This document shows positions 1 through 64,000 of a stretch of 64,000 nucleotides of DNA, in pieces. The position numbers and the translations under genes are program-made. Origin of the DNA: Pseudomonadaceae bacterium. GTDB lineage: Bacteria; Pseudomonadota; Gammaproteobacteria; Pseudomonadales; Azotimanducaceae. Below the pieces are notes generated by a model. It ran no database searches. It was not told the DNA's origin and saw only the letters and a list, made by a program, of their open reading frames with translations. Where the stretch lies: positions 1 to 64,000 of the forward strand of contig JANSWO010000010.1 in the NCBI GenBank assembly GCA_024743435.1, given 5' to 3'. Each line of letters begins with the position of its first letter. Position 1 is the first letter of the stretch.

Positions 1-523
1 TGTATGCATCTGGTTTCAGGTTCTATTTCACTCCCCTCACAGGGGTTCTTTTCGCCTTTCCCTCACGGTACTGGTTCACTATCGGTCAGCTGAGAGTATT
101 TAGCCTTGGAGGATGGTCCCCCCATGTTCAGACAAGGTTTCTCGTGCCCCGTCCTACTCGATTTCACACAACAAGAGTTTTCGCGTACGGGGCTATCACC
201 CACTATGGCGTGCCTTTCCAGACACTTCCGCTAACAATTCGCTGTGCTTAAGGGCTAGTCCCCGTTCGCTCGTCGCTACTTAGGGAATCTCGGTTGATTT
301 CTTTTCCTCTGGGTACTTAGATATTTCAGTTCCCCAGGTTCGCCTCTACATCCTATTTATTCAGATGCAGATATCTCACTAGTGAGATGGGTTTCCCCAT
401 TCGGAAATCCCCGGATCAAAGTCTGTTTGCCGACTCCCCGAGGCATATCGCAGGCTACAACGTCCTTCATCGCCTTCAGCTGCCAAGGCATCCACCAGAT
501 GCACTTCATTACTTGACCATATA
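1..523 (-). rRNA. rrl: 23S ribosomal RNA, 5' portion (partial)
   Basis: The reverse complement begins near 523 with the typical 23S 5' end (GGTTATATGGTCAAG, then GGTGGATGCCTTGGC) and runs off the left edge, so only about 520 of roughly 2900 nucleotides are present. It is the third RNA of the operon 16S, tRNA-Ile, tRNA-Ala, 23S on the minus strand. The exact 5' end is uncertain by several bases. Short open frames across it are not genes. Confidence 0.97.
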
Positions 524-1104
524 ACCCAACGTGTCGCTCAAACCCCAAAAACCTAAACGCCCAGCTTGCTTGCGCTTGCTGCTTGTAGAGGCCTCGCCAG
601 GGGCAAAAGGATTACGCTGAATATACAAGTCTCCGGACTTTGCTCGCTTTGACGTTACGGAATCGGTGAAGAAGTCCCTTCCGTCGCAACGGCTCAGTAC
701 GGATTGCGATCAACAAGCACGCTGGTAACACGCTTGTTTTCTCGCTGCTTAGATATATGTCGAATATATCTCGAGCATTAAATACCTAGACGCACCAAAT
801 CATAGACAGTCGCTGATAATGACTGTCTTTCGTTTGATTCGACTACTAATTCTGAATTGTTAAAGAGCATCTCAAGCGTTAACTCGAGCTTACATCTATA
901 CGTTCTGTCGACTGAATCTCCCGCCTGCAGAAGCTGCAGAAGAAGACGCAACAGAAGAACGCATACATATGAGCTCTGAGTGTTTGGGTGCTTACCGCCA
1001 GGAGAACCTGGTGCTTCAAGCCATGCCGACCTTGTTAGCCGGCTTCGGGTGTTTCGTCCCTGACCACTACTCAATCTGATCAATCTGAAAAGACAGGTAG
1101 TAGA
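524..1104 (-). other. Internal transcribed spacer between tRNA-Ala and 23S
   Basis: About 580 bases of non-coding spacer. It holds a boxA antitermination site at 855-869 and otherwise processing-stem sequence; I see no gene. Low-complexity CTGCAG-type repeats near 925-950 may form part of the 23S processing stem, but this is inference. Confidence 0.75.
855..869 (-). promoter_or_regulatory. boxA antitermination site ahead of 23S
   Basis: On the minus strand this reads TGCTCTTTAACAATT, an exact match to the bacterial rRNA boxA core (TGCTCTTTAACA), which recruits NusB-S10 for rRNA antitermination. Position between tRNA-Ala and 23S is the usual one. Confidence 0.8.
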
Positions 1105-1180
1105 TGGTGGAGCCGAGGAGGATCGAACTCCTGACCTCCTGCGTGCAAGGCAGGCGCTCTCCCAGCTGAGCTACGGCCCC
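1105..1180 (-). tRNA. tRNA-Ala (anticodon TGC)
   Basis: A 76-nt cloverleaf read on the minus strand, starting GGGGCCGTAGCTCAG and ending with an encoded CCA. The anticodon loop carries TGC. The acceptor arm pairs throughout (one G-U). It lies in the rRNA spacer next to tRNA-Ile, the standard arrangement. Confidence 0.97.
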
Positions 1181-1280
1181 ATTTGTCTATTCTGCTTACC
1201 ATTCCCAAACATGAGAATAGAACAAAACAGTGAAACAGGTTCCCGAAGTACTTTCGCAAAGCCGAAGGCTGCGAAAGACA

Positions 1281-1357
<77 letters not shown>

Positions 1358-1595
1358 GCGGTTCGTCCACTGGACTCTCCAACAGGAAAATCACAGGTTC
1401 TTGTTGCCGCTGTGCCGATAGATCCGTCACACGGACTTACAGTTAACAAGCCATGCGACAGTCAGTAGCGCGACATTGGGAGAAGACCCAAACGCTTAAT
1501 TGACCAAGCCATTCGTGTGAGCGCAAGAAAAGACTCAAAGCGAGCCTGGTCTGCGTGGCGGGTTCGGAATGAACCAGCATTACAGACATCTTGAT

Positions 1596-3133
<1,538 letters not shown>

Positions 3134-3260
3134 AAGGTATTTGCGCGACTTTCCTTTCCGGATTTCCAGCAAGCTGGCAAACCCTTCGGGTCAGTCAATA
3201 CGCTATTCAATCATGGCTCGCTTTATGAATTTTCAAGCGCCCACACGAATGGCTTGTTCT

Positions 3261-3294
3261 ATTTTTTAAAGAGCTTCTTGGGGTAACCCCCAAG
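3261..3294 (-). promoter_or_regulatory. 16S leader: boxA-like site and hairpin
   Basis: Downstream of the rrn promoter the minus strand first forms a short hairpin (CTTGGGG/CCCCAAG, 3277-3294) and then reads GCTCTTTAAAAAAT (3261-3274), a boxA-like antitermination element. Both belong to the 16S leader, which is typical of rRNA operons. Confidence 0.6.
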
Positions 3295-3306
3295 CGAGGG
3301 ATGCGC

Positions 3307-3334
3307 ATTATACGTAGCGGCGATTGCCGCGCAA
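3307..3334 (-). promoter_or_regulatory. rRNA operon promoter (sigma-70 type)
   Basis: On the minus strand there is a perfect -10 TATAAT (3307-3312), a 16-bp spacer and a -35 TTGCGC (3329-3334), preceded by an A/T-rich stretch (3340-3358) that looks like an UP element. A GC-rich discriminator (GCGC) follows the -10, as in rRNA promoters under stringent control. The UP-like stretch touches the tyrS stop codon, so no separate terminator fits between the two genes. Confidence 0.75.
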
Positions 3335-3358
3335 GCACCAAATGAAACTTTTTTTAAA

Positions 3359-4648
3359 TTAGTTCGCAGCAGCCGAATCGAGGGCACTCAGAACCAGCAG
3401 ATGCCAGCTCTTCTTGCCCCGTCGCAGCAGGTGAAAACGGCCATAAAGCGCGTTGTCCACCGTGAGGGAATGAGCGGCCTCGACAACCGCTTCACCGTTC
3501 ACCGACACCGCTTTGCTCTGTACTAGCTGCCGCGCTGCGCCATTGGATTTGCTGAGCCCCGCCTGGGTGAGCGCGCTCAAGAGCCCAATCTCACTCGTAT
3601 CGGCCGTAGTACTCGGCAGCCCATCAAGCGCCAGCTGATTCAGATCGTCCTCAGTCAACCCGGAGATATCGCCTCCGAACAGGGCCGCAGTGATTCGCTT
3701 GGCCGCTTCGAGTGCTTCAGCGCCATGCACAAGCTCGGTCACCGCCGCCGCCAATTCATGCTGAGCGAGCCTCGTGCCGGGTTCCTGCGCTGCGCGTTGC
3801 TCGATCGCCTCGATGTCTGGCAGGTCTATAAAGGTAAAGAACCTCAAGAACCGCCCCGCATCGTCATCCGCCGCATTCAACCAGAACTGATAGAAGCTAT
3901 AGGGTGAGGTTTTCTTGGGATCCAGCCATACGCTGCCACCAGCCGTTTTGCCAAATTTTGTGCCGTCTGCCTTGGTAACCAGTGGCAACGTCAGCCCAAA
4001 GGCCTGTTGCCCGGTCGAACGGCGGATCAGATCGACACCGGAGACAATATTGCCCCACTGATCGCTGCCACCGATCTGAAGCCGACAATCGTGCCGCCGG
4101 GACAACTCAAGGAAGTCAAAACCCTGCAGCAACATATAGGCGAATTCGGTAAAGGAAATGCCAGCACCTTCTCGATCCAGGCGTGACTTGACGGAATCGC
4201 GCGCGATCATTGAGTTGACGGAAAAGTGCTTGCCTATATCGCGCAAGAAATCGAGCACGCTGATGCCGGCGGTCCATTCCAGGTTATCAACCACGAGCGC
4301 ACCATTCGGGCCGTCCATATCGAGCAATGCCGAGGCCTGGCGCTGAATACTGGCCACCCAGCCAGCGACGACCTCACTCGTATTGAGATTGCGCTCATCG
4401 CTGCGTCCGGAAGGGTCGCCAATCAGACCTGTTGCGCCACCAACCAACAAAATGGGCCTGTGTCCAGCAAGCTGGAGCCGACGCAGCGCCAATAGCGGTA
4501 CGAGGCTGCCTATATGGAGGCTATCGGCGGTGGGATCAAAACCGCAATAAGCCGTTCGCGATCCGCCCGCCAGATACTCGGCCGTGGCGTCGATGTCTGA
4601 TGCCTGAGCCAGCAGGCCACGCGCCTGTAGATCTGCGATGAAGTTCAT
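3359..4648 (-). CDS. tyrS: Tyrosyl-tRNA synthetase
   Basis: Charges tRNA-Tyr with tyrosine in the cytoplasm. The 429-residue protein has the class I HIGH-type motif HIGS at 45-48, the KFGKT version of KMSKS at 231-235, and a C-terminal S4-like RNA-binding domain from about residue 350. Length and motifs fit the TyrRS form found in E. coli and most bacteria. It is divergent from the M23 peptidase gene and lies directly upstream of the rRNA promoter on the same strand, as in Pseudomonas. Read-through from tyrS into the rRNA operon is possible because no terminator is visible between them. Confidence 0.98.
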   Translation of the reverse strand: MNFIADLQARGLLAQASDIDATAEYLAGGSRTAYCGFDPTADSLHIGSLVPLLALRRLQLAGHRPILLVGGATGLIGDPSGRSDERNLNTSEVVAGWVASIQRQASALLDMDGPNGALVVDNLEWTAGISVLDFLRDIGKHFSVNSMIARDSVKSRLDREGAGISFTEFAYMLLQGFDFLELSRRHDCRLQIGGSDQWGNIVSGVDLIRRSTGQQAFGLTLPLVTKADGTKFGKTAGGSVWLDPKKTSPYSFYQFWLNAADDDAGRFLRFFTFIDLPDIEAIEQRAAQEPGTRLAQHELAAAVTELVHGAEALEAAKRITAALFGGDISGLTEDDLNQLALDGLPSTTADTSEIGLLSALTQAGLSKSNGAARQLVQSKAVSVNGEAVVEAAHSLTVDNALYGRFHLLRRGKKSWHLLVLSALDSAAAN

Positions 4649-4881
4649 AATTTCGGGCCTGGATTCGAAGCGGACGCAAGATACCGGGTTTAGTGCCGCT
4701 TTTCACAGCAAGCAAAATGCCTATACTAGTCGGCCGGCTTGAGCTAGACCTAACAAACAAGCCGTAGGCCCTTAAATCATCTCAGTATTTTGGCCGCACA
4801 TTACCGCGATACCAGCTGGGGTATCAGACGCTGACGAGCAATGTCGACAACCCGGCATACACGACATTCAGGATAGAGCCC

Positions 4882-6288
4882 GTGCAGACAGGATTTCCGC
4901 GCCCACATTTAGCTCTCATCGCCCTCCTTAGCCTCGGCCTGAGCTCTTTAGTCATGGCCAAGTTTGCTGAGGATCCCGAGGCCGCCCGCTTCCATAGCGA
5001 CGACGTTCTCGATTCCGTCATGCACATCGAGCCGGTGGCAGAGCCGTCAGCAAGCGCCGACATGACAACAACGTCAACCACACTGCAGCTCAACAGCCAA
5101 GCAACGCCAGAAGCCGCAACGGCCTTTGCTGATCTCGCCGTCCAGGAGCAAACCGCTCCGGCAATCAACGTGACCCAACGCAACGCAACGGTTCGGCCCG
5201 GCGATAACCTGTCCACGATCTTTAAACGGCAGGGCATTCCCTACCGCGAACTGCAGGTTCTCCTGGATACCGCTGGGCCGCTCGCCAGCCGACTGCCCGA
5301 CATCTATCCCGGCCAGCAGTTAACCTTTTCCGTCACCGATGACGACATGCTCACCGAACTGGTCTACCAACCAGCCAGGCTTGAACGATTGCGCTTTGCG
5401 CGCGAAGGCGATGTCTTCACGGGCCGCGAGGAGGTCGACGAACCCACCCGCGTACAAACCTACAAGCGGGCCACCATCGATCACAGCCTGTTCATCGCCA
5501 GCCAACGAGCAGGGCTCAGCGATGATCTAACGATGCGACTGGCGCAGATTTTCCAGTGGGATATCGATTTCGTGCTGGACATTCGCAAGGGCGACAGCTT
5601 CCACGTGCTGTTCGAAGAGCTCTATCTAGGCGACGAGAAGATCGGCAACGGCCATATCCTGGCCGCGGAATTCATCAATCAGGGTGAGGTGTATCGGGCG
5701 ACCCGTTACGAGTCTAACGATGGCCGCGCCGACTTCTACGACCCGAACGGGCACAGCATGCGCAAAGCTTTCCTGCGCGCTCCCGTCTCATTCTCTCGCA
5801 TCAGCTCAAATTTCAACCTTCGCCGACTTCACCCGCTGCACAACAGGCGCATGCCACATCGGGGAATTGACTACGCAGCGCCTACGGGAACGCCGGTGAT
5901 GGCCGCAGGCGACGGGCGCGTGAAGATTGCCTCCCGCACTAAACCCAATGGCAACTACGTCGTCATTCAGCATGGCGAACAGTTCACCACCAAGTATCTG
6001 CACCTTTCGAAGTTTGGCCGAGGTATTCGTTCGGGCAGCAAAGTCGAGCAGGGTCAGATCATCGGCTACGTTGGCGCGACCGGGCAGGTTACCGGGGCCC
6101 ACTTGCACTACGAGTTTCTGGTTAACGGCGCCCACATGAATCCTCGTACGGTGCCACTGCCCAATGCGGAACCAATCGCTCCCGAGGAAGCAGACCGCTT
6201 CCGCGATCAGACACTGCCTCTGCTCGCAGCGTTAGAGAGCCACAAGGATGCGAGCACCAATCTCGCACAAATTGTTGCCCGCCCGTAG
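4882..6288 (+). CDS. LysM/OapA-type M23 family murein endopeptidase (MepM-like)
   Basis: Probable periplasmic peptidoglycan endopeptidase. The 468-residue protein begins with a GTG codon and an N-terminal hydrophobic segment (about 8-28) acting as a signal anchor. A LysM/OapA-like domain (about 105-160, VRPGDNLSTIFKRQG) precedes a C-terminal M23 domain. The zinc ligands are visible as H326 and D330 in HRGID and H407-x-H409 in HLHYEF, so it should be active rather than a degenerate EnvC/NlpD-type activator. E. coli MepM is the closest well-known relative by architecture. It sits between tyrS and anmK, and anmK recycles cell wall sugar, so the context is murein turnover. Confidence 0.93.
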   Translation: MQTGFPRPHLALIALLSLGLSSLVMAKFAEDPEAARFHSDDVLDSVMHIEPVAEPSASADMTTTSTTLQLNSQATPEAATAFADLAVQEQTAPAINVTQRNATVRPGDNLSTIFKRQGIPYRELQVLLDTAGPLASRLPDIYPGQQLTFSVTDDDMLTELVYQPARLERLRFAREGDVFTGREEVDEPTRVQTYKRATIDHSLFIASQRAGLSDDLTMRLAQIFQWDIDFVLDIRKGDSFHVLFEELYLGDEKIGNGHILAAEFINQGEVYRATRYESNDGRADFYDPNGHSMRKAFLRAPVSFSRISSNFNLRRLHPLHNRRMPHRGIDYAAPTGTPVMAAGDGRVKIASRTKPNGNYVVIQHGEQFTTKYLHLSKFGRGIRSGSKVEQGQIIGYVGATGQVTGAHLHYEFLVNGAHMNPRTVPLPNAEPIAPEEADRFRDQTLPLLAALESHKDASTNLAQIVARP

Positions 6289-6333
6289 CCAGCCCAAACC
6301 CGACCTCACAGCCTCTGGCCACCAGCGCGCCCC

Positions 6334-7440
6334 GTGAGCCTGTTTTTAGGTCTCATGACGGGTACCAGCGTCGATGCGATCGACCTTGCCCTGGTATCTG
6401 TAGACGGCGACTCAATCGAAATTGTCAAAGCCGGCGAAGCGCCGATCCCGCAGGGCTTGAAGAGCGCACTCAAGTCTTTGATGTTGCCTGGCGACAACGA
6501 GATTGACCGGCTCGGCGAAGCCAGCGTTGCGCTGGCGCTCAGCCTAGCGGCCGCGGTTAACGATTTCCTACAAGCACAGCATCTATCGGCAGCCGATATA
6601 ACCGCCATCGGTATGCATGGCCAAACCGTTCGCCACAGGCCAGACGCTGAACGCCCTTTTACCTTGCAGATTGGTGATGCCAGCGTTGTGGCCGAACACA
6701 CGGGCATTGACGTAATCGCTGACTTTCGCAGCAGAGATGTTGCCGCGGGCGGCCAGGGTGCGCCCCTCGTACCACTCTTTCACGAAGCGCTATTCGGTAA
6801 GGAACTCGCCCAGGTAGTCATCAATATCGGCGGCATCAGTAACGTGACGGTACTGGCAGGTGGGGGTGAAAGAGGCAATCGCGTCGTATCCGGTTTCGAT
6901 ACGGGCCCCGGCAATGCGCTGCTCGATTTGTGGTGCGAACGACACACCGGGCAGCCATTCGATACAGACGGCGACTGGGCGACGACGGGCAATGTTCACA
7001 ACGAGCTACTGCGCACACTGCTCGCAGAACCCTATTTCCAGAAGTCGCCACCCAAATCCACGGGGCGTGAGGCGTTCACCGAACAGTGGCTGATGAGCGC
7101 GCTGGCGGAGTCGGAGCTGGCGCCAGAGGATGTCCAGGCGACACTCATCGAGCTGACCGCCACGTGCATTGCGGATGGCGTCGATCGATGGGGTGAGCTA
7201 CCCGAACGTGCTGTTATCGTTGGCGGCGGCCGACGCAACAAAGCGCTTATGCAGCGGCTGACCGCCAGGCTCAACATTCCGTTGGTTCTGGCCGAGGATG
7301 CGGGGATCGATGGCGATGCGCTGGAGGCTGCCGCCTTTGCCTGGCTCGCACACCGGTTTGCAAACCGTCTACCCGGCAATGCAACGGCGGTGACTGGCGC
7401 AAGCGGAGAAAGAATATTAGGGGCGTTGTACCCGGCCTGA
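6334..7440 (+). CDS. anmK: Anhydro-N-acetylmuramic acid kinase
   Basis: Phosphorylates and opens 1,6-anhydro-MurNAc released from peptidoglycan, feeding MurNAc-6-phosphate to recycling. The 368-residue protein starts with GTG and carries the ATP-binding motif GLMTGTSVDAID near residue 6 (the usual form is MSGTSxDGxD, so the second G is A here) and the conserved NIGGISN and GFDTGPGN blocks around 165-195. It follows the M23 peptidase gene by 45 bp on the same strand, and the two probably share a transcript. Its 3' end converges on erpA. Confidence 0.96.
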   Translation: MSLFLGLMTGTSVDAIDLALVSVDGDSIEIVKAGEAPIPQGLKSALKSLMLPGDNEIDRLGEASVALALSLAAAVNDFLQAQHLSAADITAIGMHGQTVRHRPDAERPFTLQIGDASVVAEHTGIDVIADFRSRDVAAGGQGAPLVPLFHEALFGKELAQVVINIGGISNVTVLAGGGERGNRVVSGFDTGPGNALLDLWCERHTGQPFDTDGDWATTGNVHNELLRTLLAEPYFQKSPPKSTGREAFTEQWLMSALAESELAPEDVQATLIELTATCIADGVDRWGELPERAVIVGGGRRNKALMQRLTARLNIPLVLAEDAGIDGDALEAAAFAWLAHRFANRLPGNATAVTGASGERILGALYPA

Positions 7441-7458
7441 GCGCCTGGAGCCCGAGTG

Positions 7459-7842
7459 TCAGATGGCGAACGAGTTGCCGCAACCGCAAGTGGCCGAGGC
7501 ATTAGGGTTGGTCACAACGAACTGCGCGCCCTGGAGGTCTTCCAGAAAGTCTACCGCTGAGCCCACGAGGTACTGATAACTCATGGGATCCACCAGCATC
7601 GTGACACCGTCTTTCTGAACTGCCGTGTCATCTTCGGCGGGGTCTTCGTCAAATGTGAAACCGTAGGAGAAACCGCTACAGCCACCACCCGTGACGAACA
7701 CCCGCAGCTTCAACGCATCATTGCCTTCTTCGTCAATCAGTGCGCGTACTTTGGCAGCCGCCCGCTCGCTCAACGAAATGTCGACAACATCATTCGCTGC
7801 AGCGTTGTCCGGATTGTTGGGGTCAAACGGTTCGACGGTCAT
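7459..7842 (-). CDS. erpA: Iron-sulfur cluster insertion protein ErpA
   Basis: A-type carrier that delivers Fe-S clusters to apoproteins such as the isoprenoid enzymes IspG/IspH. The three cluster-binding cysteines are visible in GGGCSGF and in the C-terminal CGCG. I chose the ATG at 7842 (127 residues) because the N-terminus MTVEPF resembles Pseudomonas ErpA and the family is about 115 residues; an in-frame upstream start at 7908 would add 22 residues without a family match. It is convergent with anmK, and a sigma-70-like promoter lies 50-80 bp upstream. Confidence 0.95.
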
Positions 7843-7893
7843 GCTCGTACTCGTGCCTGATTCCGGGCCAATGGTTGGCGCCGCGGTGCATGG

Positions 7894-7921
7894 ATTATGT
7901 GGGCACATTACCCAAGGTCAA
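7894..7921 (-). promoter_or_regulatory. Putative sigma-70 promoter for erpA
   Basis: Minus strand: -35 TTGACC (7916-7921), 16-bp spacer, -10 CATAAT (7894-7899), 52 bp upstream of the chosen erpA start. Good hexamers but not experimentally supported. Confidence 0.5.
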
Positions 7922-7974
7922 GGCGTTTGCCTCGATCTTCGCGAGAAGAGGCTACCGTAACGACGCGGCGGCGG

Positions 7975-8394
7975 TCAGGACTCGTTAGCCGAATCGTCTG
8001 ACAGTGGCAGCTCAAGAACGTTGGAGGCATCGTCCGCGTGCAGCAGCTGGCCATCGACCATAGCCCCGAGTTGCATCTCGATGAGCTTGTAGTGAACGTT
8101 GCCTTTCACCCGGGCCTTGGCGGCAAGTTCGACTCGAGCACCGGCGAAGACGTTGCCCTCAACCGTGCCGTTGATGACGACATGCGGCGCGCGAATCTCA
8201 CCAATCACAGAGCCTTCTTCGCTGACGATGACGGTCGCCTTCTCGGAATCGTCGGCAATGACGTTGCCCTCAACGACGCCGTCCAGAAACAGTTGATCGG
8301 TGAAGCGAACGTCGCCAATGATCCGCGTGTTTGCGGCGACGAGCGTCGTGCCTTTCTCAACCTTGCCACCAGACCCTGACTTACCCTTCATCAT
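7975..8394 (-). CDS. Bactofilin family polymer-forming protein
   Basis: Bactofilins form non-polar filaments used as scaffolds, often for cell-wall enzymes. The protein (139 residues from the ATG at 8394) has the family core of short beta-helical turns, seen as repeating hydrophobic/glycine patterns (VVEGNVIAD, VVINGTVEGNVFAG, ARVKGNVHY). Charged tails flank the core. The start codon overlaps the stop of the upstream gene as TGATG, indicating translational coupling; a second ATG follows directly, and a longer frame to 8424 would run into the upstream gene. Partner and localisation are not evident from sequence. Confidence 0.88.
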   Translation of the reverse strand: MMKGKSGSGGKVEKGTTLVAANTRIIGDVRFTDQLFLDGVVEGNVIADDSEKATVIVSEEGSVIGEIRAPHVVINGTVEGNVFAGARVELAAKARVKGNVHYKLIEMQLGAMVDGQLLHADDASNVLELPLSDDSANES

Positions 8395-9104
8395 CACTGA
8401 ACTCCTTGAAGTGCCGCATCCCATGCAAACTCGCGCTCCAGGTTGTCCTTACCTGAGGATTGGTCAGCTCGAACGCGAATGGCGCTGGGCTCAAACCCAT
8501 CCGGCAGCGACAGCGAACCGGAAAAATCCTGAAAATAGCGAAAGCGATACTTGATAGGGTACGAATCTACCTCGGTCAATTCTGTGAGCGACAGCACTTG
8601 TTGAGCGCCGCCGCGCTGGCCGATCACATCAATAACCACCAGACCTGATACCCAGCTACGGCGATCCTCGAGCTGAGTCAGCAGCACGTAATACTCAAAA
8701 GCATCACCCGCTCTCGACAGCTCAACGCGATCGATCATGACGCCACGGGGCGCCGACCCTGGCGCCATCAGCCGCTGAAAGAAGTTGACCTGCTCCTGCA
8801 GCTGGGCGATCTCGTCTTTCTGCTGCTTGATCGTCGCACGCAGAATCTCACTGGCGCCAGCATCGATCGTCCTATCCAACTCGACGTCCGCCAGTTGATC
8901 TCGAACACCGGTGAGCGTTTCAACCTGAGCGCTCTCACGCGCCAGCTCATCGGATAACGAACTGGCGATCTGGCCCGCGTGAATACGCCCGACTGCATAG
9001 CCACCCACTAACACGATCACACCGGCGATCAGAGCAGCCAGCACCGTCCAGCGCCGTGACGATGTGTCGACGGACACAACCTGCATACGAGGGTTAGTCG
9101 GCAT
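8394..9104 (-). CDS. DUF6776-like single-pass membrane coiled-coil protein
   Basis: A 236-residue protein of unknown function. From the chosen ATG (9104) it has a short cytoplasmic tail, one membrane helix (about residues 20-40, VLAALIAGVIVLVGGYAVG), a coiled coil (about 45-115, with KQQKDEIAQLQEQVNFF) and a C-terminal beta-rich periplasmic domain ending in EFAWDA. The layout and the neighbouring bactofilin match the DUF6776 family; that name is from memory. It is translationally coupled to the bactofilin gene, so the two products may work together at the envelope. Longer starts to 9215 would overlap the divergent promoter of the chloride channel gene and look unlikely. Confidence 0.75.
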   Translation of the reverse strand: MPTNPRMQVVSVDTSSRRWTVLAALIAGVIVLVGGYAVGRIHAGQIASSLSDELARESAQVETLTGVRDQLADVELDRTIDAGASEILRATIKQQKDEIAQLQEQVNFFQRLMAPGSAPRGVMIDRVELSRAGDAFEYYVLLTQLEDRRSWVSGLVVIDVIGQRGGAQQVLSLTELTEVDSYPIKYRFRYFQDFSGSLSLPDGFEPSAIRVRADQSSGKDNLEREFAWDAALQGVQ

Positions 9105-9218
9105 AGAAAACTCAAACGTGCGAATCGTCGAAGGCTGATCCGCTGGGTTGTGTAAGGTCGCGGTCTTACCCGCCTTGATTGACCGTATACTGCAACAAAG
9201 CGTACGCCGTATCACGTC

Positions 9219-10955
9219 ATGCCAAAATTGCCATTCGGGCGCCCATCTCTCGACAGCCTGCGAAGCCGCCTGGCGGAACGCGATGCGCTCGTGTCCCTGG
9301 CGATCCTCGCCGTTTTCGTCGGTGCGATCACCGGCGTTGTGACCCTCGCCTTTCGCTTATTGGCGGACTGGATTCTTACCAGCTATCTACCCGGAGACAG
9401 CGAGAGCTTTGAGTTGCTGGAGCCGTGGCTCCGTTTTGGCTTGCCGTTGGGCGGCGCGCTCCTCATCGGTCTGGCGGTGCTGCGCGTGTCGAAGTCCGCG
9501 CGCCGAGTGGGTGTGGTACACGTCATGGAACGCCTTAGCCGGCACCAGGGTCGATTGCCTTTGCGCAATGCGGTTGTTCAGCTCATTGCGGGGATCATGG
9601 CCTTGGCCACCGGACAATCCGGCGGACGGGAGGGCCCTGCGGTGCATTTAGGAGCTGCAAGCGGATCACTTCTTGGCCAGGTGTTCGAGCTACCCAACAA
9701 CTCCATGCGTACTCTCGTCGCCTGCGGTACTGCAGCCGCCATTGCCGCATCGTTCAACACGCCTATAGCCGGCGTCATCTTCGCAATGGAAGTTGTGATG
9801 ATGGAATACACCATTCGCAGCTTCATTCCGGTCATCATCTCGGCCGTGATTGCGACGCTGATGAGCCACGGCCTGCTCGGGAATGAACCAACCTTCATCG
9901 TGCCACAGATGGGCATAACCTCACTGCTGGAGGTGCCCTACATCATGCTTGCCGGCGTGGCTTTCGGCACCGTAGCGGCCGGTTTTATCGCAGCGGTGCA
10001 ATGGTTCGCACGCTTCGATAACTGGCCTTATTGGCAGCGAATCTCCCTTGCTGGGGCGATCACTGGCCTTGTCGCGCTCGCGATACCCCAGGTTATGGGT
10101 ATCGGCTACGACACGGTCAACGCAGCGATTCTGGGCAATGTCACGCTCGCTATGTTGCTCGCTATCACCGTCGCCAAGCTGCTCACCTCCGCGGCCGCCG
10201 TGGGCCTCGGCGTGCCGCTGGGCATCATTGGCCCGACGTTAGTCGTGGGCGCGACGCTCGGAGGTGCTCTCGGCTACCTCGGTGCGTTCGTCGCGCCTAT
10301 CACCTCAGATTCGATGGGCCTCTACGTGATCCTGGGCATGGGCGCCATGATGGCGGCGGTGCTGCAGGCCCCACTCGCTGCGTTGATGGCGGTTCTGGAA
10401 TTGACCGCCAATCCCGGGATCATCATGCCGGCAATGCTTGCGATCGTGGTGGCGACGATGGTGACGAGCGAAGTGTTCCACAAGAAGTCAGTGTTCATGT
10501 CGACCCTCGATGTTCTGGGCCTGCAATACCCCCTGCCACCGGTCACGCTCGCCCTGCAACGCGTCGGCGTCACCACCGTCATGGAAAGAGGCTTCGTGCG
10601 GGTACGGGCACGTAGCACCCGCGGAACACTAACCGATGCGCTCGGGCGCAACCCGAGATGGCTGCTGATTGAGAATGAGGAGCGCAAAGTCGTTTGCACA
10701 TTGCGAGCAGCAGATCTGGATGTGTACCTAAAGGAGAACCCCGACGAGCAGGAAATCAAGCTACTGGACCTACCGGCGGAGCGTATGGACGTGGCCGACA
10801 TCAACCACACGGCGACTCTGTTCGAAGCATTGAAGAAACTTGATGGCGGTAGCGCTGAGGCGTTGTGCGTGCGCCGGCTCTCAGCGCCAATGATTGCGAC
10901 CATTCAAGGTATCATCACTCGCGACGATATCGAGCGGACTCGCCAGAACACCTGA
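9219..10955 (+). CDS. CLC-family chloride channel/transporter with C-terminal CBS pair
   Basis: A 578-residue membrane protein with the CLC core (about 25-430) followed by two CBS-type regulatory modules (about 445-570). The gating-glutamate motif GREGP is intact near residue 137, which in this family goes with proton-coupled chloride exchange. The first selectivity motif, GSGIP in E. coli ClcA, is not recognisable; the aligned stretch reads ARRVGVVHV. The third region reads GIIGP. Such variants occur in CLC branches, so anion preference is uncertain. The stop codon overlaps the next start as TGATG, coupling it to hemJ. Confidence 0.92.
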   Translation: MPKLPFGRPSLDSLRSRLAERDALVSLAILAVFVGAITGVVTLAFRLLADWILTSYLPGDSESFELLEPWLRFGLPLGGALLIGLAVLRVSKSARRVGVVHVMERLSRHQGRLPLRNAVVQLIAGIMALATGQSGGREGPAVHLGAASGSLLGQVFELPNNSMRTLVACGTAAAIAASFNTPIAGVIFAMEVVMMEYTIRSFIPVIISAVIATLMSHGLLGNEPTFIVPQMGITSLLEVPYIMLAGVAFGTVAAGFIAAVQWFARFDNWPYWQRISLAGAITGLVALAIPQVMGIGYDTVNAAILGNVTLAMLLAITVAKLLTSAAAVGLGVPLGIIGPTLVVGATLGGALGYLGAFVAPITSDSMGLYVILGMGAMMAAVLQAPLAALMAVLELTANPGIIMPAMLAIVVATMVTSEVFHKKSVFMSTLDVLGLQYPLPPVTLALQRVGVTTVMERGFVRVRARSTRGTLTDALGRNPRWLLIENEERKVVCTLRAADLDVYLKENPDEQEIKLLDLPAERMDVADINHTATLFEALKKLDGGSAEALCVRRLSAPMIATIQGIITRDDIERTRQNT

Positions 10956-11392
10956 TGACGACATTTTTCCTTTTTTGCAAAGCGATTCATCTAATCGCTG
11001 TGATCTGCTGGTTCGCCGGCCTGTTCTACCTTCCGCGCTTGTTCGTCTATCACTCATCGAGCGAGGACAAGGTGTCTCGCGCACGTTTTGAGCTAATGGA
11101 AGCCAAGCTGTTTCGGATCATCATGTCACCATCAATGATGGTAGCCGTCGTATTCGGCTTGCTCATGATTGGCCTGCGTTTTGATGCCTATGCAGCCGCA
11201 GGATGGCTGTGGCTGAAGCTTGTGCTTGTGGCGGGCTTGATCGGCTTTCACATCTACTGCAAACGAATCATGGTCGCTCTCGCTAGCGATTCGTTCGAGC
11301 GCAGCGAAAAGTTTCTGCGCATGTTGAACGAGGTGCCGGTTCTACCGCTGGTGATCATTGTTTTTCTTGCCGTGTTCAAGCCATTCGCCTGA
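10955..11392 (+). CDS. hemJ: Protoporphyrinogen IX oxidase HemJ (CopD-like)
   Basis: Oxidises protoporphyrinogen IX to protoporphyrin IX in the membrane, the penultimate step of heme synthesis. The 145-residue protein has four predicted helices, a conserved histidine in helix 1 (KAIHLIAVICWFAG, around residue 11) and the FYLPRLFVYH signature that follows. The family size is about 140-150. The ATG at 10955 is chosen over upstream frames because it overlaps the clc stop (TGATG) and matches the family N-terminus. hemL follows 94 bp downstream, giving a small heme cluster. Confidence 0.93.
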   Translation: MTTFFLFCKAIHLIAVICWFAGLFYLPRLFVYHSSSEDKVSRARFELMEAKLFRIIMSPSMMVAVVFGLLMIGLRFDAYAAAGWLWLKLVLVAGLIGFHIYCKRIMVALASDSFERSEKFLRMLNEVPVLPLVIIVFLAVFKPFA

Positions 11393-11485
11393 CAATCGCT
11401 CGTCGGCGTCAGCGACATTGCCAAACTCTGGTGAGATCCCGGATTCCACTGCCACCCAGCCCCCGACAAGAGACAGACAATAGCC

Positions 11486-12766
11486 ATGACCAGACAGGCC
11501 AGCGATTCATTATTCGAACGCGCACAGAAAACTATTCCCGGTGGCGTCAACTCGCCCGTTCGCGCGTTTAAAGGGGTAGGCGGTAATCCGGTGTTTTTCG
11601 TTCGCGGAGACGGCCCCTATGTCTACGACGCCGACGGCAATCGCTACATAGACTACGTGGGTTCCTGGGGACCGATGATTCTCGGCCACAATCACCCTGC
11701 CGTTGTTGAAGCCGTGCAGCAGCAAGCGAGTTCCGCCTTGGGTTTTGGCGCGCCAACGGAACTGGAAATCCAGATGGCCGAAGACCTGGTTGAGCGCATC
11801 CCCAGCCTGGACCTGGTGCGTATGGTGAATTCAGGAACCGAGGCGACCATGTCTGCGATTCGCCTTGCTAGAGGTGCTACCGGCAGAGATCTCATCGTCA
11901 AGTTTCAGGGTTGCTACCACGGCCATAGCGACAGCTTGCTCGTGAAAGCCGGCTCCGGTGTGCTCACGCTCGGCATCCCAAACTCACCGGGTGTGCCTGC
12001 CGCCATCGCAGAGATGACCCTTAACCTTACTTTCAATGACAGCAACGGCGTTCGCCAGGCCTTCAGCGAATACGGCGACAAGATCGCAGCAGTTATCGTC
12101 GAGCCAGTGGCCGGCAATATGGGCTGCATCGCTCCGCTACCTGGCTTTCTCGCCGATCTACGCAGCATCACCAGCGCTCACGGAGCGCTTCTGATTTTCG
12201 ATGAAGTGATGACCGGCTGCCGAGTGGCGCGCGGCGGTGCACAGGAGCTGTACAACGTCGCTCCGGACTTGACGACGCTGGGCAAAGTCATCGGCGGCGG
12301 CCTGCCCGTAGGCGCATTCGGTGGCTCGCGGGAAGTCATGGAGCACATCGCGCCACTCGGTGGGGTTTATCAAGCAGGCACGCTATCGGGCAACCCGCTC
12401 GCCATGGCCGCCGGGCTTGCGACCCTGGCTCCGCTGAACACTGATTTCTACGCGACGTTAAGCGCGCGGACACATCGCTTGAAAGACGGTTTGCTGGAGC
12501 TTCTGGCCAAACACGGTATGGCCAGCAGCGGTCATGCGGTTGGCGGCATGTTTGGCGTGGTCATTGGCGCTAGTGAAGTCAGCCATTTCGAGCACGTTGC
12601 CAACAGCGCTATCAGCGCATACAACCGATTCTTCCATGGCTTGCTCGACAACGGCGTATATCTTGCGCCTTCGGCGTTTGAGGCCGGCTTCGTCTCGATC
12701 GCACACGACGATGGCGTAATCGATGAAACGTTGCAGGTAGCTGACCAGGTTCTGGCCACGCTTTAG
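11486..12766 (+). CDS. hemL: Glutamate-1-semialdehyde 2,1-aminomutase
   Basis: PLP enzyme that converts glutamate-1-semialdehyde to 5-aminolevulinate in the C5 route to heme. The 426-residue protein contains the full class III aminotransferase fold with the PLP lysine at K267 in [12 protein letters not shown], the IFDEVMTG aspartate strand and the N-terminal [11 protein letters not shown] signature. Length matches the family. It follows hemJ, so two steps of the heme pathway are side by side. Confidence 0.98.
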
Positions 12767-12848
12767 CAGCCTGCAGAACAGTCAATAATTCCCATTCTCC
12801 ACGCGCCTGCGGCACAGCGCCGGCGCATGCAACAGGTACATCGCACAC

Positions 12849-13850
12849 ATGGCAAAGTCTTTCGACGTCTTCGGCTTGGGCAACGCCCTGGTTGACCAGG
12901 AATACAAGGTGGACGATTCGTTCCTCGCCAAGCACGAGATCGCGAAGGGCCACATGACGCTGGTTGATGAGGATCGGTTGAATCAGCTTATCGCCGCGCT
13001 GGCAGAGATTGAGCCGATGAAACGCTGCAGTGGTGGTTCCGCAGCTAATACGATCTACGCAGTGCAGGCTTTCGGTGGTCGCAGCTACTACGCCTGCCGT
13101 GTTGCTGGTGATCCCACCGGCGCCTTCTTTCTTTCCGATCTGGCGGCAGCTGGCGTGAAATCTGTTGCCTTCAACCCGGAGATCGACGGTCAGTCCGGGC
13201 GCGTGCTCGTCCTCATCACACCGGATGCGGAGCGCTCGATGAATACGTTCCTCGGTATCTCCGAGGGCCTGGACAGCAAGGTTCTCAATGATGCTGCCCT
13301 GATCGAGTCATCGGTGTGTTACATCGAGGGCTATCTATCAAGCTCGCCCGAGAGCACCGCCGTCGCCAGAGCCTGTTTCGATACGGCACTTGCCAACGGC
13401 GTTGAGACTTCACTGTCATTATCCGACCCTTCCATGGTGGAGTTCTGTCGCGATGGCCTGACCACCATGCTCGGCAACGGGGTACACACCCTGTTCTGCA
13501 ACGAAGAAGAAGCACTTACCTGGGCGGGAACCGACCGGCTCGATATCGCGATCACCGAGCTAAAAGACATTGGCCAGAAACTGTTCGTAACCTTGGGCGC
13601 AAAAGGCAGCATCTACGTTGACCAGCACGCTCAGAAGGAAGCGGCCGCCGAAGCGGTCAAAGCGGTAGACAGCAACGGCGCTGGCGATATCTATGCTGGC
13701 GCATGCCTTTGGGCGCTTACCGCAGGAATGGACGGCGGCACAGCTGCGCGATTCGGTAATCACGCGGCTGCGCAACTGGTGCAGCGCTTCGGCGCTCGGC
13801 TCGAAGGCGTTGCCGACTACCAGGCTGTGGGTCGCGCGTTCAGTCGCTGA
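12849..13850 (+). CDS. PfkB-family sugar/nucleoside kinase (adenosine kinase-like)
   Basis: A 333-residue ribokinase-fold kinase. The N-terminal PfkB signature (CSGGSAANTIYAVQAFGG, about 58-76) and the C-terminal anion-hole motif DSNGAGD (274-280, catalytic D280) are present. The sequence style, with GNALVDQEY at the start, is that of the adenosine kinase subgroup common in Gammaproteobacteria, but substrate cannot be fixed by reading. It ends 11 bp inside the convergent sfsA gene. Confidence 0.9.
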   Translation: MAKSFDVFGLGNALVDQEYKVDDSFLAKHEIAKGHMTLVDEDRLNQLIAALAEIEPMKRCSGGSAANTIYAVQAFGGRSYYACRVAGDPTGAFFLSDLAAAGVKSVAFNPEIDGQSGRVLVLITPDAERSMNTFLGISEGLDSKVLNDAALIESSVCYIEGYLSSSPESTAVARACFDTALANGVETSLSLSDPSMVEFCRDGLTTMLGNGVHTLFCNEEEALTWAGTDRLDIAITELKDIGQKLFVTLGAKGSIYVDQHAQKEAAAEAVKAVDSNGAGDIYAGACLWALTAGMDGGTAARFGNHAAAQLVQRFGARLEGVADYQAVGRAFSR

Positions 13851-14550
13851 GATCCACGCGCAGGGGCGTTCGCATCTCAATCGAGTCCGTAGCCAGAGCA
13901 ACCCCGTAGGCCAGCACTTCCACCCCGGCAGCAGCAGCGGCCCTCAACGCAGTGCCGTATGCCGGATGTATCTCGTCCGCCGGCACAACCGTTGTGACGG
14001 CTTCGTGTTGCACGCAGAACATCAATACCGCGCGCTCGGTACCGCGTTGCGCGACCCGTTGCAGCGCCTGAACATGCTTGACGGCTCGCTCGCTGACCGC
14101 ATCCGGAAACGCGCCGACGCCCCCCTGGAGATGGAGAGTTACGCTCTTTACTTCGATGAAGGCGAGGGGTGCATCTTTGGCGCCGAGCGCAAGATCAAAT
14201 CGCCCGGATTCATCAGGGATCGCTATCTCCCGGATGAGACCACAACCTGAATCGAGTTCCTGGACCACACCACTACGGATCGCCTCCTCAACCAAAGCGT
14301 TCGCCCGGGACGGGTTCACCCCAACACAACCATCCCTCGCCTCGACCACTTCGAGGGTGTGAGCATATTTGCGCTTTTTGTTGTCTGAGGTGGAAAACCA
14401 GACTCGGCTGCCCGGGTCGCTGCAACCAAGCATGCCGCCGGTGTTTGGGCAGTGCATCGTGACCAGACCGGTCTCGGTCTCAACATCTGCCAGGAAGCGC
14501 TTGTATCGACGAACGAGTACGCCTTTCTGCAGGGCTGGTTCGAATTTCAA
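13840..14550 (-). CDS. sfsA: Sugar fermentation stimulation protein homolog SfsA
   Basis: DNA-binding or nuclease-like protein of unclear role. The 236-residue product from a TTG start at 14550 begins LKFEPALQKGVLVRRYKRFLADV, which aligns with the usual SfsA N-terminus; an SD-like GGAG lies 8 bases upstream and the length matches the 234-residue E. coli protein. An ATG further upstream (14667) would add 39 residues and run across the divergent gluQ start, so I reject it. The HCPNTG and FIEVKSVTL motifs are intact. In Pseudomonas sfsA is followed by dksA and gluQ; dksA is absent here. Confidence 0.93.
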   Translation of the reverse strand: MKFEPALQKGVLVRRYKRFLADVETETGLVTMHCPNTGGMLGCSDPGSRVWFSTSDNKKRKYAHTLEVVEARDGCVGVNPSRANALVEEAIRSGVVQELDSGCGLIREIAIPDESGRFDLALGAKDAPLAFIEVKSVTLHLQGGVGAFPDAVSERAVKHVQALQRVAQRGTERAVLMFCVQHEAVTTVVPADEIHPAYGTALRAAAAAGVEVLAYGVALATDSIEMRTPLRVDLSD

Positions 14551-14655
14551 CGCCTGATCTCCATTGTCTGGACCGCCGATGGCCGTATGAAAGGCTTCAA
14601 TAGCGCACAATAACAACCCATGAGAGAGACCGGCAGCAACGACATACACGAAGCC

Positions 14656-15549
14656 ATGGCAGGCCACTCGAACTATGTGGGGCGATTTGCACCTTCGCCC
14701 AGCGGACCGCTACATCTGGGCTCCATGCTGGCTGCGCTCGCAAGTTACCTCGACGCAAAAGCCGCGGGTGGGCAATGGTTGGTTCGCATTGACGACATCG
14801 ATACGCCCCGCAATGTCGACGGGGCGGAAGAGGTAATCCTGCGTACCCTGGAAGCTCATGGCCTCTACTGGGATGGCGCCTTAACAAGGCAAAGTGAACG
14901 TCTCGATCAGTACGAGGCCGCCCTGGCAGAACTGGCGCAGAAGGGCTTGTTGTTCTGGTGCTCGTGCTCACGCAAATCGCTGAGGGGCAACATCTACCCC
15001 GGCAAGTGCAGACAACACACAGCCCACCGGGAAGACTGCGCCATCCGTCTGCGAACCCCACCCGGGGAGGTTAGGTGGCAGGAGCGAAGTGGCCAGGCGC
15101 ATAGTGAAAACGTCGAGAAAACCGTTGGCGACTATGTGCTCAAGCGTCGCGACGGCATATTTTCCTACCAGCTATGTGTGGTGGTTGACGATGCCGATAG
15201 CGGCATAAACCACATTGTGCGCGGTGATGATCTGCGGATTACCACTGGACGCCAGATACAACTCACCCGACTACTCGGCTACCCGGAGGCCACCTATCTG
15301 CATATCCCCACCATCAACAGCCGATCCGGCCATAAACTGTCGAAGCAAACCTTTGCACCGGGTGTCGACACGCAAAATCCCAATCAGACACTCACAACGC
15401 TAATGCAGCTTCTCGGATTAGTGACTCCCACCAATGCTCTGCACCTGTCGATCGAGGAGCTGCTTCGAATCGCCATCGAACAGTGGCGTCTCGTCGCAAC
15501 CGAAGGCCGTTACCAGCCTACGGCAATCGAGAATTTTGTCGGGTTTTAG
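14656..15549 (+). CDS. gluQ: Glutamyl-Q tRNA(Asp) synthetase
   Basis: Glutamylates the queuosine base of tRNA-Asp; a truncated relative of GluRS lacking the anticodon-binding half. The class I signature GRFAPSPSGPLHLGS is near the start, a zinc site of the form C-x-C ... Y-xxx-C is visible (CSCSRK to YPGKC), and HKLSKQ is the KMSKS equivalent. I prefer the ATG at 14656 (297 residues) because family members begin just before GRFAPSPSG; an in-frame ATG at 14620 would add 12 residues. Confidence 0.94.
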   Translation: MAGHSNYVGRFAPSPSGPLHLGSMLAALASYLDAKAAGGQWLVRIDDIDTPRNVDGAEEVILRTLEAHGLYWDGALTRQSERLDQYEAALAELAQKGLLFWCSCSRKSLRGNIYPGKCRQHTAHREDCAIRLRTPPGEVRWQERSGQAHSENVEKTVGDYVLKRRDGIFSYQLCVVVDDADSGINHIVRGDDLRITTGRQIQLTRLLGYPEATYLHIPTINSRSGHKLSKQTFAPGVDTQNPNQTLTTLMQLLGLVTPTNALHLSIEELLRIAIEQWRLVATEGRYQPTAIENFVGF

Positions 15550-15637
15550 CCGCAGCATTCAAGCCAATGCCGCAGCACGCATGGACTCTCTCAGTGCTAA
15601 TATACGGCGCCTTGATTACTGGAATCTTACGGTTTAG

Positions 15638-16903
15638 ATGCCGACCGCGTTGCTCACCCACTTCCCTTCAGCGGCCCAGGACAAGCTCGCAAGCTTGCTC
15701 AGCGGCTTCGGGCTGACGTGCGTGTTCAATCCAGCAGATGGCGCGATAGCGGAAGCGAACTTTGATCGCGCGGATCTTGTGATTGCGCATGTGAGCGCAG
15801 GCATTGGGAATCTACTTACGCTCGCTGGCAGCAAACCGGTTGTTTTCATCAACGAATCCGATTCGATACGCGATGCGGTCAATGCCATTCAGGCTGGTGC
15901 GGCAGACTACGTCGCGTGGGCTGATATCGAACAAGAGCTGGCGGAGGTAGTCGAGCGAGTTCTGGCTCGCAAATCGGCTGGCGAACTACTCGGAGACAGC
16001 GCTCCTATCGCTGAGCTAAGAGGGCAGCTCGACAAGGTCGCCAAAGCCGACGTGCCGGTTGTCGTGTGGGGCGAATCTGGCACCGGCAAGGAATTGCTTG
16101 CAAGCATTCTGCACGCGCGCAGCACGCGTTCGAGTGGACCACTGCTCTTCTACAACTGCGCAGCGGCATTGAGTGACTCAGTCGATGCAGACCTGTTCGG
16201 CTCCGACAATGATCCGGGCTTACTCGCACGGGCTCGGCAAGGCAGTCTGTTTCTCGATGAAGTGGCCGCACTGCCCGCCTTTGCCCAAGCCAGATTAGTC
16301 AGCGCGATCGATGCTCAGCCAGATCAGACCCGCATTATCGCGGGAGCCCGACGCGATCTACGCGATGCCCTGGAGGAAGAGACGCTAAGGGAAGATCTGT
16401 ACTTTCGGCTGTCGGTTGTGACGCTAGCTGTACCGCCACTACGAAACCGGGGCGACGATCTTATGACGCTGGCCCAGGATTACCTTGAGCGCACCTGCGA
16501 CCGCCTGCGAAAAGGCAAACTCCGCTTCAGTGCAGCGGCAATTGCCGACATGCAGCGCTACACATGGCCAGGCAACGTCAGAGAACTGGAAAACGCGATC
16601 GAACGAGCTGTCATTCTGGCAAGCAGCGATGAAATCGACACAGAATTGCTCGCCATTCGCTTGGCCCCGGATCCTAAGCCAACTACCACTGCCGAAGCGC
16701 CTCCCGCGGACTCAGATCGGGGAACCCTGGAGGACTACTTTGTTGCGTTCGTCAACGAGCACCAGGACACCATGACCGAGACCGAGATCGCCAAGTCTCT
16801 TGGCATCTCGAGAAAGAGCCTGTGGGAGCGCCGCCAACGGCTTAAAATCCCTCGCAAGAAGAGCCGCCAGACCGCCACAAGCAAGCCAGCCAAAAAATCC
16901 TAG
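15638..16903 (+). CDS. Degenerate CbrB-like bacterial enhancer-binding protein
   Basis: A 421-residue NtrC-type regulator with three parts: a receiver-like domain (1-110), an AAA+ domain (about 119-345) and a Fis-type helix-turn-helix at the end (TETEIAKSLGISRKSLWERR). Walker A GESGTGKE (145-152), Walker B SLFLDEV (203-209) and the LREDLYFRL arginine region are intact. The sigma-54 contact loop is missing: after LFG (186-188) the sequence goes through SDNDPGLLARARQG straight to Walker B, with no GAFTGA. The second pore loop is also short. In the receiver the phospho-acceptor aspartate is H51, the acidic pair is absent, and the lysine site reads AWAD. Its place next to gluQ and pcnB is that of CbrB in Pseudomonas, but no CbrA kinase is encoded. 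It likely binds DNA without sigma-54 activation. Confidence 0.9.
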   Translation: MPTALLTHFPSAAQDKLASLLSGFGLTCVFNPADGAIAEANFDRADLVIAHVSAGIGNLLTLAGSKPVVFINESDSIRDAVNAIQAGAADYVAWADIEQELAEVVERVLARKSAGELLGDSAPIAELRGQLDKVAKADVPVVVWGESGTGKELLASILHARSTRSSGPLLFYNCAAALSDSVDADLFGSDNDPGLLARARQGSLFLDEVAALPAFAQARLVSAIDAQPDQTRIIAGARRDLRDALEEETLREDLYFRLSVVTLAVPPLRNRGDDLMTLAQDYLERTCDRLRKGKLRFSAAAIADMQRYTWPGNVRELENAIERAVILASSDEIDTELLAIRLAPDPKPTTTAEAPPADSDRGTLEDYFVAFVNEHQDTMTETEIAKSLGISRKSLWERRQRLKIPRKKSRQTATSKPAKKS

Positions 16904-17372
16904 CCGGTTGACAGCGCTGGCTAGCTCGGGTTTATTGGCTCTCGTGTCGAGCCCGTGAGAACGGCGCTTCTAGCAACTGACACCGATTGATTCGCACACA
17001 ACGCGAAGGATAGCCGCAGCCGGACCATCGAGAGCTGCTGATCAAAGCCCTTCCGGATCATTCAAGCGCGCCCGTTACAACGGCGCTGACTCAGTAGCCC
17101 GAAAAGATAAGCTGACACACGCTGTTTCAAACGCGATGCCTGAGGTCGGAAATGATCTCGGCACAAACAGCGCCGTTGCCCCGTTTGCGAGTGACATATT
17201 CACCCAGACGCAGGGCACGCAACAGAAACCATGGAAACTATGGGTTCAGAGTAAAGTGCCAGAGTAAGTCCTCAACTCCGAGGGTTTGTGGGCGCTCTTC
17301 TCTGGCACTTTACTCTGACACCGCACTCTCGTATTTAGGAGACAACATGACTGACTACGCCAGATATCAGTT
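16904..17372 (+). other. Intergenic region at the position of crcZ
   Basis: The gap between the CbrB-like gene and pcnB. In Pseudomonas this position holds the CrcZ small RNA. Here I see no TGGCAC-N5-TTGC sigma-54 promoter and no series of AAnAAnAA motifs. Contents: a 10-bp inverted repeat AACGGCGCTG / CAGCGCCGTT (17079-17088 and 17168-17177), the 19-bp perfect inverted repeat described separately, and a short leader ORF. An RNA gene of another kind is possible but unsupported. Confidence 0.6.
17246..17318. repeat. 19-bp perfect inverted repeat (REP/RAYT-like)
   Basis: TCAGAGTAAAGTGCCAGAG at 17246-17264 is perfectly inverted at 17300-17318, with a 35-bp loop. The words resemble the short palindromic sequences that accompany REP-associated Y1 transposases in Gammaproteobacteria, from memory; no transposase gene is present. 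It may be a leftover of such an element or a large RNA stem upstream of pcnB. Confidence 0.65.
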
Positions 17373-17376
17373 ATGA
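17347..17376 (+). CDS. 9-residue leader peptide overlapping pcnB
   Basis: A short ORF, MTDYARYQL, begins at an ATG preceded by a clear AGGAG (17337-17341) at 5 bases spacing and stops with TGA at 17374-17376. That stop overlaps the pcnB ATG as ATGA. pcnB itself has no ribosome-binding site (TATCAGTT precedes its ATG), so translation of pcnB probably depends on ribosomes finishing this ORF. A longer frame from 17152 to the same stop is open but would span the inverted repeat and has no recognisable protein. Confidence 0.55.
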   Translation: MTDYARYQL

Positions 17377-18878
17377 CCACCAGTTCGACACATGACACTC
17401 TGATTCTCGCGGCCGATGAGCACGGAATAGAAGAAGACCTCGTTTGCGACAACGCAACCTCAGTCGTACGCGGCCTGCAGGAAGCCGGCTACGAGGCCTA
17501 CCTCGTCGGTGGCTGTGTTCGAGATCTGCTTCTCGGCGCAAAGCCAAAAGACTTCGACGTTGCAACCAACGCAACGCCGGAAGATGTTCACAAGCTCTTT
17601 CGTCGTGCACGGATGATTGGCCGGCGTTTTCGGATCGCGCATGTCCGATTTGGACGCGATGTCATCGAAGTGTCGACGTTCCGAAAACACCACGAAGAAG
17701 AGGATGATCTCGACTATCAGACGTCCGCCCGCAGCGAAGACGGCCTTGTGCTTCGCGACAACTTCTACGGCACGCTGGAAGATGACGTCTTTCGTCGAGA
17801 CTTCACCGTCAACGCGCTCTACTACGATCCGATAACCCAGGAACTGCACGACTACGCAGGCGGCTTGGAAGATCTCAAAGCCAAGAGACTGCGCCTGATC
17901 GGAAAGCCAGCGGCGCGCTTCCGCGAAGACCCGGTAAGAATTCTGCGAGCCGTTCGCTTCACCGCTAAGCTCGGTTTTACGCCAGATCAGGAGCTGCTCG
18001 ATGCGATTCCCGATATCGCGGAGCTTCTGACCGCCATCCCTCCCGCAAGGCTATTTGATGAAGTCGCAAAGCTGCTGCTGCACGGCTGGGCGGAAAAGAC
18101 CTGGGAAATCATGACCGAGCTGGAGCTCGCGTACATACTCTTCCCCACCACTCGCCCAGAGAGCGATCTTATTGCGGCAGCCATGCGCAACACCGATCGT
18201 CGCGTTGCGGAAGACAAGCCCGTTACGCCAGGCTTCCTGCTCGCGGTAATCCTCTGGGAAGACTATCAAGCCCGAGTAGGTGAGTTGATTCTCAGCCAGA
18301 ATATGCAGGTTGCGGAACAGCGCGCCGGAGATCAGTGCGTTGCCGAGCAAAACCTTACCGTGGCTATTCCGCGCCGCTTTGCTCAGTTCATAAAGGAGAC
18401 CTGGAGCCTGCAGCCACGATTGGAAAAACGCGGCGGCAAAGGTGTTCAGAAGCTTCTCCGTCACCCTCGCTTTCGCGCAGCCTATGATTTTCTCGCCCTT
18501 CGAGCCGAATGCGGCGTGATCGAAGAAGACATCGTTAAGTACTGGACCGACATTCAACTGGAGTATCCGGTTGAGTCACGTCCGGAAGAATCAGATGACG
18601 GCGAAGAGACGGCTGACGGCGAAACGAAACGCAAACGTCCAGGCCGAGGCCGCGGCAGACGCCGCTCCGGCGGCCCGCGCAAGGCCGATGGCAACACTGG
18701 TGACAGCGGCAACTCTGGCAACAGCTCCGGTAACAGCGCCAGCAATGGCCGCGGCGCGAGCACATCAGACAAAGACGGCGAAGCCCGCAAGCCAAAACGA
18801 CGTCGCCGGCGCCGTCGTAAGCCAGCCGCTGCAGGTGGCGCGCAAGGTCAGGCATCCGGCTCGGCCAGCAACGACTAG
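17373..18878 (+). CDS. pcnB: Poly(A) polymerase I
   Basis: Adds poly(A) tails that expose RNA to exonucleases. The 501-residue protein has the class II nucleotidyltransferase head (GG at 46-47, catalytic DFD at 60-62, followed by VATNATPE), which is the PcnB rather than the CCA-adding form, then the RNA-binding arm domain to about 400. The C-terminal 95 residues are low complexity: an acidic stretch, an arginine/glycine-rich block, a Gly/Ser/Asn-rich run and a polybasic KPKRRRRRRRK segment. It starts within the ATGA overlap of a leader ORF and leads the group dNK-panB-panC-pgi-acs. Confidence 0.95.
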   Translation: MTTSSTHDTLILAADEHGIEEDLVCDNATSVVRGLQEAGYEAYLVGGCVRDLLLGAKPKDFDVATNATPEDVHKLFRRARMIGRRFRIAHVRFGRDVIEVSTFRKHHEEEDDLDYQTSARSEDGLVLRDNFYGTLEDDVFRRDFTVNALYYDPITQELHDYAGGLEDLKAKRLRLIGKPAARFREDPVRILRAVRFTAKLGFTPDQELLDAIPDIAELLTAIPPARLFDEVAKLLLHGWAEKTWEIMTELELAYILFPTTRPESDLIAAAMRNTDRRVAEDKPVTPGFLLAVILWEDYQARVGELILSQNMQVAEQRAGDQCVAEQNLTVAIPRRFAQFIKETWSLQPRLEKRGGKGVQKLLRHPRFRAAYDFLALRAECGVIEEDIVKYWTDIQLEYPVESRPEESDDGEETADGETKRKRPGRGRGRRRSGGPRKADGNTGDSGNSGNSSGNSASNGRGASTSDKDGEARKPKRRRRRRRKPAAAGGAQGQASGSASND

Positions 18879-18904
18879 TGTCTGATCGCTGAAAGACGAT
18901 CACA

Positions 18905-19600
18905 GTGTCCGACCTCGAAGACCACGTAACGCTCCTACCGCCGACGGTAGATACGGATTCCCTGCCGCGGTACATCTGTGTTGAAGGCCCAATCGGCGTG
19001 GGCAAAACCACGCTGGCTCGCAAGCTCGCCGATACGTTTCAATATCAAACGCTGCTCGAAGGCGCGCAGGCGAACCCGTTTCTACCCAGGTTCTATCGCG
19101 ACCCGAAACGCTTCGCCCTGGCCACTCAATTGTCCTTCTTGCTCGAGCGCGCCAGGCAGCTAACGGAGCTGAAAGAAGGTGACATGCACGGTGCGACGGT
19201 TGTTGCGGATTTCCTGATCGAAAAAGATCGGCTGTTCGCTGAGTTAACGCTCGATGCAAACGAGTTGGACATCTATCGGCAAATTTACGACTCCCTCGAC
19301 ATCCGGCCACCGAAACCTGATCTGGTTCTATATCTGCAGGCGCCAGTAGACATTCTGCATCGCCGCATTCGCAGCCGAGGCGTCGCAACTGAGCAGCGGA
19401 TGGACACCGACTATCTGCGCGAGCTTTCCGAGAGCTATGCGCGTTTTTTCCACTCGTATCGTGACGCACCTCTACTCATCATCAATGCCGCCGAGATCGA
19501 TTTCGCGCACAATAGAAGCCACTATGAAGCGCTTCTGGAACAGGTGCTGTCGATGGACGGAACCGTTCGATACTTCAATCCACACCCAACTCTGCTATGA
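18905..19600 (+). CDS. Deoxynucleoside kinase
   Basis: Phosphorylates deoxynucleosides (dAdo/dGuo-type kinase) in salvage. The 231-residue product starts with GTG and has the P-loop GPIGVGKT (28-35), an LIEKDRLFAEL segment carrying the substrate-binding DR motif, and the arginine lid HRRIRSRG. This is the P-loop dNK family, not the pteridine pyrophosphokinase FolK that occupies this slot between pcnB and panB in Pseudomonas. Substrate specificity cannot be read out. Confidence 0.9.
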   Translation: MSDLEDHVTLLPPTVDTDSLPRYICVEGPIGVGKTTLARKLADTFQYQTLLEGAQANPFLPRFYRDPKRFALATQLSFLLERARQLTELKEGDMHGATVVADFLIEKDRLFAELTLDANELDIYRQIYDSLDIRPPKPDLVLYLQAPVDILHRRIRSRGVATEQRMDTDYLRELSESYARFFHSYRDAPLLIINAAEIDFAHNRSHYEALLEQVLSMDGTVRYFNPHPTLL

Positions 19601-19684
19601 GTCGGGAGCGTCAACATACGGGGCAGGATGCGGACGCTAGCCAGTCATAGCAGCCCAAACGGCACCGATAGTGAGCACGAGCGA

Positions 19685-20506
19685 ATGAGTAGTCAGTCAA
19701 AACGAAAAGCAGTAACGCTAACAACGCTCATGGCGATGAAAGCACGCGGCGAGAAAATTACGGCGCTTACTGCCTACGACGCCCTGTTCGCAGAACTCAT
19801 ATCCACCGCGGGTGTGGATGTCATTCTCGTCGGCGATTCCCTTGGCATGGTCCTGCAAGGGCACGACAGCACGTTGCCGGTAACCATGGCTGACATGGTG
19901 TACCACATGAACAATGTGCGCCGAGGCAACAACGGTGCGTTGATCATGGCGGATCTTCCGTTCATGTCCTACGCATCAGAGCAGCAGTCACTGCAGAGTG
20001 CAGCCGAGCTGATGCGCGCCGGCGCTCACATCGTCAAATTGGAAGGTGGGGCCTGGCTGGCCGAGAGCACACGAATGCTCGTGGAGCGAGGCATTCCAGT
20101 GTGCGCACATATGGGATTGACGCCACAATCCATAAATCGCATCGGCGGCTATCGAGTCCAGGGACGCGACCCATCCCAGGCCAAAGAGATGATCGATGAA
20201 GCCAAAGTATTACAGGATGCAGGAGCTGCCATCCTGTTGCTGGAATGTGTGCCAGTGGATCTGACCAATGCGATTTCACAAGCACTGGAAGTCCCAGTCA
20301 TTGGCATAGGCGGCGGTCCTGGAGCAGACGGCCAGATCATGGTGATGCACGACATGCTTGGAATAACGCCCTCCAGCATCAGAGTGCCGAAGTTCGTGAA
20401 AAACTTTTTGCCCGAGAGCAAAAACGGTATTGCGGGAGCTTTCGAAGCCTATGTCGAGGCGGTAAAAGGCGGCGTATTCCCGGGGCCAGAGCATTCCTTC
20501 ACCTGA
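19685..20506 (+). CDS. panB: Ketopantoate hydroxymethyltransferase
   Basis: First committed step of pantothenate (CoA) synthesis: adds a hydroxymethyl group to ketoisovalerate. The 273-residue protein from the ATG at 19685 carries the family blocks [20 protein letters not shown] and AHMGLTPQS; metal-ligand aspartates are in VGDS and MADLPF. A start at 19628 would add 19 unmatched residues. panC follows 48 bp downstream. Confidence 0.97.
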
Positions 20507-20554
20507 TCAACAATCAGGTTGGTGAGTGTGGTGATTTAGGGAGAGTCATTCAGC

Positions 20555-21403
20555 GTGCAGATCATCAAGAGCATTTCTGAGCTTCGCACAGCGCTGCAGA
20601 ATCGCAGTCACGGGCGAACGGTTGGGCTTGTGCCGACCATGGGCAACCTGCATGAGGGGCATCTCGAACTCGCAAAACACTGTCGCGACCGCTGCGACAT
20701 TGTTGTTGCATCGGTGTTCGTGAATCCAAAACAGTTTGGCGAGGCAGAGGATTTTTCCGACTACCCTCGCACCCTCGAGGATGACGCCGACTTGCTTGCG
20801 GCGGCGGGTACCGACTACGTCTTCGCACCGACAGACGATGCGATGTATCCGGGCGGCCATGCCAGCGCGACCAACATCTCGGTGACAACTCTGTCGAGCG
20901 AGCTGTGCGGCGAGCATCGGCCCGGGCACTTCGACGGTGTCGCAACGGTTGTCACAAAGCTATTCAATATCGTCATGCCCGATATGGCGTTCTTCGGCGA
21001 AAAGGACTGGCAGCAGCTCACCATTCTTTCCCGCATGGTTGCGGACCTCAACATGCCAATTCAGGTCATTGGCGTGCCCACCGTGCGCGCACCGGATGGC
21101 CTTGCGCTGTCGAGTCGCAACCAATATCTGAGTGAAGAGGAGCGCCAGCAGGCCCCCGTTTTATACCGGACACTTATGGATATCGTGCACGCACTGCAAG
21201 CTGGCGCTACTAGCTTCGACCGACTGGAGCACACCGCCAGAGTGGCTCTTCGGAGCGCGGGCTTCGAGGTAGATTACGTCTCCATACGGCATGCCGACAC
21301 CCTCGCGCCCGCCACGGAAGAAGATCAGCATTATCGAGTACTCGCCGCCGCCCACCTGGGTAAGGCCCGGTTAATTGACAACGTTGGGCTGGACCTACGA
21401 TGA
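20555..21403 (+). CDS. panC: Pantothenate synthetase
   Basis: Joins pantoate and beta-alanine using ATP. The 282-residue protein starts with GTG (20555) and has the nucleotidyl-transferase motif VPTMGNLHEGHL, FGEKDWQQL and the KMSKS-like LSSRN region. The stop overlaps the pgi start as ATGA. panD, which makes beta-alanine and usually follows panC in relatives, is not in this cluster. Confidence 0.98.
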   Translation: MQIIKSISELRTALQNRSHGRTVGLVPTMGNLHEGHLELAKHCRDRCDIVVASVFVNPKQFGEAEDFSDYPRTLEDDADLLAAAGTDYVFAPTDDAMYPGGHASATNISVTTLSSELCGEHRPGHFDGVATVVTKLFNIVMPDMAFFGEKDWQQLTILSRMVADLNMPIQVIGVPTVRAPDGLALSSRNQYLSEEERQQAPVLYRTLMDIVHALQAGATSFDRLEHTARVALRSAGFEVDYVSIRHADTLAPATEEDQHYRVLAAAHLGKARLIDNVGLDLR

Positions 21404-23007
21404 CAAACACTCAGTCAGGCGGCGCGCGCCCCAGCGAGCTACCGGCATGGCAGGAGCTTGCCCAACTGGCGGCCAGCATCGCCGACGTGCCGTCGATAGA
21501 ACTGACGAAACAACGACATACGAATCCGGCCAGCACGATTGATGTCGCTGGTTTGCATATCGATTTCAGCAAGCAGCGCATCAACGATTCCATCGCTACA
21601 ACGCTTGTGCTGCTGGCGCAGCAGAGTGGATTGGCTGACGCCATCGACGCCCAGTTTCGCGGCGATCACATAAACAACAGCGAAAACCGAGCCGTGCTGC
21701 ACAGCGCGTTGCGTGCACCGAAGAACAAGCGTCCGGCCTCAGTAGCCGACTCCATCGAGAACGAACAGCAGCGGCTGCTCGAATTCGCCGAGAGTGTTCG
21801 AAGCACACAGTTGCGCGGTTTCACTGGCAAAGCGTTCACCGACGTCGTTCACATTGGTATCGGCGGATCACATCTCGGGCCAGAACTGGTTTATCGCGCT
21901 CTGGGACCAGGCGATGGTCCAAGCGTGCACTTTGTCGCCAACGTTGACGGCGCGGCACTGGCGGAGCTACTACCGAAGCTGGATCCGGAACGCACCCTCG
22001 TCACTATCGTCTCCAAGTCCTTTACAACCGCAGAGACAAAAGCGAACGCCGACAGTATGCGTTCCTGGTTTATAGAACGAACCGGGCGACCGGATGCTAT
22101 CGCCTCACACTTCTGCGCCGTCAGTACCAACCTGGATGCCATCGATGAATTCGGGTTGGACCGCAATCGGGTGTTCACGATGTGGGACTGGGTAGGTGGT
22201 CGCTACTCCGTCTGGAGCTCCGTCGGGTTACCGATTGCCTTGGCGCTCGGCAGGGAAGGCTTCTTGAGTTTTCTCAACGGCGCTCATGCGATGGACGATC
22301 ACTTCTGCCATGCAGACTGGTCAGAAAACGCGCCGGTGCAGATGGCGCTATCCAGCATCTGGAACACTAACTTCCTGGGCGCAACCAGCCTCGCCGTTCT
22401 ACCCTACGATCGGCGCCTGGCGTTACTGCCGGATTTTTTGCAGCAGCTCGACATGGAGAGCAACGGCAAGCGAGTACATCGGGACGGCAGCGATGTGACC
22501 ATCAATACCGCCACCGTGCTTTGGGGCGGCGAAGAAACAAACGGTCAGCACGCTTTCCACCAACAGTTACACCAGGGCACGCAGTCGTTCAGTGCAGATT
22601 TTCTCGCTGTCATCGAACCTGATCATCCGCGCCAGGAACATCACAATGCGCTGCTCGCCAACTGCCTCGCACAAAGTCAGGCGATGTTACTGGGCAGGGA
22701 AACAGACGAAGCACATCGCCGCGTTCCCGGCAGCCGAGCTACGACGACGATTCTGCTGGCGGCGCTAACGCCATACACGATGGGCGCCCTTCTAGCCCTC
22801 TACGAGCAAAAGGTGTTCTGTCAGGGTGTGATCTGGCAGATCAATTCATTCGATCAGTGGGGTGTGGAGCTAGGCAAACAGCTCGCCGAACCGATTCTCG
22901 CCGCACTCGTCGACGACTCCTCCAAAACGAACACCGGCGATGCGCAGGACCCTTCGACGCAGGCGCTGCTGGCGCAAATTGAACAGAAGCGAAATCATCA
23001 TGAGTGA
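21400..23007 (+). CDS. pgi: Glucose-6-phosphate isomerase
   Basis: Interconverts glucose-6-P and fructose-6-P. The 535-residue protein has the PGI signatures [12 protein letters not shown] and [13 protein letters not shown], the catalytic-glutamate region ([13 protein letters not shown]), [10 protein letters not shown] and the C-terminal [12 protein letters not shown] lysine. It overlaps panC by 4 bp and acs by 8 bp, so the three are translationally linked. Confidence 0.98.
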
Positions 23008-24937
23008 TCTATACCCCGTACCGGCCGAATTTCTGCAACGCGCACATCTCAACGATGCGGACTACCAACGCATGTACAGCCAATCCATCAATGAGCCAGA
23101 GGCATTCTGGGCTGAGCAGGCCACGGCATTCATCGACTGGAGCAAACCATGGAATAAAGTCGTCGAAGCTGATTTTCCAAACGGCAACATCTCCTGGTTC
23201 GATGGCGCAGAGTTGAACGTTGCATACAACTGCATCGACCGTCACTTGCCGCAGCGCGCAGAGCAGACTGCAATCATCTGGGAGGGCGATGATCCGGCTG
23301 ACTCCAAGACCATCACCTACCAGCAATTGCACGACGAGGTAAGCAAGCTCGCTGGTGGGCTGACCAGCCGCGGCGTCAAACGCGGCGATCGTGTTTGCAT
23401 ATACATGCCGATGATCCCTGAGGCCGCATACGCCATGCTCGCGTGCGCGCGTATCGGCGCTATTCACTCTGTTGTTTTCGGTGGTTTCTCTCCGCAATCA
23501 CTGCGCGATCGCATACTCGACTCAGACTGCCAATGTGTGATTACCGCAGACGAAGGCGTTCGCGGCGGCAAGCCTATTCCACTGAAGGCAAACACTGACG
23601 AAGCTGTGGCTGGCTGCCCCAACGTACACAGCGTGGTGACGGTTCGCCGAACCGGCGCGTCGGTCAGCTGGAACTCCGATCGGGATGTTTGGTACTCCGA
23701 GCTCACCTCGGATCAACCTACGACGTTCGAGCCCGTCGCCATGGCCTCAGAGGATCCGCTCTTCATTCTTTACACGTCTGGTTCCACCGGCAAGCCCAAG
23801 GGCGTTCAGCATGGCAGCGGCGGCTATTTGCTGCATGCCGCGATGACCCACAAATACGTCTTCGATTATCACGATGGTGATATCTACTGGTGCACAGCCG
23901 ACGTTGGCTGGATCACCGGGCACTCCTACATCGTGTATGGGCCGCTCGCAAACGGCGCAACGACACTCATGTTTGAGGGGGTTCCTACCTACCCGGATTC
24001 CTCTCGTTGCTGGCAGGTGATCGACAAACACAAGGTCAACATTTTCTATACGGCGCCAACGGCTTTGCGGCAGCTAATGAGCCAGGGCAATGATCCGGTC
24101 ACCAGCACTGATCGCAGCAGCCTGCGCCTGCTTGGCAGCGTTGGCGAACCAATCAACCCGGAAGCCTGGGAATGGTACTACCACGTTGTGGGTGATGGCC
24201 GTTGCCCCATCGTTGATACGTGGTGGCAAACCGAAACCGGGGGCATCATGATCACGCCATTACCCGGTGCGACCGCATTGAAGCCAGGCTCGGCCACCCG
24301 CCCGTTTTTCGGGGTGACGCCGGCTCTGGTGGATACCGAAGGCAATGTCATTGAAGAAACAGAAGCCTCTGGGAATCTGGTGATAACCAGCAGCTGGCCC
24401 GGTCAGATCCGAACCGTCTATGGCGACCACCAACGCGTGATCGACACGTACTACAGCACCTATAAGGGCTTCTATTTTACCGGCGATGGCGCTCGGCGCG
24501 ACGCTGATGGCTACTACTGGATAACCGGCCGTGTCGACGATGTCATGAACATCTCCGGACACCGGATGGGAACCGCGGAAGTTGAGAATGCTCTAGTGGA
24601 GCATGATGGCGTCGCTGAGGCGGCGGTTGTGGGCTTCCCTCACGACGTCAAAGGCGAAGGCATCTACGCCTATGTGACGCTGATGACAGCCAACCATGAC
24701 GACCCAGACAAACTACGCGAGGAACTCATTGCGCTGGTCCGCTCTGAGATCGGCCCTATCGCCAAACCCGACCACATTCAGTTCGCTCCTGGGTTGCCGA
24801 AAACGCGTTCCGGCAAAATCATGCGCAGAATCCTGCGCAAGATCGCGGCGAACGAACTGGATAACCTCGGCGACACGTCCACACTCGCGGATCCGAGTGT
24901 GGTTGACGATCTGATCGCGAACCGGGGTAATCGCTAG
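23000..24937 (+). CDS. acs: Acetyl-coenzyme A synthetase
   Basis: Activates acetate to acetyl-CoA via acetyl-AMP. I use the ATG at 23000 (645 residues), which overlaps the end of pgi; the open frame extends back to 22940 but that part is inside pgi. The adenylate-forming motifs [14 protein letters not shown] and [10 protein letters not shown] are clear, and the C-terminal [11 protein letters not shown] carries the lysine that is acetylated in the family to switch the enzyme off. Its last codons form the first unit of a tandem repeat shared with the convergent ompA-like gene. Confidence 0.98.
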
Positions 24938-25000
24938 GGGGCGACTACCGCGTAATCGCCGGGAGGCGCTTACCACGTAATCGCCGGAAGGCGCTTACCA
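24926..25000. repeat. Three 25-bp tandem hairpin units between acs and ompA-like gene
   Basis: Units at 24926-24950, 24951-24975 and 24976-25000; the last two differ at one base. Each unit contains a near-palindrome GTAATCGCC / GGCGCTTAC around a short loop. The first unit contains the acs stop codon and the last contains the final codons of the convergent gene, so the array spans both 3' ends and could stop transcription in both directions. Confidence 0.8.
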
Positions 25001-26455
25001 CTGCGGATAGAGAACCAGGTCGATACGGCGGTTCTTTCGTCGCCCTTCCTGCGTTTCGTTGTTTGCTATCGGCTGGGTTTCTCCGTAGCCAACGGCTGAC
25101 ACGTTTGCAGCGCTGACGGATCCGCTATTCAGCAGAAACTCGATGACGGCGTTCGCGCGTCGTTTCGACAAATCGAGGTTCGAAAGGTCTGCACCGAACG
25201 AATCTGTATGTCCCTCAACGATTACCGGGGCTTGCGGGAACTCCGCCAAGGCGCCCCGCACTTTGGCCAGGATTTCATCATGCTCCGGCGCGAGCGACGC
25301 CTGCCCGCTGGCGAACGTCAGCCCAACCAGCCGAATGATCAAACGCTCCTGAGAACGGAACACCTCCGCCTCACCCGGTGCAAACAGCGCCTCCATACGC
25401 TGCATACGCTCGCGTTGTTGTTGCTGACGAGCAAGTTCCTGATTCAACCGTTCGCGCGCACGTGATTCGCCGCCCAACTCGTTCTGCAAGCGCTCGACTT
25501 CCTGATCCAGAGCCACAATGTGATCACGGGCCTGATCGTAGTCAGCTTGGCTGCGCGCCATCGACTGCTGTAGATCCACAATACGCGCACGCACTTCCGC
25601 GGCTGCCGCCTTTGGGCCATCGTCAAAGTAGACGGCGCTATCCAGATCCGCAGCGATAGCGCGAATTTCGTTCTGCCACATCAGCAACTCGCTCTCCACC
25701 GCCGCATCCTCTCTGCGCAGGCGTTTAACGAGGGCGCTCACATACTCTGCTCTACGCGCATCATGCAGCGCAGTATTGGCAAGGTCTCTAGGTCGGTCTG
25801 TATCGTAGCGATCACGCGCCAGTTCGCTACGCGCCTGATCCAACAGAGATTGGGCGCGCTGCAGAGATTCAGGCGCGTAGTCATCGGCGTCAGCATCTTT
25901 GGCGCGTTCAATCGAGTTCTCAATTTCAGTGAAAAGCGACACCTCGATCGCAGCTAACTCAGCTTCCCGATAGCCTTCTGTCGCCTTTTCGGCATAACGA
26001 TCTACGCCACGCTCACGATCAGACTCAAGGCGTCGAACTGCGTCGAAGAAGTTCTCCTCTGCATCCGTCCAAAGCTTGCTGGCTGCATCCTTCGCTCCGG
26101 CTTCCTGGGCATCAAGGCGGGCTTGATACGCATCCGATATGCGCGCACGAATGCGGACGCTGACCGTTGCGGCTTCGTCGAACAATTCCTCGGCATCTGC
26201 CAGAAGGCCCTGAATGCGATCCAATTTACCGCCGTCGTCAAATATCTCTTCAGCTTTCAGGTACGCCGCCCCAGCTTTGCCGTAGATTGTTGGCGCAAGA
26301 ACGACAGCGCGCTCCTTGTTCGCACGTTCTAGAGCAGCCTTTGCGTCATTGAACATCGGTCCGCGCAGGCTGGCTTGCAGATCGTCTTCCGCAGCGAACG
26401 TGAAGGATGCGGCTAGCGGCAGCGTCAAAGTAAGGATCATCAACAGCTTTTTCAT
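24995..26455 (-). CDS. OmpA-C-domain protein with DUF4398-like coiled coil
   Basis: An exported, peptidoglycan-associated protein of 486 residues. A signal peptide (1-22, MKKLLMILTLTLPLAASFTF) is followed by long alpha-helical, Glu/Ala/Arg-rich repeats (about 25-345) of the DUF4398 type, then an OmpA-like peptidoglycan-binding domain (about 360-480) with the signature EGHTDSFG, LSKRRANAV and GYGETQP. There is no beta-barrel, so it is a periplasmic spacer-like protein rather than a porin. No lipobox is seen. It stands alone, between the acs end and a repeat-rich region. Confidence 0.88.
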   Translation of the reverse strand: MKKLLMILTLTLPLAASFTFAAEDDLQASLRGPMFNDAKAALERANKERAVVLAPTIYGKAGAAYLKAEEIFDDGGKLDRIQGLLADAEELFDEAATVSVRIRARISDAYQARLDAQEAGAKDAASKLWTDAEENFFDAVRRLESDRERGVDRYAEKATEGYREAELAAIEVSLFTEIENSIERAKDADADDYAPESLQRAQSLLDQARSELARDRYDTDRPRDLANTALHDARRAEYVSALVKRLRREDAAVESELLMWQNEIRAIAADLDSAVYFDDGPKAAAAEVRARIVDLQQSMARSQADYDQARDHIVALDQEVERLQNELGGESRARERLNQELARQQQQRERMQRMEALFAPGEAEVFRSQERLIIRLVGLTFASGQASLAPEHDEILAKVRGALAEFPQAPVIVEGHTDSFGADLSNLDLSKRRANAVIEFLLNSGSVSAANVSAVGYGETQPIANNETQEGRRKNRRIDLVLYPQW

Positions 26456-26583
26456 GCGCTTCTCCGCAGTCGTTGTTCCGGACGTAATGTAAACGGTGGT
26501 TGGCTAGATCCGGCACCACCGATGCGAACGGACATACTATCATTCGTCTGCACGAGGAGACGGGCGCGAAGCATTCGAAGACA

Positions 26584-26880
26584 CGGTCAGACCGACGTCT
26601 TCACGAGGAGAGGGAGGCGAAGCATCCAGCGACACGGTGATCTCATCAGCGAAGGAGATCGCCACACCTTCCGATCTCGATGAGCCCGTCGGTTCGCGAT
26701 GATGGGGTTGAGCGCGGTCTCAATGAAGAGATGCTGAGCATGCGATGACGCGGTCAGACCGACGTCTTCACGAGGAGAGGGAGGCGAAGCATCCAGCGAC
26801 GTGGTGATCTCATCAGCGAAGGAGATCCCCACACCTTCCGATCTCGATGAGCCCGTCGGTTCGCGATGATGGGGTTGAGC
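26584..26880. repeat. 130-bp direct repeat, two copies
   Basis: Copy 1 at 26584-26713 and copy 2 at 26751-26880, offset 167 bp. By eye they differ at three positions only (two in GACACGG versus GACGTGG, one in GATCGCC versus GATCCCC). A 37-bp unique stretch separates them. Words such as GAAGGAGATCGCC and GCGATGATGGGG also occur in modified form in the repeats near 49.8 and 60.8 kb, so they may belong to one dispersed family. Confidence 0.9.
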
Positions 26881-26922
26881 ACGCCGAGTCCTGCTACTTT
26901 GCCAATGAGAAATGGACGGGGC

Positions 26923-26953
26923 AAAAAAAAGCCGGCCTTATGGCCGGCTTTTT
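26923..26953 (-). terminator. Rho-independent terminator of pnp
   Basis: GC-rich stem GCCGGCC / GGCCGGC with a 4-base loop, 15 bp beyond the pnp stop, followed on the minus strand by eight T residues. An A-run on the other side makes it symmetric, so it could also act on plus-strand transcripts. Confidence 0.9.
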
Positions 26954-26967
26954 CGGTTTCTGCGCTA

Positions 26968-29061
26968 TCAGGATCTGTAGCTTTCGACTTCCTTCATCGA
27001 GAGCTTGATGCGACCACGTTGGTCAACATCCAGACATACCACTTCAATGTCCTGACCCTCTTCGAGGTAGTCCGACACTTTCTCAACACGCTCTTCAGCA
27101 ATCTGAGAAATGTGCAGCAGACCATCCGTTCCCGGGAAGATCGTGATGAACGCGCCGAAATCGACGATTCGTGCAACCTTGCCCTTGTAGATCTTGCCGA
27201 CTTCAGCTTCAGCCGTTACTTCTTCGATACGGGCAATCGCCGCGTCTCGCGCTTCCGCTGTGGCCGCGTAAATCTTTACGCTACCGTCGTCGTCAATATC
27301 GATTTCGCAACCGGTGGTTTCGACAATGCTGCGAATGGTCGCGCCGCCTTTACCAATCACGTCACGAATCTTGTCCTGATCAACTTTCACAACCGTGATC
27401 GTTGGGGCATTTTCTGAGACGGAATCGCGCGACTTGTCGATTACCTTGTTCATCTCGCCAAGGATGTGCATGCGAGCTTCATTCGCCTGCGCTAGTGCCT
27501 GGTCCATGATCTCTTCGGTGATGCCATCGATCTTGATGTCCATCTGAAGCGCGGTGATACCTTCAGCGGTGCCCGCGACCTTGAAGTCCATGTCACCGAG
27601 GTGGTCTTCATCGCCCAGGATATCGGTTAGCACGGCAAAGCGATTGCCTTCTTTGACAAGGCCCATCGCAACACCAGCAACTGGCGCCTTCATCGGAACA
27701 CCAGCGTCCATCAGAGCAAGTGAGGTGCCACAAACCGACGCCATTGAACTGGAACCGTTGGATTCGGTGATCTCTGAGACAACACGCAACGTGTACGGAA
27801 ACTCTTCCGGATCAGGCAGCACAGCCGACACACCGCGACGAGCCAGCCAACCGTGGCCAACTTCGCGACGCTTCGGGCCACCCATGAAGCCAGCTTCACC
27901 GACGCTGTAGGGAGGGAAGTTGTAGTGCAGCATGAAGTAGTCTTTGTAGCTGCCCTCAAGCGCATCAACCATTGCCGCATCACGCTGGGTACCCAGTGTT
28001 GCGACAACAATCGCCTGCGTCTCGCCTCGCGTGAAGAGTGCGCTGCCGTGCGTTTTCGGCAACATACCTACTTCAACTTCGATTGGGCGCACGGTGCGAA
28101 GGTCACGACCATCGATGCGAGGCTCGCCTTCGATGACGCGATTGCGGACCGTGCTCTTCTCAATTTTGCCAAACGCCCCGCTGACATCGTCAACGCTGTA
28201 CTGGGCATCGTCGCCGCTAGTAAGCGCTTCCACGGTTTTGTTGCGAGCCGCTCGGACTGCATCCTGTCGCTCAGCTTTGTCGGTGATGCGATATGCCGCG
28301 CCAAGATCGGCAGCGGCAATTGTCGATACTTTCTCGGCCAGTGACTCATCCGCCGCCGGTGCCTGCCAGTCCCACTTGGGCTTGCCAGCTTCAGCGGTTA
28401 ACTCGTTGATGGCTTTGATGGCAACCTGCATTTCCTGATGGGCGTAGAGGACAGCACCCAGCATCAGATCTTCGGGAAGCTCTTTTGCTTCAGATTCAAC
28501 CATCAGCACGGCGCCTTCGGTGCCTGCAACAGCCATATTGAGCAGCGAGTCTTCTAGCTCAGCAGCGCCCGGGTTAACCAGGTACTCACCGTCCTTGAAG
28601 CCGATGCGTGCACCGGCGATCGGGCCCGCAAACGGTACGCCAGACAGCGACAGCGCGGCAGAAGCACCGATCATAGAAATGATGTCCGGATCCTGATCTT
28701 TATCGGTCGACATGACCGTACAGATCACCTGAACTTCATTGAGGAAACCTTTAGGGAACAACGGACGCAGAGGCCGGTCGATCAAGCGGCAGGTCAGCGT
28801 TTCTTTCTCAGAAGGCCGGCCTTCCCTGCGGAAGAATCCGCCAGGGATCTTGCCGGCAGCGTACGTCTTTTCCTGATAGTTAACGGTCAGCGGAAAGAAC
28901 GCCTGACCGGGGCGTGCTTCTTTTGCCGCCACAACCGTACACAGAACAACGACGTCGCCCATGCTGGCCATTACTGAACCGGTCGCTTGCTTTGCGACCT
29001 TGTTGGTTTCCAGGGTGACCTGCTGGCCCCCGAATGTGAATGTCTTCGATATCGGATTCAA
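26968..29061 (-). CDS. pnp: Polyribonucleotide nucleotidyltransferase (PNPase)
   Basis: 3'-to-5' phosphorolytic exoribonuclease, part of the RNA degradosome. The 697-residue protein has two RNase PH domains ([22 protein letters not shown] in the first; core [12 protein letters not shown] in the second), a KH domain ([15 protein letters not shown] near 565) and an S1 domain ([20 protein letters not shown] near 635). The start is a TTG codon with an AGGAG 8 bases upstream. It lies downstream of rpsO with an RNase III-like hairpin between, and ends at a strong terminator. Confidence 0.98.
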
Positions 29062-29128
29062 ATTCTCTTCTCCTTTGAGGCAGGACCTATTTCCTGCGCT
29101 ACGACTTACTACTTAATAAATTCCTGTC

Positions 29129-29159
29129 TGTGCCTGCCGAACCACAGCTCGGCGGCACA
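29129..29159 (-). ncRNA. rpsO-pnp intergenic hairpin
   Basis: Minus strand forms a stem TGTGCC + GCCGA / TCGGC + GGCACA with one bulge and an 8-base loop. In E. coli a hairpin at this point is cut by RNase III and lets PNPase repress its own mRNA; the same use is inferred here. No T-run follows, so it is not a good terminator. Confidence 0.6.
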
Positions 29160-29172
29160 AGTGAAATTCGGG

Positions 29173-29442
29173 TTATCGACGCAGGCCAAGGCTCTTAATG
29201 AGAGCGGCGTAACGATCAGTATTCTTGGACTTCAGATAGTCCAGCAATTTGCGTCGCTGGTTCACCATACGAATCAGACCGCGACGAGAGTGGTGATCTT
29301 TCTTGTGCTCCTTGAAGTGATCCTGGAGCGTATTGATGTTGTGTGTCAGCAGCGCAACCTGCACTTCCGGCGAGCCTGTGTCGCCTTCAGATTGCTGGTA
29401 CTGCTTTACGATGTCGTCTTTCTGTTGGGCAGTGAGTGCCAT
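29173..29442 (-). CDS. rpsO: Ribosomal protein S15
   Basis: Binds the central domain of 16S rRNA in the 30S subunit. Start chosen at the ATG at 29442 (89 residues, the usual size) because the AGGAG sits 6 bases upstream of it; the ATG two codons earlier would be directly against the SD. Signature blocks [14 protein letters not shown] and [12 protein letters not shown] are intact. Confidence 0.98.
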
Positions 29443-29509
29443 TTCCATCTCCTGATTAACATGCCATTAAGCAAACCGACTGACCGCGCATGTTTACAGC
29501 CATCGGCGT

Positions 29510-30418
29510 TCAAACTACGAGACGACGAGGCGCGATTCGGCCATCGTCCAAAACTTCTCCTACGCCCAGAAAGCTGTTGCCGGCGTCTTCCGCAAGCAAC
29601 TGAACCCAGCCTTCGCTGGGTGCTTTAGGGACTAATACTGGTTGACCCTGACGTACGTAGAACGTGCTGGACTCATCCAGTTCTACTGCCGGCCATTGTC
29701 GCACCGCGTTTCGAACGGGTTGCAACAGATGATCGAGCGAACCTTTTTCTCGCTCAGCCTCAAGGTCTTCAAACGTAATAAGGTCTTCTTCCGTAAACGG
29801 ACCGGCACCAAGGCGACGGAGTTCAGTAACGTGGGCGCCGCAGCCAAGCGCCTCGCCCAGATCGTCTGCGATGGTGCGAACGTAGGTGCCTTTGCTGCAA
29901 TGTATATGCAGTTCAATGTCATCGCCTGAATGGCTTAGCAAGTCATTGCGATATACTGAAATGGCCCGTGCTTCCCGCTCGACTTCAATGCCTTGCCTAG
30001 CGAGCTTATACAGAGGCTGTCCGTTGTGTTTGAGAGCACTGTACATGGATGGCACCTGCATGATGTCACCACGAAACGCATCGAGCTCCCGCTCCACATC
30101 ATCACTTGTCACGCCATCCGTAGGCCGGGTGGCAATGATCTCTCCTTCCGAATCTGAGGTATCGGTTCGCTCACCGAGGCGAATGCGCACCCAGTACGTC
30201 TTTTCAGATGACAGCAGATATTGGGAAAACTTGGTGGCCTCTCCAAAACACAGCGGCAACACCCCGGTGGCTAGCGGGTCGAGGCTTCCGGTATGACCCA
30301 CTTTCGCTGCACCGAACAAACGCTTGGCTCGTTGCACAGCATCGTTTGAGCTCATGCCTTTCGGTTTGTCGACAACCAGTAAGCCGTTGACCGGCCTACC
30401 TTTACGACGGCGGCTCAT
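29510..30418 (-). CDS. truB: tRNA pseudouridine(55) synthase
   Basis: Makes pseudouridine 55 in the T loop of tRNAs. The 302-residue protein has the catalytic aspartate in VGHTGSLDPLATG (about 40-53), the KTYWVRIRLG motif and a C-terminal PUA-like domain. Its ATG overlaps the rbfA stop as ATGA, so the two are coupled. Confidence 0.98.
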   Translation of the reverse strand: MSRRRKGRPVNGLLVVDKPKGMSSNDAVQRAKRLFGAAKVGHTGSLDPLATGVLPLCFGEATKFSQYLLSSEKTYWVRIRLGERTDTSDSEGEIIATRPTDGVTSDDVERELDAFRGDIMQVPSMYSALKHNGQPLYKLARQGIEVEREARAISVYRNDLLSHSGDDIELHIHCSKGTYVRTIADDLGEALGCGAHVTELRRLGAGPFTEEDLITFEDLEAEREKGSLDHLLQPVRNAVRQWPAVELDESSTFYVRQGQPVLVPKAPSEGWVQLLAEDAGNSFLGVGEVLDDGRIAPRRLVV

Positions 30419-30837
30419 CGGTCTTTCTCCGTATCCGTGTCTACACCAGCGTCTGGATCCGATTCATCGTCCCCTCGTCGCTCGTCATCTTGTGCAACGG
30501 CTCGCTCAATTAGTTGCTCAAGCGCAGGCCCGGTTTCGGCGATTAGGTCGTAGTGAAACCGCAGACGAGGCGTCGTGCGCATGGTATGGCGTTGGGCGAT
30601 TTCTGTACGCAGGAAGCCAGCAGCACCACGCAGCACAGCGATCAATTCATCACGCGCATCACCCTCGCAATCAACCGCGGTCACATACACGTCCGCCCAG
30701 CTCAAGTCCCGGCTAACTTTGACCTCATTGATCGCGAGCAAGCTCACTCGCGGATCTCGCATCTTGCGCGTGACGATATCCGCGAGTTCTTCGCGAATGA
30801 AGTCTGCAACCTTGAGTTCACGTCCGTAATCCTTCAC
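30415..30837 (-). CDS. rbfA: 30S ribosome-binding factor A
   Basis: Cold-shock and 16S maturation factor with a type II KH fold. 140 residues from a GTG start; contains VADFIREELADIVTRK at the N-terminus and the DPRVSLLAINEVKVSRDL core. The C-terminus is extended and acidic (DDERRGDDESDPDAG), typical of some relatives. It starts 2 bp after the infB stop and overlaps truB. Confidence 0.96.
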   Translation of the reverse strand: MKDYGRELKVADFIREELADIVTRKMRDPRVSLLAINEVKVSRDLSWADVYVTAVDCEGDARDELIAVLRGAAGFLRTEIAQRHTMRTTPRLRFHYDLIAETGPALEQLIERAVAQDDERRGDDESDPDAGVDTDTEKDR

Positions 30838-30839
30838 GA

Positions 30840-33605
30840 CTACAGTTCGCGAGCGACCTCTTTCGTGTCGAACACTTCGATCTGATCACCAGGACGCACA
30901 TCGTTGTAGTTGCGTACACCGATACCACATTCCATGCCGTTACGAACGTCGTTGACGTCGTCTTTGAATCTTCTCAGCGATTCCAGCTCGCCTTCGTAGA
31001 TCACAACGTTATCGCGCAGCACACGAATGGGTTTGTTTCGGAACACGTTGCCTTGGGTAACCATGCAACCAGCAATCGCGCCGAACTTAGGCGATCGGAA
31101 CACGTCACGCACTTCGGCGATACCGATGATCTCTTCGCGAATCTCCGGCGACAGCATGCCTGACAGAACCGCCTTCACATCGTCCAGCAGCTCATAGATC
31201 ACGCTGTAATAACGCAGGTCCAGACCTTCGCGCTCAATCAGCTTCTTCGCCGCAGTATCAGCCCGAACGTTGAAACCAAAGATCGCCGCGCCGTAGGTTA
31301 GCGCCATCGTCGCATCGGATTCCGTGATGCCGCCAACCCCTGAGCCCAGGATATTGGCAGACACTTCATCGTTACCAATCTCAGCAATGGCCTGGGTAAT
31401 GGCTTCGAGCGATCCACGCACGTCCGCCTTCAACACCAGTTTGAGCGTCGGTTTCTGACCGTCGGCCAGATTGCTGAACATGTTTTCGAGCTTGGCCGCC
31501 TGCTGCAGCGCCTGACGCTGCTCGTTGCTGCGTGAGCGACGGAAGTCTGCAACTTCCCTTGCTTTGCGTTCGTCAGCCGCAACGGAGAATTCATCACCCG
31601 CCGCCGGCGTTCCGCCCAGTCCCAGAATCTCGACAGGCGTTGACGGCCCGGCTTCCTGAACCTGCTCACCGCGATCATTGATCATGGCTCGCACACGGCC
31701 GGTGGATTCACCAGCAATCAAGATATCACCCTGCCGAAGCGTACCGTTCTGAACCAGAACCGTTGCAACCGGTCCGCGGCCGCGATCGAGCTTCGATTCC
31801 AGCACGGTGCCACGTCCCGAGGCATCAGGAACGGCCTCCAGCTCGAGCAGTTCGGCCTGCAGGTTAATCGCCTCCAGTAACTCATCGATGCCCTGTCCAG
31901 TAATGGCAGAAACATGCACGAACTGAGTATCGCCACCAAAGTCTTCGGGTGCGACGCCGAGTGCAGACAACTCGTTGCGTACCCGGGTCGGATCCGCGCC
32001 TTCGAGATCACACTTGTTGACCGCAACAATCATCGGTACTTCCGCCGCCTGGGCGTGCTGCACTGCCTCTTCGGTTTGCGGCATGACGCCGTCATCGGCA
32101 GCAACAACCAGAATTACAATATCCGTGGTTTTCGCGCCACGCGCTCGCATCGCTGTGAACGCTGCGTGTCCCGGCGTATCGATGAACGCGATCCTGCCGT
32201 TGTCTGTCTCGACACTGTAGGCCCCGATGTGCTGGGTAATTCCACCAGCCTCACCCGACACGACGCGCGCCTTTCGAATGTAGTCGAGCAGTGAGGTTTT
32301 GCCGTGATCGACGTGGCCCATGACCGTCACTACCGGCGAGCGAGGTACTGCGTCACCTTCGACACTCATGGACTCGACGAGCTCCTGCTCAATCGCGTCG
32401 TCAGAGACCGGCTTGGGAGTGTGACCCAGCTCTTCAACCACAAGGGTTGCCGTGTCCTGGTCAACGGTTTGGTTGATCGTTGCCATGACACCAAGACCCA
32501 TCAAGGTCTTGATGACTTCGCCCGCTTTGATACTCATGCGCTGGGCGAGATCTCCTACCGAGATCATCTCCGGCACTTCAATGTCGCGCGCAACTACTTC
32601 GGTCGGACGAGAGAACTCACCGCCGTGAGTATCGATTTGAATGGCTTTACGACGAGGGCGTCGCGCTTCTTTCAGCGACAGTTCCCGGCGGCGTCCGCCA
32701 CCGTCTCTGCGACCACCACGACTAGGCTTGTCCTTGCCGCGGCGCGAAGGCCCAGAGCCTTTCGCACCCGACTTGGCGTCTTGTTGAGAGGCAAGCGTCG
32801 CTTCAGCCGCCGCAGCTTTGGCTGCTTCTTCTGGCGACGGTTGACGAGCTGCTGCTTCTGCTGCTGCTTTCGCCTTCGCTGCTTCCGCTTCGCGCTGCTT
32901 TGCGATTTCCTGACGTTTGCGCTCGGTTTCTTCGCGCTGTACCTGTTCCTGCCGACGACTTTCCTGTTGACCCGCCGCTCGGCGAGCCTCTTCCTCACGT
33001 ATCCGCTCAGCTTCGATTTGCGCCGCGCCTTTACGTACCGGACGCGCAGGAGCAACTGGCGGCTCTTCAGCTGCCGCAGCTGCTTTCGCCGCCGCCTCTG
33101 CTTCGGCTGCTGCTTCTGCTTTCGCCGCCGCTTCCGCTTCAGCCGCTGCTTCGGCCGCCGCTTGGGCTTCAGCTGCCGCTGCAGCCTCCGACTGAGCCGT
33201 GTCTTCGGGTTGAGCCGCGACTGTTGTTTCAGCCACAGATTCTGCTTCTGCCGCCGTCTCTAGCGCGGGTTCATCAACCGGCTCTATAGACTCTTCCGCA
33301 ACCTCAACTTCCGGTTCTGGCTCGCGCTTTACGTATGTTCGCTTCCGGCGAACTTCAATGTTCACCTTCTTGTTGCCGCCGCGAGCACCTGCGCTCACGG
33401 TCGACTTCTGCTTGCGCTTGAGCGTGATCTTGCTCGGCGCTGTTCGCGCACCGCGCAGGTGCTCAAGCAGCGTGCGCTTCTCTTCCTCGGAAACGCTATC
33501 CGATTCGCTGCCGTGGCTCAGGCCAGCTTCTTTCATCTGCTTGAGCAAACGGTCCGCTGGTACGCCAACGGTCTCCGCCAACTGTTGTACTGTGACGTCT
33601 GACAT
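30840..33605 (-). CDS. infB: Translation initiation factor IF-2
   Basis: GTPase that places initiator tRNA on the 30S subunit. The 921-residue protein has an N-terminal IF2_N module (1-55), a long Ala/Glu/Lys-rich helical linker (about 90-320), a second IF2_N-like module (about 350-400) and the GTPase domain with GHVDHGKT (near 430), DTPGH and NKCD, followed by the C-terminal domains. The linker encodes nearly repetitive EAAA-type units. Typical Gammaproteobacterial layout. Confidence 0.98.
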
Positions 33606-33627
33606 ACGTCTTCCTCTTTGCTCTGCC

Positions 33628-35139
33628 TTACTCGTCGCCTGCTGCTTCTTCGAACCATGGCGCTCGTGCGGTCATGATCAGTTCGGCGGCTTGTTCTTCA
33701 GAGAGCTCGGGCACGTATTCGGTGAGATCACCGACCGACAATTCCGCGAGATCTTCCATGCTGCACACTCCATTGCGGGCCACTGCATAGGCCAGCTCCT
33801 GAGTCATGCCATCCATTTCCAGCAGGTCTTCCTGGGGGCGATTCCCACACAGAGATTCCTCGTCCGCGATTGCGCGCGTTAACAGTGCATCTTTCGCACG
33901 GTTACGCAGTTCTTCCACAATCTCTTCATCAAAACCTTCAATACTGACCATCTCTTCCATCGGCACATACGCCACTTCTTCAAGCGACGTAAAGCCTTCC
34001 TCGACGAGCGCACCGGCTACATCCTCGTCGATATCGAGCGCTTCTTTAAACAGAACCATCAGCTTTTCAGCTTCTTCTTCCTGTTTCGCGACCTGCTCAT
34101 CAATCGTCATGATGTTCAAGGTCCAGCCGGTAAGCTCAGACGCCAGCCGAACGTTCTGACCGCCGCGGCCAATGGCCTGAGCCAGGTTGTCTTCTTCTAC
34201 CGCGATATCCATGGCATTGGCATCTTCATCGAGCACGATGGACTCGACTTCCGCAGGTGCCATGGCGTTGATCGCTAACTGGGCGACGTTGTCGTGCCAC
34301 AGCACGATGTCGATTCGCTCACCCGCAAGCTCGCCCGATACCGCCTGCACTCGAGAACCGCGCATACCGACGCAGGCACCGACCGGATCGATGCGGCCAT
34401 CATTGGTCATCACGGCAATCTTGGCGCGGGATCCCGGATCGCGCGCTGCGCCTCGAATTTCGATGATGTCTTCTGCAATCTCCGGCACTTCAATCTTGAA
34501 CAGCTCGATGAGCACCTTGGGTGACGTACGCGTCAGGATGAGCTGGGGCCCACGCATTTCAGGCCGAATCTCCTGAAGGATTGCCCGCAGCCGATCATTG
34601 ATCCGAAAGTTCTCTCGTGGAATCAGGTGTTCCCGCAGCAAGATGCCTTCAGCGTTGTTACCCAGATCAACAATGACGTTGTCTCGACCCACTTTCTTGA
34701 CGGTGCCGCTGATGAGTTGGCCAATCTGGGGTTCATATTCAGCAACGACGCGCGCGCGCTCAGCTTCGCGAACCTTTTGAAAGATGACCTGCTTAGCGGT
34801 TTGCGCTGCGATCCGGCCAAAGTCGACCGAGTCCACTTCGATCCGGTGGAACTCGCCAACACCCAGTCCGAGTTCCTTAGCCTGCTCGGAATGCACACTG
34901 ATATGGGCGGTCGGGGTGTACTCAATCTCGAGTTCACCAGGCTCGACAATCTCCCAAACGCGATGGGTGTCGTACTCGCCGGTATCGCGATCAATCTTGA
35001 CCTGAAACTCCGCTTCCTCGTGGTAGCGTTTCTTGGTCGCTGACGCGAGCGCCGTTTCCAGGGCATCGATAATGATTTCCGGAGAGACATTCTTCTCCAG
35101 AGAAACCGATTCAATAACCTGCAGAATTTCTTTACCCAT
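33628..35139 (-). CDS. nusA: Transcription termination/antitermination protein NusA
   Basis: Binds RNA polymerase and modulates pausing, termination and rRNA antitermination. The 503-residue protein begins [13 protein letters not shown] chose the ATG at 35139 because GAGAGG lies 9 bases upstream, whereas an upstream ATG is fused to that SD. It has the N-terminal domain, S1 (about 135-200), two KH domains (with [10 protein letters not shown] and [10 protein letters not shown]) and two acidic C-terminal repeats (from about 365). Confidence 0.97.
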
Positions 35140-35287
35140 CTGACTCATCCTCTCGACCGGCACGAACCGGCACACATCCGGTATTCATCCAGCTCTGCAA
35201 CTACCCAGGCTTCGCACGAACGCGTTCGAAGCCCCGAACAATTCTCTACTCGCCTGCCTCAAGTGCAGCGCGTTGTCTTTATGCGCC

Positions 35288-35746
35288 CTACTCGAACACT
35301 GGAACGATGCGCGCTCGTTGTACTCCCTCGATCGGCAGCACGAATTCCTCATCATCTACCTGCACCACCGCCTGTCCGTCTTCAACACCTGCCAGCAGGC
35401 CGATGAAACGGCGGCGGCCTTCAAACGGAACATTCAGCCGCAGATCAACTTGAGAGCCGACGAACGCCTCGTACTGCTCGGGCTTAAATAGCACCCGATC
35501 AAAACCTGGTGATGACACTTCCAGGCGATAGGCATCGGAGACGATGTCTGCCACATCCAACAGATCGCTTACGTGGCGGCTGACCTGCTCACAGTGCTCA
35601 ATCGATATGCCGTCTTCACGGTCGATATAGATTTTCATCGCAGCACGCTTGTTGCTTGGGTTGTATTCAACGCCCCAAACCTCGCAATCAAGCGACGCCA
35701 CTGTGTCGCTGATCAATTCTTCGATTTCTCGCTCCCGGCGATTCAA
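35288..35746 (-). CDS. rimP: Ribosome maturation factor RimP
   Basis: 30S subunit assembly factor. 152 residues from a TTG start with GAGG 7 bases upstream; the N-terminus then matches the family (REREIEELISDTVASL). The IDREDGI and LEVSSPGFDRVLF blocks are clear. It is the first protein gene of the rimP-nusA-infB-rbfA-truB run. Confidence 0.95.
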   Translation of the reverse strand: MNRREREIEELISDTVASLDCEVWGVEYNPSNKRAAMKIYIDREDGISIEHCEQVSRHVSDLLDVADIVSDAYRLEVSSPGFDRVLFKPEQYEAFVGSQVDLRLNVPFEGRRRFIGLLAGVEDGQAVVQVDDEEFVLPIEGVQRARIVPVFE

Positions 35747-35821
35747 GCTACGGCCTCACCCGGCGCTGCGCGCATTTAGTGGCCGGCCCTCTCGTTCGTG
35801 ACCGGCGCGTACAACACAAAC

Positions 35822-35845
35822 AAAAAGTGGGCCTAAAGCCCACTT
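35822..35845 (-). terminator. Terminator-like hairpin ahead of rimP
   Basis: Minus strand AAGTGGGC - TTTA - GGCCCACTT followed by TTTG. It lies 76 bp upstream of the rimP start, so it either ends a short transcript or acts as an attenuator. Confidence 0.65.
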
Positions 35846-36044
35846 CACATCGGCGATCACCAACGCGCAAAGCGCGACAGCGAACACCGCTATGTTCCGA
35901 ACGGCAGCAGTTCGAGAACTGCTGAAACTGGTATGGACTATCGCCTGGCTCTGCGCGCTGTCTGTACTCTTAACTCGACAACGCCAGTAGCGATAGCCTC
36001 AACCGCTCGGTGCCTAACAGTCCGCGTTTAGCACGCCGGACTTA

Positions 36045-36070
36045 ACAAAAGGCCCCTATCAAGGGGCCTT
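36045..36070 (-). terminator. Rho-independent terminator after tRNA-fMet
   Basis: Minus strand AAGGCCCC - loop - GGGGCCTT followed by TTG, starting 8 bp beyond the tRNA-fMet 3' end. Confidence 0.8.
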
Positions 36071-36077
36071 AGTGCGT

Positions 36078-36155
<78 letters not shown>

Positions 36156-36169
36156 CTGGCAGGCCGCGA

Positions 36170-36198
36170 ATTGTATAGAGGCTTTTGCAGATGTGCCA
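36170..36198 (-). promoter_or_regulatory. Putative promoter of tRNA-fMet
   Basis: Minus strand -35 TGGCAC (36193-36198), 17-bp spacer, -10 TACAAT (36170-36175), 14 bp before the tRNA 5' end. Spacing is ideal and the -10 is one base off consensus. Confidence 0.6.
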
Positions 36199-36354
36199 GT
36201 GCCTTGAACAGGAAAAGTCACTCTGTCTTGAGGTGCGCCCGTCTAGGCCGCAATCACTGGTGTTTCGTCTGGCCACGCTGATGGGATCAGCAGAGAACGC
36301 GCCGGTGACCGGGCATCGAACGGGAAGTCTGTGGCAGCAGACTTCGAATAGATA

Positions 36355-36441
36355 TGGTGCCGAAGGCGAGACTCGAACTCGCACGCCCGTAAGAGCACTA
36401 CCCCCTCAAGGTAGCGTGTCTACCAATTCCACCACTTCGGC
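36355..36441 (-). tRNA. tRNA-Leu (anticodon GAG)
   Basis: Minus strand, 87 nt with a long variable arm (class II), starting GCCGAAGTGGTGGAATTGG; the loop between CTACC and GGTAG reads TTGAGGG, giving anticodon GAG. Encoded CCA. It follows secG, as leuU does in E. coli. Confidence 0.96.
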
Positions 36442-36460
36442 AAGCAGTTCCTGAGTCTGG

Positions 36461-36835
36461 CTAGACGTCAGGGAGATCGGAATCTACACCTTCCTGATCG
36501 TCAGTCAACTCAGGAATCGAGCTTTCGACTTCAGAAGGCGCTTCAATACCCGGCAGATCGGGCAAATTCAGGCTAGGGCCCGACATCGCCCGCTCCTTGG
36601 CCGTGTAGGCGAGCCCAAATGCTATCGCGAAAAAGCCGATGGCCAGCCAGGTTGTTGCGCGAGTGAGCGCTGAACCGGTGCCCGCGCTACCAAATACTGT
36701 ATTTGATGCTCCGCTACCAAAGGCGGCACCAACATCGGCGCCTTTGCCCTGTTGGAGCATGATCAAAACGGCTAACGCAATCGCATCTGCGACTAACGCC
36801 GCGAGCAATATGGATTCCAGAGTTTCGATGGTCAT
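36461..36835 (-). CDS. secG: Preprotein translocase subunit SecG
   Basis: Small membrane subunit of the SecYEG channel. 124 residues with two membrane helices (about 6-26 and 55-75) around the signature LQQGKGADVGAAFGSGASNTVFG. The C-terminal tail is acidic. Between tpiA and tRNA-Leu, the conserved place. Confidence 0.96.
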   Translation of the reverse strand: MTIETLESILLAALVADAIALAVLIMLQQGKGADVGAAFGSGASNTVFGSAGTGSALTRATTWLAIGFFAIAFGLAYTAKERAMSGPSLNLPDLPGIEAPSEVESSIPELTDDQEGVDSDLPDV

Positions 36836-36912
36836 CTACGTGTTCCCGACCGTCATGGCGCAGTGGACGTCCACCTCACCGGATTTAACTGATTTACGTT
36901 CTACTCGAGCGG

Positions 36913-37695
36913 CTAGGCCCGATTTTGTTTCAACTGTGCCGCGGCGATGATACCCGCGAAATCTGTAACCGCTAGCGACGCACCCCCGACAAGCGCGCCA
37001 TCAATATCCGGCTGAGCAAACAGCTGCTCCGCGTTGCTGGCCTTGACGCTGCCGCCGTACAGAATCGGCGGCCTGGCACTGATTTTCCTCGCGAGCAGAT
37101 GCTCGCTGATTCCGGCATGCATCTCCTGAGCAATCTCCGGCGTCGCTGTTTCGCCGGTCCCAATTGCCCACACCGGCTCGTACGCAATAACCGAGCGCTC
37201 CACTTCACCGGCTGCGAGGCTTGCAAGCACCGGTTCGAGCTGTGCTCGTACTCGCGCCATCGCCTCACCACCTCGCCGCTCATCGAGCGACTCCCCTACG
37301 CAGATAACAGGCGTCAGGCCAGCATCGATTACCGCTCGTGCCTTTGCCGCTACCAACTCATCCGACTCACCAAACAGCGTTCGACGCTCGGAATGGCCAA
37401 CAAGGACGAGCTGCGCACCACAATCAGCGGCCATCGCAGCTGACATCTCGCCGGTAAACGCACCGCTCGCCGCCTCGTGCACATTCTGCACACCGACGCT
37501 TACCTCCTTCGCGCCTGCTTCTGCCAGGGCATTAGCCAATGACAGAAGGTAGGGCGCCGGTGGAAACAGCCAGACACCGACACCTGCATGGTCGCTACCT
37601 TCAACACAGGCAGCCAGTTCCCGGGCATACGCATCGACCATGGCGCGGTCGCCATGCATCTTCCAGTTTCCGGCAACAATCAGGCGCTGCACCAT
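36913..37695 (-). CDS. tpiA: Triosephosphate isomerase
   Basis: Interconverts DHAP and glyceraldehyde-3-P. 260 residues with GNWKMHG (catalytic lysine), GHSERR (catalytic histidine), and the glutamate in AYEPVWAIGTG; C-terminal phosphate loop GGSVKASN. Lies between glmM and secG as in Pseudomonas and its relatives. Confidence 0.98.
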   Translation of the reverse strand: MVQRLIVAGNWKMHGDRAMVDAYARELAACVEGSDHAGVGVWLFPPAPYLLSLANALAEAGAKEVSVGVQNVHEAASGAFTGEMSAAMAADCGAQLVLVGHSERRTLFGESDELVAAKARAVIDAGLTPVICVGESLDERRGGEAMARVRAQLEPVLASLAAGEVERSVIAYEPVWAIGTGETATPEIAQEMHAGISEHLLARKISARPPILYGGSVKASNAEQLFAQPDIDGALVGGASLAVTDFAGIIAAAQLKQNRA

Positions 37696-37812
37696 GCACG
37701 ACCCAGGCTCGAAGGGCGCGCAATGTTAAGGAAGTGGTGAAGGAATGTCACGCCGGCGAATCCGCCAGCATCTCGCCGGGGTGCTGAGACGCACAGCACC
37801 GAGAAAAAGATC

Positions 37813-39201
37813 CTAGCGTCTGGCGGCGAGCGCATCGACCGGGCCGCCTGCGGCGTCGGTCTCAACAACATGCGCGAGCTGGCGCGCGAAGTCTGCCACC
37901 TCAGCACCATCTTCACCCTCCACCATCACTCGAACCACCGGCTCCGTGCCCGATGCTCGAATGAGCACACGGCCTCGGCCCGCCAGCTGGGTTTCAACGT
38001 CGGTGACAGCCTCACGAACGGCCGCGTTATCCGCCACCGATGAGGGGTCAGCAACTTTCACGTTGATCATGGTTTGTGGCATTTTTTCAACGCCTGAGCA
38101 GAGCTCTGCAAGGCTTGAGCCTGTTTCGACGACGGCAACCAGCACCTGCAGGGCGGCGACGATTGCATCGCCCGTTGTGGTCAAGTCGAGACAGAGCACA
38201 TGCCCTGACGCCTCACCGCCAATCTGCCAGTCCCGGCTGCGCAGCTGTTCTAGCACGTAGCGGTCGCCCACGTTGGCGCGGCAAAACGGAATGTTGTGAG
38301 CCTGCAGCTGCTTCTCCAGGCCAAAGTTCGTCATGACGGTTCCGACCACGCCACCCTGTAGTGAGCCGGCTGCTTGCCGATGCCGGGCAATGATGTAAAT
38401 CAGATCATCGCCATCAATGGTCTCACCGTTGTGATCCACCATGATCACCCGATCGCCATCACCATCAAACGCGATGCCCAGGTCAGCGCGGTACTCGCGT
38501 ACCGTCTCGATCAACGCGGCCGGGTAGGTTGAACCGCATTGATCATTGATATTTACCCCATCAGGTGACACCCCAACCGGTATCACATCCGCGCCCAGCT
38601 CTTCAAAAACACGAGGCGCCACGTGATAGGTAGCGCCATTGGCGCAGTCGATCGCGACACGCAATCCGCGCAGCGAAAAGCCGCGGGAGACTGTGGCCTT
38701 ACAAAATTCGATGTAGCGACCGCGAGCATCGGGCAGGCGTTGGGCCTTACCGAGCTGATCGGATTCGACACAACTCATGGTTTTGTCGAGTTCCGCTTCG
38801 ATCTCGAGCTCCACCGAATCCGGCAGCTTGTTGCCATCGCCATCGAAGAATTTGATGCCGTTATCGTAATAAGGATTGTGCGAGGCACTGATCACGATGC
38901 CCGCATCAGCGCGCAGCGTTCTGGTTAGATAGGCAACCGCGGGAGTCGGCATCGGGCCGAGCAGAGACACATTCGCACCAGCCGCGGCGAGGCCGCTTTC
39001 GAGAACGGATTCGAGCATGTAGCCCGAGATCCGCGTGTCTTTGCCGATCACAACGTGAGCGCGGCCTTTGGAGGCAAACACCCGGCCCGTGGCCCAGCCA
39101 AGACGGAGCCAGAAATCCGGTGTGATCGGGTGCTGCCCGACGCGGCCACGTATGCCATCCGTGCCAAAATATTTGCGGCTGACGCTAGTGCTTGCCGACA
39201 T
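37813..39201 (-). CDS. glmM: Phosphoglucosamine mutase
   Basis: Converts glucosamine-6-P to glucosamine-1-P for UDP-GlcNAc and cell-wall synthesis. 462 residues from the ATG at 39201 (GGGGA 7 bases upstream; a longer frame to 39225 has no family match). Phosphoserine motif [16 protein letters not shown], metal loop FDGDGDRVI and sugar loop GGEASGH are present. Confidence 0.97.
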
Positions 39202-39262
39202 GACGATTCCCCATGTGCTGTCCATTTGCGCAAACCGGCGAAGCCGGGCGATCCATCACGCC

Positions 39263-40252
39263 TCACTGTACCGAGTGCAGCGCCTGCCAGACCTTGAACG
39301 CGTCCACAGTTTCCCGAACATCATGAACCCGGACCATGACCGGAACGGCCTGCGCGTAAGTGGCTACGTGCAGTGCTATCGACAGGCTGCCTGCCAGCCG
39401 ACCAGACACTGAACGACCGGTCAGATCGCCAATCATACGCTTTCGCGAAGCGCCGACGAGCAAAGGAATGCCCTTCGAGGTCATTTGATCCAGGTTTTGC
39501 AGCAACTTCACGTTGTGATCGAGGGTTTTGCCGAAACCGATGCCTGGATCGAGCATGAGTTGCTGCGCATCGATACCGGCGGCTCGCGCGGCAGCGGCCT
39601 GTGCCTGCAGAAACCCAGCGACTTCCGCGACGACATCATCGTAACGGGGCTCGTTCTGCATGGATCGGGGCTCGCCCTGCATGTGCATCAGCACCAAACC
39701 CGGCGCTTCGGGGTGAGCGGCAACGAGAGGCAGCATATCGGGGTCGGCGGCCCCGGTTACATCGTTGACGAGATGGGCGCCCGCCTCGAGCGCAGCCGCC
39801 GCGACCGATGCTTTGCTGGTATCAACGGAGATGGTGACATCCAGGCGCGCCAGCGCCTCGATCACCGGCACGACCCGGGCGAGCTCGATATCAGCTGGGA
39901 CCGCTTGCGCGCCTGGACGAGTGGACTCGCCACCAACATCGATCACATCGACGCCGTCATCGATCATTGTCTGAGCACTTGCAAGAACCGCGTCGAGGTT
40001 GACCGCGCCGGATTCCGAATGGGCAAATCTGCCACCGTCGGAAAACGAATCCGGGGTCACGTTGAGAATGCCCATGACCCGTGGCCGATCAAAGGCGATC
40101 CGACGCCCACGACATCGCAGCACTGCGCCTGCAGGCGTTGGATAAGTGCTGTTTGAGTTGGAATTCACCGGCGCGGATGAGCTGGCTAAGGTTTGGCGGA
40201 GGCTGAGCGAGACAGAGCTAGACGAGCCTGCAAAGGGCCGGTAGCGACCCAT
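39263..40252 (-). CDS. folP: Dihydropteroate synthase
   Basis: Condenses pABA with the pteridine diphosphate in folate synthesis; the sulfonamide target. The core begins MGILNVTPDSFSDGG and has DVGGESTRPGA, the substrate-binding loops and GASRKRM. The start is uncertain: the ATG at 40252 gives 329 residues, but GTG codons at 40168 (301 residues) and about 40123 (286) are closer to the family length of about 280. It follows ftsH by 15 bp. Confidence 0.94.
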   Translation of the reverse strand: MGRYRPFAGSSSSVSLSLRQTLASSSAPVNSNSNSTYPTPAGAVLRCRGRRIAFDRPRVMGILNVTPDSFSDGGRFAHSESGAVNLDAVLASAQTMIDDGVDVIDVGGESTRPGAQAVPADIELARVVPVIEALARLDVTISVDTSKASVAAAALEAGAHLVNDVTGAADPDMLPLVAAHPEAPGLVLMHMQGEPRSMQNEPRYDDVVAEVAGFLQAQAAAARAAGIDAQQLMLDPGIGFGKTLDHNVKLLQNLDQMTSKGIPLLVGASRKRMIGDLTGRSVSGRLAGSLSIALHVATYAQAVPVMVRVHDVRETVDAFKVWQALHSVQ

Positions 40253-40267
40253 TGCAGAAAGTGCTCG

Positions 40268-42169
40268 TTAGGTCTCTTCCGCTGGCGGCCCGATCGCATC
40301 GGGTTCGTCACCCTTGTCCGAATCGTCGCTCTTCGACGCCTGATCGGAACGCTTGGGCGCTCGTGGCTTCGCACCGGCCATGATGTCTCCGATCTGATCG
40401 GAATCGATCGTCTCGTATTCCATGAGGGCATCGGCCATCGCGTGCAGCTTCTCGGTGTTCTCATCGAGAATTTTGGCGGAGCGCTTGTAGCAGGTGTCGA
40501 TGATATCTCGCACTTCGAGGTCAATCTGCCTGGCGGTTTCGGGCGAGATTGCTTTCGGGCGTCCGCCAGCAGACATGCCCAGGAATACCTCGCCTTCCTC
40601 TTCATCGTACTTGAGAGGGCCAAGGCTTTCGGACAGCCCCCACTTGGTCACCATGCTGCGCGCGAGATTAGTGGCAACCTCAATATCGTTTGAAGCACCC
40701 GTCGTCACGCCGTCGGCTCCCAGGATCATCTCCTCGGCGATCCGGCCACCGAACAGGGAGCAGATACGGCTCAATAACGCCTGCTTGGATTGGCTATAAC
40801 GATCTTCCTCAGGCAGATACATCGTCACGCCCAAGGCTCGGCCGCGGGGCATGATGCTTACCTTGTAGACCGGGTCATGATCCGGCATCAGGAAGCCGAC
40901 AATGGCATGGCCCGCCTCATGAAACGCGGTGGTCCGCTTTTCGTCCTCCGACATGATCATTGAGCGCCGCTCGGTGCCCATCATGATCTTGTCTTTGGCC
41001 TTTTCGAACTCAATCTGTTCGACCAGACGTTTGCTCGCCCGGGCGGCAAATAGCGCCGCTTCATTCACCAGGTTCGCAAGGTCGGCGCCGGAGAAACCAG
41101 GCGTACCACGGGCAATAACGGCGGGATCCACGTCATCGGAGATCGGCACCTTGCGCATGTGCACTTTCAGGATCTGCTCGCGGCCGCGGATATCGGGAAG
41201 GCCGACAACCACCTGTCGATCGAAACGACCGGGGCGCAGCAACGCCGGGTCAAGCACGTCCGGGCGGTTCGTGGCGGCAATGACGATGATCCCGTCGTTG
41301 GCCTCAAAACCGTCCATTTCGACGAGTAGCTGGTTCAGCGTTTGCTCGCGCTCATCGTGACCACCGCCAAGGCCTGCACCACGATGCCGGCCAACCGCGT
41401 CAATCTCATCGATGAAGATAATGCAGGGAGCCTGCTTCTTGGCCTGCTCAAACATGTCGCGGACGCGCGATGCGCCAACGCCGACAAACATTTCGACGAA
41501 GTCGGAACCGGATATCGAGAAGAACGGAACCCGCGCCTCGCCGGCAATCGCCTTAGCCAGCAGCGTCTTACCAGTACCAGGTTGCCCCACCATGAGCACA
41601 CCGCGCGGAATCTTGCCGCCCAGCCGTTGAAACTTGCCCGGATCGCGCAAGAACTCCACGAGTTCGCCGACTTCTTCTTTCGCCTCATCGACACCGGCAA
41701 CATCCGCAAAGGTTGTCTTGATCTGGTCCTCAGACAGCAAACGGGCTTTGCTCTTGCCGAATGCCATCGGGCCGCCTTTGCCGCCACCACCACCTTGCAT
41801 CTGGCGCATGAACAGCATGAATACGGCAATAATGATGAGAATCGGGAACGTCGCCAGCAGCAGCTGACCCCAGAAACTCTCCTTCTCGGGCGCTATGCCT
41901 TCAAAGTTCACATTGTTCGATTCGAGATCGTCAATGAGCTTCGGATCTTCAGCAGGCGGCCGAACCACTTGAAAGGTTGTGCTGTCGTTACGCAGCTCGC
42001 CGTAAATGTAGTCGGCACCGATGCGTACGTTTACGACTTCACCCTGGTTCACCTTGTCTATGAACGCTGAATAGGTGAGCGTGCTCGGCTCGGGTCGAGG
42101 CGAGAAATTGTTGAAGACCGTGATCAGCACCGCCGCGATGACCAACCACAGTAGTAGATTTTTTCCCAT
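40268..42169 (-). CDS. ftsH: ATP-dependent zinc metalloprotease FtsH
   Basis: Membrane AAA+ protease that degrades misassembled membrane proteins and RpoH. 633 residues from the ATG at 42169 ([15 protein letters not shown]; a TTG three codons upstream is also open). Two membrane helices (about 4-24 and 98-118), Walker A GQPGTGKT, the second region of homology with two arginines, and zinc site HEAGH near 415. Downstream of rlmE as in E. coli. Confidence 0.98.
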
Positions 42170-42295
42170 ATCGTTCAACAGCTTAGCCTCGGTTTAGAGT
42201 CCGTGCACCGGTGCGTACCTGCGTCAACAGGCAATGCCGGCGGCAGCCCAGAAGCGCCGAATTCGCGCTCGAAGGCGTATTTAACATCATCTACC

Positions 42296-42940
42296 CTACA
42301 CGACGCCCTCGTGAGACGTCAGTGAAGAATACTCAATCCCGACCGCGAACACTTCTCGGGATTCGGATCGTGATGACTTCGGTTTCATCATAGCCAACCG
42401 GCCAAAAAGCTTGCGCGTGTCCGCGACCCAAGCATCGAAACCATCGCCGTGGAACATTTTGACCACCATAGAGCCGCCAGGTTTCAACCATCGACCGGCG
42501 GCATCCACAGCAAGATCTGCCAGATTCATCGCTTCGGCCTGATCTCGCACCCGGATACCACTAATGTTGGGGGCCATATCGGATAACACAAGGTCAACCT
42601 GGCGCCCATCCAGCGCCTCGGTGATCCGTGTGTCCATGTCGTCGTTGCCGTACTCACCCTCCAGCAGCACAACATTGCCTGGTGCGGTGATCGGACGCGG
42701 ATCAACGGCAACGATCATGCCGTCATTGAGCCGCTCCGCGGCATAGCGGCTCCAACCGCCGGGTGCTGCACCCAACTCCAGAATTCGCATCCCAGGCCTG
42801 ATCAACTTGAAACGCGCATCGATCTCTTCGAGTTTGAAATGCGCGCGCGACCCCAACCCATCGGAAGCGGCCTTTTTGGCGAACGTGTCTTTACGCTGCC
42901 GCTCAAGCCAGCGCTGGGAGGATTTGGTACGCTTCGCCAT
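42296..42940 (-). CDS. rlmE: 23S rRNA (uridine-2'-O-)-methyltransferase RlmE
   Basis: Methylates U2552 of 23S rRNA in the A-loop. 214 residues with SAM-binding LELGAAPGGWS, the K-D-K-E catalytic set (LSDMAPN, VVKMF) and an N-terminal basic tail. Divergent from yhbY; 43 bp separate the starts. Confidence 0.97.
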   Translation of the reverse strand: MAKRTKSSQRWLERQRKDTFAKKAASDGLGSRAHFKLEEIDARFKLIRPGMRILELGAAPGGWSRYAAERLNDGMIVAVDPRPITAPGNVVLLEGEYGNDDMDTRITEALDGRQVDLVLSDMAPNISGIRVRDQAEAMNLADLAVDAAGRWLKPGGSMVVKMFHGDGFDAWVADTRKLFGRLAMMKPKSSRSESREVFAVGIEYSSLTSHEGVV

Positions 42941-42983
42941 CGCATTGCTACCTAGTCGTTACTTTCCACTCAACGTCGTCGCG

Positions 42984-43319
42984 ATGACGACTCACAGGAT
43001 CACCGCCCGCATGCTCGCCGCTAAAGAAAAGCGTGAACTTCGCCAGATCGCTCATCATCTCCAGGTCATTGTGACGGTTGGCGACTCTGGCGTCAGCGAC
43101 GGCGTTCGTGCAGAGACAGACCGAGCACTGAACGACCACGAGCTGATCAAGATGCGGATCAACATTGGCGAGCGCGACGAGCGTCGTCAACTCGCGGCTG
43201 AGCTGGCCGAATCCGTGAATGCCGAAGTGGTTCACAACATCGGCAAGGTGTTTGTTCTGTTTCGCGAGAATCCCAAGCCGAACCCGCTACTCTCAAACCG
43301 GACTCGTTTCGCGAAATAG
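42984..43319 (+). CDS. yhbY: RNA-binding protein YhbY (CRM domain)
   Basis: Associates with pre-50S particles. About 111 residues from the ATG at 42984 (an ATG at 43011 would give 102); the frame is open back to 42807 but overlaps rlmE. CRM/YhbY core with LRQIAHHLQVIVTVGDSGVSD and HELIKMRI. It has the opposite orientation to its neighbours, and an exceptionally long hairpin begins right after its stop codon. Confidence 0.93.
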   Translation: MTTHRITARMLAAKEKRELRQIAHHLQVIVTVGDSGVSDGVRAETDRALNDHELIKMRINIGERDERRQLAAELAESVNAEVVHNIGKVFVLFRENPKPNPLLSNRTRFAK

Positions 43320-43364
43320 CTTGTATACGCCATTGAGCGCGTTGCGCTCGATGGCGTATACAAG
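43320..43364 (+). terminator. 21-bp hairpin abutting the yhbY stop codon
   Basis: Arms 43320-43340 and 43344-43364, loop GTT, one G-T pair and otherwise perfect. It starts at the first base after the TAG stop. There is no T-run, so it may be a 3'-end stabiliser or barrier rather than a classic terminator. A second hairpin (ACGGTTTGC-TTC-GCAAACCGT) follows at 43373-43393. Confidence 0.75.
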
Positions 43365-43429
43365 CCGCGGCGACGGTTTGCTTCGCAAACCGTGAGAGCG
43401 AAGCTCGTCACGACTGCTTGCGTGATCAC

Positions 43430-43575
43430 GAGACTGCCGCACTTCGGCTTCGCCTGCGTTCGCAGTGACGGGGGCATCAGCGCTTCACCGAGACTGCCGC
43501 ACTCCGGCTTCGCCTACGTTCGCAGTGACGGGGGTATCAGCGCCATACCGAGACTGCCGTACTCCGCCTGCGTTT
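43430..43575. repeat. 60-bp tandem repeat, 2.4 copies
   Basis: Units at 43430-43489, 43490-43549 and a partial one from 43550, each beginning GAGACTGCCG and containing TTCGCAGTGACGGGGG. The first two units differ at several positions, so the duplication is not recent. Confidence 0.9.
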
Positions 43576-43640
43576 GCCGTAACGGCAACACACCAGTCAT
43601 TGCGAGGGAGCGCCAAGCGACCGCGGCAAACTCCGACAGA

Positions 43641-44114
43641 CTAGATGTGCTCTACCTTGTCGATCTCATACTCCGCGTCACCGCCAGGCGTTTCAACATT
43701 CACGATGTCGCCTTCGCTTTTACCGACCAGCGCCCTCGATAGTGGCGACATGACCGATATCCTTCCGTTCTTAATGTCAGCTTCGTCTTCACCAACAATT
43801 CGGAACTTACGCTCAGTGTCGTCATCGCAATTGATCAGCGTAATCGTTGAGCCAAAAACGACCTTGCCGGTGTGCGCGATCTTTTTGACATCGATCACCT
43901 GAGCATCGGCCAGTTTGCTCTCTATCTCTCGAACGCGCGCTTCACTCATGCCTTGCTGGTCTTTCGCCGCATGGTATTCAGCATTTTCTTTCAGATCGCC
44001 GTGCTCGCGCGCTTCACCAATCGCTTTGCTGATTTCAGGGCGCACGACACGCTTCAAATGTTCCAGTTCGTCTCGCAGCGCCTGGGCGCCCTCAACAGTC
44101 ATTGGGTTTGGCAT
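43641..44114 (-). CDS. greA: Transcript cleavage factor GreA
   Basis: Rescues backtracked RNA polymerase. 157 residues from the ATG at 44114 (AGGTGA 7 bases upstream). Coiled-coil N-terminus with the acidic tip [13 protein letters not shown], then the C-terminal FKBP-like domain ([16 protein letters not shown]). Downstream of carB, the usual neighbour in Pseudomonas and its relatives. Confidence 0.97.
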
Positions 44115-44191
44115 AGCAACTTCACCTGCGCAGTTCATCGCGCCCTAACCAGAGCACGAATGCTCCGTCGAAAAATGTAACGCCCGTGTAG

Positions 44192-47100
44192 TCAGGCAAG
44201 CTCGGCGTGCAGATCCTGAAGGCGGTGCACGTTTTCACCCGCTCCGAAGCGAATGGCCATGCAGAACGCTTCGCCACCCGTAAGCGTTGTGGTGTAGCAA
44301 ACCTTATTCTGCAACGCCAGACGTCTCAACACCGCCGAATCTGCGATTGCCTGGGCCCCTTCAGTGGTATTGACGATCAGATCAACCTTCTCGTTCTTGA
44401 GCATGTCGGAGATGTCCGGCCGGCCTTCGCCAACCTTATCGATCACCTCGACCTCCAACCCGGCATCCTTCAATGCTCGAGCCGTGCCGCGCGTTGCGAC
44501 GAGCGTGAAGCCAAGCTCCAGCAGGTCTCGCGCCACCGGAACAATGCCCTGTTTGTCGGACGTCTTCACAGAAAGGAAAGCACGGCCGCCCGACGGCAGC
44601 ACATCACCAGCTGCGAGCGACGCTTTGCTGAACGCTTCTGCGAAACTCGCGCCAACACCCATGACCTCACCGGTCGACTTCATTTCCGGCCCAAGAATCG
44701 GATCGACACCCTGAAACTTGGCAAAGGGAAACACCGACTCTTTCACACAAACATAGTTCGGAATGATCTCTTCCGTGAAGCCTTGCGACTCCAGTGATTG
44801 CCCGGCCATGCAGCGCGCAGCAATCTTCGCCAGCGATGTTCCAATGCATTTGGATACAAAGGGCACGGTGCGGGAAGCTCGTGGATTCACTTCCAGCACG
44901 AATATCTCATCGTCCTGCACGGCCAGCTGCACGTTCATGAGGCCAACCACGCCTAGCTCGCGGCCCATGGCAATGACCTGCTCGCGAATCTTTTGCTGAA
45001 TGCCCTGATCCAGCCTGTAGGGCGGCAACGAGCAGGCAGAATCACCCGAGTGAACGCCCGCCTCTTCGATGTGCTGCATGATGGCGCCGATGACAACCTT
45101 CTCACCGTCGCAAACGGCATCAACGTCCACCTCGACGGCTTTGTCGAGAAAGCGGTCTAGCAAAACCGGCGATTCGTTCGACACATCAACCGCGTTCTGA
45201 AGGTACCGCGTCAACTCTTCATCGGTGTGCACAACCTCCATCGCCCGGCCACCGAGCACGTAGGAAGGCCGAACCACCAAGGGATAGCCAATCTCTGCCG
45301 CCGCCGCGATGCCTTGCTCGGCTGTGCCGATGGTTCGGTTGTCTGGCTGGCGAAGCTTCAACTTATGCAGCATCGACTGGAATCGCTCACGATCCTCAGC
45401 ACGATCGATTGCCTCTGCGCCGGTGCCGAGAATCGGCACGCCCAGCGCTTCCAAGTGACCGACCAGTTTCAGAGGCGTCTGACCGCCAAACTGAACAATG
45501 ACGCCCTTGGGTTTTTCGATGTCGACGATGGCCATGACATCTTCAAGCGTGACTGGCTCAAAATACAGCCGATCGGACGTGTCGTAGTCCGTAGACACCG
45601 TCTCCGGGTTGCAGTTGACCATGATGGTTTCAAAGCCGTCTTCACGCATGGCAAGCGCCGCATGCACACAGCAGTAGTCAAACTCGATGCCTTGGCCGAT
45701 TCGGTTCGGCCCGCCACCCAGCACCATGATCTTATCGCGATCGCTTGGGTCTGCTTCGCAGAACTCTTCGTACGTCGAGTAGAGATAAGCCGTGGCCGAC
45801 GAAAACTCGGCGGCGCAGGTATCCACACGCTTATAGACCGGAATGACGCCCAGCGACTTGCGATGCCGTGTGACGTCAGCCTCTTCAATACCGAGGATCG
45901 CCGCCAGCCGCGCATCGGAGAAGCCGTCGCGCTTCAATGAGCGCATGGCATGCTCGTCGAGATCCGCAAGCGTGCCTTTTGCAACGTCCGCCTCAGCAAG
46001 CATGAGGTCTTCGATGGTGGCCAGAAACCAAGGATCAATCGCCGTGAGTTCGTTCACCTCTTCCAGCGTTTTACCGTGCCGGAAGGCATCGGCTACGTAC
46101 CAGATCCGCTCGGGGCCAGTACTACGAAGCTCTCGATTGAGCTTGGCAAGTGAGTTTTTGCCCGAATCAATCAGTGGATCAAAGCCCGCCTTTCCGGTTT
46201 CGAGCCCACGCAGCGCTTTCTGCAATGACTCCGCAAAGGTCCGGCCAATCGCCATCACTTCACCCACAGATTTCATCTGCGTAGTGAGAATCGCCTCCGC
46301 CTGTTCGAATTTCTCGAACGTAAAGCGCGGAATCTTGGTCACTACATAGTCGATGCTTGGCTCGAAGGATGCCGGAGTGACGCCAGTGATATCGTTCATC
46401 AGCTCATCGAGCGTGTAGCCGACCGCCAGTTTCGCGGCAACTTTGGCAATCGGAAAACCAGTCGCTTTCGAGGCAAGTGCAGACGACCGCGAGACCCGCG
46501 GGTTCATCTCGATGACCACCATTCGACCCGTCTCCGGGTCGATCGCAAACTGAACGTTTGAACCGCCAGTCTCAACGCCAATCTCGCGCAAGACTGCGAT
46601 CGAGGCATTCCGCAGTATCTGATATTCCTTGTCTGTCAGCGTCTGCGCCGGTGCAACGGTAATACTGTCGCCGGTATGCACGCCCATGGGGTCAAAGTTT
46701 TCGATAGAGCAGATGATGATGCAGTTATCGAGCTTGTCGCGAACCACCTCCATCTCGAACTCTTTCCAACCCAGGAGCGACTCGTCAATGAGCAGCTCAT
46801 TAGTCGGCGACAAATCCAGGCCGCGCGTGCAAATCTCCACGAACTCTTCGTGGTTATAAGCGATGCCGCCGCCGCTGCCACCAAGGGTAAAGGACGGCCG
46901 GATGACACATGGATAGCCAAGCTGCACCTGTACCTGCAGCGCCTCTTCCATGCTGTGCGCGATCGCCGAACGCGGTGTTTCAAGACCGATGCGTTTCATC
47001 GCGCGGTCAAAGCGCTCCCGGTCCTCAGCTTTGTCAATCGCGTCCTGGCTTGCACCAATCAACTCGACATTGAAACGCTCGAGCACGCCCTCTCGAACCA

Positions 47101-47404
47101 GATCGAGCGCACAGTTGAGTGCCGTTTGGCCACCCATGGTGGGCAGTACCGCATCCGGGCGCTCACGCTCGATGATGGCTGACACCGTGCGCCACTCAAC
47201 CGGCTCAATGTAGGTGGCATCGGCCATCGCCGGATCGGTCATGATCGTGGCCGGGTTGGAATTCACCAGGATGACGCGATATCCCTCATCTCGCAGGGCC
47301 TTACAAGCCTGGGCTCCGGAGTAGTCAAACTCACACGCCTGACCGATGACGATTGGGCCCGCGCCAAGAATCAGAACGCTTTCGATGTCTGTACGTTTTG
47401 GCAT
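44192..47404 (-). CDS. carB: Carbamoyl-phosphate synthase large subunit
   Basis: Makes carbamoyl phosphate for arginine and pyrimidines from bicarbonate, ammonia and ATP. 1070 residues with two ATP-grasp halves (SGGGIAYN region and the second half around [14 protein letters not shown]) and the C-terminal allosteric MGS-like domain. It starts 2 bp after carA and leads into greA. Confidence 0.99.
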
Positions 47405-47406
47405 GG

Positions 47407-48552
47407 CTAGTCGTTGCCTGTCGCGTTGGTCCGGTGCTCGGTCATAAGCTCGATGAACTGATCAAATAGGTACTGCGGATCCTGCGGCCCGGGGCTTGCT
47501 TCCGGATGGCCCTGGAAACCAAAAGCCGGGCGGTCCGTGCGACGCACGCCCTGGAGCGAGCCATCGAAGAGCGAGACGTGTGTTGCCTTCAGGCAGCTGG
47601 GTAGCTCGTCTGCGTTGATCGCAAAACCGTGATTCTGAGAGGTGATGAGCACACGTCCGGAATCGAGATCTTTCACCGGATGGTTAGCGCCATGATGGCC
47701 ATACGCCATCTTTACCGAGGTCGCGCCGCTGGCGAGCGAAAGAATCTGATGGCCAAGGCAAATGCCGAACATAGGCAGCTTGGCATCGAGCAACGTACGC
47801 ACAGCCGCGATCGCGTAATCGCACGGTTCCGGATCGCCCGGGCCATTCGACAGGAAGACACCGTCAGGATTCATCGCCAGAACATCTTCGGCAGGCGTTT
47901 CTGCCGGCACCACCGTCAACCGACAGCCTCGCTCCGCGAGCAGCCGAAGAATATTGCGCTTTACTCCAAAATCGTAGGCCACCACGTGGAAGCGCGCCTC
48001 GGGTGATTCCTGGTAACCGCTCCCTAGCGTCCAGGTTGAGCCCTGCCATTCCTTAGTTGCGTCGCGACTGACGACGCGGGCGAGGTCCATACCCGCAAGA
48101 CCGGGGAATTCGTTTGCCAAAGCCACCGCTTTGTCCGGATCGAGGTTCGGCCCGGTGACGATCGCGCCGCCCTGAGCGCCATGGTCTCGAATGTGGCGGG
48201 TAAGCTCGCGAGTATCCAGGTCGCTGATCGCGACGACGTTTTCGCGTTGCAGGTAGTCGGACAGACTCATTGTCGCCCGCCAATTGCTGTGCAGCCGCGG
48301 CAGGTCGCGAATGATCAAACCATCGGCCCAGACACGACGCGATTCCACGTCCTCCGGGTTCACACCCGTATTGCCGATGTGAGGATAGGTTAGGGTGACG
48401 ATCTGACGAGCATAGGAAGGGTCCGTAAGGATTTCCTGATAGCCAGTCATGGCCGTATTGAACACCACTTCACCAACGGTTTTGCCCGCAGCGCCAATCG
48501 AGCGGCCGCGAAAAATCCTACCGTCTGCAAGAGCCAACAGCGCGGGTATCAA
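47407..48552 (-). CDS. carA: Carbamoyl-phosphate synthase small subunit
   Basis: Glutaminase subunit that feeds ammonia to CarB. I choose the TTG at 48552: it gives 381 residues, aligns with the E. coli N-terminus ([16 protein letters not shown]), and a CGGA precedes it. The open frame upstream to 48741 reads through the leader and is unlikely to be protein. Class I amidotransferase triad: cysteine in GICLGHQIL, and histidine and glutamate in GHPEASPGP. Confidence 0.96.
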
Positions 48553-48723
48553 AATGGTTATCCGACTCAATGAGTTGTCGTGGACAGGCGCCTGGCATTC
48601 CCCCGAACACCACTGGCGTCTCCTGTCTCCAGAATCCGCCAATACGCCATCTGGCTGAGCCTCTGCCGCCCCTTCGGCTTCTTTGAGCCATATCTGAGCC
48701 AACAATATGCTGCAGCCGCCTGC

Positions 48724-48755
48724 AAAAAGGCGAAGCCGCAAAACGACCTCGCCTT
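48724..48755 (-). terminator. Terminator-like hairpin between dapB and carA
   Basis: Minus strand AAGGCGA / TCGCCTT with a 15-base loop followed by TTT, about 90 bp after dapB and 170 bp before carA. It may end dapB transcripts or be a carAB attenuator. No other gene is visible in the 48553-48845 leader. Confidence 0.5.
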
Positions 48756-48845
48756 AACCGAGCAGTCTAACCAAAGGCCCTGGCCCTGAGAAGAGGCAGC
48801 AGCCTGCTTTGGCGACTTTGATTGCCAAAGATGGGCAATTTGCCG

Positions 48846-49649
48846 TCAGTCGAGCCCGAGCACATCGGAGATATCGAATCGTCCACTCTTCTTGTCAGCA
48901 ATGAAGCGTGCCCCGGCCAACGCGCCGCTGGCAAAGTTCAGCCGGCTCGACGCCCGATGAGTAATTTCGATGCGCTCACCAAGCCCTGCAAACATGACCG
49001 TGTGCTCACCGACGATATCGCCGGCACGAACCGTCGCGAAGCCGATGGTGTTGTCGTCCCTGGCACCGGTTATGCCTTCGCGGCCATAGACCGCCACCTT
49101 GGAGAGGTCGCGACCAACCGCATCAGCCACGATCTCACCCATACGCACCGCCGTGCCCGAGGGCGCATCAATCTTGTGCCGGTGATGCGCTTCGAGGATC
49201 TCGATATCGGTTGAGTCACCAATTGCCTTGGCGGCCATCTCAATCAACTTGAACACCAGGTTCACACCCAGACTCATATTCGGCGCCGTCAGCACCGCGG
49301 TGCGCTGGCCTGCCTCCTCAATCGCCGACAAGCCATCCGCATCAAAGCCCGTGGTGCCAATGACGATGCCTTTGCCGGCATGCGCGCATGCTTCGAGGGC
49401 TGGCAGCGTCGCCGCAGGCACGCTGAAATCCACGAGCACATCGAACTCGTCTGTCGCGGCCGCAACATCGCTGGTTATCGCAACCCCCTGTTTGCCCGCA
49501 CCTGCCAACTCACCAGCATCCAGGCCAAGGAAATCTGATCCTGCATGCTCAAAGGCAGCTCCGAGTTCCAGGTCGTCCGCTTCCGCGATGGTCTGGATCA
49601 GCGTTCGGCCCATTCGTCCGGCCGCACCGGTAATGGCTATTCGAATCAT
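48846..49649 (-). CDS. dapB: 4-hydroxy-tetrahydrodipicolinate reductase
   Basis: NAD(P)H-dependent step of the lysine/diaminopimelate pathway, so cell-wall related. 267 residues from the ATG at 49649 (GAGG 6 bases upstream; a TTG four codons earlier is the longer alternative). N-terminal GAAGRMGR nucleotide motif and C-terminal [15 protein letters not shown] with the catalytic histidine and lysine. Confidence 0.97.
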
Positions 49650-49737
49650 GAGGCACCTCAATTTGAGGCGGGATTATGACGACAGCGACGCGGCGTGGCG
49701 AGGCTGAAGCCCGTTCGTCATCGCGAGGCCGGTGCAC

Positions 49738-49812
49738 TCCCGTCATTGCGGGGCCGAAGCATTCCCGTCATTGCGGGGCCGAAGCATTCCCGTCATTGCG
49801 AGGCCGAAGGCC
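49738..49812. repeat. 25-bp tandem units
   Basis: TCCCGTCATTGCGGGGCCGA-type units begin at 49738, 49763 and 49788; the third diverges into the larger repeat. A degenerate earlier version (CGTTCGTCATCGCGAGGCC) is at about 49712. Confidence 0.85.
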
Positions 49813-50087
49813 GCGGCAATCTCATAAGGCCGTGGCAATCTCATGACTAAGAGCCATGCCCAAGACTGAAGGAGATCGCCGCGTCGCCAGCCCGCTACGC
49901 GGCCTGCTCCTCGCGATGACGGAGAACGGAGGGCGGGGACACTCCCGTCATTGCGAGGCCGCAGGCCGCGGCAATCTCATAAGGCCGTGGCAATCTCATA
50001 ACTAAGAGCCAAGCCCAAGACTGAAGGAGATCGCCGCGTCGCCAGCCCGCTACGCGGCCTGCTCCTCGCGATGACGGGGAACGGAGG
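49788..50087. repeat. 145-bp direct duplication
   Basis: Copy 1 at 49788-49932 and copy 2 at 49943-50087, 155 bp apart. By eye four mismatches. Each copy includes GCGAGGCCG...GGCCGCGGCAATCTC, able to fold, and GAAGGAGATCGCCGCGTCGC, the same words as the repeats near 26.6 and 60.8 kb. Confidence 0.9.
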
Positions 50088-50148
50088 CATGCTCCTCGCG
50101 ATAATGGGTAGCAGAGGCCAGCTCCTGGCGATGACGTGGTCCGCTGAG

Positions 50149-51276
50149 TTACTTCGTCAGCCCGTCAAAGAAGCTCTTCACCCCGTCAAACCAGCTGGCC
50201 TCCTTGGGTGAGTGCTTCTTGCCACCTTCGCTGAGGCTGGATTTGAACTGCTGCAGCAGGTCTTTCTGGTGATCACTGAGCTTTACCGGCGTCTCGACGG
50301 CAACACGGCACAATAGATCACCGACCGCGCCACCACGCACAGGCTTCACGCCTTTGCCGCGCAGTCTGAATAGCTTGCCGGTTTGAGTTTCCGGTGGCAC
50401 TTTCAGGGACACCCGACCGTCCAGCGTCGGCACCTCAATTTCACCGCCAAGCGCTGCATCAGCGAAGCTGATCGGCACTTCGCAATATAGGTTCTTACCA
50501 TCTCGCTCAAAGATCGGGTGCTGACGCACCTCGATCTGAACATACAGATCACCTGGGGGCCCGCCGTTCATGCCCGCTTCGCCTTCGCCAGTGAGGCGAA
50601 TGCGATCACCGGTATCGACACCGCCCGGTATCTTCACCGACAGAGTCTTCATTTTCTCGACTCGGCCCTGACCGGCACAGCTCGAGCAAGGATCTGTGAT
50701 GACCTGGCCTGCGCCCCGACAACGCGGACAGGTCTGCTGTAGTGAGAAGAAGCCCTGGGAGACACGAATCTGGCCTGCTCCCTGACAATCCGGGCAGGTA
50801 CTGGCCGACGTGCCTTCTTTCGCTCCACTACCGTCGCAGGTGCCACAGGCAGACAGAACGGGCACCTTAATCTCAATTTCGTCACCGTTGACGGCCTGCT
50901 CGAGATCAAGCTCCAGGCCGTAGCGAAGATCGGCGCCCTGGCGTACGGAGCTGCGGCCGCCACCGCGACCTCCGGAGAATATATCGCCGAACACATCACT
51001 GAAGACGTCTGAGAAGTTGCCGTTCTGGAAACCGCCCATGCCAGCCTGAGGATCGACACCCGCATGTCCATATTGATCGTACGCCGCACGTTTTTCGGAG
51101 CTCGATAGGATCTCGTAGGCTTCGGTCGCCTCCTTGAACTTGGCATCCGCGTCGGCGTCATCCGAGTTGCGGTCTGGATGGTATTTCATCGCCAGGCGCC
51201 GGTACGCCTTCTTGATTTCAGCATCCCCAGCGCCACGATCAACGCCGAGGACGTCGTAGTAGTCTCGTTGTGACAT
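50149..51276 (-). CDS. dnaJ: Chaperone protein DnaJ
   Basis: Hsp40 partner of DnaK. 375 residues: J domain with YHPDRN (HPD motif near 33), Gly/Phe-rich linker (about 75-120), four zinc-binding CxxCxGxG repeats ([32 protein letters not shown]) and C-terminal substrate domains. Separated from dnaK by a terminator-like hairpin. Confidence 0.99.
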
Positions 51277-51368
51277 GGCTGTATTCCTGTATCCCTGATC
51301 GTCTAGCGGCTCTGCTCTGCAAGGCCGACTGAAATATTCACACGCGCAAATGCGCGTTCAACATACGC

Positions 51369-51401
51369 AAAAGCCGCGCGCTGTTGTTAACAGCGAGCGG
51401 C
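51369..51401 (-). terminator. Hairpin between dnaK and dnaJ
   Basis: Minus strand GCCGC-x-CGCTGTT / AACAGCG-x-GCGGC (one mismatch, loop AAC) followed by TTTT. It should lower dnaJ relative to dnaK by partial termination. Confidence 0.8.
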
Positions 51402-51444
51402 CCAAAGATGGCGCGGCTTAACACCGCGCCGAAGGTCTGCTGGC

Positions 51445-53382
51445 TTACTTGCTGTCGTCGTCTTTCACTTCCGAAAACTCAGCATCCACGGCATCGCCGT
51501 CCGAGTCGTTGTCGCCACCCGCATCAGCAGATGCGCCTTCCGCCCCGGCCGCTGCCGCTTCAGCCTGCTCGGCATAGAGCTTCTCAGCGAGCGATGCTGA
51601 CGCAGCTGACAACGCCTGCATCTTGGCTTCGATAGCTTCCTTGTCGTCACCCTTCAGGGCTTCCTCAAGCTCGGAAGCTGCCGCTTCGATAGCGGTTTTT
51701 TCTTCTTCCGTTGCTTTGTCACCAGCATCGGTGACCGACTTGCGAGCCGCGTGTACAAGGCCATCCGCCTGATTACGCAGGGTAACCATCTCTTCGAACT
51801 TCTCATCCTCGGCAGCGTGCGCCTCGGCGTCCTGCACCATGGCATCAATCTCGTCATCGGACAGACCACCGGATGCCTTGATGACAATCGACTGCTCTTT
51901 GCCCGTCGCTTTATCTTTGGCGGACACGTTCAGTATGCCGTTCGCATCGATATCGAAGCTCACCTCGATCTGCGGCATGCCTCGCGGCGCCGGCGGAATG
52001 TCTTCGAGATTGAACTGGCCAAGGCTCTTGTTCTGAGCCGCCTGCTTACGCTCACCCTGCAGGACGTGAATCGTCACCGCAGTCTGATTGTCGTCCGCGG
52101 TCGAGTACACCTGGGCCTTCTTGGTCGGGATGGTCGTGTTCTTCTCGATGAGCGCATTCATCACGCCGCCCATCGTCTCGATACCGAGCGACAATGGCGT
52201 TACGTCGAGAAGCAGAACATCCGTTACATCACCAGAGAGAACCGCTGCCTGCACTGCCGCGCCAATCGCAACCGCCTCGTCCGGGTTCACATCTTTCCGG
52301 GGCTCTTTACCGAAGAAGCCTTTCACCTTCTCCTGCACCTGCGGCATACGCGTTTGGCCACCGACCAAAATCACGTCGTCGATCTCACCAACCGACACAC
52401 CGGCATCGGCCAGCGCGGTCTTACACGGGCCGAGGGTTCGCTCAACCAGCTCCTCCACCAACGACTCCAGCTTCGCTCGCGTCAGCTTCAGCACGAGGTG
52501 CTTCGGACCGCTGGCATCGGCCGTGATGTACGGCAGGTTGATCTCGGTCTGTGAGCTCGATGACAGCTCGATCTTGGCTTTCTCAGCGGCTTCTTTCAGG
52601 CGCTGCAGGGCCAGCGGATCGCTGTGCAGATCGATGCTTGAGTCTTTCTTAAACTCATCCGCAAGGTAGTCGATGATGCGCAGGTCAAAGTCTTCACCGC
52701 CGAGGAACGTATCGCCGTTGGTTGAGAGCACTTCGAACTGCTGCTCACCGTCGACTTCTGCCATCTCGATGATTGAGATATCAAACGTACCGCCACCAAG
52801 GTCGTACACCGCGATTCGGGCGTCGCCCCGCTTCTTGTCCATGCCGTAAGCAAGGGCAGCGGCCGTCGGCTCATTGATGATGCGACGTACTTCAAGACCG
52901 GCGATCTTACCCGCATCCTTCGTTGCCTGGCGCTGGGAATCATCGAAGTAAGCCGGCACGGTGATTACCGCTTCCGTAACGCTCTCGCCGAGGTATTCCT
53001 CAGCGGTCTTCTTCATCTTCTTAAGCACTTCGGCCGACACCTGCGGCGGCGCCAGTTTTTCGCCTTTCGCCGATACCCAGGCGTCACCATTGCTGGCCTT
53101 CACAATCTCGTAAGGCACCATCTTGATGTCTTTCTGAACGACGGCATCGTCGAACTTGCGGCCAATCAGGCGCTTGACCGCAAACAGCGTGTTGGTGGGG
53201 TTCGTCACCGCCTGGCGCTTGGCGCTCTGGCCGACAAGCACCTCACCGTCATCGGTGTAGGCAACGATCGAAGGCGTCGTGCGATCACCCTCTGAGTTTT
53301 CGATAACCTTGACGTCACCACCATCCATAACTGCCACGCAGCTGTTGGTGGTGCCCAGGTCGATACCGATAATCTTCGCCAT
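51445..53382 (-). CDS. dnaK: Chaperone protein DnaK (Hsp70)
   Basis: ATP-driven folding chaperone. 645 residues from the ATG at 53382 ([14 protein letters not shown]; the longer frame to 53409 adds nothing matching). ATPase signatures [22 protein letters not shown] and [10 protein letters not shown], substrate-binding domain from about 385, and an acidic tail. Behind grpE, with a sigma-32-like promoter of its own. Confidence 0.99.
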
Positions 53383-53455
53383 GCTATTTACTCCACTGTC
53401 GCCGGCCACAGATTTTCATGTTGGCTGTCCGGCTCAAAATTGTCTGACCGCCGCT

Positions 53456-53483
53456 ATATGGGTACCGCTGCGGCAAGTTCAAG
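53456..53483 (-). promoter_or_regulatory. Sigma-32-like promoter of dnaK
   Basis: Minus strand CTTGAA (53478-53483), 14-bp spacer, ACCCATAT (53456-53463), against the RpoH consensus CTTGAA-N13-17-CCCCATnT. One mismatch in the -10. It lies 73 bp upstream of the chosen dnaK start. Confidence 0.65.
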
Positions 53484-53505
53484 CGGCTCTACGTGCTATT
53501 GCGGA

Positions 53506-54126
53506 CTATTCCGGCGCTTTGGAGACAACGACCCGCGCCGCCCGCACTATCCGCCCATTGAGGGTGTAGCCGGTTTGCAGCACGTCGATCACGCTGTTCG
53601 GTTCCGCATCGGGGCTTGGAACCATTGCCATGGCCTCGTGCAGATTGGGATCGAACGGCTCACCCACCGGCCGAACCGGCGCAACGCCGGCTTTCTCGAG
53701 CGTATCGATGGCAAGCTTCAGCGACAGAGCGATGCCCTCCGCCATCGCACGACTCTCCTCGTGCTCAACATTCTCCGAAGCCTCGACCGCCTTCTCCAGG
53801 GAGTCGAGTACGGGCAGCAGCGATCCGATGAGTTTCTCCGCGCCAAACTTATGCGCGTTCTCTACGTCCCGCTGGCCTCGACGCCGGATGTTGTCCATGT
53901 CGGCCTTGGCGCGCAGTAGCTGATCCTTGAGCTGGGCAACCTCGGCCTGGGCAGCCGCTAACGGATCTTCGCTGGCCTCCGCCTGAGCATCGTCACTCTG
54001 CCCAGCTTCGCTCGTTGCATCGACAACCGCATCACCAGCTTCCTGGCCAGTCTCGTTGCCTTGTTGGTCGTCGAGCGACTCAGCGGATTCCTGGCCGTCG
54101 ATATCATTGTTGTCTTGGTTTGCCAC
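53506..54126 (-). CDS. grpE: Nucleotide exchange factor GrpE
   Basis: Releases ADP from DnaK. 206 residues: disordered acidic N-terminus, long coiled coil (about 55-120, with DNIRRRGQRDVENAHKFG) and C-terminal beta domain ending in TGYTLNGRIVRAARVVVSK. Between hrcA and dnaK, with a very good sigma-32 promoter upstream. Confidence 0.97.
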   Translation of the reverse strand: MANQDNNDIDGQESAESLDDQQGNETGQEAGDAVVDATSEAGQSDDAQAEASEDPLAAAQAEVAQLKDQLLRAKADMDNIRRRGQRDVENAHKFGAEKLIGSLLPVLDSLEKAVEASENVEHEESRAMAEGIALSLKLAIDTLEKAGVAPVRPVGEPFDPNLHEAMAMVPSPDAEPNSVIDVLQTGYTLNGRIVRAARVVVSKAPE

Positions 54127-54201
54127 GGCTGCGACCGTCTCCTGTCGTTACGTTCTGCGCGGCGCTGCCTGACTGGGCCCGCGTGCGCGACTTACGCGCA
54201 C

Positions 54202-54229
54202 ATATGGGGCCTGTATGGACGGATTCAAG
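54202..54229 (-). promoter_or_regulatory. Sigma-32 promoter of grpE
   Basis: Minus strand CTTGAA (54224-54229), 14-bp spacer, CCCCATAT (54202-54209): a full match to the heat-shock sigma factor consensus. Sits between the hrcA stop and the grpE start. Confidence 0.75.
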
Positions 54230-54261
54230 CCTCAGCCTGAGTCAGGGGTGTGTATCGCGGG

Positions 54262-55365
54262 CTATTCGTAGCGCAGCGCGGCGCTCAACACTCGCGCGGT
54301 GACATCAACCAGCGGGATGACATTCTGATAGGCCATACGAGTGGGCCCGATAACACCCAGCACGCCAGCCACTTCTCCGTCGACGTCGTAGGGCGCGGTG
54401 ACGAGGGAGACTTCCTGAAAGCCGCGATAGCCACTCTCGCCGCCAATGAACAGCTGAATACCGTCGCTGTCCAGACAGCGATCGAGCAGGTGCAGGATCC
54501 GACCCTTGCGCGAGAACGCCTCTATGACCTCTTCTGCCGCCTCCGCGCTATGCATCACCAGATTCGACCGGCCACTGACGACCAGCTCGTCGTCTTTATC
54601 CTCCGGCTCCTCCAAGGCTTTGCCCGCGACATCCATCGCTGTGTTCAACAGCTTGTCCATGCGCTCACGGTCATCCTGCATGCTGGCAAGCAGGCCTTCA
54701 CGCACCGAGGACAGCGATTCGCCTGCGAACCGGGCGTTAATGAAGTTGGCGGCCGCAACGAGCTCCGCCTCGCTATATTCGCGCTCTGTATGAATGACCC
54801 GGTTCTGAACCTCGCGCTCGTTGACGACGAGAATGACCAGCACGCGATTGCCAGAGAGCGACAGAAACTCAACCTGACGCAGGCTCACCACCTCTCGTTT
54901 GGGCAGCGTGACGACACCCGCCATGCGAGTGATGTGAGACAGCAGATGCGATGCCTGGGAAACGAGTTCAGTGGGCTGTTTATCCGGGTTCAGCTCCTTG
55001 TGCAGCTCGGCAATCTCACGCTCACCAGGCTGACGCACAGAAATCAGTGAATCGACAAAAAAGCGCAGGCCTTGGTGCGTGGGCACCTTGCCGGCTGAAG
55101 TGTGAGGCGAGAACACCAGACCACGAGATTCGAGATCCGCCATGATGTTGCGCACCGTGGCTGGGCTGACGTCAATGCCAGACTGGGTGGCCAGAACTTT
55201 GGAGGCGACCGGAGCGCCGTCTGAAATGTAGCGCTCCACCATGTGCTTGAAGAGCACCTGGGCGCGTTCACTGACCCCTTGGGTGTCCGCATCACCCATG
55301 GCGCTCGGAACCGCTCCCGAGTGTCGAGATGCGTCTGCTGAGTTGGAATCCTGGCGCCTGGCCAC
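54262..55365 (-). CDS. hrcA: Heat-inducible transcription repressor HrcA
   Basis: Represses chaperone operons through the CIRCE operator. 367 residues with the N-terminal winged helix (SPATVRNIMADLESRGLV, SPHTSAGKVPTHQGLRFF) and the large C-terminal inhibitory domain. The start could be the GTG at 55365 or the ATG at 55299. No CIRCE site (TTAGCACTC-N9-GAGTGCTAA) is visible in the window, so its targets may lie elsewhere, such as groESL. Divergent from recN. Confidence 0.94.
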   Translation of the reverse strand: MARRQDSNSADASRHSGAVPSAMGDADTQGVSERAQVLFKHMVERYISDGAPVASKVLATQSGIDVSPATVRNIMADLESRGLVFSPHTSAGKVPTHQGLRFFVDSLISVRQPGEREIAELHKELNPDKQPTELVSQASHLLSHITRMAGVVTLPKREVVSLRQVEFLSLSGNRVLVILVVNEREVQNRVIHTEREYSEAELVAAANFINARFAGESLSSVREGLLASMQDDRERMDKLLNTAMDVAGKALEEPEDKDDELVVSGRSNLVMHSAEAAEEVIEAFSRKGRILHLLDRCLDSDGIQLFIGGESGYRGFQEVSLVTAPYDVDGEVAGVLGVIGPTRMAYQNVIPLVDVTARVLSAALRYE

Positions 55366-55602
55366 GTTATCGTCGCTCCGAGTATTGCTCAGTCAGCCCA
55401 CGTTAGCCCCGGTTCGCATTGCTGTGAGATCACTGCGATCTACGCACAACACCGTCACCGAGAACAGATATCAACGAGTCACGGCACAGGGCGAGTTCAG
55501 CTACACTCGGCAGCTGGCGCGCACGCTCTGCGGCCGCGACTCCCGTGCAGCGGTGAATTTATCCCGCCGCCCGTTTAGTTACCACACCAACAGCGCCTAA
55601 CT

Positions 55603-57261
55603 ATGCTGCGACAACTCACCGTTGCCAACTACGCTCTCGTCGATTCCCTCACCGTGTCATTGGGTGGCGGTTTAACGGTGGTCACCGGTGAGTCCGGCGC
55701 CGGTAAGTCCATCATGCTAGGGGCACTGTCGTTGGTGCTAGGCAACCGATCCAGCGCCGACGTCGTGCGCCCGGGCGCGGAGCGCGCAGACGTCAGCGCT
55801 GAGTTTGATATTGCGGGCAATACAGGCGCGCTGGCACTACTCGACGAGCACGAGCTAAGCGATGCGGACACGTGTCTGATTCGGCGGGTGGTATCACGAG
55901 AGGGGCGCTCGCGGGCGTTCGTCAACGGCGTCCCGGTAACGCTCGCCGTATTGAGCGACATCGCCGCTGCTCTCATCGATATTCAGGCTCAGGATGAGCA
56001 TATGGCCATCAGCCAGCCGAGCACACAGCTCAAGCTGCTGGATGACTACGTGGGTGATGCCAAGCTCATCGCAGGTGTCGCTGCGAAATACCGCGAGTGG
56101 CACCAGAGCGAGGCTAAAGCGACTGCCCTTCGCGCCGATATCGAGGCCGCGAAAGACCGCCAGGAACTGATCCGATACCAGCTCGAAGAGCTCGATGAAC
56201 TCGGCCTGGCACAGGACGAATTCGAAGAGATCGAGCGCCGCTTCAAACGCCTGACCGGCGCAGCCCAGACGAAAGAGGCTCTGGCTCAGGCTATGGATGG
56301 CCTGGACAACCTGGAGAGCCTGGGCCGCATACACGCGACCCTGCGCAGCATCGATGACAACCACCCATCGCTCACCACCACCTGGGAGCTACTGGATAGC
56401 GCGATCGCCCAGGTCGACGAAGCGAATCACGAACTTCGCGCGTACGCAGATTCGCTCGAGTTCGACGACAGCGAGCTGAACGAGCTCGAGAAGCGCCTCG
56501 ACCGCGCCCAGGACCTGGCGCGAAAACACAAAGTCCGTCCGGTTGACCTGTTCGAGCACACCCAGGGTCTGCGCGAGGTTCTGAACGCCGCAACCGGCAG
56601 CGAGACGACGCTGAACGAGCTCGAAGAAGCTGCCGACGCCGCGCGCCGGGAATTCACAACACTCGCCAAAAAACTCAGCGGGAAACGCCGCAAGGCGGCG
56701 AAGACTTTCGCCAAGGACGTCTCCAGCACCATGGCATCCCTCGGCATTAAAGGCGGCAAATTGCTGCTGGAGTTTGTCGACGATGTCAGTGAGCACGGCC
56801 TGGAGAAGGTCGATTTCCAGGTCATCACCAACCCGAAATACCCAGCCGGCTCGCTAGCCAAGGTTGCCTCGGGCGGTGAGCGCACGCGCATCGCGCTGTC
56901 CATTCAGGTGGTGGCCGCCGATCGCTGCAAGCTACCAACGCTCGTGCTCGATGAAGCCGACGTAGGCATAGGCGGCACCACCGCAGATGTGCTTGGCCGC
57001 CTGTTGCAGCGCCTGGGCAGTCACTGCCAGGTGCTGTGCGTTACCCACGCACCCCAGGTGGCGGCGCTGGGTGATACCCACCTGCTGGTGCACAAGGGCA
57101 AGAAGCAAACGTCTGCCATCACCACATTGGACGAAGATGGCCGCCTGCAGGAGCTATCGCGGATGCTGGCTGGCGCAGATGTCACCGACGAAACGCGTAG
57201 CTACGCCGCCACACTGCTATCAGACGGTGCGCTAGCTGCTTCTAGCAGCTCAGCTGGTTAG
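55603..57261 (+). CDS. recN: DNA repair protein RecN
   Basis: SMC-like ATPase for double-strand break repair. 552 residues: Walker A GESGAGKS (about 29-36), two coiled-coil arms, ABC signature LAKVASGGERTRIAL and Walker B LVLDEADVGIGG. Divergent from hrcA. No obvious LexA box was seen upstream. Confidence 0.97.
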   Translation: MLRQLTVANYALVDSLTVSLGGGLTVVTGESGAGKSIMLGALSLVLGNRSSADVVRPGAERADVSAEFDIAGNTGALALLDEHELSDADTCLIRRVVSREGRSRAFVNGVPVTLAVLSDIAAALIDIQAQDEHMAISQPSTQLKLLDDYVGDAKLIAGVAAKYREWHQSEAKATALRADIEAAKDRQELIRYQLEELDELGLAQDEFEEIERRFKRLTGAAQTKEALAQAMDGLDNLESLGRIHATLRSIDDNHPSLTTTWELLDSAIAQVDEANHELRAYADSLEFDDSELNELEKRLDRAQDLARKHKVRPVDLFEHTQGLREVLNAATGSETTLNELEEAADAARREFTTLAKKLSGKRRKAAKTFAKDVSSTMASLGIKGGKLLLEFVDDVSEHGLEKVDFQVITNPKYPAGSLAKVASGGERTRIALSIQVVAADRCKLPTLVLDEADVGIGGTTADVLGRLLQRLGSHCQVLCVTHAPQVAALGDTHLLVHKGKKQTSAITTLDEDGRLQELSRMLAGADVTDETRSYAATLLSDGALAASSSSAG

Positions 57262-57346
57262 ACGAACGTTGCGATCGACGCTGGGCAATTCGGCTGCAAA
57301 CTGACTACACTTGCGCGCCTCGCCGCCTCATCAGATACGAGCCGAT

Positions 57347-57802
57347 ATGCCGACAGCCCGCACATCCACACCGATCACGGTCGTGATCGCCGCCATTGCG
57401 GCCAGCCTTCTTGTCGTTGGCTGCATGCCCAAGATCAAGATTCCCAGCGTGCACCGCATCACCGTGCAGCAGGGCAATGTGATCACCCAGGAGATGATTG
57501 ACCGGCTCAAACCGGGTATGACGCGCTCCCAGGTAATCTTTGTCATGGGAGAGCCGGTGTTTCGCAACACGTTCAACGACAAGCGTTGGGACTACATCTA
57601 CACCATCGAGATTGGCGATCAGTTCAGCGACGACAAGCGGGTCAGCGTCTATTTCGAAGATGATCTACTGGCTTACTTCACCGGCGATTTCGCGCCGAGT
57701 AGTGCAGATGAAGCTGAGGACAGCGGCGAGACGGATGCGCAGAGCACGCCAGCATCCGACGACACTGCAAGCACAGACCCGGCTGGCGCCGTAAATAGCT
57801 GA
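57347..57802 (+). CDS. bamE: Outer membrane assembly lipoprotein BamE
   Basis: Part of the BAM complex that folds outer-membrane proteins. 151 residues from the ATG at 57347; lipobox LVVGC with the lipid-modified cysteine at 26, then the BamE core (ITQEMIDRLKPGMTRSQVIFVMGEP, RWDYIYT). A Ser/Asp/Ala-rich tail follows. Between recN and the convergent rnfH; the fur gene that lies here in Pseudomonas is absent. Confidence 0.95.
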   Translation: MPTARTSTPITVVIAAIAASLLVVGCMPKIKIPSVHRITVQQGNVITQEMIDRLKPGMTRSQVIFVMGEPVFRNTFNDKRWDYIYTIEIGDQFSDDKRVSVYFEDDLLAYFTGDFAPSSADEAEDSGETDAQSTPASDDTASTDPAGAVNS

Positions 57803-57803
57803 G

Positions 57804-58076
57804 CTACAATTTTCCGTCTGCGCGCAAGCGCCGGGACTCTTTCGGATCCGCCACCAACGGCCGATACAGCTCTATCCGGTCGCCATCTCGCAGCTCATGC
57901 TCGGGCTGGACCACCTCGCCATAGACACCCACCGCCATCGAGGTAATCTCCGCCCCCCAGAAAGCCGGCTGCTCCGCGGCGGCGGCCAGCGCCATCGCAA
58001 CCGTCATGCCTTCTGAGAAGGCAAGCTCCGTACGCCTGGCAGCGTTCGGCTCGGCCAGAACAACTTCAACCGCCAC
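57804..58076 (-). CDS. rnfH: RnfH family ubiquitin-like protein
   Basis: Small beta-grasp protein of unclear function, formerly UPF0125. Start chosen at the GTG at 58076 (about 90 residues, as in the family); an in-frame ATG at 58124 would overlap ratA further. The DGDRIELYRPLVADPKESRRLRA end is diagnostic. Coupled to the ratA 3' end by an 11-bp overlap. Confidence 0.88.
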   Translation of the reverse strand: MAVEVVLAEPNAARRTELAFSEGMTVAMALAAAAEQPAFWGAEITSMAVGVYGEVVQPEHELRDGDRIELYRPLVADPKESRRLRADGKL

Positions 58077-58524
58077 AGCGCAGCCGTATCCGTTCACAGA
58101 ACGCCTCAACGATGCGATCTGCAAGTTTCTCTACTACGCCGCCGAACGAAAACCCGACGAGCCGCGCAAGCGCAGATGCGAACTCAAACTCGACGTTGAG
58201 CTCCACCCGGCTGCCCGTACCCGCACCGATATCAGTCACCCGCCAGCTACCCTCGAAGGATGAGAATGGCCCCTCTACGAGGTGCATCAGCAGAGCGGTC
58301 GAATCGCCGTCAACTCGCGTTTCGTTGCGGGTAGTAAACGATTCGCTAAAGCCCCGCGCTTTAATATCTACCTTCGCCTCCAAGTGCTCATCCACGCCAA
58401 CTTCCGCCAGCGTCACCCCCGCGCAACCCGGCACAAAGTCCGGATAACTGGCCACGTCATGCACCACGGAGAACACGCAATCAGCGGGGTACGGCAGCAA
58501 CACAGATCGGGCGATGACCGGCAC
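58066..58524 (-). CDS. ratA: START-domain protein RatA
   Basis: Coenzyme-Q-binding/START-like protein (toxin RatA in E. coli, related to Coq10). The GTG at 58524 gives 152 residues and matches the family N-terminus (VIARSVLLPYPADCVFSVVHDVASYPDFVPGC); the longer frame to 58614 would overlap the transporter gene upstream. Adjacent to rnfH as usual. Confidence 0.9.
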   Translation of the reverse strand: MPVIARSVLLPYPADCVFSVVHDVASYPDFVPGCAGVTLAEVGVDEHLEAKVDIKARGFSESFTTRNETRVDGDSTALLMHLVEGPFSSFEGSWRVTDIGAGTGSRVELNVEFEFASALARLVGFSFGGVVEKLADRIVEAFCERIRLRCGG

Positions 58525-58532
58525 GATCAGTT

Positions 58533-59903
58533 CTACGCGAAGCTCTGATAGAGCGTGTAGACGAACACGGCCAGCACACCGAGAGGCGCGACGACTCGAG
58601 CCAGCAACAGCCACAGAATTTCCGCCACGCCGCCGTCGAAGCCAATCTGTCTGCGAACAAGCTCGCGCGGCAGCACGAAGGCAGCGAACAGGACAATCAG
58701 CAGACCACCCAATGGCAGCATGATGTTCTGAGAGACATAGTCAAAGAAGTCGAAGATCGTTAACGACCCGACAACATACACATCCGCCCAAACGTTAAAC
58801 GACAGCACCGAGCCGATACCAAGAATCCAGCAGATGACGCCGAGTGAAATTGCTACTCGGCCGCGCTTGGCGTTGTATTCCTCAACCAGGTAGGCCAGCG
58901 CCGGCTCGGTCAGTGAAATAGCAGAAGTAATGGCCGCGAACGTGACCAGTACAAAGAAAACGACGCCAAATATCTCACCAGCGGGCAGGCTGCCAAGCGC
59001 CAGTGGAATGGTGACGAACATCAAGCCCGGCCCCGAGCTTGGATCCAGATCGTTCGCAAAAACAATGGAGAAAACGACGAGGCCAGCAGCCACCGCTACG
59101 AAGGTGTCGAGCAATGCAATTGTCGTTACCGTCCCGGGTATCGACGCATCGTCCGGAAGGTAAGCGCCGTAGGCCATGATCGCGCCCATACCCAGGCTCA
59201 ACGTGAAAAATGCCTGGCCCATCGCCACTAGAACGCCGTCCCAACTGAGTGCGTCCCAGTTAAAGGCGAACATGAAATCCACCGCCTCGGGAAAGCCACC
59301 AGAGGTAATGCCATAGCCCAGCAACACCAGCAGAAGGACGAACAGTAGTGGCATGAACCAGCGAATTGCGGTCTCAAGGCCTTTGATCACGCCGCGAGAG
59401 ACGATCCAGACCGTGACCACCATGAATAGCGTCTGGTAGCCGAGCAGCATCCAGGGGTTCGCAAGAAACGCATCGAACGTCGCGCCCGCCATGGCGCCAT
59501 CGGCGTTCTGGAACGTGCCAACACCCATCAGCCAGCCATAGTGCAGCGCCCAACCAGCGATCACCGCGTAGAACGACAGAATTAGAAACCCAGCGAGCAC
59601 GCCCATCCAGCCGATCAACACCCAGAATGAACTGGCCTTGCTCTTTGCGACCAACGAGCGCACCGCGTTGATCGGGCTCTGCCGCCCATGCCGGCCGATG
59701 AGCACTTCCGACATCATGATGGGAATGCCGATCAGGAAAACGCAGGCCAGATACACGAGAACAAACGCCCCACCCCCGTTTTCACCGGCAATGTAGGGGA
59801 ACTTCCAGATATTACCCAGGCCGACAGCGGAACCTGCTGCCGCCAGAACAAACAGCCACTTGTTCGACCACATGCCATGCCGGGATTCGCCCGCTAGTGC
59901 CAT
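58533..59903 (-). CDS. SLC6/NSS-family sodium-dependent transporter
   Basis: Sodium-coupled amino acid or similar transporter of the inner membrane. 456 residues from the ATG at 59903 (GAGG 8 bases upstream); the frame is open to 60059 but that part overlaps the smpB promoter region. About twelve helices; the sodium/substrate motif GSAVGLGNIWKFPY is in helix 1. Substrate unknown. It sits between ratA and smpB, which are directly adjacent in most Gammaproteobacteria. Confidence 0.92.
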   Translation of the reverse strand: MALAGESRHGMWSNKWLFVLAAAGSAVGLGNIWKFPYIAGENGGGAFVLVYLACVFLIGIPIMMSEVLIGRHGRQSPINAVRSLVAKSKASSFWVLIGWMGVLAGFLILSFYAVIAGWALHYGWLMGVGTFQNADGAMAGATFDAFLANPWMLLGYQTLFMVVTVWIVSRGVIKGLETAIRWFMPLLFVLLLVLLGYGITSGGFPEAVDFMFAFNWDALSWDGVLVAMGQAFFTLSLGMGAIMAYGAYLPDDASIPGTVTTIALLDTFVAVAAGLVVFSIVFANDLDPSSGPGLMFVTIPLALGSLPAGEIFGVVFFVLVTFAAITSAISLTEPALAYLVEEYNAKRGRVAISLGVICWILGIGSVLSFNVWADVYVVGSLTIFDFFDYVSQNIMLPLGGLLIVLFAAFVLPRELVRRQIGFDGGVAEILWLLLARVVAPLGVLAVFVYTLYQSFA

Positions 59904-60083
59904 TGCTCGCCCTCTCGTTCTTGTTTGCCGCGCATTGTCACCGACTGCCCGCCGATTCGCCACGTGTATACTCGCGCGCCCCGGCATCAGCCTTGAAAGG
60001 CTTGCCGTGAGCGCACATATAGCGGGGATAGTCAGCACACACTGTGTAAGCAAGAGCAATCAAGGCCAGCTAGCCAGAAAACC

Positions 60084-60572
60084 ATGAGCGGCAAAAAGAG
60101 CAAAGGCAAATCCAGCACGGGCAGCGGCACCATCGCGCTGAACAAGCGCGCGCGCTTCGAATACGAGCTCGAAGAGAAGTTCGAGGCCGGTCTGGTGCTC
60201 GAAGGTTGGGAGGTGAAGTCGCTGCGTGAAGGCCGCGGCCAAATCACCGATGCCTATGTTCTGCTCAAGGACGGAGAAGCCTGGCTGCTCGGCGCCCGCA
60301 TCGATGCGCTGAAGTCCGCCTCGACCCACGTTGTTGCCGACCCCCAGCGCACCCGCAAGCTGCTACTGAACGCCCGCGAGATCGCACGCATCTTTGCTGC
60401 CGTTCAACAGAAGGGCCGCGCTTGCGTCGCTACCGCACTGTACTGGAAAGGTAATCGCATCAAGCTGGAGATCGCGCTAGGTGTGGGTAAGAAGCAGCAT
60501 GACAAGCGCGACACGCTGAAAGATGCCGATTGGAAGCGTCAGCAGGCGCGGCTCATGAAGGCGCATAACTAA
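60084..60572 (+). CDS. smpB: SsrA-binding protein SmpB
   Basis: Escorts tmRNA into stalled ribosomes. 162 residues with the OB-fold core ([26 protein letters not shown]) and the basic C-terminal tail ([22 protein letters not shown]) that occupies the mRNA channel. The tmRNA gene lies 500 bp downstream on the same strand. A perfect 24-bp hairpin begins right after its stop. Confidence 0.98.
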
Positions 60573-60623
60573 CGTCGATGCTTCATTACTGAGTGCGTTG
60601 CACTCAGTAATGAAGCATCGACG
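60573..60623 (+). terminator. Perfect 24-bp hairpin abutting the smpB stop codon
   Basis: Arms 60573-60596 and 60600-60623, loop GTT, no mismatch. It starts at the first base after TAA and has no T-run. Loop and position match the hairpin after yhbY although the arm sequences differ. A second hairpin (GAGCATTTCT / AGAAATGCTC, 60649-60689, with an inner GCGCG/CGCGC) follows. Confidence 0.8.
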
Positions 60624-61073
60624 CGCTTTGAACCTCGGGATAGCGGCAGAGCATTTCTTGCGCGCCCCACGCGCGAGAGAGAAATGCTCGAGAGCGTCCA
60701 ACTAGCGAGTCTTTGGGAGATCGCCACGCTTCATTGGCCTGCTGTGCAGTCAATTCGCTCGCGATGACGGTTGGTTTGTCATTGCGAGAAGCTGCGTAGC
60801 AGCGACGCGGCAATCAGCGATAATCGCAGCGCAATCGACGCGCCTCGCCCCTCTGCGTCGCGAGCGAGGCCGCCCCCCTCCTGTCATCGCGAGCGAGTCC
60901 GAAGGACGAGTGCGGCGATCTCGTGCCAACAACTCCATCCCGCCGTCGCAGGATGCCCACACCACCCTTCTGTGGCCCATTCAGCAACCAGACAGCACCA
61001 CTCTTGCTATTATCCGCACATAGCCCCATAACAGGGGTGTTCCGATTCCTCCGGAAAACTCCTTCGGGAATAA
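60624..61073. other. Gap between smpB and ssrA
   Basis: About 450 bases without a gene. It contains the second hairpin mentioned above and pieces of the dispersed repeat family (GAGATCGCCACGCTTCATTG near 60718, CGCGATGACGG near 60764, CATTGCGAGAAGC near 60780, CGCGAGCGAG near 60890). The ssrA promoter should be near 61000; TATTAT (61006-61011) is a fair -10, but no good -35 is seen. Confidence 0.7.
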
Positions 61074-61431
61074 GGGGGCGACATGGCTTCGACGGAAGTA
61101 TCGAAGTTTGCGGTGCATGCCGAGAGGGTAGTGACTCTCGTTAAACAATCGCTGTAACTTTTATAGTTGCCAACGACGAAAACTACGCACTAGCGGCCTA
61201 AAAACCCCGCTTAACTTGACAATCCGTTCCTGTAAGGAGAAGTCGAGTGCAATGTATACAGGATCGCGTGGACATCTCGCCCGGGGCGAAAGCGTTAAAA
61301 AAATAATCGGGATCGCTTGTTACGTCCTGCCCGTTGGGCTGTAGCCGGCTAACTCAGTAAACGGATCTAAGCATGTAGAGCCAATAGCCAAGAGCTGACG
61401 GACGCGGGTTCGATTCCCGCCGCCTCCACCA
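61074..61431 (+). ncRNA. ssrA: Transfer-messenger RNA (tmRNA)
   Basis: About 358 nt. The 5' end GGGGGCGACATGGCTTCGACGG pairs with the 3' end CGCCTCC-ACCA in an acceptor arm. The tag reading frame at 61169-61201 encodes ANDENYALAA then TAA, the E. coli-like degradation tag. The T arm GGGTTCGATTCCC is intact. Only a weak A/T hairpin follows as a possible terminator. Confidence 0.97.
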
Positions 61432-61610
61432 GATTTTTATGATCAAAATCAATAAGTTATATAACGATTGAGGTGCTCTCTAGGGGCTTTCTCCTTTGCC
61501 CGCAGTCATTGAATGTGATTTCCTTTTTCGGGCGTGCAGGACCTCCACAGGGTTCCAACGAAGACACTGCTGCGTGGCGCAACAGTAGGTCACTACACGG
61601 TCTCTTTCGC
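61432..61610. other. Short gap between tmRNA and the RND gene
   Basis: About 180 bases, convergent gene ends. An A/T-rich start (AATAAGTTATATAACG) then mixed sequence. I see no second copy of the tmRNA 3' end that would mark an integrated element, and no gene. Confidence 0.6.
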
Positions 61611-64000
61611 TCAAGTCGATGTCTGGCTACTGGTTTTCAACCAGTGTTTCGAGTTAGCGCCAAGCTTGCGTGCCCTTTGGAGGGCGGCGCTAAAATCCGG
61701 CCCGATCACATACGCCGCCGGAACGACTAGGAGAGTGAGCAGAGTCGACGAAGCCAGCCCGCCGATCATCAATGCGCCCATGGCGTTTCGCCACTCCGAC
61801 CCGTCGGCACCCGAAAGGGCAACTGGCACCATGCCGAACACGGCTGCAAAGGCTGTCATCAGCACCGGCCGCAGCCTTTCTGGCCCGGCCGCTGCCATCG
61901 CCTCGGCCGGATTCAACCCAGTAGCTCGCAGTTGATTGGCGCGATCGACCAGCAGAATGCCGTTTTTCATGACGATACCCATCAATGCGACTAAGCCAAT
62001 CTGAGCAAACAGGCTCATCTCGTGCCCCGTAAGGTACAACCCGGCAAATGCGCCTGAGAAGCACAACGGCGCAGAAAGCATGATGACCAGCGGTTGCGTG
62101 AAGCTGTCGAATTGACTGGCCAGGACGATGTACAGCGCAATGACCGCGAGCAAGAACGCCATACCAATCGCGCTGCCGGTTTCCCGCATCCGCCTGACCT
62201 GACCCTCGAAAACGATCGAGACCCCGTCGGGTGGCGGCATTTCGGCCAAAGCACGCTCGACGATGGCCGTCGCATCCCCCAAAGCGGTGCCACTTGCGGC
62301 ATTGGCGAACACCGAGATCTTGCGCGTGCGGTCCTGTCGCTCGATTCGAGCCGGACCGGAACGAAATTTCAGGTCCACCACGCTGGCCAGATCCACCAGC
62401 TGTCCGCGCGCCGTCCGAACCTGCATCTGCTCGATCTGCTCGACGTCAGAGCGATCCGCGTCCCGAAGCCTGACTCTGATGTCGTATCGGGACCCGAGAT
62501 GTTCATAGGTGCCGGCCTCGACCCCGCCGATCAGCGCACGGCTGGTTGCAGCGATTCCGCGCGCCGATACTCCGAGATCACCGGCGCGATCTCTTCGCAC
62601 GTCCAGAACGAGCTCTGGCCTGCCCGGCTCAAAGCCGCTGCGGACATCCGAGAGCCCTGCCATCGAACCAAGTACAGCCGCCAAGCGTTCGCTGTACTGG
62701 CGAGTTACGTCTAGATCCGCACTCTGCAGCACGAGCTCGATATCGGCCGTGGAGAGTCCGCCCCCGGAAACCCAAGGAACTTCCGCAATGTTGATTGTGC
62801 GGGCATTTGGTACAACCTGGTGCGCTGCTTCACGAACGTCATCCATGACTTCGAATTGACCCACATCCCGGGCTTGCTTCGGTGTCAGCGTGCCGTAGAC
62901 ATCTATCCTGCTGGGCTCGCCGGCGGCGCCCGCGCCCACCGTTACGAATACCGACTGCACGTGGGTCACGGCGCTGAGTGCGCGGTTCAGCTCGTGCGCC
63001 CTCGACTTGCTCTCCTCGATGGCGGTGCCGGGCGGAAGTTCCACTTGGCCCTGAAACTCGCTGCGATCTGCCTTCGAGGTAAAGCCACCGGGCACCTGCG
63101 CTGCGATTAGCGCACCGAGATACACCGAACCGATGGCGAGAAGGATTACCAGGTACCGCCATCGCATGGCAGCTCGTACCACTGCCGCATAGGCCTCGGC
63201 CATCCAATCGTGAAACCGTTCGAGCGTGGAGAGAACATGACCGGAACTGTCCGGATCGTGAGCAGTGAGATAACGCGAGCAAAGCATCGGACTCAAGGTC
63301 AGCGCCACGAGTAGTGACACGGACACCGAGAACACGATGGCCAGCCCGTAATCCCGGAAGAACTGCCCCACGACGCCTTCCATGAAAGCGATGGGAACAA
63401 AGACGGCCAGAGTGGCAAACGTACCGGCGAGCACGGCAAGACTCACCCGACGGGTCGCTTCCGAGGCTGCCTGGGCCGCGGGCTTACCCTCGTTCACGTC
63501 CTTCTGAATAGCTTCCACCACCACGATGGCATCGTCGACCAAGAGGCCGATCGCAACCGTCAACGCGAGCAGGGTCAGAATATTCAGCGTGATGCCGGCG
63601 AGATCGAATACGAAGAAGGTGGCGATCAGCGAGGTCGGAATAGCCGTAGCCACGATGAGTGTGGCGCGCCAGCTGAGTAGAAAGAAAAACGTGATCATGA
63701 CCACCAGAAGCATGGCGATCTGCAGTTCCTTGGTGACATCTGCGACAGAGGATTCGATAAACCGGCTGATATCACGTGTGGTCGTGATACTGACACCTTG
63801 TGGCGCAGATTCGCGCAACTCACCGACCGCTGTCCGGACCCGCCTCGCTACTTCCACAGTATTCAGACCACTCTGGCGCCGTACCTCGAGCGCGACGCCT
63901 CGCTGACCGTCGAGGATCGCGTAAGAGCGCTCATCCTCGAGGCCATCCTCCACGAGGGCCACGTCACGTAGGCGGGTCGGCGGCGCATTGTCGTTGAATC
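61611..64000 (-). CDS. RND efflux pump inner-membrane subunit (AcrB/HAE1-like), partial
   Basis: Proton-driven exporter; 5' end is outside the window. The frame is open to the right edge (residues like NDNAPPTRLRDVALVEDG precede the first in-frame GTG at 63962), so about 796 C-terminal residues are seen of roughly 1040. The proton-relay aspartates are in LLVDDAIVVVEA, and the lysine in MKNGILLVDRAN. Multiple membrane helices in two sets around a large periplasmic loop. Membrane fusion and outer-membrane partners would be upstream, outside the window. Confidence 0.93.
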   Translation of the reverse strand, partial: FNDNAPPTRLRDVALVEDGLEDERSYAILDGQRGVALEVRRQSGLNTVEVARRVRTAVGELRESAPQGVSITTTRDISRFIESSVADVTKELQIAMLLVVMITFFFLLSWRATLIVATAIPTSLIATFFVFDLAGITLNILTLLALTVAIGLLVDDAIVVVEAIQKDVNEGKPAAQAASEATRRVSLAVLAGTFATLAVFVPIAFMEGVVGQFFRDYGLAIVFSVSVSLLVALTLSPMLCSRYLTAHDPDSSGHVLSTLERFHDWMAEAYAAVVRAAMRWRYLVILLAIGSVYLGALIAAQVPGGFTSKADRSEFQGQVELPPGTAIEESKSRAHELNRALSAVTHVQSVFVTVGAGAAGEPSRIDVYGTLTPKQARDVGQFEVMDDVREAAHQVVPNARTINIAEVPWVSGGGLSTADIELVLQSADLDVTRQYSERLAAVLGSMAGLSDVRSGFEPGRPELVLDVRRDRAGDLGVSARGIAATSRALIGGVEAGTYEHLGSRYDIRVRLRDADRSDVEQIEQMQVRTARGQLVDLASVVDLKFRSGPARIERQDRTRKISVFANAASGTALGDATAIVERALAEMPPPDGVSIVFEGQVRRMRETGSAIGMAFLLAVIALYIVLASQFDSFTQPLVIMLSAPLCFSGAFAGLYLTGHEMSLFAQIGLVALMGIVMKNGILLVDRANQLRATGLNPAEAMAAAGPERLRPVLMTAFAAVFGMVPVALSGADGSEWRNAMGALMIGGLASSTLLTLLVVPAAYVIGPDFSAALQRARKLGANSKHWLKTSSQTST

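Follow-up and report, generated by a model that had tools for sequence, protein, structure and literature searches.

A crcZ position without crcZ and a degenerate CbrB in an Azotimanducaceae genome

The gluQ-pcnB interval

In related bacteria, a small RNA governing which foods are used is encoded at the CrcZ position. We analysed this position in a 64,000-nt stretch of Azotimanducaceae DNA (the window), where the genes and features around it are as follows.

14620..15549, + strand: gluQ, tRNA glutamyl-Q(34) synthetase (NCBIfam GluQRS equivalogs over cut-off)
15638..16903, + strand: degenerate CbrB, 421 aa (Pfam; alignment with relatives' CbrB; same gluQ-pcnB place as in relatives)
16904..17372, no strand: gap at the crcZ position, without crcZ, 469 nt (motif and covariance scans)
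16948..17087, + strand: local 21-nt direct repeat, copies at 16948-16968 and 17067-17087, 86% alike
17246..17318, no strand: REPIN-type hairpin with 19-nt perfect arms at 17246-17264 and 17300-17318
17347..17376, + strand: nine-codon ORF behind AGGAGA, its stop overlapping the pcnB start (ATGA), read from sequence
17373..18878, + strand: pcnB, poly(A) polymerase (NCBIfam TIGR01942 over cut-off)

The regulator gene lies 91 nt from gluQ, and cbrA is not between them. A first-pass annotation had described a gap of about 470 bp at the crcZ position that lacked the marks of CrcZ, held inverted repeats and adjoined a degenerate regulator, and all three descriptions hold. The gap matches no Rfam family at threshold, and a permissive scan of 901 nt returned just three eukaryotic families at chance level (E 1.3-2). 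It contains no sigma-54 box of the crcZ type, no CbrB subsite (TGTTAC/GTAACA), not one AANAANAA Hfq motif, and neither a sigma-70-like promoter nor a forward terminator. Paired CbrB sites are absent from the whole 64-kb window and nearly absent from 0.86 Mb of the genome (up to 1 mismatch, usual spacing). The covariance search of the gap with the Rfam CrcZ model, proposed in the annotation, gave no match, as its loss reading requires.

The perfect inverted repeats are the 19-nt arms of the hairpin and an 11-nt pair (17078-17088/17168-17178), the latter reflecting a part of the second copy of the 21-nt repeat that recurs inverted at 17168-17178. With the hairpin set aside, the weaker repeats of the gap still exceed those of shuffled sequences (0 of 150 as good for direct repeats, 1 of 150 for inverted ones). 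The 21-nt repeat was also considered as a genome-wide repeat family, which found no support: it occurs at 4 places in 0.86 Mb at up to 2 mismatches, two of them the gap itself, compared to 3 for a reversed control. At the other end of the gap, the nine-codon ORF has a good ribosome site, as read from its letters, and its overlap with pcnB makes translational coupling to that gene possible.

According to Pfam and an alignment with relatives, the window's CbrB consists of a pseudo-receiver, an AAA+ domain with Walker A and B motifs, and a conserved C-terminal HTH. The GAFTGA sigma-54 loop is missing, and so is the receiver aspartate at its usual place, while no CbrA is present as a partner. The protein is nevertheless a CbrB by descent, having both the gluQ-pcnB place and a CbrB-type HTH, whose segment at residues 378-406 is 76-79% identical to that of Pseudomonadaceae CbrB.

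The rest of the genome was searched for the other members of the circuit. There was no cbrA match at E 1e-30 in the whole genome, and Crc, which the annotation had suggested looking for together with hfq, is absent: within the exonuclease III superfamily, nothing belonging to the Crc clade was found, and the best match to the query (35%, 1.5e-33) lies outside this clade, being an exonuclease III whose catalytic motifs are intact. The same query matched the Pseudomonas Crc in the PDB at 5e-165. Both rpoN and hfq are present. Among the genomes searched, CbrA matches below 1e-200 were obtained in 23 of 56 (7 of 36 in Azotimanducaceae and 16 of 20 outside), and Crc matches below 1e-55 in 16 of the 20 outside the family and in 2 of the 36 inside it (G022 and G026).

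Six Azotimanducaceae loci carry cbrA and an intact cbrB in genomes where we found no Crc-grade match (L217, L234, L246, L233, L245 and L209, from G001, G007, G024, G033, G019 and G029, respectively), and four of these genomes (G001, G007, G024 and G033) also have A-rich CrcZ-like gaps. Judging by gene content, the circuit in these six genomes may be running on Hfq alone. At L234, a group II intron match lies at the contig end (8063-8157), beside the cbrA-cbrB locus.

Coupled losses at cbrB loci

A search of 200 Azotimanducaceae genomes listed 138 with CbrB-grade matches (1.6e-110 or better). About 60 of the 200 have no such match whatever, showing that complete loss also occurs. We compared 165 loci: the window itself, 134 of the 138, 26 regions taken from other families and five named loci (L068-L072, the five useful ones among 80 matches listed), minus one region without a cbrB match (L307). 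Left out were three Azotimanducaceae genomes with partial cbrB matches (G285, G292 and G335); the regions outside the family are a non-exhaustive selection, from which G046, G048 and G054 were left out. The gap is measurable in all but 15 of the 165 loci, and gap counts cover the remaining 150. Sigma-54 boxes were called with a filter of our own making.

Outside Azotimanducaceae, GAFTGA is present in all 30 loci, cbrA is adjacent in 28 of the 30, and a box is found in 23 of the 26 with a measurable gap. Inside the family (n = 135), 16 loci have GAFTGA and an adjacent cbrA, 28 have GAFTGA without it, and 91 have neither. Loss of the CbrAB-CrcZ switch is consequently not special to the window genome, but is common to most Azotimanducaceae that still have a cbrB-like gene.

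We found that the loop of the protein and the promoter beside it tend to be lost together. Over the 150 loci, 54 have both GAFTGA and a box, 11 have GAFTGA only, 1 has a box only and 84 have neither, so that the box is missing in 84 of the 85 GAFTGA-less loci; a Fisher value for this coupling is no fair probability, as the loci are kin by descent. Wherever cbrA is adjacent and the gap is measurable, GAFTGA is present (38 of 38). With GAFTGA the gap has a median length of 566 nt, and without it 50 nt; a four-base overlap with pcnB is seen in 12 of the 85 GAFTGA-less genes.

The signals within the gaps follow the same division. Of the 64 intact gaps longer than 200 nt, 54 have a box, where shuffling gives a mean of 2.1. 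The AANAANAA motif is observed 508 times where cbrA is adjacent (65.7 in shuffled sequences), 122 times in intact loci without adjacent cbrA (19.0) and 6 times in nine GAFTGA-less gaps (3.4). In the 15,975 nt before the box of 57 intact loci, the P. putida subsite TGTTAC is seen 142 times, ranking first of 120 letter permutations (mean 8.7), compared to twice in the 8,940 nt of 72 GAFTGA-less gaps (rank 68 of 120). Full F-R pairs of CbrB sites are found in 20 of the 57 intact loci and in none of the GAFTGA-less gaps. Across 23 other families, the box, the CbrB subsites and the A-rich motifs are found in this same setting. We also tried ancestral CbrB sites close to the degenerate genes as a candidate and set them aside; we make no claim of them, because TGTTAC ranks 68 of 120 permutations in the gaps and 5 of 120 upstream.

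The GAFTGA-bearing loci without a box by our filter are L158, L221, L230, L240, L241, L248, L251, L272, L285, L295 and L297. In L272 a near match fails the filter at its first base. Five others (L230, L240, L241, L248 and L251) have GAFSGA instead of GAFTGA; their gaps are A-rich, the filter finds no TGGC-type box in them, and the promoter of this group may differ. The GAFTGA-less loci with gaps longer than 200 nt are the window, L159, L237, L250, L254, L263, L267, L278 and L279; in L278, a match resembling the box lies 1013 nt from cbrB. One genus includes members (L193, L205, L210 and L213) whose gluQ and degenerate cbrB are separated by 1.3-1.7 kb, enough to fit another gene.

The GAFTGA-less proteins have changed unevenly along their length. 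Their mean pairwise identity is 0.314 in the receiver, compared to 0.491 in the intact set, and 0.864 in the HTH, compared to 0.737 among the intact proteins, a set drawn from more families. In the GAFTGA-less proteins, Walker A and B mostly survive (0.815 and 0.816). At the position of the receiver aspartate, 65 of 74 intact and 25 of 91 GAFTGA-less proteins have D, and none of the nine intact proteins without it has an adjacent cbrA. Structure predictions for six sequences were poor for the AAA+ domain (mean pLDDT 57) and better for the receiver-like part and the HTH.

These measurements bear on whether the regulator is a decaying pseudogene without function. The loss of the receiver and AAA+ loops, together with the total disappearance of a CbrB-grade match from so many genomes of the family, is what decay would produce, but the reading frame is open in the window genome and in nearly all others, the HTH is better conserved than in the intact set, although that set spans more families, and the Walker motifs are mostly kept; we consider a pseudogene unlikely. 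From the conserved HTH, we infer instead that the degenerate CbrB has kept a DNA-binding role that is independent of phosphorylation and sigma-54.

The hairpin in the gap

The 19-nt arm of the hairpin occurs at seven exact places in the genome, two of which are in the gap, while the same pattern read backwards occurs nowhere in it. Two further paired (solo) copies lie on contig C1, and the sequence just outside their arms differs from that around the gap hairpin. On contig C3, a gene for a Y1-type transposase is flanked by one exact copy of the arm and one with a single mismatch; among NCBIfam models it scores best with the REP-associated tyrosine transposase, without reaching the cut-off (69.7 vs 80). 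The genome thus has both a recurring inverted REP doublet and a RAYT with the same REP flanks, and by these sequence features the hairpin at 17246-17318 is a RAYT-linked REPIN, probably a mobile-DNA passenger in the spacer. As such, it is uninformative on carbon control. A second RAYT-like gene (L024) lies on contig C1 near 703.6 kb.

The REPIN-RAYT arrangement is described in PMC3116915. The window's hairpin resembles it in having two inverted arms, a short spacer and the same arms beside a RAYT in the same genome. It differs in its few copies (three paired, the RAYT flanks and single arms) and in a RAYT under the NCBIfam cut-off.

The annotation had called the crcZ position empty or replaced, and a replacement would be a different small RNA built on the inverted repeats. 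The whole gap does fold better than its dinucleotide shuffles (z -4.3), and its local repeats beat nearly all shuffles. However, when the gap was refolded without the REPIN, which is a dispersed repeat, the signal fell to z -1.3, with 9 of 100 shuffles as good, and a new structured RNA was rejected as a candidate. The missing promoter and terminator also speak against such an RNA, as does the comparison with every other gap examined, where no similarity beyond chance was found. We therefore regard replacement by another RNA as very improbable, and 'empty' fits better. Taken by itself, the gap is ordinary, a position that has lost its small RNA and carries a REPIN.

Loss of the circuit and comparison with known systems

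CrcZ-like RNAs extend beyond Pseudomonas. Of 194 genomes of the order, 41 have a match to the Rfam CrcZ family (RF01675) with E no higher than 0.001, and 9 of these exceed the gathering score; none of the 41 is in Azotimanducaceae. Inside this family there are weak matches to the CrcZ 3' end, though seven loci that have GAFTGA and lack cbrA gave none. Fifteen aligned crcZ-like tails have in common A-rich repeats, a short ATGGGG element and a terminator-like stem. A model built from them (R1) was applied to the window plus a choice of 46 loci. Of these 47 sources, 18 gave a match with E no higher than 0.01 and 25 with E no higher than 1; as 4 of the 15 training rows come from Azotimanducaceae, a match in a close relative is not a fully independent one. 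On the window gap, with filters off, R1 found nothing above 1.3 bits.

Two papers (PMC6296734 and PMC8871633) state that CbrAB is exclusive to Pseudomonadaceae, and a search of open-licence papers, including PMC8312277 and PMC5295007, yielded no description of a CrcZ/CbrB locus in other families. A window lineage that never had the circuit, with an orphan regulator unrelated to CbrB next to the gap, would agree with this limit, but is very improbable, given the adjacent cbrA and intact cbrB at 16 of 135 Azotimanducaceae loci, the crcZ-like tails in family members and the same promoter setting in so many other families. CbrAB with CrcZ-like RNAs is now extended well past Pseudomonadaceae, the limit given in reviews.

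On a tree of gluQ and pcnB (149 of the 165 loci; weak backbone), Azotimanducaceae is not monophyletic, and the window's sister is G030 (support 0.967), which likewise lacks GAFTGA. Dollo counting on this two-gene tree, with its weak backbone, gives at least 4 losses of GAFTGA and 6 losses of adjacent cbrA. Some loci look like intermediate states: G022 has GAFTGA and a box without cbrA or the A-rich motif, and G004 has GAFTGA and a short gap without a box. A possible half-way state is L254 (G355), where GAFTGA is lost and a crcZ-like tail (45.8 bits) is kept downstream, with six AANAANAA motifs.

Based on this evidence, the CbrAB-CrcZ-Crc circuit has probably been dismantled in the window genome, the gap being the former place of crcZ and the leftover CbrB a DNA-binding protein. 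The absences are shown by sequence, while the complete circuit is taken as ancestral because it is spread over the order. An ancestor would have carried crcZ in the gap that now lacks it, and its lineage would have lost the genes cbrA and crc, the RNA along with its CbrB sites and sigma-54 promoter, and, from CbrB itself, both the receiver aspartate and the GAFTGA loop. The remaining CbrB, its gene between gluQ and pcnB and its DNA-reading end strongly conserved, would act at sigma-70 promoters, by analogy with some GAFTGA-less NtrC-type proteins. The REPIN would have come into the spacer as a passenger. Several observations weigh on the other side: no target was found for the degenerate CbrB; paired CbrB sites are nearly absent from the 0.86 Mb; the 11 boxless GAFTGA loci and nine long GAFTGA-less gaps depart from the coupling; the tree's backbone is weak; and the sister's gap, also long (684 nt), has no detectable similarity to the window gap, including the other 340 nt of spacer. 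The annotation had suggested loss or rewiring of the switch. Loss stands, since CbrA and Crc are absent and neither Rfam CrcZ nor R1 matches, whereas rewiring rests on the conserved HTH.

A broader account, which we put forward tentatively, is that CbrAB-CrcZ was ancestral to the whole order and was dismantled several times, with CbrB surviving each time as a phosphorylation- and sigma-54-independent regulator in a gluQ-pcnB operon, often overlapping pcnB and keeping the ancestral recognition segment. What is of interest is this repeated, coupled loss around the gap with a retained DNA reader, a variant of a known system. It offers a natural series in which a global switch is being dismantled, its kinase, small RNA, promoter and sigma-54 loop gone and its DNA-binding end staying. 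A role of CbrB apart from CrcZ, and which step goes first, thereby become testable.

Compared to the CbrAB-CrcZ-Hfq/Crc system of Pseudomonas and Azotobacter, the window lacks cbrA, crc, crcZ, the sigma-54 box, the CbrB subsite, GAFTGA and the receiver aspartate; it shares the order gluQ, cbrB homologue, pcnB and the closely similar HTH. GAFTGA-less NtrC-type proteins acting at sigma-70 have precedents, including VspR, in PMC10274813. Those proteins retain the phospho-receiver aspartate, whereas the window's CbrB has neither aspartate nor kinase. Like NtrC of Rhodobacter capsulatus and Caulobacter and VspR of Vibrio cholerae, as described there, it is an AAA+ regulator minus the sigma-54 loop that has kept its DNA-binding end.
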